From Nocardioides sambongensis (GTDB taxonomy: Bacteria > Actinomycetota > Actinomycetes > Propionibacteriales > Nocardioidaceae), in contig NZ_CP041091.1 of the NCBI RefSeq assembly GCF_006494815.1, positions 2,928,501-2,992,500 on the forward strand: DNA of 64,000 nucleotides, read 5' to 3'. The notes under the pieces are model-generated. The model worked only from the letters and a program-made list of their open reading frames with translations. It had not been told where the DNA came from and made no database searches. Shown piece by piece: positions 1 to 64,000 of the stretch. Position numbers and translations under genes: made by a program. How positions within the stretch are numbered: the stretch's first letter is position 1; each line of letters begins with the position of its first letter.

Positions 1-683
1 TGGCGCCGACCTGCTTGTCGATGGTGTCGATCGCCCGTGCCGCCGCCGCGGCGCCGTCCAGGCCGCCGTCGCGGAACGGGTAGGACAGCGGGGCCCGGTA
101 GACCTCGCCGGCGAACGGCCCGAAGCCGTGCTTGTAGGGCATGTTCTTGGCGGTCATCGCCATGGTGAGGTTGGTCCGGCCGTGATAGGCGTGGTCGAAG
201 ACCACGACCGCCTGGCGGCCGGTGTGGGCGCGGGCGATCTTGACCGCGTTCTCCACCGCCTCGGCCCCGGAGTTGAAGAGCACGGTGCGCTTCTCGTGGT
301 CGCCGGGGGTGATCGCGTTGAGCCGCTCTGCGACCCGGAGGTAGCCGTCGTAGGGGGTGACCATGAAGCAGGTGTGGGTGAACGCGGCGACCTGCTCGGC
401 GACGGCCGCCACCACGCGCGGGTTGCTGTTGCCGACCGTGGTCACCGCGATGCCGGAGCCGAAGTCGATCAGGGAGTTGCCGTCGACGTCGACGACCACA
501 CCGCCCCGGAGGCGACGGTGTAGACCGGCAGCACCGTGCCGACGCCCGCGGAGACCGCCCGCTGCTTGCGCTCGTGCAGCTCGATCGAGCGAGGACCGGG
601 GATCTCGGTGACCAGGCGTCGCTCCTGGGGAAGATCCGGGCCCCCAGGGCAACGGTGGTGGCGGTGTCGGCGTGGCTGGTCAT
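1..683 (-). CDS. gabT: 4-aminobutyrate aminotransferase, N-terminal part (cut by window start, two frameshifts)
   Basis: Class III PLP aminotransferase that moves the amino group of GABA to 2-oxoglutarate, giving succinate semialdehyde. The minus strand reads a typical GabT N-terminus: LVTEIPGPRS, the Gly-rich cofactor region SGAEAVENAVKIAR and FDHAYHGRTNLTMAMT; the catalytic Lys lies beyond the window. The start is the ATG at 683 (MTSHADTA). Two frame breaks, at C-runs 641-645 and 504-507 on the plus strand, are each repaired by one extra base and restore family sequence on both sides, so they look like homopolymer errors. It is divergent from a PucR-type regulator, as gab genes are in Corynebacterium, which supports a role in GABA use. 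The family assignment is firm; the exact substrate is inferred. Confidence 0.85.
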   Translation of the reverse strand, partial: MTSHADTATTVALGARIFPRSDAWSPRSPVLARSSCTSASSGRSPRASARCCRSTPSPPGRCGRRRRRQLPDRLRLRHRGDHGRQQQPARGGGRRRAGRRVHPHLLHGHPLRRLPPGRRAAQRDHPRRPREAHRALQLRGRGGGERGQDRPRPHRPPGGRGLRPRLSRPDQPHHGDDRQEHALQARLRAVRRRGLPGPAVLPVPRRRPGRRRGGGTGDRHHRQAGRR

Positions 684-728
684 GCCTCGACGGTAGGGCG
701 ACGCGCACGCCGGCGGCAGGGTCCGCTC

Positions 729-756
729 TGCACAATTCATCTGCTCAGTCTGTGCA
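729..756. promoter_or_regulatory. Inverted repeat between gabT and pucR, candidate operator
   Basis: TGCACA (729-734) and TGTGCA (751-756) form a perfect 6-bp inverted repeat with 22 bp between equivalent positions, two helical turns. It sits in the 76-bp divergent gap just before the regulator start at 760. PucR-type regulators commonly control an adjacent divergent catabolic gene. Binding is inferred. Confidence 0.4.
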
Positions 757-759
757 ACC

Positions 760-2280
760 ATGTCACCCATGGTCAGCCTGGTCGACGTGCTCGCGCTGCC
801 GGCACTCGCGCTGCGCCCCACCCACGCCGTGGATCCGGACGCCGCGGTGCGCTGGGTCGCCACCAGCGAGCTCGACGACCCCGCGCCCTTCCTCGAGGGC
901 GGCGAGCTGTTGCTCACCACGGGCCTCGCGGCGCGCGGATGGCGCCGCGAGTGGGACGGGTACGTCGAACGGCTGGTCGCCCGCGGCATCTGTGCGCTCG
1001 GCCTGGCCACCGGGCTCACCCACGCCCGCCCGCCCGTCGGGCTGGTCCGCGCCTGCGAGCGGCACCACCTGAACCTGATCGAGGTGCCGCACGACACTCC
1101 GTTCGTGGCGGTCAGCCGGGCGATCGCCGACCTGCTCGAGGAGGAGGACCGGCGGGAGGCGCGCGACGCGAGCAGGTATCAGCGCGAGCTGATCACCGCG
1201 GCACTGGACGCTCACGACGGCAGCGCCGTCCCCCGACGGCTGGCCGGCCTGCTGCGCGGAGCGGCGGCCGTGCTCGCACCCGACGGCACACTCCTGGTCG
1301 ACCCGTCCGGGCCGCGGTCGGACGACCTGGACCTGGCGAGCCTCACCGCCGAGCTGGCCCGGATCCGGCCACGGGGCCTGCGGGCCGCCTCCGCGGTGGC
1401 GACCTCGGACGCGGCGGTGGAGCTGCACCCGATCGGGGTGCGCACCCGCCCGTCGGCCTACCTCGCGGTGCTGCTGCCCGCCGGCGCCGGCGAGGCACGG
1501 CGCAGCGCGGTGCGCACCGCGGTCGCGCTGCTCGGGCTCGCCGGCGAGCGGGCCGCGGAGCGGCGCGACGCCGACCGGGCGTTGCGGGCCCGGGCGCTCG
1601 CGCTGTTCCTCGCCGGCGACTCCCACGGAGCCGTGCTCGTCCTCGGTGCGGCGTCCCGCCCGGTCGTCGTACCGGAGCGGGTGTGCGTGGTGCTGTCCCG
1701 GCCGAGCGTGGCGGCCGGGGCGGTCCGCACCGGGCTGAGCGACCTGCTCGAAGCCGTGGAGGACGACGGCCTGATGATCAGCGGCGAGGACGACGGCCTG
1801 GTGGCGCTGGTGGCTCCGGACCGCGCGGAGGCGCTCGCCGCCGACGCGGTGGCAGCCGGAGCGCGGGTCGGCATCGGCGAGCCGGTGGCGCTCGAGGATG
1901 TCGCGGCGGGACACCGGACCGCCGGCCATGCACTGGCCCGCACCGCGGACGGCGCGCCGGTGGTGGCCTGGGAGCAGGTGATGCACACCGGGATCCTCGG
2001 GCTGCTCGAGCCCGACCGCGCCGCCGACTTCGCGCACACCCTCCTCGCACCCCTGGCGGCCTCCCCCGAGCTGCGCGCCACCCTGCTGGCCTTCCTCAGC
2101 CACCACGGGTCGCGGCTGAAGGTGGCCGAGGAGCTCGGCGTCCACCGCAACACCGTGCGGCACCGGATCCAGCAGGTGGAGATGCTCACCGGGCTCCACC
2201 TCGACGACGCCGAGCACCGGGTCAGGGCGTGGATCGCACTGCAGGCGCTGCCGGCACCGGAGCCGGTGCAGCCGCGCTGA
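760..2280 (+). CDS. PucR family transcriptional regulator
   Basis: A 506-residue regulator with the two-part PucR layout: an N-terminal purine-catabolism-type sensor domain (about residues 8-130, DPDAAVRWVATSEL and GGELLLTTGL are typical) and a C-terminal HTH_30 DNA-binding domain (about 440-500, FLSHHGSRLKVAEELGVHRN then VRHRIQQVE). It is transcribed divergently from gabT with 76 bp between them. GabR of Corynebacterium glutamicum, the activator of gabTDP, is of this family, so local control of GABA catabolism is the best inference. ATGs at 760 and 769 are both in frame; the choice does not affect the domains. Confidence 0.88.
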   Translation: MSPMVSLVDVLALPALALRPTHAVDPDAAVRWVATSELDDPAPFLEGGELLLTTGLAARGWRREWDGYVERLVARGICALGLATGLTHARPPVGLVRACERHHLNLIEVPHDTPFVAVSRAIADLLEEEDRREARDASRYQRELITAALDAHDGSAVPRRLAGLLRGAAAVLAPDGTLLVDPSGPRSDDLDLASLTAELARIRPRGLRAASAVATSDAAVELHPIGVRTRPSAYLAVLLPAGAGEARRSAVRTAVALLGLAGERAAERRDADRALRARALALFLAGDSHGAVLVLGAASRPVVVPERVCVVLSRPSVAAGAVRTGLSDLLEAVEDDGLMISGEDDGLVALVAPDRAEALAADAVAAGARVGIGEPVALEDVAAGHRTAGHALARTADGAPVVAWEQVMHTGILGLLEPDRAADFAHTLLAPLAASPELRATLLAFLSHHGSRLKVAEELGVHRNTVRHRIQQVEMLTGLHLDDAEHRVRAWIALQALPAPEPVQPR

Positions 2281-2324
2281 TGCGGGCGGCCGGGCCCCGG
2301 GCTCAGCCTGGAATCAGCCTGGAC

Positions 2325-3134
2325 TCACCTCGCGTGGATCGGCGGGACGTCCAGTCCGGTGGGCGCGATCGGACGGAGCAGCGCGTCGGTGCCCCCGTCG
2401 ACGAAGACCACCGATCCGGTGATCAGGGAGGCACGGTCGGAGAGCAGGAACCCGATCACCTCGGCCACCTCCTCCGGCCGTCCGGGTCGCCCCAGGGCCG
2501 ACGGGTAGGCCTGCACGAACTGGCCGAGCACCGGGTCCTTCGTCATCGCCTCACCCATCGGCGTGGCGATGAAGCCCGGGGCGACCGCGTTGAGCCGCAG
2601 GCCGGCGCCGCCCCACTCGGGGCTCGCGCTGGCGCGGCGGGCCCAGTAGGCCACGGCCGCTTTGGTGGCGGCGTAGATGTGGACCACCTCGACACCGCCC
2701 GCCACCTTGCGGGCGACCTCCTCCCCGCCGGTCAAGCAGGCCTGCGCGACCTCGGCGTTCCAGCCCGGCTGGCCGGTCACCGAGTTCGACGAGACCATCA
2801 CCACCGCCGCGCCCGGCCGCAGCGAGGGGCGGAGCGCCTCGACCAGGTCGACGCTGCCGAAGTAGTTCACCGACACCATGGTCTGCGGGTCGAGGCCGGT
2901 GACCGGCCCCAGTCCGGCGCAGGGCGCGATCCCGTCCAGCCCATCGGGGGCGAGCTCCCCGATGCGTCGTACGGCGTCCGTGCGGCCGGCGGGCGTGCCG
3001 AGGTCGGCGCCGATCTCGACACCGTCCCCCTCGCGCAGGTCGAGTCCGATCACTCGGTGTCCGGCGGTGCGCAGCCAGGCCGCCGTCGCCGCGCCGATGC
3101 CCGATGCTGCTCCACTGACCACGTAGGTGTTCAT
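2325..3134 (-). CDS. SDR oxidoreductase, 3-alpha-hydroxysteroid dehydrogenase-like
   Basis: Classical short-chain dehydrogenase of 269 residues, NAD(P)-dependent. The cofactor motif is SGAASGIG near the N-terminus, the catalytic Ser is in MVSSNS and the YxxxK is YAATK. The run CAGLGP, then VSVNYFG, and a long insert before the catalytic Tyr resemble the 3-alpha-hydroxysteroid dehydrogenase/carbonyl reductase of Comamonas rather than generic SDRs, so a 3-hydroxysteroid or similar ketone is a plausible substrate. I prefer the ATG at 3134 (MNTYVVSG) over one 21 nt upstream, because the Rossmann strand begins directly there. A KstR-like palindrome lies 13 nt upstream. SDR membership is firm; the steroid substrate is inference. 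Confidence 0.8.
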   Translation of the reverse strand: MNTYVVSGAASGIGAATAAWLRTAGHRVIGLDLREGDGVEIGADLGTPAGRTDAVRRIGELAPDGLDGIAPCAGLGPVTGLDPQTMVSVNYFGSVDLVEALRPSLRPGAAVVMVSSNSVTGQPGWNAEVAQACLTGGEEVARKVAGGVEVVHIYAATKAAVAYWARRASASPEWGGAGLRLNAVAPGFIATPMGEAMTKDPVLGQFVQAYPSALGRPGRPEEVAEVIGFLLSDRASLITGSVVFVDGGTDALLRPIAPTGLDVPPIHAR

Positions 3135-3147
3135 GGGCGCATCAAAC

Positions 3148-3161
3148 TGGAACACGTTCTC
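3148..3161 (-). promoter_or_regulatory. KstR-like palindrome upstream of the SDR gene
   Basis: On the minus strand this reads GAGAACGTGTTCCA, with the core GAACGTGTTC. The known KstR operator is TNNAACNNGTTNNA; only the first T is missing here. It lies 13 nt upstream of the SDR start, a usual place for repression. It should be read together with the full-consensus box at 48176-48189. Confidence 0.45.
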
Positions 3162-3245
3162 GTTGTCGAGCCCTTGTGGTGCCCGTCGGTGTCAGCCGGT
3201 GACACCAGCGAGCACCACAATCCCTGTCTTGCAGGCCGGTGTCCG

Positions 3246-4085
3246 TCAGACCGCAGCCAGGGTGACGTCGCCGCTCACGGTGACCGCGCGCAGCTCGAGG
3301 TGGTCCTGGCCCGGCTGCGGCTCGCCGACGCTGCGCAGGTCGGAGCGGACCCGTCCGGTGACCGTCGAGATGTCGGTCCACACCGGGGTGCCGTCGGGGA
3401 CGCCGATGCGCAGGTCGCCCGAGGCGCCCTTGGCGGTGATCCGGCCGCGGCTCGCTGCGCCGATCACCAGACTGCCGGAGCCGGTGGTCATCGCGACGTC
3501 GGCCTCGGCCTGCTCGATGGCGAGGCCGCCGGAGCCGGTCTTGACCACGACGTCGGCAAGCGCGGCCCCGAGGCGCACGTCGCCGGAGCCGGTGGAGATC
3601 GAGCTGGCCGCACCGGCGCGACCCACAGCGACGTCACCGGAGCCGCTGCGGATGCGCAGCTCGCCCTCGCCGGACGCCACCTGCACAGCCCCGGAGCCGG
3701 TGTCCAGGACGGCGACGCCGCCCACCTGGTCCAGGCGCACGTCACCGGAGCCGTTCTTGACCCGCACGTCGCCGTAGGCACCGGCGGCGACCACGTCGGC
3801 ACTGCCGGTCCTGACGGTCAGGCCGCTGCCGCTGGGGACCTCCACGCGCAGGGTGAGGCGTTGGTCCCCGGAGAAGATGCCGGTGCGGTTCCTCGGGGCG
3901 ATCACGCTGATCCCGTCCTGGGTCTGCTCGACGACCACCTCGCGAGCGCGGCGGCCCTCGATGTGGACGGTGCTGGTGGCGCGCTCGGAGGCGGTCACCT
4001 CGAGCAGGCCCTCGCCCAGCTCGACGTAGAGCCGGACCGGGCCGGGGGTGTCGAAGCCGTACTCGGCGACGTTGCTGTCGTTCAT
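3246..4085 (-). CDS. DUF4097-type beta-helical repeat protein
   Basis: Protein of 279 residues dominated by short repeats of the form TGSGDVRLG, KNGSGDVRLD and RSGSGDVAVG, typical of DUF4097 (DUF4098-like, LiaG/adhesin-like) right-handed beta-helix proteins. There is no signal peptide or TM segment, so it is probably cytoplasmic. A good ribosome site (AGGAGAGAG) precedes the ATG at 4085. It follows the RHH-domain gene by 58 bp on the same strand, and the two probably form an operon. No enzymatic residues can be pointed to; in other actinomycetes this family often sits beside small regulators. The biochemical function is unknown. Confidence 0.8.
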   Translation of the reverse strand: MNDSNVAEYGFDTPGPVRLYVELGEGLLEVTASERATSTVHIEGRRAREVVVEQTQDGISVIAPRNRTGIFSGDQRLTLRVEVPSGSGLTVRTGSADVVAAGAYGDVRVKNGSGDVRLDQVGGVAVLDTGSGAVQVASGEGELRIRSGSGDVAVGRAGAASSISTGSGDVRLGAALADVVVKTGSGGLAIEQAEADVAMTTGSGSLVIGAASRGRITAKGASGDLRIGVPDGTPVWTDISTVTGRVRSDLRSVGEPQPGQDHLELRAVTVSGDVTLAAV

Positions 4086-4143
4086 CGCTCTCTCCTGATC
4101 TGAGGTGGGTGGGTGGTGGCTCGAGGCGGGACCGGGACCGCGG

Positions 4144-4677
4144 TCAGAGCCAGCCGGTCATCCGGCGCTCGCCGCGCTTGCCGCCGAACGGGAAGTCCCC
4201 GCCGAACGGGACGCTGGACAGGTCCACGTCGACCCGGACCGCGCGCTCACTGGTGGCGGCGCGCACCGCGTTCACCAGCCACGTGTTGAGGGACTGACCG
4301 GCTGCGGCGGCGGCCTCCTCGGCCCGCGCCTTGACCGACTCCGGGATCCGGAGGCTGACCCGGGCGAGGTCACCCTCGTCGACCGGCTGGGGCGCGGCGG
4401 GCGTCGACTCCACCGGCGGCTCGGGGGTGGGCGCGTGTACGGCGAAGTCCAGGTCGCGCCCGTCGAGTCGTACGTCGACGCCGCCGGACGGCATCGCCGC
4501 GGTGATCTCGGCGGCGGCCTGACTGATCGCCTCCATCATCGCGAGCCGCGCGGCGGGGTCGAGCGCGAAGCCGAGGCGCTCGGCGACCTCCCGCGCCTCG
4601 GGGCCGGCACTCTCGGCGGCGGAGAGGAGGTCCCGACGGAGGCTGTCGACGTAGGGCGTGATGTCCATACGCACCAT
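4144..4677 (-). CDS. HicB-like / ribbon-helix-helix protein
   Basis: Protein of 177 residues. Residues about 105-145 (ARVSLRIPESVKARAEEAAA, then GQSLNTWLVNAVRAA) are a ribbon-helix-helix DNA-binding unit of the HicB/Arc type; the N-terminal half is helical and Pro-rich before it. The C-terminus ends in a Gly/Phe-rich stretch (PFGGDFPFGGKRG). The likely start is ATG 4677, because TATGAT at 4684-4689 on the minus strand gives a -10 box just 6 nt upstream, suggesting a leaderless transcript; ATG 4668 is the alternative. No HicA toxin gene is beside it, so it is probably a stand-alone repressor of itself and the DUF4097 gene. Confidence 0.72.
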   Translation of the reverse strand: MVRMDITPYVDSLRRDLLSAAESAGPEAREVAERLGFALDPAARLAMMEAISQAAAEITAAMPSGGVDVRLDGRDLDFAVHAPTPEPPVESTPAAPQPVDEGDLARVSLRIPESVKARAEEAAAAAGQSLNTWLVNAVRAATSERAVRVDVDLSSVPFGGDFPFGGKRGERRMTGWL

Positions 4678-4719
4678 AATGACATCATAATGCTGTCATT
4701 GCAACCTCTTGTGATGTCA
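4675..4719. promoter_or_regulatory. Composite operator/promoter between the RHH gene and the HAD gene
   Basis: TGACATCA (4680-4687) and TGATGTCA (4712-4719) are a perfect 8-bp inverted repeat. ATGACA (4679) and TGTCAT (4694) make a second, nested one. CATAATG occurs twice at 4675 and 4686, exactly 11 bp apart. The stretch is strikingly AT-rich for this genome and overlaps the predicted -10 of the RHH gene. RHH repressors usually bind such tandem or inverted short repeats, so autoregulation is the natural reading. Confidence 0.5.
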
Positions 4720-4745
4720 GCTCCGGCATCAGGCAGGATGGACCC

Positions 4746-5534
4746 GTGACCCGACCGGTGGAGACCTGGCTGACCGACATGGACGGCGTGCTCGTGCACG
4801 AGGAGCACCCGATCCCGGGTGCTGCCGAGTTCATCGAGACCCTCAAGGAGAGTGGTCGGCGCTTCCTGGTGCTCACCAACAACTCGATCTTCACCCCTCG
4901 CGACCTGCGCGCGCGGCTGCTCGGCAGCGGGATCGACGTGCCGGAGGAGGCGATCTGGACCTCGGCGCTGGCCACCGCGCAATTCCTGCTCGACCAGCGC
5001 CCCGGCGGCACCGCCTACGTCGTCGGTGAGGCCGGGCTGACCACCGCGCTGCACGAGGTCGGCTACGTGATGACCGACCGCGACCCCGACTACGTGGTGC
5101 TCGGCGAGACCCGCACCTACTCCTTCGAGGCGATCACCAAGGCGATCCGGCTGATCGACGCCGGAGCCCGGTTCATCGCCACCAACCCGGACCCGAGCGG
5201 GCCCTCCCAGGACGGCAAGCTGCCCGCCACCGGTGCGGTCGCCGCACTGATCACCCGCGCCACCGGCCGCGACCCCTACTACGTCGGCAAGCCGAACTCG
5301 CTGATGATGCGCAGCGCGCTGAACCGGATCGAGGCCCACTCCGAGACCACCGTGATGGTCGGCGACCGGATGGACACCGACATCATCGCCGGGCTGGAGG
5401 CCGGCCTGCGCACGGTGCTGGTGCTCACCGGCTCCACCAAGGCCGACGCGGTCGACGTCTTCCCCTACCGCGCGACCCGGATCGCCGACTCGATCAAGGA
5501 CGTGACCGAGCTGGTGGAGTCCGGCGAGGTCTGA
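4746..5534 (+). CDS. HAD-IIA family hydrolase (NagD-like phosphatase)
   Basis: A 262-residue HAD superfamily phosphatase of subfamily IIA. Motif I is [14 protein letters not shown], motif II LTNNS, the Lys motif is in GKPNS and motif IV is [11 protein letters not shown], in the right order with the C2 cap between motifs II and III. Such enzymes dephosphorylate small phosphometabolites (nucleotides, sugar phosphates, phosphoglycolate); the substrate cannot be told from sequence. It begins with GTG at 4746, 68 nt from the RHH gene start across a shared AT-rich control region, so co-regulation is possible. Confidence 0.88.
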
Positions 5535-5632
5535 TCTGGCGCCGCGGCCCACCGGTGCCTCCGGCACGCCCGCGTCCACAGCCGCCGCGGCCGCGGGTGT
5601 GAGCCCCCGAGGTCGTGGGCACCGGCTCGGGC

Positions 5633-6631
5633 ATGACGCCCCACGACGAGATCCGTCGACTCCTGGACCGGCAGGACGGCCTGATCGGGCGCCGGCAGGC
5701 GCTCGCCGCCGGCCTGACTCCCACCGCGATCGCCCGGCTGCTGCGGCGACGCGACTGGGTGGCGGTGCATCCCGGTGTGTACGTCGACCACAACGGACCG
5801 CTCACCTGGACCCAGCGGGCCTGGGCGGCGGTCCTCGCCTGCTGGCCCTCCGGGCTCGACGCCGGGTCCGCTCTCCGCGCGCACGAGGGCCCCGGGCGTC
5901 GTACCGCACGCGACGACGGGCCGATCGAGGTCGTCGTGGACCATCGACGTCGGGTCCGCGCGCCCTCGGGCGTGCGGGTCCGGCGCACCCGGCGCCTGGA
6001 GCAGGCCATCCAGTGGCACCTCTCCCCGCCACGCCTCCGCTACGAGGACGCGGTGCTCGCGCTCGCCGACGCCGGCGACCCGCTGACGACCGTTGCGGTG
6101 CTCACCGACGCCGTGGGCGGGCGACGCACCACCGCCGCGCGACTCCTGGAACGGGTCGACGAGATCCCGTGGCTGCATCAGCGCGAACGGCTCGGTTCCG
6201 TGCTCGCCGACGCCGCGACGGGCACCTGCTCGGTCCTCGAGCACGCCTATCTCACCCAGGTCGAACGGGCGCACGGCCTGCCCCGGAGCCTCCGTCAGGC
6301 CGAAGCGAGGGACGACGCCGGTCGGCGACTGCTGCGCGACGTGCTCTACGGAGGCGAGCGACCGCGCTGGCGCCAGGTCGTCGAGCTGGACGGGCGCGCG
6401 TTCCACACCTCGGCGCGGCAGCGCGACCGTGACCTCGAGCGGGATCTGGACGCCAGCCTGACCGATCATCCCACCGTCCGTCTCGGCTACCCGCAGGTGC
6501 TCGGGCGACCCTGCCTCACCGCGACGAAGGTGGCGCGCCTGCTCCAGCGTCGCGGGTGGGCCGGCGAGGGCCACCCCTGCCCCGACTGCCCCGGCACGGT
6601 GGAGTGGGGAACTTCCGGTCAAGCAGGTTGA
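5633..6631 (+). CDS. AbiEi-type N-terminal domain fused to DUF559-like nuclease domain (orphan)
   Basis: Protein of about 332 residues. The N-terminus (DGLIGRRQALAAGLTPTAIA, then LRRRDWVAVHPGVYV) is the winged-helix AbiEi/type IV antitoxin-like domain common in actinomycetes. The C-terminus resembles DUF559 / very-short-patch-repair-like endonucleases (VVELDGRAFHTSARQRDRDL, with Asp and the downstream charged residues). No AbiEii nucleotidyltransferase toxin is adjacent, so this is not a complete AbiE system. Start ATG 5633 is preferred; a GTG at 5615 is possible. The gene's last codons run into a long hairpin at 6601-6649. The role is unknown; DNA repair or defence are guesses. Confidence 0.75.
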   Translation: MTPHDEIRRLLDRQDGLIGRRQALAAGLTPTAIARLLRRRDWVAVHPGVYVDHNGPLTWTQRAWAAVLACWPSGLDAGSALRAHEGPGRRTARDDGPIEVVVDHRRRVRAPSGVRVRRTRRLEQAIQWHLSPPRLRYEDAVLALADAGDPLTTVAVLTDAVGGRRTTAARLLERVDEIPWLHQRERLGSVLADAATGTCSVLEHAYLTQVERAHGLPRSLRQAEARDDAGRRLLRDVLYGGERPRWRQVVELDGRAFHTSARQRDRDLERDLDASLTDHPTVRLGYPQVLGRPCLTATKVARLLQRRGWAGEGHPCPDCPGTVEWGTSGQAG

Positions 6632-6649
6632 TCGGGACCTCCCCACTCC
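6601..6649. terminator. Bidirectional hairpin terminator between convergent genes
   Basis: GGAGTGGGGA (6601-6610) pairs perfectly with TCCCCACTCC (6640-6649). Inside it, CCGGTCAA (6615-6622) pairs with TTGATCGG (6628-6635) with one G-T wobble around a 5-nt loop. It includes the stop codon of the AbiEi-like gene and lies 18 bp from the end of the convergent acyl-CoA synthetase gene, so it can serve both. Confidence 0.65.
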
Positions 6650-6667
6650 GGCATCCGCGCGGGTGGG

Positions 6668-8323
6668 TCACCCGAGACCGAGCGCCCGCGCCGACTCCTC
6701 CCGCATCTGCACCTTGCGGATCTTCCCGGTGACCGTCATCGGGAACTCCTCGACGACCATCACGTAGCGCGGGATCTTGTAGTGGGCCAGCCTGCCGTCC
6801 GCATAGGACCGCACCGCCTCGGCGTCCAGCGGCTCCGCGCCTGCCCGCACCTTCACCCAGGCGCAGAGTTCCTCGCCGAAGCGGTCGTCGGGCACGCCGA
6901 TCACCTGGACGTCCTCGATGTCGGGGTGGCCGTAGAGGAACTCCTCGATCTCGCGCGGATAGATGTTCTCCCCGCCTCGGATCACCATGTCCTTGATCCG
7001 GCCGACGACGGTGCAGTAGCCGTCCTCGCGCATCACCGCCAGATCGCCGGTGTGCATCCAGCCGTCCGCGTCGATCGCCTCGGCGGTCTTCGCCTCGTCC
7101 TCCCAGTAGCCGAGCATCACCGAGTAGCCGCGGGTGCAGAACTCACCGGCCTCGCCACGCGGCAGTGTCTCCCCGGTGACCGGGTCGACCACCTTGATCT
7201 CCACGTGCGGTGCCGCCCGCCCGATCGTCGCGGTACGACGCTCCAAGTCGTCGTCGCTGCGGGTCTGGCAGCTCACCGGACTGGTCTCGGTCATGCCGTA
7301 GGCGATGGAGACCTCCGCCATGTGCATGTCGTTGATGCAGCGCTTCATCACCTCGACCGGGCAGACAGCCCCGGCCATGATCCCGGTGCGCAGCGTGGAG
7401 AGGTCGTCGGCGGTGACGGCGCCGCCGGCGTCGAGCAGCGCTTGCTGCATCGCGATGAACATCGTCGGCACCCCGTAGACGGCGCTGCAGCGCTCGTCCC
7501 GCACCGCGGCGAGCGTGGTCGCCGGATCGAACCCGGGCCCGGGGATCACCATCGTCGCCCCGTGGGAGACGCACCCGAGGTTGCCCATCACCATCCCGAA
7601 GCAGTGGTAGAACGGCACCGGGATGCAGAGCCGGTCCTGCTCGGTGAACCCGATCAGCTCGGTGACGAAGAAGCCGTTGTTCAGGATGTTGCGGTGGCTC
7701 AGGGTCGCCCCCTTGGGGTAGCCGGTGGTGCCCGAGGTGTACTGGATGTTGATCGGATCCTCGGGCCGCAGCGTCGCCGCCCGCTCGGCCACCGCACCGG
7801 CGGGCACCGCGTCACCGGCGGCGATCAGGTCGGCCCAGTCGTCGGTGTCGACGTAGACGGTGCGGCGCAGAGCGGCCGTCCGGCCCGCGTCGACCACCTC
7901 GGTGACCATGCTGCGGTAGTCGCTGGACTTGAAGCTGCTCGCGGCGATCAGGAGCGTCGTACCGGACTGGTTGAGGGCGTAGGCGAGCTCGTGGGTGCGG
8001 TAGGCCGGGTTGATGTTCACCAGGATCGCGCCGATCTTGGCGGTGGCGAACTGGACGATGGTCCACGCGGCACAATTCGGTGCCCACATCCCGACCCGGT
8101 CCCCCTTCTCGACACCGAGGCCGATCAGCCCGCGAGCGACGCGGTCGACGTCCTCGTCGAAGGCACGCCAGGTCCAGCGCCTCCCGGTGGCCACCTCGAC
8201 CAGCGCCTCCCGGTCGGGATACGCCGCGACGGTGCGCTCCAGGCAGGCGCCGATGGTCTCCTCGAGCAACGGGGTGGTGGTCTCGCCGGCGGCGACGGAC
8301 AGCTCGGCACGCGGATCGGTCAT
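6668..8323 (-). CDS. Fatty acyl-CoA synthetase (AMP-binding, FadD-like)
   Basis: A 551-residue ANL-superfamily ligase that would activate a carboxylic acid to its CoA thioester through an acyl-adenylate. The P-loop is YTSGTTGYPKGA, the adenine-binding motif is AYGMTETSPV, the hinge is GRIKDMVIRGGENIYP and the catalytic Lys lies in MTVTGKIRK near the C-terminus. The sequence is closest in style to medium- or long-chain FadD enzymes of actinomycetes. A perfect TGTGA-N6-TCACA site lies 20-35 nt upstream of the ATG, and a GAF-LuxR regulator is encoded just upstream on the same strand. Catabolic fatty-acid activation under carbon control is the likely role. Confidence 0.9.
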   Translation of the reverse strand: MTDPRAELSVAAGETTTPLLEETIGACLERTVAAYPDREALVEVATGRRWTWRAFDEDVDRVARGLIGLGVEKGDRVGMWAPNCAAWTIVQFATAKIGAILVNINPAYRTHELAYALNQSGTTLLIAASSFKSSDYRSMVTEVVDAGRTAALRRTVYVDTDDWADLIAAGDAVPAGAVAERAATLRPEDPINIQYTSGTTGYPKGATLSHRNILNNGFFVTELIGFTEQDRLCIPVPFYHCFGMVMGNLGCVSHGATMVIPGPGFDPATTLAAVRDERCSAVYGVPTMFIAMQQALLDAGGAVTADDLSTLRTGIMAGAVCPVEVMKRCINDMHMAEVSIAYGMTETSPVSCQTRSDDDLERRTATIGRAAPHVEIKVVDPVTGETLPRGEAGEFCTRGYSVMLGYWEDEAKTAEAIDADGWMHTGDLAVMREDGYCTVVGRIKDMVIRGGENIYPREIEEFLYGHPDIEDVQVIGVPDDRFGEELCAWVKVRAGAEPLDAEAVRSYADGRLAHYKIPRYVMVVEEFPMTVTGKIRKVQMREESARALGLG

Positions 8324-8342
8324 GGCCCCATCGTGCCCCGGC

Positions 8343-8358
8343 TGTGAGTGCGATCACA
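8343..8358. promoter_or_regulatory. CRP/GlxR binding site
   Basis: TGTGAGTGCGATCACA is an exact match to TGTGA-N6-TCACA, the consensus shared by enterobacterial CRP, mycobacterial CRP and corynebacterial GlxR. It is 20 nt from the acyl-CoA synthetase start and 22 nt from the end of the upstream LuxR-type gene. Placed this close to the start, it would act as a repressor site or a proximal activator. Confidence 0.7.
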
Positions 8359-8379
8359 CCCCCGATGGGGGTCCGCCCG

Positions 8380-9219
8380 CTACGGCAACAGGCCGCGTCG
8401 ACGTGCCGCCACGACGGCCTCGTGCCGCGAGTGCACCTCGAACCGCGCGATCAGGTCCCGCATGTAGGACTTGACCGTCTGCGGCGCGATCCCCAGGCGC
8501 GCGCCGACCTGGGCGTACGACGCGCCCGTGGCGACCTGGGTGAGGACGTCGGTCTCCCGCGGGGTCAGCGCCGGAGCCTCCCCGTCCGCGGCCGCGGGCT
8601 GCAGGTCTTCCAGGAGCCGCGCGAGGGCCGAGCGGGTGGCCGCGTCGGTGGTGCTGGCCCGCAGCTCGCGCAGGCCGGCGTGTGCGCGACGCCACCGCTC
8701 GCTGGCCGCCGACTCCGCCTGCTGCAGGACCGCGGTCCGCTCCGCGAGGCGGCGGTTGACCTCGTCCTCGATGGCCAGCTCCCTGGCCAGCCAGAGTCCG
8801 GTGCGGTTGACCGCGTCGAGCAGCCGGTCGCCCGCGGTCACCGACTCCCGGACACCGGCGTAGACGACGCCGCGGACGTCGCGGCCGATCACGATCGGGG
8901 CCGCGACGACCGACCGCAGCCCCTCGCTGAGCACGGGCCGGTCGTAGTGGTGGGAGATGTCGGCGGCACGCCCGTAGTCGGCCACCCCGAACGCCGCCCG
9001 CCGCTCCCAGACCCGGCCGCCCACACCGCGGCCGCTCACCACCGCCAGGTCCTCGAGCGCACGCCCCCGGACCCCGTCGAAGCGGGTCAGCCGGAGCGCG
9101 CCGTCCTGGACCGACCCGCCGAAGCCGACCGCCGCACCACTGGTGCTCCGCAACCGGCGCAGGGCGCTCCCCCACAACGCGTCGACCGCGTTGGGCCCGG
9201 GGGCGTCCACTGGTTCCAC
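8380..9219 (-). CDS. GAF-domain LuxR-type transcriptional regulator
   Basis: A 279-residue regulator with an N-terminal GAF-like sensor (about 20-150; SGRGVGGRVWERR and GLRSVVAAPIVIGRDVRG are typical), a helical linker (150-200) and a C-terminal LuxR HTH (about 215-275; LTPRETDVLTQVATGASYAQ, then IAPQTVKSYMRDL). There is no receiver domain and no TM segment. It lies directly upstream of the acyl-CoA synthetase on the same strand with a 56-bp gap, so it may sense an acid or acyl-CoA and control that gene; this is inference from position. Confidence 0.85.
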   Translation of the reverse strand: MEPVDAPGPNAVDALWGSALRRLRSTSGAAVGFGGSVQDGALRLTRFDGVRGRALEDLAVVSGRGVGGRVWERRAAFGVADYGRAADISHHYDRPVLSEGLRSVVAAPIVIGRDVRGVVYAGVRESVTAGDRLLDAVNRTGLWLARELAIEDEVNRRLAERTAVLQQAESAASERWRRAHAGLRELRASTTDAATRSALARLLEDLQPAAADGEAPALTPRETDVLTQVATGASYAQVGARLGIAPQTVKSYMRDLIARFEVHSRHEAVVAARRRGLLP

Positions 9220-9278
9220 GCGACGAGCCTAGCCCGCGCCGCGGATCGCCGGCGCGGTCTGGGGCGTGGTCGCTGCCG

Positions 9279-9432
9279 AGAGGTCAGGCCCGACCGGCCG
9301 AGAGGTCAGGCCCGACCGGCCGAGGGGTCGCTGCCGGAAGGTCGAGGAGTCGCTGCCGGAAGGTCGAGGAGTCGCTGCCGTGGGGACGAGGGGTCGCTGC
9401 CGACCGCCCGAGGGGTCGCTCCAGAGCGGTCG
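9279..9432. repeat. Tandem array of degenerate 22-bp repeats, about 7 copies
   Basis: Units begin at 9279, 9301, 9323, 9345, 9367, 9389 and 9411, each 22 bp with the pattern AG(A/G)G(G/A)TC then (GCTGCC or AGGCCC) then a variable end closing in CG. The first two units are almost identical, as are the third and fourth. The 22-bp period is not a multiple of three, and no plausible gene covers it. It occupies the middle of a 483-bp gene-free gap (9220-9702). Confidence 0.75.
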
Positions 9433-9702
9433 AGCGGACGAAGCCGAGGGGTCAAGGCCGGGGCGCTGTCGCATGCCGGCGGCGCGTGCGGGTCAAGGGC
9501 AGGGGTCGAAGGCCGGAGCCAGGGTGCCAGCCATCGAGGTGCCGACCACACTGACGCCGGTACGGCGCTGCGCGGCGACTCGTCCAGGTGCCGGTGCGAC
9601 ACTGCGCGGGGTCTCGCCCGCGGGGGTCGCTGCGTCAGCGACCGACAACGACGCCGGGCCCGCACCGGTGAAGGTACGGACCCGGCGTCGAGGGACATGA
9701 CC
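9433..9702. other. Gene-free remainder of the 9.2-9.7 kb gap
   Basis: After the 22-bp array the sequence is GC-rich, low-complexity and without a convincing coding frame on either strand. The only structure I can support is a pair of hairpins at 9625-9688 next to the end of the Fe-S gene. No RNA gene was recognised. Confidence 0.5.
9625..9688 (-). terminator. Double hairpin downstream of the Fe-S reductase gene
   Basis: GGTCGCTG (9625-9632) and CAGCGACC (9636-9643) form a perfect 8-bp stem with a 3-nt loop. ACGCCGGG (9651-9658) pairs with CCCGGCGT (9681-9688) around a 22-nt loop. Both lie 15-80 nt past the stop codon of the minus-strand Fe-S gene. There is no T-run, as is usual in high-GC actinomycetes. 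Confidence 0.45.
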
Positions 9703-12700
9703 TCAGAGGTCGAAGAGCGACTCCGCGCCGTGGATGTCGGCGTCGGTGCGGGGCTGGTGGGCCTCGCCGGAGGCGACAGGCTTCGGCTTCTCGGCCGCCT
9801 GCTCGGGCTCGACCACCGACTCTGCTTCTGCCTCGTCCTCGGGCTCGGGCTCGACCGCGGACTCTGCTTCTGCCTCGTCCTCGGGCTCGGCCGCCGGTTC
9901 GGCCTCCGCCTCGGGCGCCGTCTCCACCTCGGGCTCGGGCTCAGGCTCGGCCGCCGACCCGACCTCGGGCTGCACTGCCGGGGCAGGCGCCGCCCGCTCC
10001 ACGGTTACCGCCTCCGGCGCCGCGATGTCGAACAGCGAGCCTGCGCCGGCGATGTCCACATCGGTGTGCGGCTGGCTGGCCTCGACAGGACCGCCCGCGG
10101 CTGGCGTCGCAGCAGCGGCGGGCTCCGTCACCGGCTCGGCCGCCGCCTCGGGCTCGACCGCCGCCTCGGGCTCGACCGCCGCCTCGGGCTCAGCCGCCAC
10201 CTCGGCCTGCGCCGTCGGCGTCGCCTTCTGGACCGTGACCGCCTCCGGCGCAGCGATGTCGAACAGCGAGCCTGCACCGGCGATGTCCACGTCGGTGTGC
10301 GGCTGGCTGGCCTCGGCCGAGCCGCCCGCGGCAGGCGCCGCGGCAGCGGCCGGGGCGGGGGCCGGCTGGTCCTCCGCGGCTGTCGCCGGGGCGGGCTTCG
10401 GCGTGGCGGGCTCCGCGGCCTTCGGCTCCGCGGCCTTCGGCTCCGCGGCCTTCGGCTCCGCGGCCTTCGGCTCCGCGGCCGTCGGCGCTTCCGGGGCGGC
10501 GATGTCGAACAGCGAGCCACCCTCCGGGATCTCGGCAGCCGGCTGCGCCTTCGCCGCCGACTCCGACTTCGCCGCCGGCTCCGCCTTCGCGGCCGGCTCC
10601 GACTTCGCCGCCGGCTGGGTCTCGTTCTTCGCCGCCGTCTGGGTCTCGGTCTTCGCCTCGGCCGGTGCCGGGGTGTCGAAGAGCGACCCGCCCTCGTCGA
10701 AGAGCGATCCGGAGTCCGCCGGCTTCTCCGCGGCGGGCGCCGCCTTCGCGGACGGCTTCTCCGCCTGCTTCTCGGCCTGCTTCTCCGCCGAGGTGTCGAA
10801 CAGCGATCCGGCGTCGTCGAAGAGCGACCCACCGGAGGCGGGCTCCGCCGTCTTCTCGGCGGTCTTCTCCGGCGTCTCCGCTGCCGGAGCGGCCTTGGCG
10901 GACGGCTCGTCGAACATCGAGCCCGGGTCGTCGAACATGCTCGATCCGCCCGACGCCTTGGCGGCCGGGCCGACGTCCTCGGTGGCGGTGACCGTGTCGT
11001 CGGTGACCGTCACGTCGCCGGCCTCCGGCTCCGCCTTGGTCTCGACCGGCCGGGCCGCCTTCTTCGCCGCCGGAGCGGCCAGCGGGGCACCCTCGCCCGG
11101 CCTGAGCTTGGTGGCCACCTCGCCCTTGACCGAGGCGAGCAGCATCTGCGCCACGTCGAGGACCTCGACCTCCTCGCGGGCCTCGCCGTCGGCCTGCATC
11201 TTCGTCAGTCCGTCGGCCAGCATCACCCGGCAGAACGGGCAGCCGACCGCGATCTGGTCCGCGCCGGTGCCGACCGCCTCGTTGGTGCGGTTGAGGTTGA
11301 TCCGCTCCCCGACCTTCTCCTCCATCCACATCCGGGCACCGCCCGCACCGCAGCAGAAGGAGCGCTCGTTGCTGCGCTCCATCTCCTTGTACTCGGCGCC
11401 GGGGAGGATCTGGAGCAGGTCGCGCGGGGGCGAGTAGACCTGGTTGTGCCGGCCCAGGAAGCAGGGGTCGTGGTAGGTGATCGAGCGCTGGTGGGTGCCC
11501 TCACCGGAGTTCATCGGGGTCAGCTTGCCCTCGCGCACGAGGCGGTTGAGCAGCTGGGTGTGGTGCACGACCTCGAGCTCGATGCCGAAGTCCTTGTACT
11601 CGTTCTTCAGGGTGTTGAAGCAGTGGGCGCAGGTCGAGACGACCTTCTTGACCTTGTACTCCTTGAAGGTCTCGACGTTCTGCTGCGCCAGGCCCTGGAA
11701 GACGAACTCGTTGCCGGCGCGGCGGGCCGAGTCACCGGTGCAGGTCTCGCCGTTGCCGAGCACGCCGAAGCTGACGCCCGCCGTGTCGAGCAGCTCCGCG
11801 ACCGCACGAGTGGTCTTCTTCGCCCGGTCCTCGTAGGCACCGGCGCAGCCGACCCAGAAGAGCCACTCGACCTCGTCGAGGGACTCGATGTCGTCGCCGA
11901 CGACCTTCACCTCGAACGGCAGGTCCTTGGCCCAGTCCATCCGCGCCGTGGGCGACATGTTCCACGGGTTGCCCTTGTTCTCCAGGCCCTTGAAGAGGCC
12001 GTTGAGCTCGGAGGGGAAGTTCGACTCGACCAGCACCTGGTAGCGGCGCATGTCGACGAAGTGGTCGACGTGCTCGATGTCGACCGGGCACTGCTGCACG
12101 CAGGCGCCGCAGTTGGTGCAGTCCCACAGCGCGTCCGCGCTGAGCACGAAGTCACCGCCGTCGGGGTTGTAGAACCAGTCGTCCGCGGCGACGCCGTCGG
12201 TGTTCTCGCCGGGCTGCCCGATCAGCGCCCGCTCCTCGGCGCCCTCGACACCACCGGCGGCGGCGTACGCGTGCTCGCGCAGGCCCATCATCATCAGCTT
12301 GGGCGACAGCGGCTTCTCGGTGTTCCAGGCCGGGCACTGGGACTGGCAGCGACCGCACTCGGTGCAGGTCGTGAAGTCGAGGATGTCCTTCCAGGAGAAG
12401 TCCCAGATGGTGCCGACGCCCAGCACCGAGTCCTCGTCGAGATCGTCGATGGCGTCCAGCGTGATCGGCTTGCCGCCGGAGGTGAGCGGCTTGACCGCGC
12501 CGAGCGCCGTACGGCCGGAGGGCTCGCGCTTGAAGAAGATGTTGAACCAGGCGGTGAACCGGTGCCAGGCCACGCCCATGGTCAGGTTGGTGGAGATCAC
12601 CATCAGCCAGACCATCGCCGAGACGATCTTCACCATGGCGATGAAGAAGATGATGTTCTCCAGCGTCCCGATCGAGTCCTCACCGGTCGGGTAGAGGTTG

Positions 12701-13299
12701 CCGAAGAACTGGGAGACCGGGAAGTGCGCGGCGGTGGCGTGCTCGGCGGTCTCGCCGCCGTGCGCCTTGGCGAGGTTGTACTCCGCGCCGCGGATGAAGA
12801 GGATCGCGGAGCTCTCCAGCAGCACCATCGCCTCGACGAAGTAGGCCTGCCACATGGTGGAGCCGAAGAACCGGCTCTGCCGCCCCATCTGGTCCGGGCG
12901 GTGGGTGAGCCGGTAGATGATCAGCGGGATGATCGCCAGCGAGCCGAGCAGGCCGAGGATCTCGGCGGGCCACTCGTAGATGAAGCCCTGGCCGACCACC
13001 GGCAGGGTCCACTCGGGGTCGAAGAGCTGCGGGAAGGCCGCGGCCACCGCGGTGGAGAGGAAGATGAACGCCGCAAAAGCGAACCAGTGCAGGATGCCGA
13101 CCCAGGTCCACTGCAGCATCCGGGTGTGGAGGACGGTCTCCTTGAGCATCGTCCCCAGCCGCCCGACCGGGTTGTCCGTGCGACCGGGCGCCGGCTGACC
13201 CTTGCGGATCACCCCCAGCATCGACCGGACGGCGCGGACGGTGAGGGCCACCGCGACTGCGGTGAAGGCGAACGAGATCACGATCGCTACGAGCTGCAT
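9703..13299 (-). CDS. Membrane-bound Fe-S oxidoreductase (heterodisulfide reductase-like) with long GSLFD-repeat tail
   Basis: A 1198-residue protein. Residues 1-260 carry about six TM segments in a NarI/respiratory cytochrome-like arrangement. Two 4Fe-4S motifs follow: CTECGRCQSQCP (about 312-323) and CTNCGACVQQCP (about 394-405). Two CCG-type domains come next, with WVGCAGAYEDR, HDPCFLGRHNQ, SFCCGAGGARM and GCPFCRVM (about 480-700). This core resembles the essential mycobacterial Fe-S reductase Rv0338c and would pass electrons between a membrane quinol or ferredoxin and an unknown partner. From about 735 to the end is a disordered Ala/Pro/Glu tail with ten GS(L/M)FD-type motifs, the last two residues after the final motif being the C-terminus. 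It is monocistronic, ATG at 13299 with GAGGAG upstream. Confidence 0.88.
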   Translation of the reverse strand: MQLVAIVISFAFTAVAVALTVRAVRSMLGVIRKGQPAPGRTDNPVGRLGTMLKETVLHTRMLQWTWVGILHWFAFAAFIFLSTAVAAAFPQLFDPEWTLPVVGQGFIYEWPAEILGLLGSLAIIPLIIYRLTHRPDQMGRQSRFFGSTMWQAYFVEAMVLLESSAILFIRGAEYNLAKAHGGETAEHATAAHFPVSQFFGNLYPTGEDSIGTLENIIFFIAMVKIVSAMVWLMVISTNLTMGVAWHRFTAWFNIFFKREPSGRTALGAVKPLTSGGKPITLDAIDDLDEDSVLGVGTIWDFSWKDILDFTTCTECGRCQSQCPAWNTEKPLSPKLMMMGLREHAYAAAGGVEGAEERALIGQPGENTDGVAADDWFYNPDGGDFVLSADALWDCTNCGACVQQCPVDIEHVDHFVDMRRYQVLVESNFPSELNGLFKGLENKGNPWNMSPTARMDWAKDLPFEVKVVGDDIESLDEVEWLFWVGCAGAYEDRAKKTTRAVAELLDTAGVSFGVLGNGETCTGDSARRAGNEFVFQGLAQQNVETFKEYKVKKVVSTCAHCFNTLKNEYKDFGIELEVVHHTQLLNRLVREGKLTPMNSGEGTHQRSITYHDPCFLGRHNQVYSPPRDLLQILPGAEYKEMERSNERSFCCGAGGARMWMEEKVGERINLNRTNEAVGTGADQIAVGCPFCRVMLADGLTKMQADGEAREEVEVLDVAQMLLASVKGEVATKLRPGEGAPLAAPAAKKAARPVETKAEPEAGDVTVTDDTVTATEDVGPAAKASGGSSMFDDPGSMFDEPSAKAAPAAETPEKTAEKTAEPASGGSLFDDAGSLFDTSAEKQAEKQAEKPSAKAAPAAEKPADSGSLFDEGGSLFDTPAPAEAKTETQTAAKNETQPAAKSEPAAKAEPAAKSESAAKAQPAAEIPEGGSLFDIAAPEAPTAAEPKAAEPKAAEPKAAEPKAAEPATPKPAPATAAEDQPAPAPAAAAAPAAGGSAEASQPHTDVDIAGAGSLFDIAAPEAVTVQKATPTAQAEVAAEPEAAVEPEAAVEPEAAAEPVTEPAAAATPAAGGPVEASQPHTDVDIAGAGSLFDIAAPEAVTVERAAPAPAVQPEVGSAAEPEPEPEVETAPEAEAEPAAEPEDEAEAESAVEPEPEDEAEAESVVEPEQAAEKPKPVASGEAHQPRTDADIHGAESLFDL
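10411..10485. repeat. 15-bp tandem repeats inside the Fe-S reductase tail
   Basis: CTCCGCGGCCTTCGG is repeated four times exactly from 10411 to 10470, with a fifth copy carrying one change. It encodes the AAEPK pentapeptide repeat of the disordered tail. Other in-frame repeats lie nearby: an 18-bp unit at about 10137-10190 and a duplicated block of about 28 codons at 10010-10080 and 10245-10315. Confidence 0.8.
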
Positions 13300-13384
13300 G
13301 GTTCCAACGGCTCCTCGTCGTCAGGGTGCGCACAGACTGCACGCGGGGCGAAGCCTACGGCGGTTCCGGTCCCAGGGTCTGCGA

Positions 13385-13396
13385 AGGCTGACCTAA
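13385..13396 (-). promoter_or_regulatory. Partial DtxR/IdeR-like iron box upstream of the Fe-S gene
   Basis: On the minus strand TTAGGTCAGCCT matches the first 12 positions of the IdeR/DtxR consensus TWAGGTWAGSCT at all but one place; the second half of the 19-bp box is poor. It lies 86 nt upstream of the Fe-S reductase start within the 169-bp gap. Iron control of an Fe-S enzyme would make sense, but a half-site alone is weak evidence. Confidence 0.2.
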
Positions 13397-13468
13397 CAAC
13401 TCGGGCATCCCAGCACCGTCGGAAGGCGATACTACCCGCAGGTAACTTCCGGGCCAGGGGTGACCAGG

Positions 13469-16080
13469 TCAGGTGCCGGTGACGTCCAGCACACGCCCCG
13501 CGGCGCTGAACCGGATCCGCATCGGCACGCGCTCCCGCTTCTTCGTCCGGGCACAGATCGTGTACGTCGTACCGAGCCGCTGCCAGGGTTGCCCCACCGC
13601 ACGCAGCACCTGCTCGTCGCTCATCCCGACCCGGACCCGCTGGCGGATCACCGACGGTCGCCGTCGCAGCCCCGGGTTGCGGCAGGAGTCGGGGGCCACG
13701 CCGTAGGTCCGCTCCCACATCTGCAGGTAGGCCTCGGCGCCGCGCGCCATGTCGTCGACGATCTTCGCGCCGTCACCGGGGTGGTCGGACTCGGCGATCT
13801 GGCGCAGGTCCTCGATCCAGTCCGGGTAGAGGCCGTACTGTGCGACGCCGTCCACGTTGATGTCCCAGGTGCGCTGCCCGGCACGCTGCTGGGAGACCCG
13901 GACTCCGTTGAGGCCGGTGAACGGATACTCCACCGGGTTGGCCACGTCGGCACCCCGCGGGTTGCCCTGGGCGCCGAGCCCGTTGATGTCGGCCCCGAAC
14001 CCGAAGCCGAAGTAGAAGTTGCGGTCGGCCCACTCCAGGTGACGCCGCCACTTGGCGACGAACCCGGTCGAGTCGCCCGCGTAGGGGGTGATGAAGCCGC
14101 CGCCGGCGTAGATCCGGGGGTAGGTGTCCGGGGTGGACCAGGAGTGGCTGGAGATCACTCCCGGATAGCCGAGGTCCTCGATCACGTCCATCGACGCCTT
14201 CCGCGCCTTCACGCTGAGGTGGTCCGGGTCGAAGATGATCCGGCGGTCGGCCAGCGACCCGATGGTGTGCACGCCGAGGTCGGTCAGGCCGCGCTTGTTG
14301 CAGTGCAGCGGCGTCCCGTAGAGGGGAAGCGCCGGCAGGATGTCGCCGAAGAGCTGGCCGATCGCGCCGAACAGTGCGTCCTGCTGTCCACCGCTGATGT
14401 CCGGGAGCGCCAGCTGGGTGCGGTCCGCGCTCTCCCCGTCAGCGGGCTCGCAGTGCTCCATCCGCCAGAACGACCCGGTCTCCAGGAAGTTGGCGAGGTT
14501 GACCGCGATCCCGGTGGCGCCCGCGTCGCCGGCCACCCCGCGAGCGCGTTGTCGAACTTGTTCACCAGCTCCATCTGCCGCACCCCCATCGCGTGCAGCT
14601 CGTCGAGCGAGGCGTCGATGTCGGCCGCGTTGCAGGCGGGGAGGTCCCGCCCAGCACGGTCTTGTAGGTGCAGCCGAACGGGATCGAGGTCTCCACCCCC
14701 ATCACCACGGCCATCTTGCCCGCGTTGATCACCCGGCGCGCCTGGTAGGGGTCGGTGACGATCCGGTAGAACCCCGCCCCGGGCCGCCGTACTGGGCGTC
14801 GATGTAGTCCTGCATCGCGTACATGTCACGGGCCTGGAGCCGCACCGAGTCCATGTCGTCGCACGAGTTCCTCCGGAGCGGGTAGAGCTGGCACAGCTGG
14901 TTGTTCTCCACCAGCAGGTTCACGAAGATCCGCTGCCCGCCGCGCCAGGCCCGCTCCAGCCACCTCCAGTAGGTGCCCTCGTGGGTCAGCGACTCCGGCG
15001 AGGGCCAGTCCCGGAACGTCGGCCAGCCGACCGGGTCGTGCGTCGGGTTGCCGGACAGCACCGCCTCGAGCAGGGCGCCGTTGCCGCCGGTCAGGGTGTG
15101 GTCGGGGCAGTCCTCCAGCGCGAACGGCGCACCGTAGCTGTGCCACGGACGGCCGCAGTGCACCTTCCCGCCGAGGAACTCGAACGCCATCCCGTGGGTG
15201 TGCGCGTCGATGTAGCCGCGCACCTCCTGGAAGTCGGTCACCCCGGCGTGCGGCCGGCCGGCGACGTTGACCTTCGCCTCCGGATAGCCGGCGCAGCCGG
15301 AGGTACGACGCAACGCGAACCCGGTCGGCGTCCCACCGACCTCCAGTCGACCCGAGGCCACCCGCAGCCCGCCGTCGGGGAGCCGGAGCTGGAAGCGCGT
15401 GCCGTGGCGTCGTACGGTCCAGTCGGCGGCGGGACTCGGCTCGGCCGCGATCCGGACGCCGGAGCGGGTGTCGGCCAGCTCGCCGGCGGCGGTGTGCAGC
15501 AGGTAGCCGCCGAGCCGGGTGGCCTTGAAGAAGAACGGTGCGGCGCGTCCGGCACCGACCGCGCCCACCGCGACCTCCTCGCCCTGGCGGACCAGGTAGC
15601 CGCCCGAGGGCGCCCGCAGCGTGTAGCAGCCGTCGGCCATCGCATAGCGGCTCTGCGGCACCAGGGCCCGCGACGCCCGCACCGGCGCCGTACGCAGCCG
15701 CGGGTCGGGCAGGGCCCGCTCCCGGTCGACGTAGGCGACGGATCGGCGACGCTCGGCGGCGGTGGTCGGGTCGGTGGCCTCGTCCCCACGGTCTCACCGC
15801 GGGAGACCAGGTTCTTGGTGGCCGGGTCGTCGTGCCGGTGCGGCCCGGTCCCCGGCGGGTCGACGTGCGGCAGGCCCAGTGCGGCCTTGGCCGCCTCGTC
15901 GGCCTGGACCAGGTCGACGGTGCGCCCGGTCTGGGTGGTGGGCACGGTGGTGACCACCGCCAGCACTCCCCCGGCCAGCACGAGCGCCGTCCCGATCCGC
16001 ATCGCCGCCGCCCCACGCCGCACACCGGTCGTCGGTGTCGGTGCCGTCGGTGTCGCTGCCTGGTTCTCCCGTGTGGTCAT
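13469..16080 (-). CDS. Secreted metal-dependent hydrolase-like protein with N-terminal beta-trefoil-like domain (four frameshifts)
   Basis: About 871 residues after repair of four single-base breaks at C-runs 15784-15787, 14777-14780, 14646-14648 and 14536-14539. It starts with a TM or signal-anchor stretch (MRIGTALVLAGGVLAVVTT) and a Pro/Thr region. It then has a trefoil/fascin-like segment (CYTLRAPSGGYLV, then FFFKATRLGGYLLH). A large domain follows with possible metal ligands in DAHTHGMAF, LHCNKRGLTDLG, FDPDHLS and VISSHSW, which recall amidohydrolase or M19-type TIM barrels. The last about 70 residues (VRVGMSDEQVLRAVGQPWQRL) look like an SmpA/OmlA-type fold. It is probably exported and cell-wall or membrane associated. 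The substrate is unknown. All repairs are single G/C insertions, so the real gene is probably intact. Confidence 0.65.
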
Positions 16081-16176
16081 CCCGCTCCCCTGAGCCTGGC
16101 TCCACGCACCGAGTCCGCGCCGAGCGCCTGCCCACCCAACGACCCAGTCCGCGGGAGGTTCCGCCTCGGCCGCCGG

Positions 16177-16198
16177 CGAGCCCGTCGCGGCGGGCTCG
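16177..16198. promoter_or_regulatory. Hairpin in the divergent gap before the M1 peptidase
   Basis: CGAGCCCG (16177-16184) and CGGGCTCG (16191-16198) form a perfect 8-bp stem with a 6-nt loop. It lies in the 185-bp region between two divergent genes for exported proteins, 68 nt before the M1 peptidase start. It could be a leader structure or an operator; nothing decides between them. Confidence 0.3.
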
Positions 16199-16265
16199 TC
16201 GAGGGCTCGTGTCGGGCGGGTGGACCATCATGGACCGGGACGCCGTCGAGGAGGAGGGTCGGGAC

Positions 16266-17764
16266 GTGACCGGGAGCCGGAGGCCGAGGTGCGTGGTGGC
16301 GCTGGCCTGCCTGCTCCTGAGCTCCCTCGCCCTGGCCGCCTGCTCCGGCACCGACGAGCAGGCGGACGCGGAGGGAGCCCTCGGCGAGCGCACCGCACCG
16401 GCGCCGGCGCGGCCCACCGACGACATCGCCGAGGTGCCGGCCGAGCTCCGCGAGGCGGTCAGCCACCCGCGGACGGACTCGGTCTATCCCGAGCACGGCA
16501 ACGAGGTGGTCGATGCGCTGCACTACGACCTCGACCTCACCTGGCACCCCGGGCGGCGCCACCTGACCGGCGTGCAGACACTGGTCCTGCGGGCGGCCAC
16601 CGACGCCCCCGCGATCCCGCTCGAGCTGGGCGACTCCCTCGACGTCGACGCCGTCGCGGTCGACGGGACCGACGTGGGTTTCCGCCACCGGGGCACCGAC
16701 CTGACCCTGGCGGCGCCGGTCACCGCCGGGGACGTGCACACCGTCCGGATCGACTACGCCGGCACCCCGCAGCCGACCCCCGCGCCCAACGACCTCAGCA
16801 GCTTCGCGCAGGGCGTCGGCTGGATCACCGACACCGACGGCAGCACCTGGACGCTGCAGGAGCCCTACGGGGCATTCACCTGGTACGCCGTCAACGACCA
16901 CCCCTCCGACAAGGCCCTCTACGACTTCACCCTCACCTCCACCGGCGGGCTGACCGGGGTCGCGAACGGTGAGAACACCGACCACCTCGCTCAGGGCCCC
17001 GCCGGAGGACGAGCTGGCACCTGGCCGAGCCGGCGTCGTCGTACCTGGTCACCGTCGCCTTCGACGACTTCCAGGTCACCGGCCAGACCGGGCCGTCCGG
17101 GGTGCCGATCCAGATCTGGGCGCCGGCGCAGGGGCCCGCGTTGCCCGGCGAGACGGGGGTGACCGCCGAGGCGATGGGGTGGGTCGAGGAGATCCTCGGT
17201 GCGTATCCGTTCGAGACGTTCGGCATCGTCGTCGCCGGCCGCTCGCAGGTCGGGATGGAGACCCAGACCATGGTCACCCTCGGCAACTCCGCCTACTCCC
17301 TCTCCGCGCCGGTGATCGTGCACGAGATCGCCCACCAGTGGTACGGCGACACCGTCAGCCCCGCGGACTGGTCGGAGGTGTGGATGAACGAGGGGATGGC
17401 GACCTACCTGCAGGCGATGTGGGAGGCCGAGCAGGAGGGGGTGGGCATCGAGCAGAAGATCGACCAGTGGCGCGAGAGCGAGGCCGCGGCACGGGAGGCG
17501 GCCGGACCGCCGGGAGACTACGACCCGGACCGGTTCGTCGATGCCAACGTCTACCTGGGCCCGGCCCTGATGTGGCAGGAGCTGCGCGAGGAGGTCGGGG
17601 ACGAGCGCTTCTTCGACCTGCTCCGGGAGTGGCCGCTGGCGCAGGAGAACGACATCGCCGACCGCTACGAGTACGTGGCCTGGATCGAGGAGCAGACCGG
17701 GGAGGATCTGGACGCGTTCTTCGCCGACTGGCTGCTCAGCGAGACGACACCGCCGACCGACTGA
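16266..17764 (+). CDS. M1 family metallopeptidase lipoprotein (one frameshift)
   Basis: Zinc aminopeptidase-type M1 enzyme of about 499 residues, exported and lipid-anchored. The GTG at 16266 is the start: a GGAGG sits just upstream and it gives a textbook lipoprotein signal (VVALACLLLSSLALAAC, lipidated Cys26). An earlier ATG at 16230 would add a charged stretch before the signal. The N-terminal saddle domain follows, then the catalytic site HEIAHQWYGD with the third ligand in NEGMATYL. The frame breaks at the C-run 16997-17000; one added C joins the two halves without loss. It is shorter than PepN (about 850 residues) but normal for actinomycete lipoprotein M1 peptidases. Confidence 0.88.
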
Positions 17765-17788
17765 TCTCCGGCCGGGCCGGGACGGGGA

Positions 17789-18403
17789 TCATCCGTCGCC
17801 GGGCAGCTCGATGGTGGTGCACACCTCGGTCACCGACGGCCGGGCCGGCGTCGAGCTGAACCCGAACCGGCACGGCGGGTCGACCGGCGCGAGCCTGCCG
17901 AGGTCCGCGCCGTCGAAGGAGCCCGACATCGCGGTGATGCCGCGAACGCGGGTGGCGCCGTACCACTCCCGGCGGCCGCCGCCGGCGGTGCCGCGGGTGC
18001 GGACGCCGCGCAGCGCGACCCGCGCGATCGGGTCGGTGAGGGCGCACCAGGTGGGGCTCTCGGCCCAGCGTCGCGGCACCACCGCGATCAGGCGCCCGAG
18101 CAGCGTCGGCCCGCCGACCGTGATCCGCAGCCGCAGCGACGGCGAGGTGACCTGACGGCCGTGGTCGCCCAGCGGGCCCACGCTGACCGGCTCGATCCGG
18201 ATCTCGTCGAAGTGATAGGTGGCCGCGACGAAGTCGGCCAGCGCCGGATCGGGGGCGAGCAGGACCCGGTGCCCAGCGGCGGTCTCCACCATCACGTCGG
18301 CGACGTCCCCGAACGGCGAGGACGGCCACCGACCGATCACGATCCGCACGCCGCTGGTCGACCCGACGCCGGCGATGTCACCTCGGAACCGCACCCGCTG
18401 CAC
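17789..18403 (-). CDS. Conserved hypothetical protein
   Basis: A 204-residue protein that starts with VQRVRFRGDIAGVGSTSGVR at GTG 18403. It has an even, soluble, beta-rich composition, with RIVIGRWPSSPFGDVADVMV and a segment LLAPDPALADFVAATYHFDEI. I see no TM segment, signal or catalytic motif. I recognise the style as a conserved actinomycete hypothetical, without a known function. It is convergent with the M1 peptidase (24 bp apart) and divergent from the GGDEF gene, so it stands alone. Confidence 0.7.
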   Translation of the reverse strand: MQRVRFRGDIAGVGSTSGVRIVIGRWPSSPFGDVADVMVETAAGHRVLLAPDPALADFVAATYHFDEIRIEPVSVGPLGDHGRQVTSPSLRLRITVGGPTLLGRLIAVVPRRWAESPTWCALTDPIARVALRGVRTRGTAGGGRREWYGATRVRGITAMSGSFDGADLGRLAPVDPPCRFGFSSTPARPSVTEVCTTIELPGDG

Positions 18404-18518
18404 GGTCCCAGCCTGCCAGGCACCGCCCGGTCGAGCCCGTGCCGGGCTGATCGGGTCGAAGACCACTAGCACGGCCGAATTCACCCGGTCATCCCCGACT
18501 TCGGGTGAGAATCGAACG

Positions 18519-19456
18519 GTGAGCCCACGCACGATGGACGGCGCCGACGCGTTCGGTGCCGCCGCCCAGCAGGTCGTCGACTTCCTCAACAAGCACACCC
18601 CGCTGCGGGACTGGTCGGTCTCCCGCGTCGCCGGCGGTGAGCAGGTGCACGTGCACGTGCACCACGAGAACCTGATCGCCCCGGCAGCCGGGTCCCCTGG
18701 GACGAGACGCTGTGCAGCCGGATGACCGCGGGAGCCGCGCACGTCGTACCGGACACCAGGGCGGACGAGGACTACTCCTGCCAGCCGGTCTCGGAGGTCG
18801 TCCGCGCCTACGTGGGCTTCCCGATCGGCGACGAGCAGGGTGGGCTGTTCGGGGTGCTCTGCGGCGCCGACCTCGACCCCCTGGAGAGTTCGGCGGCGGT
18901 CGACGCCGAGCTGATCGCGCTGCTGAGCGGCCTGCTCTCCTCCCACCTTGCCGTGGCCCGCGCCGCGGACCGGGTGCGGCACGACGAGGAGGTGGCCGCG
19001 GCACTCGCCGACACCGACGCCCTCACCGGCCTGGTCAACCGGCGCGGGTGGGACAAGCTGGTCGCCGACGCGCAACAGCGCGTCGACGCCTACGGGGACC
19101 CGGTCGCGGTCGCCGTGATCGACCTCGACGGGCTCAAGCAGGTCAACGACGCCGACGGGCACACCGCCGGGGACGACCTGCTCCGGCGCACCGGGGCCGC
19201 GCTGCGCTCCGCCGCCTCGGACCACGACCGGGTGGCTCGCTACGGCGGCGACGAGTTCACCGTGCTCACCGACGACGTCGGCGTCGGCGATCTGCCCGCC
19301 CACTACGCCCGGTTCGCCGACCGCCTGCGCGCCGACGGCATCGCCGCCTCGCTCGGCCACGCCTTCGCCGGCCCCGGCGATCGCACGGTGCACGAGGCCT
19401 TCCGCCTCGCCGACGCCGAGATGTACGTCGACAAGCGGGCCCGCCACGCCCGCTGA
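18519..19456 (+). CDS. GGDEF diguanylate cyclase with GAF-like sensor (one frameshift)
   Basis: About 312 residues once the break at the G-run 18690-18692 is repaired with one G. The N-terminal about 140 residues (FGAAAQQVVDFLNKHTPLRD; YVGFPIGDEQGGLFGVLCG) look like a GAF-type sensor. The C-terminal domain has DALTGLVNRRGW and an intact RYGGDEF active site, so it should make cyclic di-GMP. There is no TM segment, hence a cytosolic sensor. The start is GTG 18519 or ATG 18534. No EAL partner is nearby. Confidence 0.85.
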
Positions 19457-19491
19457 CCGTTCGACCGGCCCGCCCTCAGCCTGGAACCACC

Positions 19492-19509
19492 GAGCTCAGC
19501 ACCGAGCTC
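19492..19509. terminator. Hairpin between convergent GGDEF and kinase genes
   Basis: GAGCTC (19492-19497) and GAGCTC (19504-19509) form a 6-bp stem with a 6-nt loop inside a direct repeat of ACCGAGCTCAGC-like sequence. It is placed in the 62-bp gap between two convergent stops. No T-run. Confidence 0.35.
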
Positions 19510-19518
19510 AGCCCGGTG

Positions 19519-20961
19519 TCAGCCGAGGTCGGCGGAGTCCAGGACGCAGTTGAAGGCGAGGGTGAAGACCTCGGAGAGCAGGTCCGCGTCGGGCACCCCG
19601 CTGCCGTCGGTGACCACCTGGAGGTCGGCGTCGATGAAGCCGGCCTCCTGGAGCCCGTCGACCCCGCGGGAGTCGACCAGCTCGGTGGCCACGCAGGTCG
19701 CGGTCCGCTGGTCGATCTCCGGGTCCTCGCCCAGCGCCGCGGCGATGTTGTCGATCGCGGTCTGCTCGTCCCCGCCGGGAGCGGGCGCACCGCTCGTGGT
19801 CTCGCTGGCCGACCCGCTGGGATCGCCGCTCGGGTCGCCGCTCGGGGCGCCGCCAGGATCGCCGGGAGTGGCGGTGCTGGACGCCCCGCGGTCCTCGTCG
19901 CCGTCGTCCCCGGCCAGGACCACGGCCACGGCGGCGCCTCCTCCGAGCAGCAGCACCGCGGCCACCGCGGCGGCGACGATCCACCCCACCCGTGATCGGT
20001 GACGACGCACGCCCGGCGCACCCGCCGGACCACCCGCGTAGCCGGCGGTGGGTGCCAGCGAGGGCGGTCCGCCGGGCGGTCGGCCGGAGTGGACCCCGGC
20101 CGGCGCGGGGAGGTTGCGCTCCAGCGCCCGCAGGTCGTCGCGCAGCGCGGCCGCGCTGGGGTAGCGCCGGGCGGGATCCTTGGCCAGTGCGGTGGCCAGG
20201 ATCCGGTTCAGCTCGCGCCCGAACGGGCCGGTGACCTGCAGCTGCGGCACCGGAGCGCTGACGTGCGCGGTGACCACCTGGTAGTCGGTGGTGCCCGGAT
20301 AGGGGGCGGTGCCGACGAGGCAGGCCCACAGCAGGCAGCCGAGCGAGTACAGGTCGCTGAGCGGCCCGGGGACGCCGCCGGTGTGCAGCTCCGGCGCCAT
20401 GTAGCTGGGGGTGCCGACGGTGAATCCGTCGGTGGTCAGGCCGCTGACGCCGTCGACCCGGCGGGCGATGCCGAAGTCGCCGAGGTAGGCCGCGATGCTG
20501 TCGCCACGGTTGCGCAGCAGCACGTTGGCCGGCTTGATGTCGCGGTGCACGAGTCCGACCCGATGCGCCTCGGCGAGCCCGTCGGCGACCTGAGCCATCA
20601 TCGACACCGCGATCCGCGGCGGTGGTGCGCCGTGCGCGCGCAGCATCGCGCCGAGGTCGCCGTCCGGGATCAGCTGGGAGGCGATGTAGAGCCGGCCGTC
20701 GACCTCCCCGTAGGCGAAGACCTGCACCACGTGCGGTGAGTCCAGCGAGGCCTGGGCCTGGGCCTCCCGGGTGAACCGCGCACGGAAGAGCGGGTCGCCG
20801 GCGACGTCGGAGGCGATCACCTTCAGCGCGAGCCGTCGGTTGAGCCCGACGTCGACCGCCTCGAAGACGGTGCCCATCCCGCCCTGCCCGAGCCGGCGGA
20901 GGATCCGGTACGGACCGAGCTGGTCGCCGGGGCTCAGCGGCGGTGGCGCGGGGGTGGGCAC
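19519..20961 (-). CDS. Transmembrane Ser/Thr protein kinase (PknB-like, no PASTA)
   Basis: A 480-residue Hanks-type kinase. The kinase domain occupies about 15-275: Gly loop GQGGMGTVF, ATP-binding Lys47 in LALKVIA, catalytic HRDIKPAN (Asp141), DFG at 162-164 and SYMAPE. A Gly/Pro-rich linker leads to one TM segment (about 328-350, WIVAAAVAAVLLLGGG). Outside is a Ser/Thr/Gly/Pro linker and an about 80-residue domain with a conserved Cys pair (TCVATELV, FNCVL) instead of PASTA repeats. The external domain would be the sensor; its ligand is unknown. A TAGGAAT -10-like box lies close to the start. Active-site residues are complete. Confidence 0.92.
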   Translation of the reverse strand: MPTPAPPPLSPGDQLGPYRILRRLGQGGMGTVFEAVDVGLNRRLALKVIASDVAGDPLFRARFTREAQAQASLDSPHVVQVFAYGEVDGRLYIASQLIPDGDLGAMLRAHGAPPPRIAVSMMAQVADGLAEAHRVGLVHRDIKPANVLLRNRGDSIAAYLGDFGIARRVDGVSGLTTDGFTVGTPSYMAPELHTGGVPGPLSDLYSLGCLLWACLVGTAPYPGTTDYQVVTAHVSAPVPQLQVTGPFGRELNRILATALAKDPARRYPSAAALRDDLRALERNLPAPAGVHSGRPPGGPPSLAPTAGYAGGPAGAPGVRRHRSRVGWIVAAAVAAVLLLGGGAAVAVVLAGDDGDEDRGASSTATPGDPGGAPSGDPSGDPSGSASETTSGAPAPGGDEQTAIDNIAAALGEDPEIDQRTATCVATELVDSRGVDGLQEAGFIDADLQVVTDGSGVPDADLLSEVFTLAFNCVLDSADLG

Positions 20962-21058
20962 GACGGTATTCCTACCCGCCGCGAGCCGTCTTCACCAACC
21001 GGTCTCCCCACGGCCGTCGCGGGCCACACGCCGCGCGATCGCGCTCCGCGAGCCCGGA

Positions 21059-21898
21059 TCAGTAGTCGTAGAACCCGGCTCCGGTCTCCACACCCATCCG
21101 TCCCTTGTCGATGTACTCGCGCTTGAGCCACTCCGCCACCTCGGTCTGCCCGACCGTGATCGCCACGTGGTACGCCGCGTTCATCCCCGTCATGTCCACC
21201 ATCTGGCACGGTCCGATCTCCGAGCGGTTGCAGATGCGCCAGACCTGGTCGATGTCAGCGGGGTCGGAGACCCCGTTGCGGACCAGTTCGACACCGGCGA
21301 CCAGGAACGGGATCAGCAGCGCGTTCAGCACGTAGCCGGGCCACTCCCGCCGGATCTTGATCGGCACCAGTCCCATCTGTTCGGCGAGCGTGACCGTCCG
21401 GTCGTAGTGGTCCGAGGCGGTCCCCTCGTGCCCCATCACCTCGCCGATGTTGGCGTCCCAGACCGGCACGCAGTAGTGCAGCGAGAGGAACCTCTCCGGA
21501 GCGGCGACGACGGGGGCGATGGCACTGGGCACCAGCGACGAGCTGTTGCACAGCAGCAGCGCCTCCGGGGTGGCTGCGGCGGACGCCCGCTCCCAGAAGC
21601 CCTGCTTGATCCCGAGGTCCTCCGGCACCTGCTCGATGATCGCGTCCGCGGCTGCCGCGGACGACTCCAGGTCCGTGGTGTAGGAGATGCGCGCCAGGGC
21701 CGCATCCATCTCGGCGGCATCGGCACCGCGCTCCGCGACGAAGAGGTCGCGGTAGGACTCCTCGAGCTCGCGGCATCGGGCGAGGCCGGCGTCGAAGGCG
21801 TCGTACACGGTGACCTCCAGGCCGTGCCGCGCGGCCTGCCAGGTCACCTGGGAACCCATCATCCCGCCGCCTGCCACCATCAGTCGCTGCACGGTCAT
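21059..21898 (-). CDS. 3-hydroxyacyl-CoA dehydrogenase
   Basis: Of 279 residues when started at the ATG 21898 (MTVQRLMVAGGGMMGSQ). The Rossmann GxGxxG is GGGMMG and the catalytic His is in LHYCVPV. Conserved features LLLCNSSSLVPSAI, the WPGYVLNALLIP segment and the C-terminal 3HCDH domain (GLDP-like region replaced by MVDMTGMN) fit the 3-hydroxybutyryl/3-hydroxyacyl-CoA dehydrogenase family. It would oxidise a 3-hydroxyacyl-CoA with NAD+. It lies 97 bp behind the bkd operon on the same strand, which suggests a step in branched-chain acyl-CoA breakdown, although the family cannot fix chain length. Confidence 0.85.
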   Translation of the reverse strand: MTVQRLMVAGGGMMGSQVTWQAARHGLEVTVYDAFDAGLARCRELEESYRDLFVAERGADAAEMDAALARISYTTDLESSAAAADAIIEQVPEDLGIKQGFWERASAAATPEALLLCNSSSLVPSAIAPVVAAPERFLSLHYCVPVWDANIGEVMGHEGTASDHYDRTVTLAEQMGLVPIKIRREWPGYVLNALLIPFLVAGVELVRNGVSDPADIDQVWRICNRSEIGPCQMVDMTGMNAAYHVAITVGQTEVAEWLKREYIDKGRMGVETGAGFYDY

Positions 21899-21995
21899 GG
21901 TCTGCACCTCCCGGTCGGGGCCGCCGTTCGGTGCGGCCATCTCGTCGAGAGCCTGGCACGCGGCCCCCCGCCGGGGAAGCCCCTCCCGAGCCCGA

Positions 21996-23381
21996 TCAGT
22001 AGAGCAACGCCGTCCCCGGGTCCTCGATCACCCCGGCCACGTCGGCGAGGAACCGGGAGCCGGTGGCGCCGTCGATGTGGCGGTGGTCGAAGGAGAGCGC
22101 CAGCGTCATCACCTGGCGCGGCAGCACCTGGTCGCCGACCACCCACGGCCGCGGCTTGATCGCGCCGAGGCAGAGGATCGCGGACTCGCCGGGGTTGATG
22201 ATCGGGGTGCCGGCGTCGACGCCGAAGACGCCGACGTTGGTGATCGTCATCGACCCGCCGCTCAGCTCCGCGGGCTGGGTCCGGCCTGCCCGCGCGGTCG
22301 CGGTCAGCTCGTCCAGCGCGCCGGCCAGCCCGAGCAGGTCCAGTGCCTGGGCGTCCTTGATGTTCGGCACCACGAGTCCGCGCGGGGTGTCCGCGGCGAT
22401 CCCGAGGTTCACCCGGTGCTTGATCACGACCTCCTGGGCCTGCTCGTCCCAGGTGGAGTTGATCAGCGGGCTGCGACGCAGCGCGAGCAGGGTGGCGCGG
22501 GCGGCGACCAGCAGCGGAGAGACCTTGACCTCGGCGAACTCGCGTCGCGAGCGCAGACGGGCGACCAAGTCGACCGTCGCGGTGGCGTCCACGGTGACCC
22601 ACTCGGTCACGTGCGGGGCGGTGAACGCCGAGGAGACCATCGCGGCCGCCATCTGCTTGCGCACGCCCTTGATCGGCTCGCGGGTCTCGCCCGCACCATC
22701 ACCAACACCACCACCAGAACCGGCTTCCGCGGTCGGCGCGGCGGGCGCCGTACCTGCCTGCTCGACGTCGGCGCGGCGGACGGTGCCACCGGGACCGGTC
22801 GGGGTGAGCGAGGCGAGGTCGATCCCGAGGTCCTTGGCCAGCTTGCGCACCGGGGGCTTGGCCAGCACCCGCACCGCTCCCGACGCGACCGGCTCAGCCG
22901 ATGCGACAGGCGCGGCCGGCGCGGCCGGCGCGGCAGGCGCGGTCGGTGCGGCGGGCTCGGCGGACGCGGGCGGCGCCCCTCCACCGCTGCGCGGCCGACG
23001 CTTCAGGTCGCGCTGCTTGGGCCCGTAGCCGACCAGGGTCGGGTTGCCCTCGGGCGGGACGTTGGTGTCGATCGGCGTCGCGGGCGCGGCGGGGACGGTC
23101 GGCCGGTCGGGCACCGTCGGCGCCACCGGATCGACCACCTTCTCCACCGCCTCGCCGATGGTGATGATCGGGGTGCCGACCTCCACCATCTCGCCCTCGG
23201 GGACCAGCAGTGCGGTCACCTCTCCGGCGTAGGGCGAGGGCAGCTCGACGATGGACTTGGCGGTCTCGATCTCCACGACGATGTCGTTGACCGCGACGGT
23301 GTCGCCGACGGCGACCCGCCACACCACGATCTCGGCCTCGGTGAGGCCCTCGCCGACATCGGGAAGCTTGAACTCAGGCAC
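21996..23381 (-). CDS. bkdC: Branched-chain alpha-ketoacid dehydrogenase E2 (dihydrolipoyl acyltransferase)
   Basis: A 461-residue E2 with one lipoyl domain (1-75, lipoyl Lys in EIETAKSIVEL), an Ala/Pro linker, an E3/E1-binding domain (about 170-205, LAKPPVRKLAKDLGIDL) and the acyltransferase domain with active site SFDHRHIDGATG near the end. It carries the acyl group from E1 to CoA. The opening MPEFKLPDVGEGLTEAEIV matches BkdC of mycobacteria. It is the third gene of the operon, 24 bp behind E1-beta. A pyruvate-type complex is the alternative, but the two-subunit E1 and this N-terminus favour branched-chain ketoacids. Confidence 0.9.
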   Translation of the reverse strand: MPEFKLPDVGEGLTEAEIVVWRVAVGDTVAVNDIVVEIETAKSIVELPSPYAGEVTALLVPEGEMVEVGTPIITIGEAVEKVVDPVAPTVPDRPTVPAAPATPIDTNVPPEGNPTLVGYGPKQRDLKRRPRSGGGAPPASAEPAAPTAPAAPAAPAAPVASAEPVASGAVRVLAKPPVRKLAKDLGIDLASLTPTGPGGTVRRADVEQAGTAPAAPTAEAGSGGGVGDGAGETREPIKGVRKQMAAAMVSSAFTAPHVTEWVTVDATATVDLVARLRSRREFAEVKVSPLLVAARATLLALRRSPLINSTWDEQAQEVVIKHRVNLGIAADTPRGLVVPNIKDAQALDLLGLAGALDELTATARAGRTQPAELSGGSMTITNVGVFGVDAGTPIINPGESAILCLGAIKPRPWVVGDQVLPRQVMTLALSFDHRHIDGATGSRFLADVAGVIEDPGTALLY

Positions 23382-23405
23382 AGGGAATCTCCTCCGGTAC
23401 GGCGC

Positions 23406-24389
23406 TCAGAAGGCCAGGCTGCGGTCGACGGCGTCCAGCACCCGGTCGAGGTCGGGCAGGTACGCCTCCTCGACCCGGGCCGGCGGGTACGGCGTGTCCC
23501 AGCCGCCGACCCGCAGCACCGGCGCCTCCAGGGAGTAGAAGCACGACTCGGTCAGCCGCGCGGCGACCTCGGCGCCGAGCCCGAGGTTGACGTGGGCCTC
23601 GTGCACGACGACGGCGCGGCCGGTGCGTCGTACCGACTCCTCGACCGGACCCATGTCCAGCGGGGAGAGGGTGCGCAGGTCGATCACCTCGAGCGAGCGG
23701 CCCTCCTCCGCGGCGACCGCAGCGGCGTCCACGCAGGTGCCCACGGTGGGACCGTAGGCGATCAGGGTGGCGTCCTCGCCGGAGCGCACCACCCGGGAGG
23801 CCCACAGCGAGCCGGGGGTGGCGGCGTCGTCGATCTCGGCGCGGGTGGAGTGATAGTGCCGCTTCGGCTCCAGGAAGATCACCGGGTCGTCGCTGGCGAT
23901 CGCCTGCTGCAGCATCCAGTAGGCGTCGGCCGGGTTGGAGCAGGCGACCACCTTCAGGCCGGGCGTGTGCGCGAACTGCGCCTCCGGGGACTCGCTGTGG
24001 TGCTCGACCGCGCCGATCCCGCCGCCGAACGGGATCCGGATGACCATCGGCATCGGCACCCGGCCCTGGGAGCGGGAGTGGAACTTGGCGACCTGGCAGA
24101 CGATCTGGTCGTAGGCGGGGTAGACGAAGCCGTCGAACTGGATCTCGACCACCGGCCGGTAGCCGCGCATCGCCATGCCGACCGCGGTGCCGACGATCCC
24201 GGACTCGGCCAGCGGGGTGTCCATCACCCGGTCCTCGCCGAAGTCCTTCTGCAGGCCGTCGGTGATCCGGAAGACGCCGCCGAGCCGGCCCACGTCCTCG
24301 CCCATCACCACGACCTTCGAGTCGTGCTCCATCGCCCGCCGCAACCCCGCGTTGAGGGCCTTGGCCATGCTCATCGTCGTGGTGGCCAT
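23406..24389 (-). CDS. bkdB: Branched-chain alpha-ketoacid dehydrogenase E1 beta
   Basis: A 327-residue transketolase-like E1-beta subunit (MATTTMSMAKALNAGLR; MGEDVGRLGGVFR; DTPLAESGIVGTAVGMA; HHSESPEAQFAHTPGLK). It forms the alpha2-beta2 E1 that decarboxylates the ketoacids of Val, Leu and Ile with thiamine diphosphate. The ATG at 24389 overlaps the stop of E1-alpha by four bases (ATGA), which indicates translational coupling and one-to-one production of the subunits. Confidence 0.92.
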   Translation of the reverse strand: MATTTMSMAKALNAGLRRAMEHDSKVVVMGEDVGRLGGVFRITDGLQKDFGEDRVMDTPLAESGIVGTAVGMAMRGYRPVVEIQFDGFVYPAYDQIVCQVAKFHSRSQGRVPMPMVIRIPFGGGIGAVEHHSESPEAQFAHTPGLKVVACSNPADAYWMLQQAIASDDPVIFLEPKRHYHSTRAEIDDAATPGSLWASRVVRSGEDATLIAYGPTVGTCVDAAAVAAEEGRSLEVIDLRTLSPLDMGPVEESVRRTGRAVVVHEAHVNLGLGAEVAARLTESCFYSLEAPVLRVGGWDTPYPPARVEEAYLPDLDRVLDAVDRSLAF

Positions 24390-25549
24390 CAGGCCGCACC
24401 TCCCTCGGCGCCTGCCGGCGCATGGTCGGCGAACGAGGAGAGGTACGTCGCCACCTCGGCCTGCTGGGCGGCGAGCTCCTCGGTCTGCTCGGCGTAGACG
24501 CGATCGAAGATGTCCAGCGGCTGCGGGTCCGGGAGCTGGTGGCACTCCCGGCGCATCCGGTCGCCGAGGGCGTCGGCCTCCGCGGCGAGGTCGGTGAAGA
24601 ACTGGTCGTCGACCAGGCCGTTGCGGCGCAGGTGCACCTCGACGCGGGCCAACGGGTCCTTGAGCTTCCAGTGCTCGACGTCCTCCATCAACCGGTAGCG
24701 GGTGGGGTCGTCGGTCGTGGTGTGGGCGCCCATCCGGTAGGTGTAGGCCTCGATCAGCATCGGCCCCTGACCCTCCCGGGCACGCTTGAGCGCGGCCTGG
24801 GTGACCGCGTAGGTGGCGAGGACGTCGTTGCCGTCGACCCGGACGCCGGGGAAGCCGAAGCCGTTGGCGCGCTGGTAGAGCGGGATCCGGGAGACCTTCT
24901 CGATCGGCTCGGAGATCGCCCACTGGTTGTTCTGGCAGAAGAAGACGACCGGCGCGTTCGCCCAGCCGGCGAAGATGAACGCCTCGCTGACATCGCCCTG
25001 GGAGGAGGCGCCGTCACCGAAGTGCGCCAGCACGGCGGCGTCGCGCTCACCGTCCCCGGTGCCGACCACCCCGTCGCGCTGCAGCGCCATCGCGTAGCCG
25101 GCGGCGTGCAGCACCTGGGCGCCGATCACGATCGTGTAGAGGTTGAAGCCGTGCTCGTGGGGGTCCCAGCCGCCGTTGTCGACACCGCGGAACAGTCCGA
25201 GGAGTGCGACCGGGTCGACCCCGCGCACCCAGGCGACGCCGTGCTCGCGGTAGGTCGGGAAGACGAAGTCCTGCCGGGCCAGCGCGTGGCCGGCGCCGAT
25301 CTGCGCGGCCTCCTGGCCGAGCAGCTGCGCCCACAGGCCGAGCTCTCCGTGCCGCTGCAGGGCGGTGGCCTCGACGTCGAGGCGGCGCACCAGGAACATG
25401 TCGCGGTAGAAGGTCCGCAGCATCTCCGGAGTGAGGTCGAGATCGAACTCCGGGTGGTGGACCCGCTCCCCCTCCGGGGTGAGCAGCTGGACCAGGTCGT
25501 CGTCCGCGCCGGCGGCGGTCGGGGCCGGTCCGAAGACGGGGTCGTTCAC
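24389..25549 (-). CDS. bkdA: Branched-chain alpha-ketoacid dehydrogenase E1 alpha
   Basis: A 386-residue ThDP-binding E1-alpha. The cofactor motif GDGASSQGDVSEAFIFAG with the downstream NNQWAIS is intact, and FPTYREHG and YRMGAHTTTDDPTRYR are family signatures. I choose the GTG at 25549 (MNDPVFGP) because GGAAGAGG precedes it; the open frame extends farther upstream without homology. First gene of bkdABC. A -10-like TAGCGT and a palindrome lie about 100-130 nt upstream. Confidence 0.92.
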   Translation of the reverse strand: MNDPVFGPAPTAAGADDDLVQLLTPEGERVHHPEFDLDLTPEMLRTFYRDMFLVRRLDVEATALQRHGELGLWAQLLGQEAAQIGAGHALARQDFVFPTYREHGVAWVRGVDPVALLGLFRGVDNGGWDPHEHGFNLYTIVIGAQVLHAAGYAMALQRDGVVGTGDGERDAAVLAHFGDGASSQGDVSEAFIFAGWANAPVVFFCQNNQWAISEPIEKVSRIPLYQRANGFGFPGVRVDGNDVLATYAVTQAALKRAREGQGPMLIEAYTYRMGAHTTTDDPTRYRLMEDVEHWKLKDPLARVEVHLRRNGLVDDQFFTDLAAEADALGDRMRRECHQLPDPQPLDIFDRVYAEQTEELAAQQAEVATYLSSFADHAPAGAEGGAA

Positions 25550-25647
25550 GTCAGGCACCTCTTCCAAGCGGGCCGGCTCGGCGGGTTGTCCGCCTCGTCC
25601 GGGTCGTCCAGGCAGTGCAGCCGGGTCACGGGACAGGGGTGGCGTCT

Positions 25648-25670
25648 GTGACCGCGGACACACCGTGGTG
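25648..25670. promoter_or_regulatory. Palindromes at the bkd promoter, candidate operator
   Basis: GTGACCGCGGACAC (25648-25661) is a 14-bp palindrome with one mismatched pair, and CACCGTGGTG (25661-25670) is a perfect 10-bp palindrome touching it. On the minus strand TAGCGT (25673-25678) just before them could be the -10 of bkdA, which would place both palindromes on the transcription start. No regulator gene is next to the operon. Confidence 0.35.
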
Positions 25671-25775
25671 CCACGCTACCGCCCCGCCTCCCGAACGCGT
25701 ACTCGGCACCGCCGACGAGGCTGCCCCCTGCGCCTCCTGCGCCGCCGCTCCGTGGTCGGGTCCACCACCGATCGC

Positions 25776-26705
25776 TCAGCGCTGCTCGTGCAGGGCGCCG
25801 AGGTCCTCGTGGTCCCGGTGCGAGAGCGGCTCCACCTGGAAGGTGGTGTGCTGCACGTCGAAGTGGGTGCTCATGCACGCGTCGAGGGCGTCCAGGATCT
25901 CCCCGACCCCCCGGGCCGCGAGCGCCTCGTCGGTGACGGTGACGTGGGCGGAGAGGCTGGCCATCCCGCTGGTGATCGTCCAGGCGTGCAGGTCGTGCAC
26001 CTCGACCACGCCGGGGGCGTGCATCAGGTGGTGGCGCACCTCGTCGAGCTCGAGGTCGACGGGCGCGATCTCCAGCAGCACCCGGGCGACGTCGCGGATC
26101 AGCACGAAGGCCCGCGGCAGGATCAGCGCCGCGATCACCAGTGAGGCGATCGGGTCGGCGACGTACCAGCCGCCGAGCCAGACCAGCACTCCCACCAGCA
26201 CGGCGAGGACCGATCCCAGCAGGTCGGCGAGCACCTCGTTGAGCGCGCCGCGCAGGTTGAGCGAGCCCCGGTCGCCGCGGCTGAGGATGGCCAGCGAGAC
26301 CGCGTTGGCGACCAGGCCGACCAGGGCGAACCCGACCAGCGGCAGTCCGTCTACCTCGGGCGGGTCGCTGAGCCGCTGCAGGCCGCTGACCGCGATGTAG
26401 CCGCAGACCACCAGCAGGATGACGCCGTTGAGCCCGGCTGCGATCACCTCGACCCGGTGATAGCCGAAGGTCGAGCGGCGTCCGCCCGGCAGGGTCGCCA
26501 CGTAGGACGCACCCAGGGCCAGCACCACCGCTCCGGCGTCGGTGGCCATGTGCCCGGCGTCGGCGAGCAGCGCGAGCGACCCGGTGACCGCGGCCCCGAC
26601 CAGCTCGACGACCAGGACCGTCGCGGTGACGGCGAGCGCCCAGCGCAGCCGCCGGCGATCGGCGGCGCGACCCGCTGCGTGCCCGTGGCCGTGCCCGTGT
26701 CCCAT
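25776..26705 (-). CDS. Cation diffusion facilitator (CzcD-like Zn/Co exporter)
   Basis: A 309-residue CDF protein with six predicted TM helices. The N-terminus is His-rich (MGHGHGHGHAAG). The metal site motifs are LLADAGHMATDAGAVVLAL in TM2 and LRGALNEVLADLLGSV in TM5. A cytosolic C-terminal CDF domain follows (VVEVHDLHAWTITSG, then VTVTDEAL), in which the metal-binding His residues are conserved. It exports Zn2+ (or Co2+, Cd2+) in exchange for protons. It is 22 bp from the next upstream gene and may be the tail of that operon. Confidence 0.92.
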   Translation of the reverse strand: MGHGHGHGHAAGRAADRRRLRWALAVTATVLVVELVGAAVTGSLALLADAGHMATDAGAVVLALGASYVATLPGGRRSTFGYHRVEVIAAGLNGVILLVVCGYIAVSGLQRLSDPPEVDGLPLVGFALVGLVANAVSLAILSRGDRGSLNLRGALNEVLADLLGSVLAVLVGVLVWLGGWYVADPIASLVIAALILPRAFVLIRDVARVLLEIAPVDLELDEVRHHLMHAPGVVEVHDLHAWTITSGMASLSAHVTVTDEALAARGVGEILDALDACMSTHFDVQHTTFQVEPLSHRDHEDLGALHEQR

Positions 26706-26727
26706 GCCACCAGGGTAGGCAGCAGCG

Positions 26728-27264
26728 TCAGGAGATCGTGTCGACCTTCCAGGTCCCGTCCTCCGCGACGAGGTGGAACCGGTACTGCTCCCGGTGCTCG
26801 GCGCCGTCCATCCGGCAGACCACCACCGCGGTCGCCGTCGACTCGTCGACGGTCTCACCGCCCAGGGCCCAGTCGAACCGCTCGGGCAGCGCGGCGGTGC
26901 ACTCCCCGTTGTGGTCGAGGAAGGTGTCGGTGACCACCGCCATCGCGGCGGCGCAGTCGCCGTCGGCGATCGCACGGAGCAGCGTCTCCACCGTGGCGCC
27001 GGGGGTGTCCTCGGGGAGCGGCGCCGGCGCCGTCCCGCCGGCCGTCCCGTCCGTCGCCCCGGGCGAGCCGTCCGACGCGCCCGGCGTGGACGCGCCCGCC
27101 GTGCTCCGGGACCGGTCGCCGGCCGCTGGGTCGTCCTCGGCGCCGCCGAGCGCCACGACGGCCACCAGACCGAGCAGCACCACCCCGACGGTCAGCGTCG
27201 CCCAGATCGCCGGACGCATCCGGCCTCGGGGCTCCTCGCCGCGGTCGACGTCGTGGTCGCTCAC
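26728..27264 (-). CDS. Single-TM protein with Ser/Thr/Pro linker and extracytoplasmic NTF2/DUF4878-like domain
   Basis: A 178-residue protein: short charged cytosolic part, one TM segment (about 19-41, IWATLTVGVVLLGLVAVVAL), a Ser/Gly/Ala/Pro linker and an about 90-residue globular domain ending WKVDTIS. The globular part (TPGATVETLLRAIADGDCAAA, then C and WKVD) has the same plan as the paralogs at 38-40 kb. It sits in a same-strand run with the two membrane proteins upstream and the CDF exporter downstream. Envelope location is clear; function is unknown. Confidence 0.72.
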   Translation of the reverse strand: MSDHDVDRGEEPRGRMRPAIWATLTVGVVLLGLVAVVALGGAEDDPAAGDRSRSTAGASTPGASDGSPGATDGTAGGTAPAPLPEDTPGATVETLLRAIADGDCAAAMAVVTDTFLDHNGECTAALPERFDWALGGETVDESTATAVVVCRMDGAEHREQYRFHLVAEDGTWKVDTIS

Positions 27265-27302
27265 GCTGCGAGCCTAGGTCCGGTCCCCAATCCGCAGGGG
27301 GC

Positions 27303-28160
27303 TCAGCCCCGCGCCCTCCGCGACCAGTACGACGCCAGCAGCAGCACGATGCCCACCGCGAGCGCGACCAGGCCGATGTTGCGTGCGTGCGGGCCCAGCG
27401 ACTCCAGCACCACCTCGGTGATCAGCCGCACCAGCCCGGACCGGCCCTGCTCGGCCTCCTCCGCGGCCCGGTCGCTGAGCGGGCCGGAGGCGAGCATGGT
27501 GACGCCGGCCGCGAGAGCGATGCCGAGGCTCCCGAAGCCCGCGGTGCGCAGCCGCCCCCGGACGCCGGGGGCGATGACGACGGCGGCCAGCAGCAGCCCG
27601 CCGACCACCCACGGTCCGATCCGGGCGACGTCCTCGAGGAGCAGGTAGTTGTCGCGCTGCTCGAGGAGGGTGGACTCGCGCACCAGCGGCACCTCGAGGG
27701 TCATCTCGGGCAGGCTCAGCGCGGAGAGCCCCTGGCCGGCGAGTCGTTCCAGGACGTCCTGGAAGAGCGGGCTGATGTCGATCCGCACCCAGGCGTCGTC
27801 GTCGGCGTCGGTGCCGTCGTGCGCCAGGGCCATGAACTCGGCGTGCAGGTCGCGGTTGGCCTCCCGCCAGAACTCCGGGAAGCCCGGGCTCCGCACCACG
27901 GCCTCGGCCGCGTCGGCGACCTGCTGGTCGACCTGGTCGGGCAGGGCGAAGGGCAGGTTCTCCTCCAGCGCCGCGACGGTCGCGACACCGAGCTCGTCGG
28001 CGAGCTCGTCGCGCAGCTCCGGTTCCTCGGCCAGCGGGGCGACGGTCTCCACGTAGGCGTCGACGTCGCTGGTGCGCTCGTAGCCCCAGGCGGCCGTGAT
28101 CACGAACGGTGCGAGCACCGTCGCCACCACGACCAGGGCGGCGGCGAAGAATGCTCGCAC
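27303..28160 (-). CDS. Integral membrane protein, large extracytoplasmic loop
   Basis: A 285-residue protein beginning with GTG 28160. TM1 (about 3-27) is followed by an acidic extracytoplasmic region of about 150 residues (28-180; YERTSDVDAYVETVAPLA), then three TM segments near the C-terminus and a basic end (SYWSRRARG). The layout matches actinomycete membrane proteins of unknown function. The start is 1 bp after the stop of the DUF2510 protein gene (TGA-G-GTG), so translation is coupled. Confidence 0.75.
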   Translation of the reverse strand: MRAFFAAALVVVATVLAPFVITAAWGYERTSDVDAYVETVAPLAEEPELRDELADELGVATVAALEENLPFALPDQVDQQVADAAEAVVRSPGFPEFWREANRDLHAEFMALAHDGTDADDDAWVRIDISPLFQDVLERLAGQGLSALSLPEMTLEVPLVRESTLLEQRDNYLLLEDVARIGPWVVGGLLLAAVVIAPGVRGRLRTAGFGSLGIALAAGVTMLASGPLSDRAAEEAEQGRSGLVRLITEVVLESLGPHARNIGLVALAVGIVLLLASYWSRRARG

Positions 28161-28161
28161 C

Positions 28162-29211
28162 TCAGCGCGCTCCCGGTGCCCGGTCGGGCTGGATCAGGTC
28201 ACTCACCCTCGGGGAGGAGGAGTCGTCGCAGTCCTTGGAGTTGCACTCGTCGGAGACGAGCCAGTCGCCGTCCTCCTTGGCGAGGTGGATGAACGCCGGG
28301 TCGGTGCTCTTGGTCTCGCCGTCGAGCTCGTCGTCGATGTAGTCCTGGTTGTCACCGGTGTACTCGGTGGTCACGTCGAACTCGACGATCGCCTTGGAGT
28401 CGGTCTCGTCGTGCACCTCGACGACCTCGGAGGAGTAGTCGATGTCGTCCTGGATGTCCTCGATCGACTCGCCGTAGGTGTCCTCGAACTGCTGGCCGTA
28501 CTCTCCGAAGTCCTCGGCCGCCTCCTCCTGCTTGTCGCCGAGCTCCTTGCAGGAGTCGACCTCCTCGGAGTCGAGGGCCTCCTTCTTGCGGTCCTCGGTG
28601 AGCAGGCCGCACGCCTCCTCGTAGTCGTCGTCCAGGATCGCCTCGACGTAGTCCTTCGCCGTGTCCTCCGGGCTGTTGCCGGAGAGGAGCAGGAACCCGC
28701 CGATGCCGCAGATCAGCAGGAGCAGCGCGGCGCCGCCGGCGGCGAGGCCGATCCAGAGGCCCTTCTTGCTTCCGCCGCTCGAGCCGCCGCCGTACCCCGG
28801 CTGACCGGGCGCGCCGTAGCCCTGCTGGCCGTAGCCCTGCTGGCCGTAGCCCTGTTGCGGGTAGCCGCCCTGCTGGGCGTAGCCGCCCTGCTGGTTCGGG
28901 TCGTAGCCCCCCTGCTGCGGGTAGCCCCCCTGCTGGGCGTAGCCGCCCTGCTGGTTCGGGTCGTACCCGCCCTGGCCGGCCGCGCCCGCCGCCGCACCGC
29001 CCGCCGCCGCACCGCTGCCGTGGTCGGCAGCCCGGTTCGGGGCGATCTGGGTGGGCTGGTCGTGCACGCTGCCACCGGCGCCCGCGCCACCGTCGGCGCC
29101 GGTCCCCGGCTGCGTGTGGTCGGTCCACTGGGTGCCGTCCCACCAGCGCTGGTTGCCCTGTCCGTCGGGGTACCACCCGGGAGGGGTCGAGGGCTGGTTC
29201 GGGTCGGACAT
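28162..29211 (-). CDS. DUF2510 membrane protein with GGY/QQ-rich repeats
   Basis: A 349-residue protein. DUF2510 is at the N-terminus (PPGWYPDGQGNQRWWDGTQW). Then come an Ala/Gly linker and a prion-like segment with two 20-residue repeats of GGYDPNQQGGYAQQGGYPQQ type and three GYGQQ units. One TM segment follows (about 150-175, GLWIGLAAGGAALLLLICGI). The extracytoplasmic domain of about 170 residues is very acidic, with four Cys (DSCKELG, DECNSKDCDD). Ribosome site GGAGATGCC before the ATG. It heads an operon with the next membrane protein. Function unknown; DUF2510 proteins are envelope proteins in actinomycetes. Confidence 0.82.
   Translation of the reverse strand: MSDPNQPSTPPGWYPDGQGNQRWWDGTQWTDHTQPGTGADGGAGAGGSVHDQPTQIAPNRAADHGSGAAAGGAAAGAAGQGGYDPNQQGGYAQQGGYPQQGGYDPNQQGGYAQQGGYPQQGYGQQGYGQQGYGAPGQPGYGGGSSGGSKKGLWIGLAAGGAALLLLICGIGGFLLLSGNSPEDTAKDYVEAILDDDYEEACGLLTEDRKKEALDSEEVDSCKELGDKQEEAAEDFGEYGQQFEDTYGESIEDIQDDIDYSSEVVEVHDETDSKAIVEFDVTTEYTGDNQDYIDDELDGETKSTDPAFIHLAKEDGDWLVSDECNSKDCDDSSSPRVSDLIQPDRAPGAR
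28861..28980. repeat. 60-bp tandem direct repeat in the DUF2510 gene
   Basis: Positions 28861-28920 and 28921-28980 align base for base over 60 bp with few differences and code for the GGY/QQ-rich segment. A 15-bp unit (CTGGCCGTAGCCCTG) is repeated three times just before, at about 28813-28857. Confidence 0.85.
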
Positions 29212-29227
29212 GGCATCTCCTCGCGAA

Positions 29228-29261
29228 GATCGTCGTGGCAGATCGTGTGGTGGCGGATCGT
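29228..29261. promoter_or_regulatory. Three GATCGT repeats upstream of the DUF2510 operon
   Basis: GATCGT occurs at 29228, 29241 and 29256, the last two inside a 15-bp direct repeat (GTGGC(A/G)GATCGTGTG-like). They lie 17-50 nt upstream of the DUF2510 start. They may be tandem operator sites; this is pattern evidence only. Confidence 0.25.
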
Positions 29262-29302
29262 GGGCCATCCTCGCACGCGCGGTGCCGACCCTGCCCGCCC
29301 CG

Positions 29303-30285
29303 TCAGCGTTGCGGACCGGGGAAGAGTCCGGCGACGAACTCGAGCTTCTCGACCACGCGGTCGGGGATCACGAAGGGGTAGACGTCCGCCTTCCCCATCG
29401 AGCGGTTGATCTGGTTCAGCGCGATCGAGAACGGCACCCAGACGCCGCGCACCAGGTCGCCGAACGAGGAGAACGCGGACGGGTCGACCGAGAGGAGACC
29501 GTGCTCGGCGGCGGTCTCGCAGGTGTCGGAGATGTGCAGCACGTGGGCGAACGTCTCCGCGAAGTCCTCGAACGGGTGCATCGTGGCGTAGGTGCTGATG
29601 TAGGACTGCTCCCAGCCCTCCGGCGCACCCTCGGCGTAGTGCCGGTCGATCGCCGCCTGGTAGTCGGCGGTGTCGTCGCCGAACAGCTCGCGGCACCGGG
29701 CCACCTGCTCCTGGTCGCCGGACTGCAGCAGCCCCATCTGGACGAAGTGCCCGGTCTCGTGGCGCAGGTGGCCGAGCATGGTCCGGTACGGCTCGCCGAG
29801 GTCGACCCGGATCCGCTCCCGGCGGGCGTCGTCGGACTCGGCCAGGTCGATCGTGATCACCCCGTCGGCATGGCCGATCACCACGTCCTCGCCCGCCTCG
29901 GCGCTGGAGGAGAGCAGGTCGAAGACCAGGCCGTCGGTGGAGATCCCTCGCGCGTCGAGCTCCACCAGCAGGTGGCGCTTGGCCGCCTCCGCGTCCGGGA
30001 GCTGCCCCATCCCTCGGCGTCGGTGTCCGCGGGTCGGGTGCGGGTCAGGTCGCAGGCCGAGCACTGGCCGCCCTCGTGCCGCGCCAGCCAGGTGCACCCG
30101 GTCAGGTTCAGGTTCGCGCAGACGTGCCAGACCAGCCCGTCGGCGTCGACGTACCGGCCCGCGTCGTCGACGGGGACGATCTCCCGCTCGGCGCGGGAGA
30201 AGCCCAGCGCGCTCCCGCAGGAGTAGCACAGCGAGTTCTCCAGGTAGAGCTGGTTGCCGCAGGCGCGGCAGCGGAACGACTTCAC
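29303..30285 (-). CDS. Zinc-ribbon plus zinc-binding metallopeptidase (one frameshift)
   Basis: About 327 residues after one G is restored at 30011-30013. The N-terminus has two Cys pairs (CRACGNQLYLENSLCYSCGS) and a further Cys set (CANLNLTGCTW, CSAC) forming zinc ribbons. The C-terminal domain has HETGHFV as the HExxH zinc site and the acidic helix EDFAETFAHVLH, as in the putative zinc-binding metallopeptidase family (PF15887). GTG 30285 overlaps the stop of the transglutaminase gene (GTGA), so it is the last coupled gene of the ligase operon and may process or release its product. Confidence 0.83.
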
Positions 30286-31232
30286 CCGCGGTCTCCCTTC
30301 CTCGTGGTCGGCGCCGGGCCGGTCGGCCCGGCGTCCTGGGTACCGGTACCCAGTGGCGCCACATCGACCGAGACCGTCAGCGTGGAGGTGCTCGCCTCGG
30401 TGAAGATGACGCCTTTGACCGGCGGTACGTCACCGTAGTCGCGCCCCCAGGCCACCGTGACGTACCGGTCGTTCTGCCACTGGTCGTTGGTCGGGTCGAG
30501 CGAGAGCCACTCCTCCTCCCCGAGCCAGACGGCGAGCCAGGCGTGCGACGCGTCCGCGCCGACCACCCGCTCCTTGCCCGGCGGCGGGTCGGTGGCCAGG
30601 TAGCCGCTCACGTAGCGGGCGGCCAGCCCGTGCGCCCGCAGGCCGGCCAGCGTGAAGTGCGCGAAGTCCTGGCAGACGCCCGCCCGGCGGTGCAGGATCT
30701 CGGGCACCGTCGAGGTGACCGTGGTGGCGGTGGCGTCGTACTCGAAGTCGGTGTGGATCCGGTGGATCAGCTCGGTCACCGCCTCACCGACCGGACGCCC
30801 CGGGGTGAGCGACGCGGCGGCGTACTCGCGCGCCCCCGGGTGCATCGGCACCGCCGGGCTGGCCAGCGCGAAGTCGGTGGCCCGCCAGGCACCGGGCGCG
30901 AGCGGGTCGACCAGCGGGCGATTCGCCTCCCACGGCCGGGCGAGCAGGTCGGCGCGCGGCTCAGGGGCGACCACCTCCACCTCGCCCTGCCCGGTGATCA
31001 CCAGCTCCGTGTGCGCCTCGACGACCTGGAAGTAGGTGACCCGGTTGCCGTGGAAGTCGACCGAGGTGGAGAGGTCGGTCGGCTCCGGCCGCAGCCCCAC
31101 CCGGTACGGCGCCTCCGCGGCCCCGACCCGTTGCCAGGGCAGCTCGCGCGGGACCAGGTGCGCCACGCCCAGGCTGTCGGTGACGTCCTCGTCGTAGGTG
31201 TAGGTGGTGTGGTGGGTGACCTGGTATCTCAC
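30282..31232 (-). CDS. Transglutaminase-like (SLL1525-type) cysteine protease family protein
   Basis: A 316-residue protein with an N-terminal beta domain (RYQVTHHTTYTYDEDV, typical of Bact_transglu_N) and a transglutaminase core with the triad Cys in RAGVCQDFAHF, His in DASHAWLAVW and Asp in SLDPTND. These enzymes hydrolyse or exchange amide bonds. GTG 31232 overlaps the alpha-E gene stop by four bases and is preceded by GAGGAGG. It belongs to a fixed set with the ATP-grasp/alpha-E protein. Confidence 0.88.
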   Translation of the reverse strand: MRYQVTHHTTYTYDEDVTDSLGVAHLVPRELPWQRVGAAEAPYRVGLRPEPTDLSTSVDFHGNRVTYFQVVEAHTELVITGQGEVEVVAPEPRADLLARPWEANRPLVDPLAPGAWRATDFALASPAVPMHPGAREYAAASLTPGRPVGEAVTELIHRIHTDFEYDATATTVTSTVPEILHRRAGVCQDFAHFTLAGLRAHGLAARYVSGYLATDPPPGKERVVGADASHAWLAVWLGEEEWLSLDPTNDQWQNDRYVTVAWGRDYGDVPPVKGVIFTEASTSTLTVSVDVAPLGTGTQDAGPTGPAPTTRKGDRG

Positions 31233-33711
31233 GACACCTCCTCCTCGACGACCGCGCGGGTCTGCAGCGAGCCGAACGGCCGGGGACGCGGGCCGGTGGC
31301 GAAGTGCAGCGCACCGGCCGCCTCGGTGATCCGGCTGACCTGCGCCTCCACCGAGTCGAGGAACCCGGTCAGGTTCGGCCGGTCCGCACCACCGATCGCG
31401 ACCAGGGTGGCGGAGTCGGTCGCGGCGACCTCCGCGATCAGCTCGTCGAGCAACCGTTCGGGTCGGGTGGAGCCGGTCGAGGCCTGCTGGGCGGCCAGGT
31501 GGCGGGCCGCCTCGGTCAGGCTGAAGGTCAGCGACCGCGGGTTGTCGCCGTCCATCAGCAGCAGGTCGAGGACGCCGGCGGGACGCACGTAGTCGCGGTA
31601 GCGACGGCGGTGGGTGACCGCGCTCTCCGAGCTGGCCAGCACCGCGCTGAGCACCTCGCGGTCCACCTCCAGCCCGCGGCGCACGGTGACCACCCGGAGC
31701 AGCCGGCACAGCTGCAGTGCCCGCTCCAGGTGCCGCCCGAGGCCGATCATGTGCCAGCCCGGGTCGCGGATCATGCTCGCGGTGACCCCCTGCAGCGAGA
31801 GCACCCCGGCCAGCATCCGGCCCGCGGACTCGCCGATGGCATGGCTGTGCGGGGAGGCGCGCAGGGCCGACCCAGCGCGGGCGGTGATGCCGAAGACCCG
31901 CCACACGTCGAGCGAGAGCTGGTCGCGCACCCCCGCCAGCGCGTCGCGCAACGCGGAGAGCGACTGCGCCGCCGAGCCCTCCCGGTCGGCGTCGAGCAGC
32001 ACCGAGCGGAACTCCTGGCCGAGGTCGTCGCTGCTGCGGCCGGCCAGCGAGGCCAGTACGCCGAGCATGATCTCCAGGCTCATCCCGCCGGTGGTGCGGG
32101 GGCGGGTGCGGTAGTCCTCGGCGAGCACGTGGGCGGCCAGCACCAGGCGCAGCATGTCCTCGGCCCGCTCGGCGTAGCGGCCGACCCAGAACATGTCCTC
32201 GAGGATCCGCGGGACCGTCGAGGGCGTGGACCGGACCGAGGTCATCGGCCGCACCTCGGCCAGCCCCTGGTCCGCCTCGGCGGCGCTCGACTTGAGCACC
32301 CAGACGTCCTTGCTGCCCACCGCGCGGCCGCCGTCGCGGATGCTGGCCATGCCCCCGAGCAGCGGACGGTAGGAGGAGCCGTAGCGCAGGGTGAAGGTGC
32401 GCAGGCTGATGTCGGCGGGCCGGGCCTCCCCCGCGACCAGGCCGGGGCCTGGGAGAGCGGCAACCGCAGCTGGCCGACGTAGCGGTGCGGCGCGGCCAGG
32501 ATCCGGCGGCGCAGCAGGTCCGGGGCGAGCTCGGTGATCTGCACCCCGGTGCCATCGGTGGTCCGGATCGCGAGCTCGTCGAGCCGGCCGAGCACGTGGT
32601 CCAGGCTCTCCGGGTCGCCGCACCACCAGGTCGGCACCGAGTCCAGCCGCAGCGCCTCCCCGAGCAGGTGCTCGCACATCGCGTCCATGTAGGCCAGCAG
32701 GCCGGGGTTCTCCAGCACGCCGGCACCCAGGCTGTTGACCACGCGGACCCGCCCGCGTCGTACCGCCTCGGCCAGGCCGGCCACCCCGAGCTGGGAGTCG
32801 CCGCGCAGCTCGAGGGGATCGCTCCAGGCGCTGTCCACCCGGCGCAGGATCACGTCGACCCGCTCCAGCCGCAGCGGCGTGCGCATCAGCACCCAGCCGT
32901 CGCGCACCACCAGGTCGCTGCCCTGGACCAGCGGGAAGCCGAGGTTGGCCGCGATGGTCGCCTGGTCGTAGAAGGTCTCCGAGTGGGACCCCGGGCTGAG
33001 CACCACCACCCGCGGGTCGGCCAGGTCCTCCGGCCCGGACTGGAGCAGCGCCGAGCGCAGCGCCCAGAGGTACGGCGCCATCCGGTGCAGGTCGGCCTCA
33101 CGGTAGAGCTCGGGCATCACCCGGGAGAGCACCTTGCGGTTCTCCGCGGCGTAGCCGAGGCCCGACGGGGCCTGGGTGCGGTCGGCGAGGACCCGCCACT
33201 CCCCGTCGGCGTCGCGGCCCAGGTCGGCGGCCGACAGCACCAGCGGGCGGGGGTCGATCGCGCCGCTGCGCGCCATGATCCGGGTGAAGCCGTTGTGCCC
33301 GTAGACCAGCGCCGGTGGCAGCACCCCGTGCGCCAGCAGGGTCTGCTCGCCGTAGAGGTCGACCAGGATCGCGTTGAGCAGCTCGGCGCGCTGGGCGAGA
33401 CCGATCTCCAGCGACTTCCACGCGGTCGCGTCGAGCACCAAGGGCATCGGGTCCAGCCGCCACGGCGCGGGCCGCTGGCCGGGGCGGGAGTAGGTGACGC
33501 CGTCGTCGGCGAGGAACCGGGCGATCTCGTCGTCGACCCGCTCCAGCTCGCGCGCGCTGATCGCGACGGCCACCTCCGCCAGCGGCTTCCAGCCGGGGCG
33601 CAGGCTGCCGTCGGGCTCGACCAGCTCGTCGTACCGGGGGCTCGAGGAGCCTGCGGTCGGGACGAGCGCAGGCTGGTGCAGGCCGGCGACGTAGTCGCGG
33701 AAGACGGTCAC
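31229..33711 (-). CDS. Circularly permuted ATP-grasp fused to alpha-E domain (one frameshift)
   Basis: About 827 residues if one C is restored at the run 32444-32447; without it the two halves are out of frame. Residues 1-490 are the DUF404/DUF407 circularly permuted ATP-grasp ligase (ARSGAIDPRPLVL; VVVLSPGSHSETFYDQA; VVNSLGAGVLENPGLLAYMD). The C-terminal half (about 520-827; LEDMFWVGRYAERAEDMLRL) is the all-helical alpha-E domain (DUF403). ATP-grasp amidoligases join a carboxylate to an amine with ATP. The repaired product is a fusion, as often seen in this group. It starts 4 bp after the DUF2126 gene and overlaps the next gene. Confidence 0.87.
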
Positions 33712-33715
33712 CTTC

Positions 33716-36700
33716 TCACCGCGGCGCCGGCACCCGCCGGAGGTCGAGGGTGTGCGGGTACTCCTGGTCCCCGGCGCGGTCGCGCAGCGCGGTCAGGGCG
33801 GCGACGTCGACGGTCCCGGCGGTGTTGCGCCGGGCCTCGAAGCGGCCGGCCCGGCGGGCCTCGGCCTCGTTGGCGTTGACCGGCGGGTGGTCGTAGGTAC
33901 GTCCGCCCGGGTGGACCACGTGGTACGTCGCACCGCCCAGGCTGACCCCGGCGTGCAGGTCGACCACGTCGAAGGTCAGCGGCGAGTGCACCGGGATGGA
34001 CGGGTGCAGGCCGGACCAGGGCTGCCAGGCCTTGTAGCGGACCCCGCCGTAGAACCCGTCGCCGGGAAGCCCGGGGACGGCGGTCGCGGTCGGTGTCATC
34101 GGCACGGGGACACCCTGACACGTCACCAGGTGCCGGTGCGGGTCGATGCCGGCGACGCTGACCTGGATCCGCTCCACCGAGGAGTCGACGTAGCGCGACG
34201 TGCCGCCGCCGGTGGCCTCCTCCCCCAGCACGTGCCAGGGCTCCACGCCCTGGCGCAGCTCCATCCGGATCGGGGCGCCGCCCCCGGCGCCGTCGGTGAC
34301 GTCGGAGAAGCCGATCCGGGGGAAGCGGAACTCGGTGAACGGGGCCAGCCAGTCCACGTCGAAGGCGATCCCGGCGGCGTTCAGGTCGGCGACGACGGCG
34401 GTGATGTCGGCGACCGCGCCCTGCGGCAGCAGGAAGTCCTCGTGCAACCGGGTGCCCCAGCGGACCAGCGGGCGCCGGGCGATGTCGAGCGGCTGCTCCC
34501 AGAACATCGCGACCAGGCTGCGCACCAGCAGCGCCTGGACCAGCGCCATCTGCGGGTGCGGCGGCATCTCGAACCCGCGCAGCTCCAGCAGGCCGAGGCG
34601 GCCGCGGCTCGAGTCGGGGCTGTAGAGCTTGTCGACGCAGAACTCCGCACGGTGGGTGTTGCCGGTCAGGTCGGTGAGCAGGTGGCGCAGGGCCCGGTCG
34701 ACCGTCCACGGCGCGACCGGGTCGCCCGAGGAGGCGGCCTCCGCGGCGATCCGGCCGACCTCGGCGATGGCGATCTCCATCTCGTAGACGGCCTCCGGGC
34801 GACCCTCGTCGAAGCGGGGCGCCTGGCTGGTCGGGCCGATGAAGCGGCCGGAGAAGAGGTAGGAGAGCGCGGGGTGCTGCTGCCAGTAGGCGATCAGGCT
34901 GACCAGCAGGTCGGGGCGGCGCAGCAGCGGCGAGTCGATCGGCGCCCGCCCACCCAGGGTGAGGTGGTTGCCGCCGCCGGTGCCGGTGTGCAGCCCGTCC
35001 AGGTCGAACTTCTCGCAGGTCAGGCCCGCGTGCCGCGCCTCGGAGTAGAGGCGGGTGACCAGGTCGCGCTGCTCGCCCCAGCTGCTCGTCGGCTGCACGT
35101 TGACCTCGACGACGCCCGGGTCGGGCGTCACCGACAGCGTGGTCAGCCTCGGGTCCGGCGGCGGCGGATAGCCCTCGACGACCACCGGGCACCCGGTGCC
35201 GGCCGCCGCGCTCTCCACGACGTGCACCAGGTCGACGTAGTCCTCGAAGCGGGTGGTCGGCGGCAGGAAGACGTGGACGTGCCCGTCGCGGGCCTCGAAG
35301 GCCACCGCGGTCCGGTCGGCGCCGCGCGGGTCGGCCAGCGCCACCGCCGGCACGCCGGGCTCCGCGGCCTCGCCCGCCTCCAGGTACGACGGCTGGGCCG
35401 GGGCCTCCGGGTCGACCCAGTCGATCGAGTCCAGCGGCAGTCGCAGTCCGACCGCGCTGGTGCCGGGGGTCAGCACCAGCCGGCCCCGGCGCAACCGCCA
35501 CACCGGCGAGGTCCAGCCGGTCTCGGCCAGCGCCAGCGGCACCACCCAGCCGGTCGGCGTGCGGACCTCCGCGTCGAGCCGGGCGAGCAGGTCGGTGGCG
35601 TCCTCGTCGAGTCGGTCGAGGTCGGTGTCGGGCGGGTCGCCGTACGGCTGGCGGACGTGGTCGACGAGCGCGGCGAACGGGTCCTCGAAGGCGGGGCGGA
35701 CCTGGCTGTCCGGCAGCGAGAGCAGGTGGGCGAAGCGGCGGGCCAGCTCCTCGGCCCGGGTGGCGGCGTCGGCCAGCGCGGTCCCCTCGTCCCACGGGTC
35801 GGCGAGCCAGGACGGCTCGCGCCACAGCGGAACGCCGTCGGCGCGCCACTGCAGGGCGATGCTCCACCGCGGCAGCGGCTCCCCCGGATACCACTTGCCC
35901 TGGCCCCGGTGGACCAGGCCGCCGCGGGCGAAGGTGTCGGTGAGCCGGTCGGCCAGCGCCGCGGCCAGCTCGCGCTTGGCCGGACCGTCGGCGTCGGTGT
36001 TCCACTCCGGGGTGGAGGCGTCCGCCATCGACACGAAGGTGGGCTCCCCGCCCATCGTGAGTCGTACGTCGCCGGCGACCAGCCGCTCGTCGACCGCGGC
36101 GCCGAGGGCGTCGATGCGCTGCCACTGCTCGTCGGCGTAGGGCGCGGTGACCCGGGGGTCCTCGTGGATCCGGGTCACCCGGTTGTGGAACGCGAAGGCG
36201 ACCTCGACGGGGTCGGTGGCGCCCTCGATCGGCGCGGCGGAGCTCGGGTGCGGGGTGGCGCTGAGCGGGATGTGCCCCTCGCCGGCGAAGAGGGCGCTGG
36301 TCGGGTCCATGCCGACCCACCCGGCGCCGGGGATGAACACCTCGGCCCAGGCGTGCAGGTCGGTGAAGTCCTCGGTGGGCCCGGCGGGTCCGTCCACCCC
36401 TTCGGTCGCGTAGGCGTCCGGGGCGAGCTGGACCAGGTAGCCGGAGACGAACCGGGCGGCCAGACCGTACTGGCGCAGCAGGCTGACCAGCAGCCAGGCG
36501 CTGTCGCGACACGAGCCGATCCCGATCCGCAGCGTGTCGTCCGGCGACTGCACACCCGGCTCCATCCGGACCGAGTAGGCCACGTCACCGTGGACGGCGG
36601 CGTTGAGGCCGGCCAGGAACTGCACGGTCGGGACGCCGTCGTCGGGCAGCGCGGGCAGCTTCTCCCGCCAGCGGGCCGTCTCCTCGGCCCCCGGCACCGC

Positions 36701-37057
36701 CCGCAGGTAGGGCGCCAGGTCCGCGGCCAACCCGGGCTCGTAGTCGAACGGGAACCGCTCGGCGTGCTCCTCGATGAAGAAGTCGAACGGGTTGATCACC
36801 ATCATGTCGGCGACCAGCCCGACGGTGATGTCCAGCTCGGCGACCTTCTCCGGGAAGACGAGTCGGGCCATCCAGTTGCCGAACGGGTCCTGCTGCCAGT
36901 TCAGGAAGTGGCCGGCCGGCTCCACCTTCAGCGAGTAGGCCTCGATCGGGGTCCGGCAGTGCGGAGCCGGACGGAGCCGCACCACGTGCGGACCGACCGC
37001 GACGGGTCGCTCGAAGCGGTACGTCGTCCGGTGCTCCAGTGCCACCTTGATCGCCAT
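33716..37057 (-). CDS. DUF2126 transglutaminase family protein
   Basis: A 1113-residue protein: N-terminal Bact_transglu_N (MAIKVALEHRTTYRFERPV), then the transglutaminase core with Cys in GIGSCRDSAWLLVS, His in DLHAWAEVFIPG and Asp in GMDPTSALF. A very long DUF2126 region follows (about 320-1113; RLTMGGEPTFVSM; GTGGGNHLTLGG; FIGPTSQAPRFDEG), which resembles glutamine-synthetase/amidoligase-type folds. It is the first gene of the four-gene operon and divergent from the BrkB-like gene. Known family neighbourhoods pair it with ATP-grasp/alpha-E proteins; the product is not established. Confidence 0.9.
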   Translation of the reverse strand: MAIKVALEHRTTYRFERPVAVGPHVVRLRPAPHCRTPIEAYSLKVEPAGHFLNWQQDPFGNWMARLVFPEKVAELDITVGLVADMMVINPFDFFIEEHAERFPFDYEPGLAADLAPYLRAVPGAEETARWREKLPALPDDGVPTVQFLAGLNAAVHGDVAYSVRMEPGVQSPDDTLRIGIGSCRDSAWLLVSLLRQYGLAARFVSGYLVQLAPDAYATEGVDGPAGPTEDFTDLHAWAEVFIPGAGWVGMDPTSALFAGEGHIPLSATPHPSSAAPIEGATDPVEVAFAFHNRVTRIHEDPRVTAPYADEQWQRIDALGAAVDERLVAGDVRLTMGGEPTFVSMADASTPEWNTDADGPAKRELAAALADRLTDTFARGGLVHRGQGKWYPGEPLPRWSIALQWRADGVPLWREPSWLADPWDEGTALADAATRAEELARRFAHLLSLPDSQVRPAFEDPFAALVDHVRQPYGDPPDTDLDRLDEDATDLLARLDAEVRTPTGWVVPLALAETGWTSPVWRLRRGRLVLTPGTSAVGLRLPLDSIDWVDPEAPAQPSYLEAGEAAEPGVPAVALADPRGADRTAVAFEARDGHVHVFLPPTTRFEDYVDLVHVVESAAAGTGCPVVVEGYPPPPDPRLTTLSVTPDPGVVEVNVQPTSSWGEQRDLVTRLYSEARHAGLTCEKFDLDGLHTGTGGGNHLTLGGRAPIDSPLLRRPDLLVSLIAYWQQHPALSYLFSGRFIGPTSQAPRFDEGRPEAVYEMEIAIAEVGRIAAEAASSGDPVAPWTVDRALRHLLTDLTGNTHRAEFCVDKLYSPDSSRGRLGLLELRGFEMPPHPQMALVQALLVRSLVAMFWEQPLDIARRPLVRWGTRLHEDFLLPQGAVADITAVVADLNAAGIAFDVDWLAPFTEFRFPRIGFSDVTDGAGGGAPIRMELRQGVEPWHVLGEEATGGGTSRYVDSSVERIQVSVAGIDPHRHLVTCQGVPVPMTPTATAVPGLPGDGFYGGVRYKAWQPWSGLHPSIPVHSPLTFDVVDLHAGVSLGGATYHVVHPGGRTYDHPPVNANEAEARRAGRFEARRNTAGTVDVAALTALRDRAGDQEYPHTLDLRRVPAPR

Positions 37058-37200
37058 GGGGACACCCTAGGGAACGGGGCGGCAGGACGGGTTTCGTCGC
37101 GGTGACGTCCTCGCGGTCCCCTGCATCCCAGAACCCGGTCCTCGGTGTCGGTAGCCTTCACCCGACCACCGCGCCCGGAACAGACGAAGGCAGACGCAGC

Positions 37201-38123
37201 GTGCCCGCACCCACGCCTCAGCAGCAGGCTCAGCTCGACCGCGCGCTGCGCCTCTTCCCGGCCCGGATCCGACGCATCGCGGACTACCTCCTGGGGACCT
37301 GGTTCGGCCGGGTCGGCCTGGGGTTCGCCTGGAGCATGCAGCGCATCGAGATCTTCGACCGATCGATGGCCGTCGCCGCTCAACTCTTCACCTCGGTCTT
37401 CCCGGTCCTGATCATGATGGCGTCGTGGGTCGGCAATGCCGACGTGGTGCTGGTCGAGACCTTCAACATGCCCCAGGAGGCCAGCTCCGCCGTCGGGGAC
37501 TCCCTCGACGACGGGGGCAACACGACCTTCGGGATCATCGGCGGGATCATCGTGCTCGCCTCCGCCACCAGCCTCTCCCGCGCGCTGGCCCGTGCCTACG
37601 CGACCATCTGGTCGATCCCCCGCCCCAAGAGCAACGTGGCCTCCGCGTGGCGGTGGGTGGCGGTCGTGCTCGGTCTGGCGATCATGGTGGTGGCGCTGCG
37701 GCGGATGCAGTCGGTCACCGACGAGCTCCCCCCGCAGCAGCTGTGGACGATCGTGCTGGTCACCCTGCTCTACCTGGCGATGGGGGTGCTGGTGCCGTGG
37801 ATCCTGCTCAAGGGTGTGGTCACCATGCGCGCCGTGCTCACCGGCGCGGTCCTCTTCGCCGTGGTGATGCTGCTGGTCCGCCCGTTCTCCAACGTCTGGC
37901 TGCCGCACGCGCTCGAAGCCAGCGCGGTGCGCTACGGCTCGATCGGCGTGGCGTTCACCTACCTCGCCTGGTTCTACGTGATCGCCTGGGTCTACCTGGC
38001 CGCGGCAGTGCTCGGTCAGGTGCTGGTCAGCGACGAGGGCGAGGTCGGTCGCCGGCTGCGGGGGAAGAAGCCGCTGATCCGGCTCGATCGCGGGGACGCG
38101 TCCACGGACACCCCGAGCCCTGA
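37201..38123 (+). CDS. YihY/BrkB family inner membrane protein (stop masked by a frameshift)
   Basis: About 307 residues, GTG start at 37201. Six TM segments with family features: MAVAAQLFTSVFPVLIMMAS, SLSRALARAYATIW, and LAWFYVIAWVYLAAAVLGQV, followed by a basic tail (GRRLRGKKPLIRLDRG). As read, the frame runs on for 2.5 kb without a stop, antisense to three real genes. One C added at the run 38111-38114 puts TGA 38121-38123 in frame and gives the normal family length. Former name ribonuclease BN is a misassignment; a transport or envelope role is likely. Confidence 0.85.
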
Positions 38124-38157
38124 GCCGGCCCACCGCGCGGGCAAGCCCGGGCAGCGC

Positions 38158-38895
38158 TCAGCCGGCCTCGCGGTCGATCTTCCACACACCGCCGACCCGC
38201 TCGAGCACCAGCGTGGTGGTGTACTCCTCGTCGACGCCGGCGACCGCGGTGGTCACCGGCACCCGGGCGGTGTCGCCGTCGACCGTAGCGGCGCCGATCC
38301 GGAAGTCGATCTGGTCGAAGTCCCCACCGTCGAAGGTGTCCGGGTCGCAGCGGCCGTACTCGCGCAGGTAGGCGTCGGTGACCCAGGTGTCGGCCTCGGT
38401 GCACCTGCCCGCGATCACCGCGTCGAGATAGGCCTGCAGCGAGGCCTCCGGGGTGCCCGCGGCGAACTTCTGGCCGCTTCCTCCGGGATCGGTGGGCTGC
38501 GTCGGCTGCGTCGGCTGCGTCGGCTGCGTCGGATCGGTCGGCTCGGTCGGCTCGGTCGGCTCGGTCGGATCGGTCGGCTCGGTGGGTTCCGGGTCGGCCG
38601 GGTCCGTCGGCGCGCCGGACGACGTCGCGCCGTCGCCACCGGCGCTGGTGTCCTCGTCGTCACCGCCGGTGAGGACCAGGACCAGGACGACCGCGCCGAC
38701 CAGCACCACGGAGGTGATCGCGGCGAGCACGATCCAGAGCGTCTTCCTCGGGCCGGGCGGCGGTGGCACCGGCACCGACCAGCCGCCTCCCGGTGGCCCC
38801 TGCGGGGGTCCCGGGGGTGGCGCCGACCAGCCGGGAGGCGGTCCCTGCGGCGGGCCGGACGGGGGCCCGGTGGGCGGTGGCGGCGGAGTGCTCAC
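38158..38895 (-). CDS. Pro-rich single-TM protein with extracytoplasmic NTF2/DUF4878-like domain (paralog A)
   Basis: About 245 residues from the GTG at 38895 (MSTPPPPPTGPP), chosen because the neighbouring paralog starts the same way. The cytosolic part is Pro/Gly-rich with PPQGPP units and one TM segment (about 53-75, LWIVLAAITSVVLVGAVVLV). Then comes a run of TEP/TQP/TDP tripeptides, and a globular domain (TPEASLQAYLDAVIAGRCTE, WVTDAYLREYGRCD, GGVWKIDREAG). That domain has the Cys pair and closing WKID found in paralogs B and the 26.7-kb protein. Envelope protein of unknown function. Confidence 0.75.
   Translation of the reverse strand: MSTPPPPPTGPPSGPPQGPPPGWSAPPPGPPQGPPGGGWSVPVPPPPGPRKTLWIVLAAITSVVLVGAVVLVLVLTGGDDEDTSAGGDGATSSGAPTDPADPEPTEPTDPTEPTEPTEPTDPTQPTQPTQPTQPTDPGGSGQKFAAGTPEASLQAYLDAVIAGRCTEADTWVTDAYLREYGRCDPDTFDGGDFDQIDFRIGAATVDGDTARVPVTTAVAGVDEEYTTTLVLERVGGVWKIDREAG
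38490..38590. repeat. 9-bp repeats encoding the Thr-Pro linker
   Basis: GGCTGCGTC-type and GGCTCGGTC-type 9-bp units are repeated about ten times between 38490 and 38590, encoding (T-[EQD]-P)n in the linker of paralog A. Such units change copy number easily. Confidence 0.7.
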
Positions 38896-38988
38896 GACTT
38901 CCTCACGACTGGCTCGGGGCTTGCTCACGGACGGGGCGGACGATCGCCGACGGCGGTCGCCCCGGCCCCTACCCCGTCGCGCGGCTGC

Positions 38989-39988
38989 TCACTCGTCGTC
39001 GTCGATCTTCCACACGCCGTCCTCCTTCTTCAGGGTCAGCGTGCCGGTGTCGCTCTCGCCGCGGTAGCTGATGGTGACCCGCACCGTCGCGGTGCCGCCG
39101 TCGATGGTCGCGTCGCCGATGTCGAACCGGTAGCGCGCGACCTCGTCCGGGTCGAGCTCGTCGACGGTGCAGCGGCCCTCACGACGCAGGTAGGCGTCGG
39201 TCACCCACTTCTCCGCCTCGACGCAGTCGGCGGCGCGGGCGGCCTCGACGTAGGCGACGATGGTCGCCTCCGGGGTGCCCTCCGGGAAGTCCGGGAGGTC
39301 GGTGGAGGCGTCGGTCGGGCTGTCGGTCGGGCTGTCCGTCGGGTCGGTGGCGTCGGTCGGGCTCTCGGTGGGCTCGTCGCCCTGGTCGGCGTCGGCCGGC
39401 CCGTAGGCGACGACCTCCCACTCCCGCTCCTCCTCGGTCAGCTCGAAGGAGTACTCCTCGGTCCCCGCCTCCGAGGTGAAGGTGACCGGTACGACGGCGC
39501 TGCTGCCGTCGATCTCGGCCTCACCGACCTCGGCGGTGACGTCGCCCGAGGCCAGCAGCGCCCAGTCGTCGCTGGTGCAGACCTGGTCCTCGAGCGGGTC
39601 CTCGAGGTGGTCGTCGGCCGCCTCGCAGTCGTCGGCCTCGGCCGCGTCGATCACGGCCTGGACGACCTTCACCGGGTCGCGGGAGACGGCGTCCTCCTGG
39701 GCGTCGTCGTCATCGCGCAGCAGGAGCACCAGCAGCAGCACCCCGACGATGAGCAGCACCGCCAGCAGTGCGCCGAGGATGATCCAGATCGCCTTCTTCG
39801 AGCCCCTCCGGGCGGCGGCGGGGGTTGCGTCGGCACCGCCCAGCCACCGGGCGGTGGCCCCTGCGGAGGACCGCCCGGCGGGGCCCCTGCGGCGGACCGG
39901 AGGGCGGGCCTGCGGGCGGGCCTGCGGGCGGACCGGAGGGCGGGGGCCCTTGCGGCGGACCAGGGGGCGGTGGCGTCGGCGTACTCAT
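38989..39988 (-). CDS. Pro-rich single-TM protein with two tandem NTF2-like domains (paralog B; two frameshifts)
   Basis: About 333 residues after one-base repairs at the runs 39880-39883 and 39803-39806. N-terminus MSTPTPPPPGPPQGPPP, then PPGGWAVPTQPPPPPGG, KKAIWIILG and a TM segment ending LLLVLLLRDDDD. Outside lie two domains of the same family: one with DCEAADDHLEDPLEDQVCTS, the other after a TDS/TDP linker with DCVEAEKWVTDAYLRREGRC and ending GVWKIDDDE. The second is closely like paralog A. This is a domain duplication within a tandem gene family. Confidence 0.72.
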
Positions 39989-39996
39989 GCTTCACC

Positions 39997-40578
39997 TCAC
40001 GGGTTCGCGGTCAGGTCGTCGAGATAGCTCTCGAAGTAGGACTCCCACTCGGAGGGATCGGTGGGGAAGTCGCTGAGCAGGTCGGTCGGCAGGTCCGTCA
40101 GGAAGTCGGTCGGCAGGTCCGTCGGCAGGTCCGGTGGCAGGTCCGTCGGGAAGTCCGTCGGGTCCGGGCTCGCCGGCTCGGTGCTCTCCTCGGTGGGGGT
40201 GTCCTCGGTGGCCTCGCTGCTGGCGTCGTCGCCGCGGTCCGTCTCGTCCTCGTCGCCGTTGCCCACGATCAGGAACGCGGCGATCACCACCGCGGCCACG
40301 ATCACCAGCGCACCGATCACCCCGAGGATGATGACGAGGGTCTTCTTGCTGTTGCCGTCGCCGGGCGGCGGGGGGCCCGGCGTCCACGGTGGCTGACCGG
40401 GTCCGCCGGGGCCACCGGGTCCGCCCGGTCCGCCCGGTCCGCCGTAGCCCGGCTGCTGCGCGCCGTAAGGAGGTGGCGGCGGCTGCTGCGGAGCGCCGTA
40501 CGGCGGGGGCTGCTGCGGGTAGGGCGGCGGCTGCTGCGGCAGCTCCGCAGTCGGGTGGTCAGGGTTCGAACCGGACAC
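39997..40578 (-). CDS. Pro/Gly/Gln-rich single-TM protein with TDLP repeat tail (paralog C, tail-only)
   Basis: A 193-residue protein with the same front end as paralogs A and B: a cytosolic PQQPPPYG/GGPGG region, SKKTLVIILGVIGALVIVAAV TM segment (about 85-108). The globular domain is replaced by a Thr/Asp/Leu/Pro tail (TDFPTDLPPDLPTDLPTDF) of about 50 residues and a short acidic end (SYFESYLDDL). Head gene of a three-gene run, 8 bp before paralog B. Either a truncated family member or a distinct short form. Confidence 0.7.
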   Translation of the reverse strand: MSGSNPDHPTAELPQQPPPYPQQPPPYGAPQQPPPPPYGAQQPGYGGPGGPGGPGGPGGPGQPPWTPGPPPPGDGNSKKTLVIILGVIGALVIVAAVVIAAFLIVGNGDEDETDRGDDASSEATEDTPTEESTEPASPDPTDFPTDLPPDLPTDLPTDFLTDLPTDLLSDFPTDPSEWESYFESYLDDLTANP

Positions 40579-40639
40579 CGGGACTCCTTGGATCCGTGCT
40601 GCCGGCGCAGCGTGCGATCACCACCGTAGACCAGCGCAG

Positions 40640-40655
40640 CCCCGCCCCTGCGGGG
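40640..40655. terminator. GC hairpin after hisC
   Basis: CCCCGC (40640-40645) and GCGGGG (40650-40655) form a 6-bp stem with a 4-nt loop, 4 bp beyond the hisC stop. Short but well placed to separate hisC from the paralog operon. Confidence 0.45.
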
Positions 40656-40658
40656 GTT

Positions 40659-41770
40659 TCAGCCCGCCAGCGGGCCCAGCGTGTCGACGATCCGGGCGTT
40701 CGCCTCGGCCTCGCCGACGGTGACCCGGACGCCCTCGCCGGCGAAGGCGCGGACCGAGAGGCCGACCCGTTCGGCCGCCGCCACCAGCTCGGGGGTGCGC
40801 CGCCCGACGGGGAACCAGACGAAGTTGCCCTGCGCCTCCGGCAGGCGCCAGCCGTGCGCGGAGAGACCGGCGACCAGGCGCTCCCGCTCCGCGACCAGCG
40901 CGTCGACCCGCTCCAGCAGCAGGTCCTGGGCGTCCAGCGAGGCGACCGCGGCGGCCTGGGCGACCGAGGAGACCCCGAACGGCAGGGAGACCGACCGCAC
41001 CGCGCCCGCGATCGCCGCGGTGGACGCGAGGTAGCCGACCCGCAGACCGGCCAGTCCGTAGGCCTTGGAGAACGTCCGCATCAGCGCGACGTTGCTCCGC
41101 TCGCCCAGCAGCCGCAGGCCGTCCACCGGGTCGTCGTGGCGCACGAACTCGGCGTACGCCTCGTCGACGACCACCAGCACCCGCGGAGGGATCCGGTCCA
41201 GGAAGGCCTCCAGCTCGCTGTGTCGCAGGGCGGGGCCGGTCGGGTTGTTCGGGTGCAGACCACCAGCACCCGGGTCCGGTCGGTGACCGCGGCCGCCATC
41301 GCGTCGAGGTCGTGGCGGGCGTCGGCGGTCAGCGGCACCTGGACCGCCCGGGCGCCGGCCACGGTGATCGCGATCGGATAGGCCTCGAAGGAGCGCCACG
41401 GCACCACCACCTCGTCACCGGGGCCGCAGAACGCGCTCAGCAGCTGGAAGAGCACCGCCGTCGAACCGGTGCCGGCGGAGATCTGCGCGGGCAGCAGGTC
41501 GAGACGGACGGCCAGCGCCCGGTAGAGCGCCCCGTTCCCCATGTCCGGGTAGCGCTCCATCACACCGACCGCCGCGGTCGCGGCCTCGAGCACACCGGGC
41601 AGCGGCGGGTAGGGGTTCTCGTTCGAGGAGAGCTTGTACGGCGTCAGCCCGGGCGGGGTGCTCGGCGGCCGCCCCGCGACGTACGGCGGCAGGTCGTCCA
41701 ACTGCGGCCGGGGACGCGGCACGCCCCCGCTGCTCGTCGCGCGATCCGCTGCGTGCTGACTGGCTGCCAT
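40659..41770 (-). CDS. hisC: Histidinol-phosphate aminotransferase (one frameshift)
   Basis: About 370 residues, class I/II PLP aminotransferase of the HisC type: YKLSSNENPYPPLPGV, GTGSTAVLFQLLSAF, VCTPNNPTG (after restoring one C at 41251-41253), DEAYAEF, and the PLP Lys in FSKAYGLAGLRVGY. It converts imidazole-acetol phosphate to histidinol phosphate; many actinomycetes use close relatives for aromatic amino acids. No other his gene is nearby, so the aromatic role is possible. ATG 41770 has GGAGG upstream. Confidence 0.85.
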
Positions 41771-41855
41771 TCGTCCCTCCACCTGGTGCTGGCCGGTGCA
41801 GCGACCCTAGAACAACGGTGAAGCATCGAATCACCGGCTCCGAGGCCAGTCATGG

Positions 41856-42808
41856 CTAGGCCGCGCTCTCGCCCTCCTCGGCGAGCACCACGCTGCCGCC
41901 GGAGACCCGGGCCAGGTCGCGGTCCAGGGTGACGTCGAGCGGGTTGGTCAGGCAGCGCACGGAGCCGCCGCCGAGGTGGAACTCGGAGACGTCGACCACC
42001 ACCACCTCGAAGCCCCAGCCGGCGAGCCGGTCGGCGACGTGTCGCGGGCAGGCGGGCATCACGACGGTCCGGCCGATCACCACGGAGTTCGCGCAGAAGG
42101 TGGTCAGCGCCTCCTCCTCGGTGATCACCAGCGGCTCGGGGATCACCTCCAGCAGCGCCTGCGCGGAGACGGGGTCGAAGGCGTCCGGGCAGACCAGCGC
42201 GCGACGGTCGTCGAGGGGCAGAAGGCGAGGTCGAGGTGATACATGCCCGGGTGGGTGATCCGCACCCCGCGGACCCGGACGTCGAGCTCGGCGGCGAGCA
42301 GCGGCAGTGCGGCGGCCTCGGTGCGCGGCCCGAAGCCGACCACGAGCTCACCACGCCAGGCGAACGCGTCACCGGCCTCGAAGTGCGGCCCCGCACCGTC
42401 TCCGCCGATCCGCACCGCGCGGTGGTCGTGCTGGGCGAACCACGCCTCGGCGGACCCGGTCTCCTGCTGCCGCTCCGGGTAGCGCATGTGGGAGAGGAGC
42501 ACCGTCGGCTCGCCCGCACCGTCCGCACCGCGCCGGACGACGGGCAGCCCGAGGTTCATCGCATAGACCATGTCGGGCGAGTCGGGGCGGGCCTCGATCG
42601 CGCGCACCTCGGCACCGCAGCGGCGGAGGGTGGCGACCAGCCGGTGCCACTGCGCGGTGGCCCGCGTCGGGTCCGGCTGCACCGCGGTGTCCATGAACGG
42701 GTTGATCGCGTAGTCGACGCGGAACTGCGACGGCTCGACCATCGCGTAGGAACGGCCCCAGGGCAGCTCACCGTGGCGGGTGAGGTCGGTGGTGGCGGAC
42801 GTGTTCAT
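41856..42808 (-). CDS. Amidinotransferase / dimethylargininase-like protein (one frameshift)
   Basis: About 317 residues after one C is restored at 42215-42218. The guanidino-modifying fold is shown by MVEPSQFRVDYAINPFMD and DSPDMVYAMN, the catalytic His in GMYHLDLAFCP and the nucleophile Cys in GGGSVRCLTNPLD. Dimethylargininases hydrolyse methylated arginine to citrulline and methylamines; amidinotransferases and arginine deiminases share the site. It is divergent from a GntR/FadR regulator across a strong operator. Start ATG 42808 with GGGAGG. Substrate within the guanidino group remains open. Confidence 0.82.
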
Positions 42809-42827
42809 GGAACCTCCCTACGTCAAT

Positions 42828-42847
42828 ATTGTCAGACAATCTGACAA
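42828..42847. promoter_or_regulatory. GntR/FadR-type operator
   Basis: TTGTCAGACAATCTGACAA contains the perfect inverted repeat TTGTCAGA/TCTGACAA (42829-42836, 42840-42847), and nested in it ATTGTCAGACAAT (42828-42840), a perfect 13-bp palindrome. TTGTCAGACAA fits the FadR-subfamily pattern TNGTNNNACNA exactly. CAATATTG (42824-42831) is a third, overlapping palindrome. All lie 16-40 nt upstream of the amidinotransferase start. Confidence 0.7.
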
Positions 42848-42920
42848 GAGAGTAGGCGCTTCGCCGCACGGCGCCAAGTCGACCCGCCTGGAGCGCGCAC
42901 GATCCGCGGGGCGCGGCACA

Positions 42921-43610
42921 ATGGGCGCCATGTCCGGGAGGTTCGAGACCCTCAGCGTGGAGCACGCCTCCACCACCGCGCGCGTGGCAGCCGAGCTGCG
43001 ACGGGCGGTCTTCGAGGGCGAGCTGGAGAGCGGCACCGCACTGCGCGAGATCGCGCTCGCCGAGTCGCTCGGCGTCTCCCGGCCCACCGTGCGCGAGGCG
43101 CTGACGGTGCTGGTCGCGGAGGGACTGGCCACCCGCGAGCCGCACCGTGGGGTCAGCGTCGCCACCCCCGAGGCATCGTCGGTCCGGGACGTGTGCCGGG
43201 CACGTCAGGTGCTCGAGGGCGCCGGCGTCGAGGGCTGGGACCGCGCGGGCGACGAGGACCGGCTCCGGGTGCGCACCACGCTGGACGCCTACACGCGGGC
43301 GGTGCGCGAGGGCGCGTCGTACGAGGAGCTCAACGAGCGCCACCTCGCCTTCCACGTCGCCCTGGTCGGCCTGACCGGGAGCAGCCGCCTGGTGCAGATG
43401 GCCGAGGCCCTGATGGACGAGCTCAAGCTGGCGCTCGCCCAGGTCGACCGGCTCAACCGCAACGCGCACGACCAGGCCGACACCCACGAGGCGCTGGTCG
43501 ACCTGCTGGAATCGGGTCGGATCGAGGGCGAGGACGGCGCCCGCTCGTTCCTGCGCCACCACATCGACGACGCCGAGGTCGAGATCATCGGCGCGCTCGG
43601 CCTGGAGTGA
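42921..43610 (+). CDS. GntR family regulator, FadR subfamily (FCD domain)
   Basis: About 229 residues. Winged HTH at about 18-85 (TARVAAELRRAVFEGELESG, then ALAESLGVSRPTVREALTVL) and a helical FCD ligand domain behind it, with the metal-site type His residues in NERHLAFHVALVG and THEALVDLL. It should sense a small carboxylate or amine and release the divergent amidinotransferase promoter. ATG 42921 (MGAMSGRFE) or 42930. The adjoining palindrome fits its subfamily. Confidence 0.9.
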   Translation: MGAMSGRFETLSVEHASTTARVAAELRRAVFEGELESGTALREIALAESLGVSRPTVREALTVLVAEGLATREPHRGVSVATPEASSVRDVCRARQVLEGAGVEGWDRAGDEDRLRVRTTLDAYTRAVREGASYEELNERHLAFHVALVGLTGSSRLVQMAEALMDELKLALAQVDRLNRNAHDQADTHEALVDLLESGRIEGEDGARSFLRHHIDDAEVEIIGALGLE

Positions 43611-43655
43611 GCGGAGCGCACCGCCGAGGTGGCCGGTGATGCCACACTTGCCCGC

Positions 43656-44048
43656 ATGCTCGCCTTCCTCTCCCGCTGGGCCATCACGGCAGCCTCGCTC
43701 GCGCTCGCCGCGCAGCTGATCGGCGGCATCTGGTTCGAGGGACCCCGCAACGGCCAGGCCGAGATCGAGCACAAGATCGTGCCGCTGCTCCTGGTCGCGC
43801 TCATCTCCTGCGCGGTGACCGCGTTCGTCAAGCCGCTGATGACGCTGCTGTCGATCCCGTTCATCCTGGTCACGCTGGGCCTCTTCCTGGTCGTGCTCAA
43901 CGCGCTGCTGCTGAAGCTCACCGCGTGGCTGGCCGACCTGGTCGGGATCGGGTTCCACGTCGAGGGCTTCTGGCCGGCCATCGGCGGAGCCCTGATCATC
44001 AGCATCACCACCTGGTTCCTGGACGCGATGATCGGAGTCGAGTCGTGA
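43656..44048 (+). CDS. Phage-holin-4-2 / YvlD-type membrane protein
   Basis: A 130-residue protein with four TM segments (ITAASLALAAQLIGGIWF; IVPLLLVALISCAVTAF; LSIPFILVTLGLFLVVLNAL; IGGALIISITTWFL), the pattern of PF04020. Despite the family name there is no phage context. The start is ATG 43656 (MLAFLSRW). Its stop overlaps the next gene's GTG (GTGA), so the two are co-translated. Confidence 0.85.
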   Translation: MLAFLSRWAITAASLALAAQLIGGIWFEGPRNGQAEIEHKIVPLLLVALISCAVTAFVKPLMTLLSIPFILVTLGLFLVVLNALLLKLTAWLADLVGIGFHVEGFWPAIGGALIISITTWFLDAMIGVES

Positions 44049-44560
44049 CCGTTCCCGAGCCGCGGACCCCGGGTCGCTACCGGATCGCACTGATCTGCCT
44101 GGGCAACATCTGCCGGTCGCCGATGGCCGACGTGGTGCTCGAGGACCGGATCCGCGGGGTGGGTCTGGACCAGCAGGTCGACGTGGTCAGCGCCGGCACC
44201 GGCGACTGGCACGTCGGCGAGCCGATGGACGCCCGGGCCGCGGCCCTGCTCGCCGAGGAGGGCTACGACACCTCCCGGCACCGGGCGCAGCAGGTCGTGG
44301 CCGCCTGGATCGAGGAGTACGACCTGCTGCTCGCCATGGACGCGACCAACCTCGGCGACCTGCGCGCGCTGGACCAGACCGGCGGCGCCACCGCGGACGG
44401 TCGCCTGCGGCTCTTCCGGGACTTCGACCCGATCCGCCCGGGGAGCGACGTACCGGACCCCTACTTCGGCGGTGAGGCGGGCTTCCGCGACGTGCTGACC
44501 ATGGTCGAGCGGACCAGCGAGGTGCTGGCCCGGGAGATCGCGGACGCGCTGGCGCTCTGA
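44045..44560 (+). CDS. Low-molecular-weight protein-tyrosine phosphatase
   Basis: A 171-residue LMW-PTP. The P-loop is CLGNICRS (Cys18 nucleophile, Arg24) and the general acid motif is DPYFGG near the C-terminus. It removes phosphate from tyrosine on proteins; in actinomycetes it often acts with envelope polysaccharide synthesis, though no tyrosine kinase is in view here. GTG 44045 is coupled to the membrane protein upstream. Confidence 0.93.
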   Translation: MTVPEPRTPGRYRIALICLGNICRSPMADVVLEDRIRGVGLDQQVDVVSAGTGDWHVGEPMDARAAALLAEEGYDTSRHRAQQVVAAWIEEYDLLLAMDATNLGDLRALDQTGGATADGRLRLFRDFDPIRPGSDVPDPYFGGEAGFRDVLTMVERTSEVLAREIADALAL

Positions 44561-44629
44561 GCCGCGCACCGGCCAAGGGTCGGCGGCGGCCGGCGGCGGG
44601 TCGGCGGCGGGATGAGTAGGGTCACCTGC

Positions 44630-45127
44630 ATGAGCACGCAGCCGACGTACGCGGAACTCGCACCTCTCCCGGCCTACGCCGACCAGCCGGTGCCGACGGC
44701 GTTCGAGGACATCAACGGGTACCTGAACGTGCGGCACTACCTGGGCATCGGCAGCGAGGGGCTGGACGAGTCACTGGCCGAGCTGGGCATCCCGTGGAAC
44801 TGGCCGGTCGCCGACGGGCACGCCTGCCTCTCCGCCGAGCACCACGTCCGGTACCTCCACGAGCTCAAGACCGGCGACCAGATGTCGGTCCGGGTGCGCC
44901 TGCTGGGCCGCTCCGAGAGGGCCGCGCACGCGCTGGTCTACCTGCTCGACGACACCAACGAGCGGCTCGCCTGCGTCTTCGAGGAGATCTTCCTCCACGT
45001 GCTCGTCGAGCCGCGCCAGACCGCGCCGTGGCCGGGAGCGATCGCGGAGGCGATGGACAAGCGCATCGCCGAGCACGACGGCCTCGGCTGGCAGCCCGCC
45101 ACCTCGGGGTGCCTGGCCCTCCGTTGA
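44630..45127 (+). CDS. Hotdog-fold thioesterase
   Basis: A 165-residue protein with the 4HBT/acyl-CoA thioesterase pattern: TAFEDINGYLNVRHYLGI, with the Asp and the Asn/His region typical of the active site, AEHHVRYLHELKTGD, and FEEIFLHVLV. It would hydrolyse an acyl-CoA or acyl-ACP. TAGGGT at 44617-44622, 7 nt before the ATG at 44630, suggests a leaderless transcript. It is not tied to neighbours by overlap. Confidence 0.82.
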   Translation: MSTQPTYAELAPLPAYADQPVPTAFEDINGYLNVRHYLGIGSEGLDESLAELGIPWNWPVADGHACLSAEHHVRYLHELKTGDQMSVRVRLLGRSERAAHALVYLLDDTNERLACVFEEIFLHVLVEPRQTAPWPGAIAEAMDKRIAEHDGLGWQPATSGCLALR

Positions 45128-45131
45128 GCGG

Positions 45132-45201
45132 GTCCCGGGCCTCCGACACCCGCCGGAGACCCCCGGCGGTGAGGCGTCTCACACCCTCACGGGCCCGGGA
45201 C
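45132..45201. other. Structured intergenic element (three nested stems)
   Basis: GTCCCGGGCC (45132-45141) and GGCCCGGGAC (45192-45201) are a perfect 10-bp inverted repeat. Inside are CCGCCGG (45150-45156) with CCGGCGG (45163-45169), and TGAG (45170-45173) with CTCA (45178-45181). This makes a possible three-way junction of 70 nt between the thioesterase and a small gene. It could be a terminator or a leader element of the small gene (58 nt downstream). Confidence 0.4.
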
Positions 45202-45258
45202 ATCCAGGCGTAACCGGGGGTCAACCTTCTGGCGATCTTGGCGGCGCAGGATCTTCCC

Positions 45259-45492
45259 ATGACCGAGCTGATCGCCTCCCTCTACCGACCCGGTGCCGCA
45301 CCCACGGACGCCGAGAAGGTCGCAGCCCACCAGGCTGCCCAGGACGCTGCCACCGCCGCCCAGACCCGTCGCAACGCGCTGCGTGACCGCCACGCCCGCA
45401 ACCTCACCACGCTGATGACCGAACGTGACGACCTGCGGGGCGTGCACGCGCTGGCCGACTTCGTCGACGACGCCGTCCGCTGGTCCGCCTGA
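45259..45492 (+). CDS. Small hypothetical protein (77 residues)
   Basis: A 77-residue protein (MTELIASLYRPGAAPTDAEK), Ala-rich, helical and probably a coiled coil in the centre (AHQAAQDAATAAQTRRNALR), with an acidic C-terminus (FVDDAVRWSA). No signal or TM. Codon use is like the neighbours. I do not recognise it. A weak AGGA is 11 nt before the ATG. Confidence 0.55.
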   Translation: MTELIASLYRPGAAPTDAEKVAAHQAAQDAATAAQTRRNALRDRHARNLTTLMTERDDLRGVHALADFVDDAVRWSA

Positions 45493-45551
45493 GACGGTCT
45501 CCTCCACCGGCTCCACGAGCGGCCGGGCGCGGACCCTCCGCGCGGCACGCT

Positions 45552-45572
45552 CGGAGCTCCGGGTCGACCCGG
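45552..45572. other. Overlapping palindromes before the VapB-like gene
   Basis: CGGAGCTCCG (45552-45561) and CCGGGTCGACCCGG (45559-45572) are perfect palindromes overlapping by three bases in the 132-bp gap between the small gene and the next one. They may end the small gene's transcript or serve as an operator. Confidence 0.3.
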
Positions 45573-45624
45573 GTGGCCGCGCGGAACACCGTCATTCACC
45601 CGTCGGCGACTAGACTCCGGCGAC

Positions 45625-45920
45625 GTGATCTTCAAGCGCGTGGGGACGGGCGTCCCTATCCCGACCACGGGCTGACCGCGAAGGGGTGGGCCGCCGTTCC
45701 GCCGCGCCAGGTGCGCCTCGACGACCTGGTCACCACGAAGGACACCCTGCAGCTCACCTCACTGCTCGACGAGGACTCCACGTTCTTCGGCGACCTCTTC
45801 GCCCACGTCGTGCTGTGGCGCGGTGACTACTACCTCGAGGACGGCCTGCACCGGGCCCTGCGCGCGGCGCTCCAGCAGCGCAACGTGCTGCACGCTCGGG
45901 TGATCCGGATGGAGGGCTGA
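45625..45920 (+). CDS. Conserved protein of the so-called VapB-type antitoxin family (one frameshift)
   Basis: About 98 residues after one G is restored at 45642-45645. The sequence VIFKRVGDGRPYPDHGLT, then PPRQVRLDDLVTTKDTL, LLDEDSTFFGDLFAHVV and YYLEDGLHRALRAALQQRNV is a conserved actinomycete family often labelled as a type II antitoxin. There is no toxin gene, and it is constantly found beside LytR_C genes, so a housekeeping or envelope link is more likely. GTG 45625 follows TAGACT (45611-45616) by 8 nt, so the transcript is probably leaderless. Confidence 0.7.
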
Positions 45921-46450
45921 TGAGTCTGTCGGCGACCGGCCGCTCGGCGGTGACCCTGGTGGTCCTGGCCGTGCTCTTCCTCGGCGGCATCACCTGGGCC
46001 TGGAGCCGGGTCACCGAGCCGTTCCCGGAGGCGCAGGAGACCCCGCTGTGCACCGACACGACGGTCTCGGCCGGCTCGTCGGTGCGCCCCGGCCAGGTGC
46101 TGGTCAGCGTGCTCAACGCCAGCGGCCGCAACGGGCTGGCCGGCGAGACCATGGACGCCCTGGTCGAGCGTGGCTTCGGCAAGGGCGAGAGCGGCAACGT
46201 CTCGGTGGCGGGCGCCAAGACGCTGAGCGCCCAGATCTGGACCAGCGACCGGTCGAACCCGTCGGTGGCGCTGGTCCGCAGCTATCTCGGGAAGGGTGTC
46301 GAGATCGTCGACCAGGAGGCCGGGACCGCCGGCGTCACCGTGGTCGTCGGCGAACGCTTCGACCACGTCACCAAGGGTCGCAAGCGGGTGAAGGCCACCG
46401 AGGAGACCACGGTGTGCGCCCCCGTCCTGGTGGCCGAGGAGACCCCCTGA
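45920..46450 (+). CDS. LytR C-terminal-domain membrane protein
   Basis: A 176-residue protein with an N-terminal TM (about 10-29, VTLVVLAVLFLGGITWAW) and an extracytoplasmic LytR_C domain (VLVSVLNASGRNGLAGETMD, LSAQIWTSDRSNPSVAL, VTVVVGERFD). LytR_C proteins accompany LCP cell-wall ligases. The ATG overlaps the stop of the preceding gene (TGATG), so the two are coupled. Confidence 0.87.
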   Translation: MSLSATGRSAVTLVVLAVLFLGGITWAWSRVTEPFPEAQETPLCTDTTVSAGSSVRPGQVLVSVLNASGRNGLAGETMDALVERGFGKGESGNVSVAGAKTLSAQIWTSDRSNPSVALVRSYLGKGVEIVDQEAGTAGVTVVVGERFDHVTKGRKRVKATEETTVCAPVLVAEETP

Positions 46451-46473
46451 CCGGTGCGGCGCGGCTACCTGCC

Positions 46474-46533
46474 CAGCCGCTCAGTCACCAGCCGCTCAGT
46501 CACCGGCCGCTCGGTCACCAGCCGCTCAGTCGC
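46474..46533. repeat. Four 15-bp tandem repeats between convergent genes
   Basis: CAGCCGCTCAGTCAC begins at 46474, 46489, 46504 and 46519, with two changes in the third copy and one in the fourth. The last copy contains the antiporter stop codon in its minus-strand reading, so each copy carries a minus-strand TGA. It sits in the 75-bp region between LytR_C and the antiporter. Confidence 0.75.
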
Positions 46534-48019
46534 CGAGCCACTGGGCCAGCCGACCGCCGGCACTGACCTGACGCAGCCGACGCTCGGTCGACTCGCGCTG
46601 CTTGCGCGGGGTGACCACCAGCAGCTCGTCCCCGTGCCGGAGCACGGTCCGCCGCTCCGGGACCATCGCGGCGCCGTCGCGGATCACCATCGAGACGCTC
46701 GCGCCCGTGGGCAGCCGCAGCTCGCCGACCTCGACGCCGTGCATCTTCGACGCCGGGCTGATGGTGACCTGGAGCAGGTCGGCCGCCACCCGCTCCAGCG
46801 GCGCCGCCTCCACCTCCAGGTCGCGCGGCTCCGAGCGCCGGGCCACCTTCAGCACCCGAGCGACCGTCGGCAGCGTCGGCCCGGTCAGCAGCGTGTAGAT
46901 GATGACCATCACGAAGACGATGTCGAAGAGGTTGTCGGCGTCCTCGACCCCGGCCGCCAGCGGGATCGTGGTCAGCACGATCGGTACGGCGCCGCGCAGG
47001 CCCGCCCAGGAGATGAACGAGAGGTCGCGCAGCGACATCGGCTGCACCACCGCGCTGAGCAGGACCGAGAGCGGCCGGGCGACGAAGGTCAGGATCAGGC
47101 CGGCCAGCACGGCCAGCCCGATCGTGGACCAGCTGATCCGGTCCGGGGAGAACAGCAGCCCGAGCATCACGAAGAGCCCGATCTGTGCGATCCAGGCCAG
47201 GCCCTCGACGAACGAGCGGGTGGCCAGCCGGTGCGGCAGGTCCGCGTTCCCGAGGACCAGCGCGGCGACGTACACGGCCGCGAAGCCGCTGGCGTGCACC
47301 GCCGAGGAGGCGCCGTAGGCGATCATCGCCAGGCAGAGCACCGCGATCGGGTAGAGACCCGAGGACGGCAGCGCGGCGCGGCGCATCACCCAGGCGCCGC
47401 CGAATCCGGCGGCGAGCCCGAAGAGCATGCCGACGACCAGCTCGAACGCGATGATCCCGACCATGCCGAGCACGCCGTGCTCGAGGGCGGAGCCGCTGGA
47501 GATCAGCGTCACCAGGACCACGGTGGGCGCGTCGTTGAGACCGGACTCGGCCTCCAGCGCCCCGGTCAGCCGACGCGGCAGCGGCACCACCCGCAGCACC
47601 GAGAACACCGCGGCGGCGTCCGTCGGCGAGCAGACCGCGCCGAGCAGCACCGCGAGCTCCCAGGGCAGTCCGAGCACGTAGTGGGCGGCGACCGCCACCA
47701 CGCCGACGGAGACGGTGACGCCGATCGTGGCCAGCGCCAGTCCGAGCCGCATCGACGGTCGGGTCTCCCGCCAGCTCGTGGTCAGGCCACCTTCGGCCAG
47801 GATCACCGCCAGTGCGGCGAAGCCGAGGGCGTGGGCGAGCTGCGCGTCCTCGAACCCGATGCCGACCACCGACTCGCCCAGCAGCACGCCCATCAGCAGG
47901 TAGATCAGCAGGCTGGGCAGCCCGGCGCGGGTGGAGAGCCGCACCGCGAGCACCGCCAGCAGTGTGACGACCGCGCCACCCAACACGAAGGTGTCGAGCT
48001 GGTGGACGTCGAAGGTCAT
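46526..48019 (-). CDS. K+/H+ (or Na+/H+) antiporter, CPA1/NhaP-type with RCK_C domain
   Basis: A 497-residue transporter. About 12 TM helices with the conserved GLNDAPTVVLVT in the ion site and SPTDAAAVFSVL. The C-terminal cytosolic RCK_C/TrkA_C domain (about 405-480, LLQVTISPASKMHGVEVGEL, then LLVVTPRKQRE) resembles NhaP2-type K+/H+ antiporters, which respond to nucleotides. It maintains cytoplasmic pH and K+. Single gene. Confidence 0.9.
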   Translation of the reverse strand: MTFDVHQLDTFVLGGAVVTLLAVLAVRLSTRAGLPSLLIYLLMGVLLGESVVGIGFEDAQLAHALGFAALAVILAEGGLTTSWRETRPSMRLGLALATIGVTVSVGVVAVAAHYVLGLPWELAVLLGAVCSPTDAAAVFSVLRVVPLPRRLTGALEAESGLNDAPTVVLVTLISSGSALEHGVLGMVGIIAFELVVGMLFGLAAGFGGAWVMRRAALPSSGLYPIAVLCLAMIAYGASSAVHASGFAAVYVAALVLGNADLPHRLATRSFVEGLAWIAQIGLFVMLGLLFSPDRISWSTIGLAVLAGLILTFVARPLSVLLSAVVQPMSLRDLSFISWAGLRGAVPIVLTTIPLAAGVEDADNLFDIVFVMVIIYTLLTGPTLPTVARVLKVARRSEPRDLEVEAAPLERVAADLLQVTISPASKMHGVEVGELRLPTGASVSMVIRDGAAMVPERRTVLRHGDELLVVTPRKQRESTERRLRQVSAGGRLAQWLGD

Positions 48020-48175
48020 GTCACCTCGCGGTCGGGCGGGCGGAGCCGCAGTCTATCGGTCCGGCTCCCCCGTCGTCGTCCGGACGCGGAGCCGCGGACG
48101 GCCCCGGGGAGCCGACGGGACCAGGCATCGACCGCACCCGGACTGGACAGGTGTCCACCAGGGCTCGCATCAAGA

Positions 48176-48189
48176 TAGAACTTGTTCTA
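48176..48189. promoter_or_regulatory. KstR-type operator
   Basis: TAGAACTTGTTCTA is a perfect palindrome and an exact match to TNNAACNNGTTNNA, the operator of KstR, the TetR-type repressor of steroid catabolism. TAGATT (48188-48193), a -10 candidate 6 nt before the ATG, overlaps its end, so a bound repressor would block the promoter. Confidence 0.7.
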
Positions 48190-48199
48190 GATTCGGGGC

Positions 48200-49668
48200 A
48201 TGACGACGACTCCAGCCGGCCTCGCGATCCCCGCCACCGTGCCCGCCAGCGCGCTCGCCGACGCCGAGCAGTGCGACGTGCTCGTGGTCGGCTTCGGCAT
48301 CTCCGGGGGCTGCGCCGCGCTCGAGGCGGCCCGCGCCGGCGCCCGGGTGGTGCTGCTCGAGCGGGCCGCCGTGCACGGCGGCACCTCGTCGATGTCGGGG
48401 GGTCACTTCTACCTCGGCGGCGGCACCGCGGTGCAGCGGGCGACCGGTCACGAGGACTCCGTCGAGGCGATGATCGCCTACCTGGAGGCCAGCACGAAGG
48501 CACCGGACAAGGAGAAGATCCGGGCCTACGCCGAGTCCTCGGTGGAGCACTTCGACTGGCTGGAGTCCCTCGGCTTCGAGTTCGAGCGCAGCTACTTCCC
48601 CGGCAAGGCCGTGATCCAGCCCGGCACCGAGGGGCTGATGTTCACCGGCAACGAGAAGGTCTGGCCCTACCGCGACGAGATCCCGCCGGCGCCGCGCGGC
48701 CACAAGGTGCCGGTGCCCGGCGACACCGAGGGCACCCGGATCGTGATGGACCTGCTCCGGGACCGGGTGCTGGAGGCCGGGGTCGACGTCCGCTTCGAGA
48801 CCGGCGCCACCAACCTCTGCGTCGACGAGGACGGCGACGTGGTCGGCCTCGCCTGGCGCTCGTTCGAGCGGACCGGGCTGATCCGCAGCGACGCTGTGGT
48901 CATCGCGGCCGGCGGGTTCGTGATGAACGCCGACATGGTCGCCCGCTACACCCCCGCCCTCGGCGAGAAGCTCTTCACCCTCGGCTCCACCTACGACGAC
49001 GGGCTCGGCATCCGGCTCGGCGAGTCCGTCGGCGCCGCCCTGGAGCACATGGAGGAGCCCTTCATCACCGCACCGTTCTACCCGCCGTCCTCGCTGGTCA
49101 AGGGGCTGATCGTGAACCAGGAGGGCAAGCGGTTCGTGGCCGAGGACTCCTACCACGCCCGCACCTCCCACCAGGTGCTGCAGCAGCCCGGTGCGACGGC
49201 GTACCTGATCGCCGACAGCGCGCACATGGAGGAGCAGCGGATGCCGCTGGTCCCGCTCAAGGACGGCTACGAGACGATCGAGGAGATGGAGGAGGGGCTC
49301 GGCCTGCCCGCCGGCTCGCTGACCGCGACGATGGCGCGCTACAACGAGTACGCCGCCCGCGGCGAGGACCCCGACCTGCACAAGCACCCCGACTGGCTGG
49401 CGCCGCAGACCGAGGGGCCGTGGGGGTCTACGACCTCACGCTCGGCGTCGCGCTCTACGCCGGCTTCACCCTCGGCGGCATGGCCACCGACGTCGACGGA
49501 CGGGTACGCCGCACCGACGGCTCGGTGATCGGCGGCCTCTACGCCGCGGGGGCCTGCGCCTCCAACATCGCCCAGGACGGCAACGGCTACTGCTCCGGCA
49601 CCCAGCTGGGCGAGGGCTCGTACTTCGGGCGGCGGGCCGGCCGGCACGCCGCCGGGGCCACCGGCTGA
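48200..49668 (+). CDS. FAD-dependent 3-ketosteroid dehydrogenase-like enzyme (one frameshift)
   Basis: About 489 residues after one G is restored at 49422-49426. N-terminal FAD-binding motif VLVVGFGISGGCAALEAARAG, then LLERAAVHGGTSSMSGGHFY and a C-terminal GNGYCSGTQLGEGSYFGRRAGR, as in the 3-oxosteroid/fumarate-reductase flavoprotein family. It lacks a flavin-independent partner and would pass electrons to an acceptor. A KstR box directly upstream makes a steroid or related ring ketone the best substrate guess, perhaps of the Delta-4(5-alpha) type; the reaction itself is not shown by sequence. Confidence 0.85.
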
Positions 49669-49723
49669 CCCCGGATCCCGCGAGCGCGTGACTCTCGGAC
49701 GGACGACGGGAGAGACTGGCCCC

Positions 49724-50284
49724 GTGGACGACGTCGAGCTGTGGCTGGTCCGGCACGGTCCGACCGAGTGGAGCGAGGCGGGGCGGCACACCTCCGTCAC
49801 CGATCTGCCGCTGCTGCCCTCCGGCGAGGACCGCGCCCGGGCGCTGGCCGGCCGGCTCGCCCCGCAACGCTTCGACCTGGTGCTGTCCAGTCCGCGCCGG
49901 CGGGCACGTCGTACCGCCGAGCTCGCCGGGTTCGCCGAAGCGGAGGTGGACCCGGACCTGGCCGAGTGGAGCTATGGCGAGTACGAGGGCCTGACCACCG
50001 CCCAGATCCGCGAGCAGGTCCCCGGCTGGACCATCTGGACCCACCCGGCGCCGGGCGGGGAGAGCGACGTCGAGGTCGCCGCCCGCCTCGACCGGGTGGT
50101 ACGACGTGCCCGCGGCGTCCGGCGCACCCTGGTCTTCGCCCACGGTCACTCGCTGCGCGCCCTCGCCGCCCGATGGCTCGGTCTGCCCGTCGGCGACGGT
50201 CGGCTGCTGCGTCTGGACACCGCGACCGTCTCCGCGCTCGGGTTCGAGCGGGAGACGGCTGTGGTGCTGCGGTGGAACGCCTGA
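49724..50284 (+). CDS. Histidine phosphatase family protein
   Basis: A 186-residue phosphoglycerate-mutase-like protein with the catalytic LVRHGPTEWS (phospho-His), SSPRRRARRTAEL, and the second His in FAHGHSLRALAARWL. GTG 49724 is the start, as the residues before it are not conserved. It follows the flavin dehydrogenase at 55 bp. Cofactor mutase or sugar-phosphate phosphatase cannot be told apart. Confidence 0.87.
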   Translation: MDDVELWLVRHGPTEWSEAGRHTSVTDLPLLPSGEDRARALAGRLAPQRFDLVLSSPRRRARRTAELAGFAEAEVDPDLAEWSYGEYEGLTTAQIREQVPGWTIWTHPAPGGESDVEVAARLDRVVRRARGVRRTLVFAHGHSLRALAARWLGLPVGDGRLLRLDTATVSALGFERETAVVLRWNA

Positions 50285-50287
50285 GCG

Positions 50288-50360
50288 GTGCGGGTTTCAC
50301 CGGTCAGCCGGGGAAACCCGCACGACACGCCGGGGCGCATCGGCGTGTCGCGCGGGTTTC
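50288..50360. promoter_or_regulatory. Pair of perfect hairpins with a third competing arm
   Basis: GTGCGGGTTT (50288-50297) pairs with AAACCCGCAC (50314-50323). CGACACGCCG (50323-50332) pairs with CGGCGTGTCG (50341-50350), loop of 8 nt. A further copy GCGGGTTTC (50352-50360) can pair with the same AAACCCGC in place of the first arm. It lies in the 130-bp gap before the aminotransferase gene, 55 nt from its start. It looks like a switch or attenuator; a terminator is the simple alternative. Confidence 0.55.
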
Positions 50361-50414
50361 GGCCGACAAGTACCACCTCACCCACCCCCGATCGGCGTCG
50401 GAGACGATGGCCCC

Positions 50415-51608
50415 ATGACGAGTCTCGACCGCCTCGCATCCGCCCAGCGGGCGAACGTCCCCCCGTTCCACGTGATGGACCTGCTCGCCGCGTCGGCGCG
50501 CCGCCAGCAGTCCCACGGCGACGTGCTCAACCTGCTCGCCGGGCAGCCGAGCACCGGCGCCCCCGCACCGGTCAACACCGAGGCGATCCGACTGCTCGGC
50601 TCCGGCGACCCGCTCGGCTACACGCCGGCCACCGGGATCGCCGAGCTGCGCGAAGCCATCGCGGCCCACCACCGGACCCGCGACGGGATCGAGGTGAGCG
50701 CCGACGAGGTGGTGGTGACCACCGGCTCCAGCGGCGGCTTCCTGCTGGCCTTCCTCGCCGCCTTCGAGGTCGGCGACCGGGTCGCCATCGCCCGCCCCGG
50801 CTACCCCTGCTACCGCAACGTCCTCGCGGCGCTGGGCTGCGACGTCGTCGAGATCGCGACCGGACCCGACACCCGGTTCCAGCCGACGGTCGAGCAGCTC
50901 GATGCCACCCACGCGAGCGCCCCGCTCGCCGGCCTGGTGGTCGCCAGCCCGGCCAACCCCACCGGCACCATGCTCTCCCCCGACGAGCTCGCGGCGATCG
51001 CCCGCTGGTGCGAGGAGAACCGGGTCCAGCTGATCTCCGACGAGATCTACCACGGCATCGAGTACGCCGACGCGCACGAGCGGTGGGCCCGCTGCGCCTG
51101 GGAGACCAGCCGCGACGCCGTGGTGTTCGGCTCGTTCTCCAAGTACTTCTCGATGACCGGCTGGCGTCTGGGCTGGATGCTCGCGCCGGACCACCTGCGC
51201 CGACCGGTCGACGTGCTCACCGGCAACTTCTCGATCTGCCCCCCGGTGCTGGCCCAGCGCGCCGCGCTCGCCGCCTTCACCCCACAGGCCCAGACCGAGC
51301 TCGACGCCCACGTCCGCCGGTACGGCGCGAACCGCGCCCTGCTCCTCGACGGCCTGCGTCGGATCGGGCTGGACCGCCTCGCCCCGGCCGACGGCGCCTT
51401 CTACGCCTACGCCGATGTCAGCCATCTGACCCACGACTCGATGGCCTTCGCCCACGACCTGCTCGCCGCGACCGGTGTCGCCGTCGCCACCGGGGTCGAC
51501 TTCGACACCGTCGACGGTGGACGGTTCCTGCGGTTCAGCTTCGCCGGCGCCGGAGCCGATATCGTGACGGCACTCGACCGCATCGACGGCTATCTGGGAG
51601 CACGATGA
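50415..51608 (+). CDS. Class I/II pyridoxal phosphate aminotransferase
   Basis: A 397-residue fold-type I aminotransferase: GDPLGYTPATGIAELREAIA, SPANPTGTM, SDEIYHG and PLP Lys in SFSKYFSMTGWRLGW. It is of the aspartate/aromatic or alanine type; the donor is not decided. The ATG is at 50415. Its stop overlaps the next ORF by four bases (ATGA), placing it at the head of the WXG-like module, which is an odd partner for an aminotransferase. Confidence 0.9.
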   Translation: MTSLDRLASAQRANVPPFHVMDLLAASARRQQSHGDVLNLLAGQPSTGAPAPVNTEAIRLLGSGDPLGYTPATGIAELREAIAAHHRTRDGIEVSADEVVVTTGSSGGFLLAFLAAFEVGDRVAIARPGYPCYRNVLAALGCDVVEIATGPDTRFQPTVEQLDATHASAPLAGLVVASPANPTGTMLSPDELAAIARWCEENRVQLISDEIYHGIEYADAHERWARCAWETSRDAVVFGSFSKYFSMTGWRLGWMLAPDHLRRPVDVLTGNFSICPPVLAQRAALAAFTPQAQTELDAHVRRYGANRALLLDGLRRIGLDRLAPADGAFYAYADVSHLTHDSMAFAHDLLAATGVAVATGVDFDTVDGGRFLRFSFAGAGADIVTALDRIDGYLGAR

Positions 51609-51691
51609 GCGCAGCGAAGGCGCCGACGGCGCAGCCGCGCGTGCGCGACACCCAGGGCGCCGGCGATCGCCCGACCCTCCCGGCCCGATGA
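51605..51691 (+). CDS. 28-residue ORF coupling the aminotransferase to the WXG-like gene
   Basis: MSAAKAPTAQPRVRDTQGAG is the first 20 residues; it ends in LPAR. Its ATG overlaps the aminotransferase stop (ATGA at 51605-51608) and its stop overlaps the WXG-like start (ATGA at 51688-51691). Two exact overlaps argue that ribosomes are passed along it. It is too short for any domain and could act only by coupling, or be a small product. Confidence 0.45.
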   Translation: MSAAKAPTAQPRVRDTQGAGDRPTLPAR

Positions 51692-52143
51692 CCCGCCCGG
51701 CGTCGTACGGCGACAGCGCGGTGATCGCGCGTCGGGCGGACCGGCTGCGGGAGCACGCCGCCGACCTGCAGGCGCTCGCCGACCGGCTGGTGGCGCGGAT
51801 CGAGGCGCTGGGCTGGGCCGGCCGGGCGGCCGACGCGATGCGCGAGCGGGTCGCCGCGCGCGCCGCCCACCTCCGCTCGGTGGCCAGCCGCCACGAGACC
51901 GCCGCCGACGCGCTGGACGCCCACGGCCGGGCGGTGACCGCCGTCAAGGAGGAGATCAACCGGATCGAGGTCCGGGCGCGCAGCGCGATCGCCGACGCGC
52001 AGGCCCGGGTGGCGAACGCCGCGGCCGCCGAGGCGGAAGGCACCGGAAGCGCCGCGGACCCCGACGACGAGCGACTCGCCGCCGTCGTACCGCCGCCGCG
52101 CGGCCACCGCGACTGGTTGGATGTGGAGCTGCCGGGTCGCTGA
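51688..52143 (+). CDS. WXG100-like helical protein
   Basis: A 151-residue, all-helical protein: long amphipathic helices with a WAG turn at about residue 43 (ALGWAGRAADAMRERV), as in WXG100/ESX substrates, followed by more helix (SVASRHETAADALDAHGRAV) and a Pro-rich end. No signal peptide, as expected for type VII substrates. It lacks the C-terminal YxxxD/E export tag in clear form. The EspG-like gene 28 bp on supports a secretion link. Confidence 0.65.
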   Translation: MTRPASYGDSAVIARRADRLREHAADLQALADRLVARIEALGWAGRAADAMRERVAARAAHLRSVASRHETAADALDAHGRAVTAVKEEINRIEVRARSAIADAQARVANAAAAEAEGTGSAADPDDERLAAVVPPPRGHRDWLDVELPGR

Positions 52144-52171
52144 CCCGGCCGGAGTCTCGGAGGGTTTCAGG

Positions 52172-53131
52172 GTGGCCACGATCGACCTCGGCACGGCGCC
52201 GCAGCGCGGCGAGCCCGGGACGCTGGACGCCGCGCCCCGGCGGATCGGGCTGACCCTGGCAGAGCTGCGGCACGCGGCCCGGCTGTGCGGCGATGCGCCG
52301 CTGCCGTTCGGCCCCGAGGCGTCGGCCGTCGTGGAGAGCGGCGCCCGCCCGGGCCTGACCGACCTGACCGAGCGACTCGGCGGGCCCGCGGCGCTCGCGG
52401 AGGAGACGGCTCACCGGCGCGCTCTGGGCGATCTGCGGGACCCCGCCGACTCCCTGGAGCGACGTGGGCTGCTCGAGGGCGGGGCCCTCTCCCCGGGACT
52501 GGCCGGAGCGATCGGGCTGCTGGCCACGCCCGCCACGGCACTCGACATCGATGTCGCCTTCGGCGTGCCGGAGGCGACCCAGCTGAAGGCGTGGCACCGG
52601 CAGGCGGGCGGCGCCGTGGCGGCGCTCGCGACGCTCGACGGACTCGCCTTCGAGCTCGCCTGGTTCGCGGCGGAGGGCTGGGCGGCGGAGCTCACCCGGG
52701 TCGCGGCCGTGCCCGACCAGGTCCCCCTGCCGGGCTCGCGGGTGCCGGCTCGGCTCGACCTGCCGTTCGAGCTGGCCGACGCCGCGGCCGAAGCGCTCGA
52801 CGAGGGCCGCGACGACCTGGTCGACCTGCTGGTCCAGCGCACGACCGGCCAGGTCCGCGCCGACGACCGGTCGCTCACCGAGGTCGACACCGCTGCCGCG
52901 CTGCGGGCCCTCGCCGGCGAGGCCCGGGGCCGCCTGCGGGCGCTGGTCGCCCGGATCGGCGAGGCCGGCCCCGACCGAGCCGGAGTGGTCTCGTGGACGT
53001 TGCTCGGCGACGGGTGGCACGCGCTCCGGCCGCATCACGTCGACGGCTCCCTGCGCGTCGAGGTCCGTGCGGTCGAGCCGGCGGAACTGGGCGCGGTGCT
53101 GACCCCCGCACTGGCCGAGGCGGGGCGATGA
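52172..53131 (+). CDS. EspG-like / ESX-associated protein (tentative)
   Basis: A 319-residue protein from GTG 52172, with GGAGGG upstream. Ala-rich alternating alpha/beta pattern: GLTLAELRHAARLCGD, AFELAWFAAEGWAAELTRV, VVSWTLLGDGWHAL and VEVRAVEPAELGAVLTP at the end. Such a plan, next to a WXG-like gene, resembles EspG-type chaperones of type VII secretion; the identity is weak and position is the main support. Its stop overlaps the next ATG. Confidence 0.45.
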   Translation: MATIDLGTAPQRGEPGTLDAAPRRIGLTLAELRHAARLCGDAPLPFGPEASAVVESGARPGLTDLTERLGGPAALAEETAHRRALGDLRDPADSLERRGLLEGGALSPGLAGAIGLLATPATALDIDVAFGVPEATQLKAWHRQAGGAVAALATLDGLAFELAWFAAEGWAAELTRVAAVPDQVPLPGSRVPARLDLPFELADAAAEALDEGRDDLVDLLVQRTTGQVRADDRSLTEVDTAAALRALAGEARGRLRALVARIGEAGPDRAGVVSWTLLGDGWHALRPHHVDGSLRVEVRAVEPAELGAVLTPALAEAGR

Positions 53132-54555
53132 ACGACCGTCGCGACGACCCGGTGGCCGCGGCCTCCACGGAGCGGCGCGGAGCTCCGATGACCGCCGTCG
53201 AGGCGGCCGACCTCGAGGAGCGGTACACCCAGATGCTGGCGCTGGCCGCTGAGCTGGACGGCGCCGGTGAGCAGCTGCGTGCCTGGGCCGAGGCGGGTCA
53301 CGCGATCCTCGCCGAGCCGGACGTGGCCGACTCCGCGCCGCTGAGCACCGCCACCTGGGCCACCGCGGAGCAGGAGCTGCGTGCCGCGCTGGACGGTCCG
53401 AGCGGCCTGCTGCGTCGCGCGGAGGACCTGGACGTCGACGCCACCGCGCTGCGCGCGACGGTGCACACCTACCGGTGGATCGACGACCTGCAGGCGGTGG
53501 CCTATGCCACCCTCGGCACGATCGCCGGCCGCGCCATCGGCTACCTCGCGCCCGAGGTCGAGCTCGGCGGCGAGATCGTCGCGGCGGGCCTGATCGAGAC
53601 CGACACGCTCGACCGGGACGGCATCGCGGCCTTCCTGGGCGACCTGGCCACCGCGAACCCGGACCTGATGGAGCACGTCACCACCGGCGGCGGTCTCGCC
53701 GAGAGCCTGCTGGTCCGCGGGTTGCTCACCGCGCCGGCGCTGGCCGGCGAGCAGGCGGAGGCGGTCCGCCGCGGCGGCCTGCGGGCGATCGCGGTACCTC
53801 GGCTCCCGGCGCGGTTCAGCTCCGCGCTGCGCGATGCCGCCGTGGCGCTGCCCGATGCCGCCGTGGCGCTTCCCGATGCCGCCGTGGCGCTTCCCGGTGC
53901 CGCCGCGACGCTCGCCGATGCCGAGCACGACCTGCCCGCGGCGGACCTGAGCACCGTGGACCCGCCCCGCGGGCTGGGCGAGCTCGTGGAGCGCCTGGTG
54001 CGCACCCCGCAGCCGGTCGCGGTGCAACCGGTCGGCGGGGGCCGTGCGATCGTCTACCTCCCCGGACCCGATCCGCTCCCCGGCAGCGGACGGCACCTGC
54101 GGCTGGTCGCCGGCGACCTCACCGGCTACGCCGACGACGTGGTGCGCCACCTCGAGGAGGTGCTGATCGGCTCGTCGATCTCCCGGGTGCTGCTCGCGGG
54201 CACCGGTCCCGGAGGTGTCGCCGCGATCGACATCGCCACCCGGACGACCCTCTCCTTCGTGGTCGAGGAAGTGGTCACCACCAGCGCACCGACCGCGCTG
54301 GTGCCCGCGCTGCCCGCCGGGCTGCCGGTGCTGGCACTGGAGGACCGCAACGACCCGGTCGCGCTGCTCGGCTCCCTGGTCAACGCCTCCTCCGGCGACC
54401 GCATCACGATCGTGTACGACGCCGAGCCGGCCGCCGGGGACAGCGCCCCCGGCGCGGGGCCGGTGGCGGGCGCGCACCAGGCCGACCGGGCCCCGCACGC
54501 AGCGCTGCGGGCCACGTACCAGCGGTGGCGCGAACGCGGCTACCTCGGCAGCTGA
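53128..54555 (+). CDS. Large protein with degenerate alpha/beta-hydrolase-like C-terminus
   Basis: A 475-residue protein. Residues 1-230 are helical (WXG/EspA-like, with a WATAEQELRAAL turn). A DAAVALP repeat (three copies, about 236-256) leads to a C-terminal half with an alpha/beta-hydrolase-like order: YADDVVRHLEEVL, VLLAGTGPGGVAAIDIA, and VEDRNDP-like LEDRNDPVALL with a final His possible. At the nucleophile elbow GxSxG reads GTGPGG, without the Ser, so it is probably inactive. The N-terminal half plus a hydrolase-like domain recalls T7SS effector/PE-PPE-type plans. ATG 53128 is coupled to the EspG-like gene. Confidence 0.6.
   Translation: MNDRRDDPVAAASTERRGAPMTAVEAADLEERYTQMLALAAELDGAGEQLRAWAEAGHAILAEPDVADSAPLSTATWATAEQELRAALDGPSGLLRRAEDLDVDATALRATVHTYRWIDDLQAVAYATLGTIAGRAIGYLAPEVELGGEIVAAGLIETDTLDRDGIAAFLGDLATANPDLMEHVTTGGGLAESLLVRGLLTAPALAGEQAEAVRRGGLRAIAVPRLPARFSSALRDAAVALPDAAVALPDAAVALPGAAATLADAEHDLPAADLSTVDPPRGLGELVERLVRTPQPVAVQPVGGGRAIVYLPGPDPLPGSGRHLRLVAGDLTGYADDVVRHLEEVLIGSSISRVLLAGTGPGGVAAIDIATRTTLSFVVEEVVTTSAPTALVPALPAGLPVLALEDRNDPVALLGSLVNASSGDRITIVYDAEPAAGDSAPGAGPVAGAHQADRAPHAALRATYQRWRERGYLGS
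53833..53895. repeat. Three 21-bp tandem repeats (DAAVALP)
   Basis: Units start at 53833, 53854 and 53875, 21 bp each, with one base different between the first and the other two. They encode the linker heptapeptide between the two halves of the 475-residue protein. Confidence 0.85.
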
Positions 54556-54573
54556 TCCGGCGCGGCTCCGCGC

Positions 54574-56040
54574 TCAGCGCGGCGGGGCGCTCCCGACGAT
54601 CCGGTGCACGAAGTCCTCCAGCTGGACCAGGTTGCGGCACTCCAGCATCGGCATCACCTCCGCGTAGGTGGGCGCCGCCGAGTCGCCGGTGCCCCAGTTG
54701 CGGCGGTGCTCGGGGTTGAGCCACCAGGCGCGTCGTACCGAGGAGACCATCCGGCCCAGCGTCTCCTCGTGCAGGTCGGAGTAGTTGCTGCGGGCGTCAC
54801 CGAGCACCAGCAGGGTGGTCTTCGGGCCGAGCGCGTCGCCGAAGTCCTCGTCGAACTTCGTGAACGCCCGCCCGTAGTTGGTGCGGCCCCAGAGCGCGGC
54901 GTGACTGGTGCTGGCGGCGAGGTCGGCCAGCACGTCGGCCGGATCGGCGCCCGGCCGGAAGTAGGGCGTCACCTCGTGCACGTGGTCGATGAAGGTGAAG
55001 GCCCGCATCGACTGGAAGACCTCGCGCAGGGCGAAGACGAAGAGCAGCGTGAACTGCGCGAAGTTGGCGACCGAGCCGCTGACGTCGCAGAGCACCACCA
55101 GGTCGGTGCGGTGCGGCCGCTTCGGCCGGTGGTGCGTGGTCAGCGGGACGCCACCGGTGGCCATCGACGCCCGCACCGTACGACGGAAGTCGAGCGGTCC
55201 GCGCCGCTTGGCGTGCTGCTCCTTGGCGAGCTTGGTCGCGAGCCTGCGCGCGAGCGGGAAGATCTCCTTGCGCATCTCCTCCAGGTCGGCGCGGCGGGCG
55301 GAAGTGAAGGCAAGGGTGTCGATGCTGGGGCGGACGGTGACGTCGGCGACGTGGTCGGCCCCCTTCTCCTCCGCGATCCGGCGTCGTGCGTCGTCCTCGA
55401 CCTGGCGGGTGAACCTGCCGATCCGGCGTGCCGCGGTGCGGGTGGCCTCGTCCTCGTCGAGCTGGTTGGAGAGCAGGGCGGCGACGATCTGGTCGGTGAG
55501 CTCCTGCGGCGCCACCCGCTGCAAGGCGGTGTAGGCCGACCACGACGACAGCCCGGGACCGCGGCCGGGCATCGCGCCGAACCGGCCGATCATCTCCGCC
55601 GCCATCTGGCGCATCTCGGCCTCGTCGTACTCCCCGGCCTGCAGCATCTCGGCCAGTCGGTCGCGGAACTCCTGGAGCGCGGCGGCGTTGTCACGGACGG
55701 CGGGCGGTCCGGCGTCGTCGTCCTCGCCGGCGTCGTCACCCCCGCCATCGCCACCCGGTGCGCCGGACCCGCGGGCGCCGTCGCCCACCAGTGGGGGGAA
55801 GTAGACGTCGAAGAGGGTGTCGAAGGTGGTCCGGTGCGCCTGCTTCTTCAGCAGCGTCGCGGCGAACGCCTCGCGCACCTCCGCACGGTCGCTCCAGTGC
55901 AGCAGTCCCAGCGCGGCGACGCTGTCGAGGTCCTCGGCCAGGGACACCGACAGGCCCGCACCGCGCAGCGCCTCGATGAAGGCGAGGTGCCGGTCGAGCA
56001 GCCCGGAGCGCTCGCGGCCGGGGGACGGCGACGCGGCCAT
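54574..56040 (-). CDS. VWA-domain protein, CoxE-like
   Basis: A 488-residue protein. N-terminal helical part, an Asp/Gly linker (DGGGDDAGEDDDAG), then a C-terminal von Willebrand A domain with the metal site DVSGSV and further ligands in TSHAALWGRTNYG and LGDARSN. CoxE/MoxR pairs act as metal-loading chaperones. Here no CO dehydrogenase genes are near, so the client is unknown. It is 2 bp from the AAA gene, which is transcribed first. Confidence 0.88.
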   Translation of the reverse strand: MAASPSPGRERSGLLDRHLAFIEALRGAGLSVSLAEDLDSVAALGLLHWSDRAEVREAFAATLLKKQAHRTTFDTLFDVYFPPLVGDGARGSGAPGGDGGGDDAGEDDDAGPPAVRDNAAALQEFRDRLAEMLQAGEYDEAEMRQMAAEMIGRFGAMPGRGPGLSSWSAYTALQRVAPQELTDQIVAALLSNQLDEDEATRTAARRIGRFTRQVEDDARRRIAEEKGADHVADVTVRPSIDTLAFTSARRADLEEMRKEIFPLARRLATKLAKEQHAKRRGPLDFRRTVRASMATGGVPLTTHHRPKRPHRTDLVVLCDVSGSVANFAQFTLLFVFALREVFQSMRAFTFIDHVHEVTPYFRPGADPADVLADLAASTSHAALWGRTNYGRAFTKFDEDFGDALGPKTTLLVLGDARSNYSDLHEETLGRMVSSVRRAWWLNPEHRRNWGTGDSAAPTYAEVMPMLECRNLVQLEDFVHRIVGSAPPR

Positions 56041-56042
56041 GC

Positions 56043-56936
56043 TCAGCGCTTGCCCGGCACGGTGCGGCCCAGCTTGAGCTCCTTGACCGCCCGCTCATGG
56101 TCGGAGGCGTGCTTGAGCACCACACCGAGCGTGTCGGTGATCGCGGTGTCGTCGAGCTCGCGGATCTCCAGCGCGATCAGGGTGCGCGCCCAGTCCACCG
56201 ACTCCGCGATCGAGGGCGCCTTCTTCAGGTCGATCTCGCGCAGGCGGCCGACGGTGTGCACCACCTGCTCGGCGACCTTGTCGTCGATCCCGGGCACCTG
56301 GCTGACCAGGATGTCCCGCTCGCGCGCCGCGTCCGGGTAGTCCAGGTGGAGGTAGAGGCAGCGCCGCTTCACCGCCTCGGAGAGCTCGCGGCTGGCGTTG
56401 GAGGTGAGCACCACGAACGGGCGTCGTACCGCGGCCACGGTGCCGAGCTCGGGGATGGTGACCTGGAAGTCGCTGAGCACCTCGAGCAGCAGACCCTCGA
56501 CCTCGATGTCGGTCTTGTCGACCTCGTCGATCAGGAGCACGGTGGGCTCCTCGCGGCGGATCGCGGTCAGCAGCGGCCGGGTGAGCAGGAACTCCTCGGT
56601 GAAGATGTCGTCGTGGGTGGCGGACCAGTCGACGCCGTCGCCGGCGCCGCCGGTCTGCGCCTGGATCCGCAGCAACTGCTTCTTGTAGTTCCACTCGTAG
56701 AGGGCGCGGGCCTCGTCGAGCCCCTCGTAGCACTGCAGCCGGACCAGCTCGGCACCCGTGGCGCGGCTGACCGCCTTCGCCAGCTCGGTCTTGCCCACCC
56801 CCGCCGGCCCCTCCAGCAGCAGCGGCTTCTCCAGCGCGCCGGCGAGGAACGTGGTGGTCGCCGTGGCGTGGTCGGTCAGGTAGCCGGTCGCGGTGAGCCG
56901 GGCCGCCGCGTCGGCAGGTGAGTCGAACCAGGTCAT
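56043..56936 (-). CDS. MoxR-type AAA+ ATPase, CoxD-like
   Basis: A 297-residue AAA+ ATPase: Walker A GPAGVGKTELAK, Walker B VLLIDEVDK, sensor 1 VLTSNASRELSEAV, and arginine finger region RCLYLHLDYPD. It would use ATP to remodel a client with the VWA partner encoded right after it. This pair is common in metal-enzyme maturation. It starts with ATG 56936. Confidence 0.92.
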   Translation of the reverse strand: MTWFDSPADAAARLTATGYLTDHATATTTFLAGALEKPLLLEGPAGVGKTELAKAVSRATGAELVRLQCYEGLDEARALYEWNYKKQLLRIQAQTGGAGDGVDWSATHDDIFTEEFLLTRPLLTAIRREEPTVLLIDEVDKTDIEVEGLLLEVLSDFQVTIPELGTVAAVRRPFVVLTSNASRELSEAVKRRCLYLHLDYPDAARERDILVSQVPGIDDKVAEQVVHTVGRLREIDLKKAPSIAESVDWARTLIALEIRELDDTAITDTLGVVLKHASDHERAVKELKLGRTVPGKR

Positions 56937-57015
56937 GACCCCATCCTGCCTGCACCCGGCACGCCGCGGCCCGGGTGCCCACCGTGGGGATGCCCGCGCA
57001 CGGCCCCGGAAACGA

Positions 57016-57052
57016 CTCCGGCGCCCTCGGCCCGGGGGCCGGGGCGCCGGAG
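57016..57052 (-). terminator. Terminator hairpin after the DHA2 exporter
   Basis: CTCCGGCGCC (57016-57025) pairs with GGCGCCGGAG (57043-57052), with an inner 5-bp stem CGGCC/GGCCG (57028-57032, 57037-57041). It is 20 nt beyond the stop at 57073. No T-run. Confidence 0.65.
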
Positions 57053-57072
57053 CGCGTCGCGTCGGGAGCCGC

Positions 57073-58716
57073 TCAGTGACCCATCATCATGGCCGGGTCC
57101 ACCGGCTCCTCCGCCGCCTTGCGGGGCAGGAAGAACGCCGGGATCAGGCAGCAGGCGACCAGCGCAGTGCCGACGATGAAGACGGTGGCGAAGGAGTCGG
57201 CCATCTGGGCGAGCCCGTCGGCCGCGAGGGCCTGGAACTGGTCGAGGGTGACGCCCATCCCCTGCGCGACGGCGGAGAGTCGCTCGTCCACGCTCATCGC
57301 CTGCAACTGCTGCAGCGGGATGCCGGTCATCTGGGCGAGGGTGTCCAGGCGTTCGGGGTCGCCCGCCAGCCGCTCGATGTTCGCCGCCCCGAGCGCCGCC
57401 TGGTCCTTGCCGTTGAGCGAGTTGGTCAGGATCACCGAGAACAGCGCGGTGCCGATCGACGCGGCCGTCTGCTGGGTGATGTTCAGCAGCGTGGTGCCGC
57501 GGGCGGTGCTGTGCGCGGTCAGGGTGGCGAGGGCCGCGCTCATGATCGGCATCATCGTGGCGCCCATTCCCATGCCCATCACGAAGAGCGCGCCCAGGAT
57601 GTAGGCGTAGGAGGTGCCCTCGTCGAGCTGGGTGAACAGCCCCATGCCCAGGGTGACCAGGCAGATGCCGACCATGACCACCCGGCCGGGCCCCTTGCGG
57701 TCGGCGATGGTGCCGGCGATCGGCATGGTCAGCATGGCGCCGATGCCCTGCGGCGCGAGCAGCGCGCCGGCGCTCAGCGCGGACTCGTCACGCACCTGCT
57801 GGAAGTAGAGCGGGAAGAGCAGGCTGGCGCCGAAGAACGCGATCGCGAAGAGCGCCATCGCGATGATCGCGACGGTCATGTTCTTGTTCGCGAAGAGGCG
57901 CAGGTCGACCAATGGGTGCACGTTGCGCTGGTTGAGCGCCCACGGCACGAAGAGGCCGATCAGCACCAGCCCGGCGATGCCGGTGGCGAGCACCTCGGCG
58001 TCCCAGACGGTGCCGGCCTCGGGGATCGAGGAGACGCCGTAGAGGAAGAGGGCCAGACCGGGCGAGAGCAGCAGCATGCCCACGAAGTCGAAGGTCTCGG
58101 ACGGCTCGACGTTGTCCTTGGGCAGCACGATCGAGGCGTAGATGATCGCGGCGATGCCGATCGGCAGGTTGATCAGGAAGATCCAGTGCCAGCTTGCGGC
58201 CTCGATCAGCCAGCCGCCGAGGATCGGGCCGAAGATCGGGCCGAGCAGCATCGGGATGCCCATGATCGCCATCACCCGTCCGACCCGGTGCGGTCCGGCG
58301 GCCCGGGTCAGGATCGTCATGCCGAGCGGCATCAGCATGCCGCCACCGAGGCCCTGCACGACGCGGAAGCCGACGAGCATGGGAAGCGAGTCCGCGACCG
58401 CGCAGAGGATCGAGCCGATCGTGAACAGGGTGACCGCGAGCAGGTAGAGCCGCTTGGTGCCGAAGCGGTCGGAGGCCCAGCCGGTCAGCGGGATCACCGT
58501 GGCCAGGGCCAGCGTGTAGCCGGTCATGGTCCAGGCGACCTCGGCCGACGTGGCGTCGAACTCCTCCTGGAACGTCTCCAGGGCGACCGAGACCACGGTG
58601 ATGTCGAGGATCGACATGATCGCGCCGAGGACAACGACCCCGGCGGTGAGTAGGACGCTCTTGTCGAGCTTGTCGTCGTCGGGGGCCGCGTTCTCGGCCG
58701 ATGCGTCGGTAGCCAT
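57073..58716 (-). CDS. DHA2-family MFS drug exporter
   Basis: A 547-residue transporter with 14 predicted TM helices. Motif A region GWASDRFGTKR and motif C in MGIPMLLGPIFGPILGGWL mark DHA2/EmrB-QacA exporters, which expel drugs or toxic metabolites by proton antiport. Between TM13 and TM14 lies an unusually long extracytoplasmic segment of about 80 residues (AALGAANIERLAGDPERLDT). It ends with a stop before a clear terminator and is 57 bp from the LysR gene. Confidence 0.92.
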   Translation of the reverse strand: MATDASAENAAPDDDKLDKSVLLTAGVVVLGAIMSILDITVVSVALETFQEEFDATSAEVAWTMTGYTLALATVIPLTGWASDRFGTKRLYLLAVTLFTIGSILCAVADSLPMLVGFRVVQGLGGGMLMPLGMTILTRAAGPHRVGRVMAIMGIPMLLGPIFGPILGGWLIEAASWHWIFLINLPIGIAAIIYASIVLPKDNVEPSETFDFVGMLLLSPGLALFLYGVSSIPEAGTVWDAEVLATGIAGLVLIGLFVPWALNQRNVHPLVDLRLFANKNMTVAIIAMALFAIAFFGASLLFPLYFQQVRDESALSAGALLAPQGIGAMLTMPIAGTIADRKGPGRVVMVGICLVTLGMGLFTQLDEGTSYAYILGALFVMGMGMGATMMPIMSAALATLTAHSTARGTTLLNITQQTAASIGTALFSVILTNSLNGKDQAALGAANIERLAGDPERLDTLAQMTGIPLQQLQAMSVDERLSAVAQGMGVTLDQFQALAADGLAQMADSFATVFIVGTALVACCLIPAFFLPRKAAEEPVDPAMMMGH

Positions 58717-58772
58717 AACGGGACGAAATCGTACGACGCGACGCCGACCCCGCGCTATTCAGATACCTCGGA

Positions 58773-59675
58773 TCAGCCGAGCAGGTCGGCCGCGCTGCGC
58801 AGCTCGGCGAGCGCGCAGGCGATCTCGGGCTGGCCGGCGGTCCCGCGCCGCACGCTGGTCCGGACGTGGCGCACCGGACTGGCCTCTCCGCGCAGCGGTA
58901 TCCGCACCACCTCGGCGGCCGGGATCCGGGCGAGCCTCGGGACCAGGGCGATCCCGAGCCCCGACGCCACCATCGCCACGCAGGTGTCCCACTCGACGAC
59001 CTCGTGGGCGTGCTGCGGGGTGAACCCGGCCGCCGCGCAGGCCGCCAGCGCCATCTGGTGGTAGGGCCGGCCCGGCCGGTCCATGATCCAGGGCTCGTCC
59101 GCCGCGTCGGCGAGCCGCACCCGGCCGCGGCTCGCGAGCTCGTGCTGGGCCGAGACCAGGAGGTCGATCCGGTCCTCCATCAGCGGGAGCTGGTCGAATC
59201 TCGGGTCCGAGCTCGGCGGCAGCAGACCCGTGCCGATCACGACCGCGACATCCGCCTGGTCGGCGAGCAGGAGGTCGAAGCACTCCTCGGGGTCGGCCTC
59301 CAGGATCCGCACCACGGAGCGGGGGAAGGTGCGCTGCACCGCGACCGCGACGGGCGGCAGCAGGGTCGAGGCAGCCGTGGAGAAGCCGGCCAGTCGCAGG
59401 TAGCCCGAGGCCGAGTCGGAGGTGCGCTGCACCTCGGCGCGGATCTCCTCCCACTCCGCGAAGAGGTGGTGGCTGCGCTCCAGCAGGGTGCGCGCGGCGC
59501 CGGTGAGCCGGATGCCGCGCCCCTGGTGCTCGAGCAGGGGTACGCCGACGTCCCGGGCGAGCGTGCGCATCTGGTGCGACACCGCCGAGGGGGTGTAGCC
59601 GAGCGCGTCCGCGGCCGCCGAGATGGTGCCCTGGTCGGCCACCACCCGGAGCATCCGCAGACGCTGATCGATCAT
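58773..59675 (-). CDS. LysR-type regulator
   Basis: A 300-residue LTTR started at ATG 59675 (MIDQRLRMLRVVADQGTISA). The HTH is within 1-60 (AAADALGYTPSAVSHQMRTL) and the ligand domain runs from about 90 to 290 (GYLRLAGFSTAAS, VAVVIGTGLL). It is divergent from the DgcA-like gene, with 73 bp between, as is usual for LysR and its target. The inducer is probably the substrate of the neighbouring demethylation genes, by position. Confidence 0.9.
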   Translation of the reverse strand: MIDQRLRMLRVVADQGTISAAADALGYTPSAVSHQMRTLARDVGVPLLEHQGRGIRLTGAARTLLERSHHLFAEWEEIRAEVQRTSDSASGYLRLAGFSTAASTLLPPVAVAVQRTFPRSVVRILEADPEECFDLLLADQADVAVVIGTGLLPPSSDPRFDQLPLMEDRIDLLVSAQHELASRGRVRLADAADEPWIMDRPGRPYHQMALAACAAAGFTPQHAHEVVEWDTCVAMVASGLGIALVPRLARIPAAEVVRIPLRGEASPVRHVRTSVRRGTAGQPEIACALAELRSAADLLG

Positions 59676-59684
59676 GCGACCAGA

Positions 59685-59723
59685 TTGCACGATGAAAGTG
59701 AAAACTGTGCGCTTTTCTTGCAC
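59685..59723. promoter_or_regulatory. LysR-type operator region
   Basis: TTGCAC occurs at 59685 and 59718, 33 bp apart (three turns), and GTGC-N9-GCAC (59707-59723) gives an inverted repeat with the LTTR pattern T-N11-A. The region is unusually AT-rich, with GTTTC/TGAAA runs on either side. Confidence 0.45.
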
Positions 59724-59748
59724 GTTTCTTCGGTTTCACCATGGTGCC

Positions 59749-61791
59749 GTGGCGTCGATCGATCCGTTGCTCACGAGCTTCGAGCTCCGGCACCTGGTGC
59801 TGCGCAACCGGGTGGTGAGCACGTCGCACGAGCCGGCGTACACCGAGGACGGGATGCCGAAGGACCGCTACCGCCTCTATCACCTCGAGAAGGCGCGCGG
59901 CGGGGTGGCGCTCACCATGATCGGCGGCTCGGCCGTGGTGTCCCCGGACAGCCCGCCGGCCTTCGGCAACATGCTGCTCTACCGCGACGAGGTGGTGCCG
60001 TGGCTGCGCCGGCTCGCCGACGACGTCCACGAGGCCGGGGCCGCGGTGATGTGCCAGGTCACCCACCTCGGTCGACGTACCAGCAACTTCACCGGGGACT
60101 GGCTGCCCCTGGTCTACCCGTCCCGGCTGCGCGAGCCGCAGCACCGCTCCTTCCCCAAGGTGGCCGAGGCCTGGGACGTGGACCGGATCGTGCGCCACTA
60201 CGCAGAGGCCGCCCAGCGCTGCCAGCAGGCCGGCCTGGACGGGATCGAGATCGAGTCCTACAGCCACCTCTTCGACGCGTGGGTCTCCCCCGCCACCAAC
60301 CACCGCGACGACGAGTTCGGGGGCGACCCCGAGGCGCGCCTGCAGTTCCCGCTCCGGGTGCTGCGGGCGATCCGGGAGGCGGTCGGACCCGAGTTCGTGC
60401 TCGGCGTGCGGATGGCGATGGACGAGCGGCTGCCCGACGGGCTCGGCATGGACGACACCATCGGCGTCCTGGAGCGTTACGTCGCCGCCGGCGTCGACTT
60501 CCTCTCCGTGATCAAGGGCGGCCTGGACACCGACGCCCGGCTCGCGCAGACGATCCCGTCGATGGGCACGCCGTCGGCCCCGTTCCTCGAGTTCGCCGGC
60601 GAAGTGCGCCGGCGGATCGACGTACCGGTCATGCATGCGGCCCGGATCAACGACGTGGCGACCGCGCGGCACGCCGTCCGCGACGGCCTGCTCGACCTGG
60701 TCGGGATGACCCGGCCGCAGATGGCCGACCCGCACCTGGTCGCGAAGGTCGCCCGCGGCGACGAGGACCGGATCCGGCCGTGCGTCGGTGCCAGCTACTG
60801 CCTGGACGCGATCTACGACTCCGGCGACGCCAAGTGCGTGCACAACCCGGCGACAGGTCGCGAGCAGCAGCTGCCGCACCTCACCCCGCCCGCCCGTCGC
60901 CGACGGGACGTGGTGGTGGTCGGCGCGGGTCCCGCGGGGCTCGAGGCCGCGCGGGTGCTCGGCGAGCGCGGCCACCGCGTGGTGCTGCTCGAGGCCGCCG
61001 ACCGTCCCGGCGGCCAGGTTCTCCTGGCCGCGTCGTCGATGCGCCGCCGCGACCTGGTCGGGATCGTGGACTGGCGGGTCCAGGAGGCCAAGCACAGCGG
61101 CGTCGAATTCCGGTTCGGCACCTACGCCGACGCCGCCGGCGTGCAGGCCCTCGATCCGGACGTGGTCATCGTGGCCACGGGCGGAGTGCCGGACACCTCC
61201 TGCCTGCCGACCGGGCGCGAGCTGGTGCACGACACCTGGGACGTGATGGGCGGCGCGGCCGCGGTGCGCCCCGGCGAGCGGGTCCTGGTCTACGACGACC
61301 ACGGCGGCGAGCCGGCGCTGGACGCCGCCGAGCACCTCGCCCGGATCGGCGCCTCCGTCGAGCTGGTCACCCCCGAGCGGACGGTGGGGATCGCCGTGGG
61401 CTCGATGAACAGCCCGGCGTACCTCACCGCGTTCGCCGACCACGACGTGCGCCTCACGGTGGCGCGCCGGCTCAGCGCCGTACGCCGCGACGCGGGCGGG
61501 CTGGTCGCCGTGCTCGCCAGCGACTACTCCGACGCACTGGTCGAGCGGAGGGTTGACCACGTGGTCGTCGAGCACGGCACGACGCCCAACGACGAGCTCT
61601 ACCTCGACCTGGTGCCGGCCTCGACCAACCTCGGCGAGGTCGACCAGGACGCCCTGCTGGCGGGGGCCGCGCAGACCACCGTCCGCCATGCCGACGGGCG
61701 CTACCAGCTGTTCCGGATCGGCGACGCCGTCGCCAGTCGCAACATCCACGCCGCGGTGTACGACGCACTGCGGCTCTGCCTGACCGTGTGA
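59749..61791 (+). CDS. NADH:flavin oxidoreductase, TMADH/DgcA/StcD-like demethylase
   Basis: 680 residues from GTG 59749 (MASIDPLLTSFELRHLVLRN). Old-yellow-enzyme barrel at the N-terminus (RNRVVSTSHEPAYTEDG, CQVTHLGRRTSNF, MHAARINDVATARHAV), a 4Fe-4S region CVGASYC with a further Cys-x-His-Asn (KCVHNPATGREQ), then FAD/NAD domain (VVVVGAGPAGLEAARVLGER). It closely resembles dimethylglycine demethylase DgcA and N-methylproline demethylase StcD, which remove N-methyl groups as formaldehyde. First gene of the cluster, 9 bp before the Rieske gene. Confidence 0.85.
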   Translation: MASIDPLLTSFELRHLVLRNRVVSTSHEPAYTEDGMPKDRYRLYHLEKARGGVALTMIGGSAVVSPDSPPAFGNMLLYRDEVVPWLRRLADDVHEAGAAVMCQVTHLGRRTSNFTGDWLPLVYPSRLREPQHRSFPKVAEAWDVDRIVRHYAEAAQRCQQAGLDGIEIESYSHLFDAWVSPATNHRDDEFGGDPEARLQFPLRVLRAIREAVGPEFVLGVRMAMDERLPDGLGMDDTIGVLERYVAAGVDFLSVIKGGLDTDARLAQTIPSMGTPSAPFLEFAGEVRRRIDVPVMHAARINDVATARHAVRDGLLDLVGMTRPQMADPHLVAKVARGDEDRIRPCVGASYCLDAIYDSGDAKCVHNPATGREQQLPHLTPPARRRRDVVVVGAGPAGLEAARVLGERGHRVVLLEAADRPGGQVLLAASSMRRRDLVGIVDWRVQEAKHSGVEFRFGTYADAAGVQALDPDVVIVATGGVPDTSCLPTGRELVHDTWDVMGGAAAVRPGERVLVYDDHGGEPALDAAEHLARIGASVELVTPERTVGIAVGSMNSPAYLTAFADHDVRLTVARRLSAVRRDAGGLVAVLASDYSDALVERRVDHVVVEHGTTPNDELYLDLVPASTNLGEVDQDALLAGAAQTTVRHADGRYQLFRIGDAVASRNIHAAVYDALRLCLTV

Positions 61792-61800
61792 GGAGATGCG

Positions 61801-63116
61801 ATGACCGCTGTCGTGGGACCGACGCCGGCGGGGACGCAGCGCCCGGAGCCGCCCGGGGCGGCCGGCCCGGGCGCGTCCCCGACCCCCTGATCGCCGCGCT
61901 CGACGGCCGCGTCCCGGGCCACTCGCTGCCGGCGCCGCTCTACACCGATCCGGGCCTCTTCCAGCGCGAGCTGCGGTTGCTGTGGCAGCGGCAGTGGCTC
62001 TTCGTCGGCTCGGTCGCCGAGGTGCGGGAGCCGGGTGACTACTTCACGGTCGACCTCGGCGCGTCCTCGGTGCTCGTCCTGCGCGACGACGACGAGCAGG
62101 TCCGGGCGTTCCACAACGTCTGCCGGCACCGCGGCTCCCGGCTGGTGACCGACGACCACGGGTCGGTCGGCAACATCGTCTGCGGGTATCACCAGTGGAC
62201 CTACGGCACCGACGGTCGGCTGCTGCACGCCCCGCAGCTGTCGGCGGAGGTCGACACGTCGTGCCTCGCGCTGCGCGCCGTCGCGCTGCACGATCTCGCC
62301 GGGCTGCTCTACGTGAGCCTCTCCCCGGAGCCGTCGTCCGACCTGGCCGAGGTCGACCGGGTGGTGGCGCCGTACGTCGCACCCCACGGGCTGGCCCGCA
62401 CCAAGGTGGCCGCGCAGACCGACATCGTCGAGCAGGGCAACTGGAAGCTCGTCATGGAGAACAACCGGGAGTGCTACCACTGCGAGGGCGGGCACCCGGA
62501 GCTCACCCGGACGTTCTTCCCCACCTGGGGGCTCGATCCGGATCAGATCCCGCCGCACCTGCAGCACGACCACGACCGGTACCTGCTCGCGGAGGCCGAC
62601 CTGCAGCGGGCCTGCGACGTCCGCTCCCTGCCGCACGCCGTGGTCGAGGACCTCGAGGACCGTCCGGTCGGCTTCTGGGTCCAGCGCGAGCCGCTCGACG
62701 GCGCCGGGGAGTCGTTCAGCCGCGACGGCAGCCGGCTGGTCAGCCGGCTGCTCGGGGAGCTCCCCGACCACCGGATGGGCCGACTCTCCCTGCACACCCA
62801 GCCCAACGCCTGGGTGCACCTGCTCGCCGACCACGTGGTGACCTTCTCGGTGCTGCCCGTCGCGGTCGACCGCACCCTGGTCCGGACCACCTGGCTGGTC
62901 CACGAGGACGCCGTCGAGGGGGTCGACTACGACGTCCCCACGCTCACCGAGGTCTGGCGGCGGACCAACGAGCAGGACGCCACCTTCGTCGCCCGCACCC
63001 AGGCCGGGGTCACCGACCCGGCCTACCTGCCCGGTCCCTACAGCCGGGCCGAGCGCCACGTCGAGTCGTTCCTCCGCTGGTACGACGCCCGCGTGCGTGA
63101 GGAGGCTGCCCGATGA
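61801..63116 (+). CDS. Rieske non-haem iron oxygenase, alpha subunit (one frameshift)
   Basis: About 438 residues after one C is restored at 61877-61880. The 2Fe-2S Rieske site is CRHRGSRL with CGYHQWTYG, and the mononuclear iron site is in MENNRECYHCEGGHPEL. GbcA and Stc2, which demethylate glycine betaine and stachydrine, are of this class. GAGGAG is 5 nt before ATG 61801. With the DgcA/StcD-like gene upstream and a reductase next, N-demethylation of a betaine-type compound is the best inference; a ring-hydroxylating role is the alternative. Confidence 0.85.
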
Positions 63117-64000
63117 GCGAACTGTCGGCAGCACCGTTCCACCCGCCGGCACCACCGCCCCGGCTCGTCGCGGTCGCCGGATCGCTCGGCGCCGGGGTGC
63201 TGGCCGAGCCGGTGCCCTTCGACCTGGAGGTCGCGGTACGCCGGGTGCGCCGGGTGACCCACGACGTGGTCACCCTGGTGCTCGACCCGGTCGGTCCGCT
63301 CCCCCGGGTCCGCGCACGGGGTTCGTCTTCGCGCCGGGGCAGTACGTCACGCTGACCGCCACGATCGACGGCGAGCAGGTCGAGCGCTGCTACACGATCT
63401 CCTCGCCGCCGACCCGCCCCCACCTGCTGACCCTGACCGTGAAGCGGGAGTCCGGGGGACGCATGTCGTCGTGGCTGCACGACCACCTGGCGCCGGGCGA
63501 CCGGCTGCGGGTGCGGGGGCCGCTGGGCGAGTTCTCGGTGGTGGAGCACCCGGCGACGTCGTACCTGCTGATGTCGGCGGGCAGCGGGATCACCCCGACG
63601 CTGTCCACGCTGCGGGCGGTCGCCGACCTCGCCGAGCAGGTCGACCTGGTGGTGGTGCACCACGCACGCACGCCGGTGGACCTGATCGACCGGGCCGAGG
63701 TTGACGCGGTGGTCGCCGGCCAGCCGGGCGTCCGCGTGGTGTGGGTGTGCGAGTCCGACGCCCCCGACGCGACCTGGGACGGTCATCGGGGCCGGGTGTC
63801 GGCCGAGGTGCTGCGCGCCGAGGTGCCGGACCTGACCGAGCGGGAGGTCTTCCTGTGCGGACCTCCCGGCTACCTGGCCGCGGCCCGGGACGCGCTCGAC
63901 GCCCTCGGCGCCGACCCCGCGCGACGGCACGAGGAGCGCTTCGTCATCGACGGCCCCCGGCGCCGACCGAGGACACCGCCGCACCGGCGGCGGAGCAGGG
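63113..64000 (+). CDS. Ferredoxin-NAD(P) reductase-type electron-transfer protein for the Rieske oxygenase (cut by window end; two frameshifts)
   Basis: At least about 296 residues, with one G to restore at 63318-63321 and one C at 63954-63958. FAD-binding part RCYTISSPPTRPHLLTLTVK, VRGPLGEFS, then the NAD part MSAGSGITPTLSTLRAV and VFLCGPPGYLAAARDAL. After the second repair the frame enters an Ala/Pro linker (APTEDTAAPAA), so a C-terminal 2Fe-2S ferredoxin domain would be expected past the window, as in GbcB/Stc-type reductases. ATG 63113 overlaps the oxygenase stop (ATGA), so the two are coupled. Confidence 0.82.

Follow-up and report, generated by a model that had tools for sequence, protein, structure and literature searches.

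A predicted amide-ligation operon with a zinc-ribbon metallopeptidase and a candidate nitrogen-control box in Nocardioides sambongensis

What do four coupled genes make, or cut, when they join two transglutaminase-fold proteins, an ATP-grasp enzyme and a metallopeptidase? The genome of Nocardioides sambongensis is a single contig of 4.43 Mb (99.98% complete). The window, a 64,000-nucleotide stretch covering contig positions 2,928,501–2,992,500, holds such a group on its minus strand, from window position 37057 down to 29303. A 4-bp gap separates genes 1 and 2, and 4-bp overlaps join the remaining pairs (31229–31232 and 30282–30285). An earlier note, made from the sequence, had read this as a coupled four-gene operon. 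The Pfam domains and the 4-bp spacings agree with that reading, but the genes are not all intact: the frame is broken in genes 2 and 4.

Gene 1 (33716–37057, minus strand, 1113 aa) fuses a papain-like transglutaminase domain to DUF2126, a predicted glutamine-synthetase-fold ligase (Pfam Bact_transglu_N, Transglut_core and DUF2126, PF09899). The glutamine-synthetase (GS) fold comes from a predicted model of moderate confidence, with weaker support from Foldseek; by this predicted fold DUF2126 is a ligase, which would give the operon two ligase types. Gene 2 begins with a circularly permuted ATP-grasp piece (32242–33711, minus strand, homology to about 32430; PF14403 E 6.5e-119; PDB 3n6x E 6.7e-58), a fold that Pfam covers with PF14403 and PF04174 (CP_ATPgrasp). 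Its second piece is an alpha-E domain (31229–32677, minus strand; PF04168 E 1.5e-58). Gene 3 (30282–31232, minus strand) is a second transglutaminase (Bact_transglu_N and Transglut_core) with the Cys, His and Asp motifs GVCQD, SHAW and DPTN. ‘Transglutaminase’ is a fold name here, and amide-bond cleavage is just as possible an activity for the papain-like domains.

This content (CP_ATPgrasp, Alpha-E, DUF2126 and two transglutaminases) matches the amide-ligation set that the earlier note had predicted. Its remark that the operon holds no precursor or transporter was likewise borne out: none was seen within the operon, and the products have no strongly hydrophobic segment (highest 19-residue Kyte–Doolittle mean 1.62). 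We also looked for a conserved extra partner among neighbouring ORFs of at least 120 aa, a size limit under which a short tag gene would escape notice, and found only a downstream gene confined to Nocardioides-type loci. The remaining frequent neighbours looked like ordinary synteny.

Gene 4 encodes the metallopeptidase. Its first piece, a zinc ribbon (29878–30285, minus strand; PF10005 E 4.2e-17), takes its start at 30285 from the 4-bp overlap with gene 3. The second piece (29303–30364, minus strand) holds the Peptidase_Mx zincin core, with homology from about 30010 down (PF15887 E 2.9e-84). An NCBIfam search gave a sub-threshold match at most, and the closest named relatives are from Nocardioides. 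The HExxH zinc motif (HETGH in the window frame) is invariant at His176, Glu177 and His180 across 60 sequences. Tyr233 and Glu240, seven residues apart as in M34 peptidases, are also invariant in the alignment; by comparison with M34 they are presumably the catalytic tyrosine and a glutamate ligand. The predicted structure of an intact relative, rather than of the window copy, points tentatively to an M34-like fold, by which the peptidase core would resemble an M34-type zincin.

The frame breaks lie within gene 2 at 32400–32470 (near 32,430) and within gene 4 at 29995–30020 (near 30,010), both on the minus strand. The ATP-grasp ORF is in a different frame from the alpha-E ORF, and the zinc ribbon ORF from the peptidase ORF. 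G-rich runs occur at both breaks, where 36 and 88 query ORFs, respectively, switch frame. Neither break was seen in relatives: ATP-grasp and alpha-E share a single frame in all 52 named loci holding both, as do ribbon and peptidase in 79 of 79, and same-genus genomes add 5 of 5 and 6 of 6. Because relatives are continuous at both breaks, intact copies of genes 2 and 4 exist, and a programmed frameshift is ruled out. A frame-switch scan of the window, with 306 of 640 100-bp bins testable, also found homologous ORFs switching frame near 17,010 (2 queries), 41,252 (8) and 42,216 (9); five weaker signals of 1 to 5 queries, near 30,300, 33,750, 42,300, 42,900 and 56,100, were left aside. Since relatives are continuous and the window shows comparable frame switches at other places, assembly indel errors are the likely and simplest cause, though recent mutation may be responsible instead.

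With two of its four genes broken, the operon might be a decaying pseudogene cluster in this strain. We consider this very improbable, since conservation is much the same on the far side of the breaks as in the other parts: identity to Nocardioides sp. GY 10113 is 78% for alpha-E and 83% for the peptidase, compared with 83% for gene 1 and 81% for the ATP-grasp piece. The catalytic motifs are retained, and the frame switches at further places in the window also count against decay of this operon.

The earlier note had taken the peptidase for an extra member of the set, a reading that would fall if the two were not conserved together. In a phylum sample of 246 genomes, Peptidase_Mx exceeded the cut-off in 16 (four further genomes with weaker matches were left uncounted) and DUF2126 was found in 11, all 11 with the peptidase. 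In a family sample of 148 genomes, 36 have DUF2126, 63 the peptidase and 34 both (Fisher p 8e-14, treating genomes as independent and ignoring kinship). The two genes lie within 12 kb of each other in 33 of these 34, and in 32 the peptidase is downstream on the same strand. In both genomes with DUF2126 and no peptidase (G351 and G361), the set itself is more divergent.

Alpha-E matches in the 148 family genomes were split into two score classes at 250 bits. Class B, the window type fused to ATP-grasp, occurs in 60 genomes. Class A occurs in 72, and in the loci inspected its ATP-grasp, alpha-E and transglutaminase are separate genes. The peptidase lies within 10 kb of a class B alpha-E in 53 of the 54 family genomes having both, and within 10 kb of a class A alpha-E in none. 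With the peptidase alone as query, 80 named loci were retrieved: 43 hold the whole set, 9 the set without gene 1 in the examined stretch, 1 is a short contig with gene 3, and 27 show the peptidase alone, some on short contigs. Recurrence of the whole set in 43 loci indicates that it is not a chance grouping.

Other phyla were sampled through plasmid records rather than whole genomes. Among 25 records covering 80% or more of gene 1, the peptidase is near it in at least 10, adjoining it in at least nine Caballeronia records and lying close by in at least one from Halomonas; among the matches listed, none was near gene 1 in Granulicella and several proteobacterial records. In two further loci (L107 and L108) the peptidase adjoins gene 1 under a different gene order. 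Given the 53 of 54 linkage and the adjacency to gene 1 in other gene orders and in Proteobacteria, the zinc-ribbon metallopeptidase is, on genomic context, a genuine partner of the set. The family-sample co-occurrence and linkage rule out a chance neighbour.

The peptidase might still be an independent starvation protease whose only ties to the ligase set are common regulation and location. It does occur away from the set, as in the 27 loci above, and DUF2126 is absent from 19 of 20 searched genomes in which it does so. Plasmid copies in Azospirillum, Sphingobium and Hymenobacter lie beside glgX, Hsp20 and a glycoside hydrolase. Lone copies also lack the GlnR-type box described below: the highest score before any of the 19 lone peptidase genes examined was 5.2, short of the 7.4 that marks the 95% null level. 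Against independence, all 19 DUF2126-free genomes with a lone peptidase have an alpha-E locus, and in the phylum sample alpha-E accompanies all 16 above-cut-off peptidases, compared with 44 of 246 genomes overall. Adjacency to the set is also maintained despite differing gene orders. Of the 63 family genomes with the peptidase, 29 have no DUF2126, 9 no class B alpha-E and one (G316) no alpha-E. We regard an independent protease as unlikely.

The earlier note had treated the operon as a system in itself. The four-gene set does recur, as counted above, but the operon is probably one half of something larger. DUF2126 is confined to class B genomes in the family sample (36 of 36), 59 of 60 class B genomes also carry class A, and so do 62 of 63 peptidase genomes. 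Both classes sit with gene 1 in one cluster in Caballeronia, Burkholderia, Enterobacter, Halomonas and three actinobacterial loci. Because class B nearly always comes with class A, and the two are clustered in other organisms, the other half is probably the class A locus. In N. sambongensis this locus (L016) is at about 690,970–694,260 of the contig, about 2.3 Mb from the operon.

Neither the catalytic Cys motif nor the His motif is present in the class A transglutaminase of N. sambongensis, a hint that catalysis can be left to the window transglutaminases. Three same-genus class A copies show motif losses: His in L115, Cys in L116 (with the His motif not found) and both in L118. Among 20 other class A transglutaminases, the Cys motif is kept in 18 and the His motif shown in 17, as read by regular expression with mis-hits in a few copies (e.g. 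L106, L108 and L109) left uncounted. A general class A pseudoenzyme is ruled out, since the losses are limited to three same-genus genomes.

Both loci carry a candidate nitrogen-control box. In the window a GlnR-type box, GTCAC-N6-GAAAC (37091–37106, minus strand), lies 49 bp upstream of the gene 1 start, and its position is conserved in relatives. Of 34 regions upstream of gene 1, the window's among them, 22 have the pattern GTNAC-N6-GNAAC at 38–39 or 49–50 bp from the gene (mean 0.18 and maximum 2 over 300 shuffles). The pattern matches 32 times in the 80 named loci, with 24 matches at gene-1 promoters; these represent 23 loci, one palindromic site being counted twice. A looser pattern, GNNAC-N6-GNNAC at 36–52 bp, is found before gene 1 in 26 of 34 cases (null 0.27) and before the class A ATP-grasp gene in 13 of 21 (null 0.19), leaving eight promoters of each kind without it; across predicted ORFs it precedes 17 of 1735, gene 1 among them. 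Of 9 loci that apparently begin with ATP-grasp, 8 lack it as well. In N. sambongensis the class A locus shows a run of three half-sites, spaced 11 bp from one another and at the same promoter distance as the gene-1 box.

Over the whole genome the strict pattern matches 54 times, compared with 23 for a reversed control, so many genome matches are chance. We inspected predicted ORFs beside 53 matches and ran ten downstream genes against Pfam. Three are an ammonium transporter gene (amtB), glnA and a glutamine-synthetase-like gene, all usual GlnR targets. The remaining seven comprise a hydrolase, an MFS transporter, a class III aminotransferase, a Bmp-type binding protein, a 2-hydroxyacid dehydrogenase, an ETF and one without a family. 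The pattern agrees with GlnR boxes in excerpts of published work (PMC10704036 Table 2; PMC3662644). No NtcA-type box was found in the 34 gene-1 promoters.

Three independent hints of a nitrogen link come from elsewhere. In Proteobacteria, a scan of 12 plasmid loci for a strict sigma-54 site returned only A. caldus, where the consensus begins 68 bp before the annotated ATP-grasp start (14885 and 14953 in L097) and the cluster adjoins ntrBC and glnA; with a single site among the 12, we set aside sigma-54 control as a shared feature of these loci. Anbu, the peptidase of the classical operon, is raised in nitrogen-limited Pseudomonas putida, according to excerpts of PMC5666114 and PMC6376114, the former also giving Anbu operon expression as unchanged under various other conditions. 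In marine metagenomes these families go together with urea genes, according to an excerpt of PMC3597751.

Our best explanation, to which we give a probability of roughly 0.45, is that the operon is half of a cytosolic system for making and recycling amide bonds, controlled by GlnR and on when nitrogen is short. It rests on gene content, co-occurrence, promoter boxes, predicted folds and conserved catalytic residues. The GS-fold domain of DUF2126 and the ATP-grasp enzymes would spend ATP to turn a carboxyl group into an acyl phosphate for coupling to an amine. The papain-like transglutaminase domains, working through an acyl-enzyme, would swap or cleave amide bonds, and trimming or recycling of the product would fall to the zinc-ribbon metallopeptidase, as has been proposed for Anbu in the classical operon. 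The class A locus would supply the other half, on which the window operon seems to depend. GlnR would bind the boxes and control transcription of both loci, presumably by activation rather than repression. Our preferred product is a small gamma-glutamyl or isopeptide compound; a protein tag seems less likely, since the neighbour survey, which covered ORFs of 120 aa and longer, turned up no tag gene.

In a tagging system the ligases would mark proteins with a short peptide or an amino acid when nitrogen runs low, and the metallopeptidase would take off the tag or what is left of it, much as a deubiquitinase does. Tagging has been proposed for the Anbu version (excerpts of PMC6376114). The combination of ligase, peptidase and papain-like domains would suit a cycle of attachment and removal, and the nitrogen-control box would suit protein turnover in starvation. 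That neighbour survey recognised no tag gene near the set, however, and the operon shows neither an unfoldase nor a compartmental protease, so that we think tagging improbable. We are similarly doubtful of a broader proposal: a two-locus, GlnR-controlled starvation system of actinobacteria, an alternative to the Anbu version, in which two ligase families modify proteins or metabolites with a conjugated peptide or amino acid and the M34-like zinc peptidase takes this group off again.

A glutathionylspermidine-like route to a thiol- or polyamine-peptide, in which ATP-grasp makes an amide conjugate and a papain-like domain hydrolyses it, seems quite improbable. The sole PDB sequence match of the ATP-grasp piece, 3n6x, is named a glutathionylspermidine synthase, but only putatively. 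Downstream in 28 of the 80 loci is a gene that, from its CPWA motif, we take to be glutathionyl-hydroquinone reductase-like; it is found in Nocardioides-type loci and is absent from the window. Mycothiol, moreover, is the main thiol of such actinobacteria.

The earlier note had called this an undescribed pathway, which overstates the case: papers citing Iyer et al. (2009) attribute the prediction of the amidoligase set to that work (excerpts of PMC5666114, PMC3597751 and PMC6376114). The ligase set is thus a known prediction; what looks new is the partnership with the peptidase, the reliance on a second locus and the nitrogen box. None of these three turned up in the open-licence PMC literature searched, where neither the peptidase nor GlnR was found described with the set; such a description may exist elsewhere. 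Systems with ATP-grasp, alpha-E and transglutaminase are widespread, and the literature searched names no confirmed substrate since the 2009 prediction. The box on both loci points to a growth condition for study, the nested co-occurrence to the second locus that probably works with the operon, and the metallopeptidase offers a further hydrolase of unrelated kind, whose substrate would show what the product is. The long-open question of the set's job becomes directly testable in an ordinary soil genus.

The amidoligase/Anbu system of that prediction, which reportedly includes DUF2126, has its ligase, alpha-E and transglutaminase families in common with the window operon. It reportedly comprises ATP-grasp, alpha-E, GS-like DUF2126, a transglutaminase and an NTN peptidase; it too has a peptidase in the operon and, from the P. 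putida excerpts above, a nitrogen link for Anbu. The window operon differs in having the zinc-ribbon M34-like metallopeptidase in the peptidase place, and the N. sambongensis set is split over two loci with GlnR-type boxes. One A. caldus Anbu query gave no match in this genome at E <= 0.001 and matched 3 of 20 chosen genomes; we therefore class the window operon as a variant rather than the Anbu operon proper. In one genome (G060) an Anbu match and Peptidase_Mx coexist. In A. caldus itself, a proteasome-fold peptidase, Anbu-like by context, occupies the metallopeptidase place. Compared with the Anbu operon (ATP-grasp, alpha-E, transglutaminase and Anbu), the class A locus of N. sambongensis corresponds to it minus Anbu, whereas the window operon has a fused ATP-grasp/alpha-E, DUF2126 and the metallopeptidase. 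One laboratory saw neither peptidase activity nor a stable complex for Anbu (PMC6376114, excerpts), and co-expression by another gave no different form (PMC5666114, excerpts).

Three further systems bear comparison with parts of the set. The E. coli glutathionylspermidine synthetase/amidase combines ATP-grasp synthesis and papain-like amide hydrolysis in one system, as the window set would. Its papain-like family is CHAP and differs from that of the window (PMC10318531, excerpt). The RimBK and Rlo operons of Pseudomonas pair an ATP-grasp protein with a peptidase, and Rlo adds a transglutaminase-like protein; their peptidases are aspartic, however, the transglutaminase is membrane-bound and inactive, and alpha-E and DUF2126 go unmentioned in the excerpts of PMC12239564 on which this comparison draws. 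Finally, M34-type zincins such as the Pro-Pro endopeptidases (PPEP) may resemble the core of the gene 4 product, which differs from them in having no hydrophobic leader, in belonging to the sequence family PF15887 and in carrying an N-terminal zinc ribbon.

When homologous ORFs were compared, the reading frame was found to switch near 17010, 41252 and 42216 of the window, as it also does within the operon. Together, these switches point to indel errors in the assembly as the cause.

Both flanks of the operon (window 26728-29268 and 38158-40578) encode several predicted proteins that, by eye, each have one hydrophobic stretch and have ends rich in proline, glutamine and glycine. In 28 of the 80 loci found with the peptidase query, the peptidase is followed by a gene (e.g. 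10749-11642 of L028) that resembles a glutathionyl-hydroquinone reductase, a name suggested by its CPWA motif. A search of the window did not find this gene. Within the family sample of 148 genomes, one genome (G316) has the peptidase without alpha-E, and in another (G339) alpha-E is matched only in part.

The class A transglutaminase of the N. sambongensis genome (7969-8811 of L016, the locus with separate genes) lacks both the catalytic Cys and His motifs. Both motifs are kept in 17 of the 20 other class A copies compared; the remaining three, all from genomes of the same genus as this one, have lost one or both.

Among the Sinorhizobium meliloti candidates that PMC8407117 lists for nodule competitiveness is a regulatory region belonging to a COG2308 (ATP-grasp) gene.

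Relatives of the set are also carried on plasmids. Class A, class B and DUF2126 genes lie together at 9501-30827 of L098, a 90-kb Enterobacter roggenkampii plasmid from a blood isolate, with insertion sequences on the flanks; a peptidase was neither annotated nor matched in this stretch. On L097, an A. caldus plasmid with two strict sigma-54 sites, the homologue of gene 1 (transglutaminase/DUF2126) matches in two pieces. Its surroundings are ntrBC, glnA, insertion sequences and two genes resembling Anbu, the peptidase of the classical ATP-grasp/alpha-E/transglutaminase operon.
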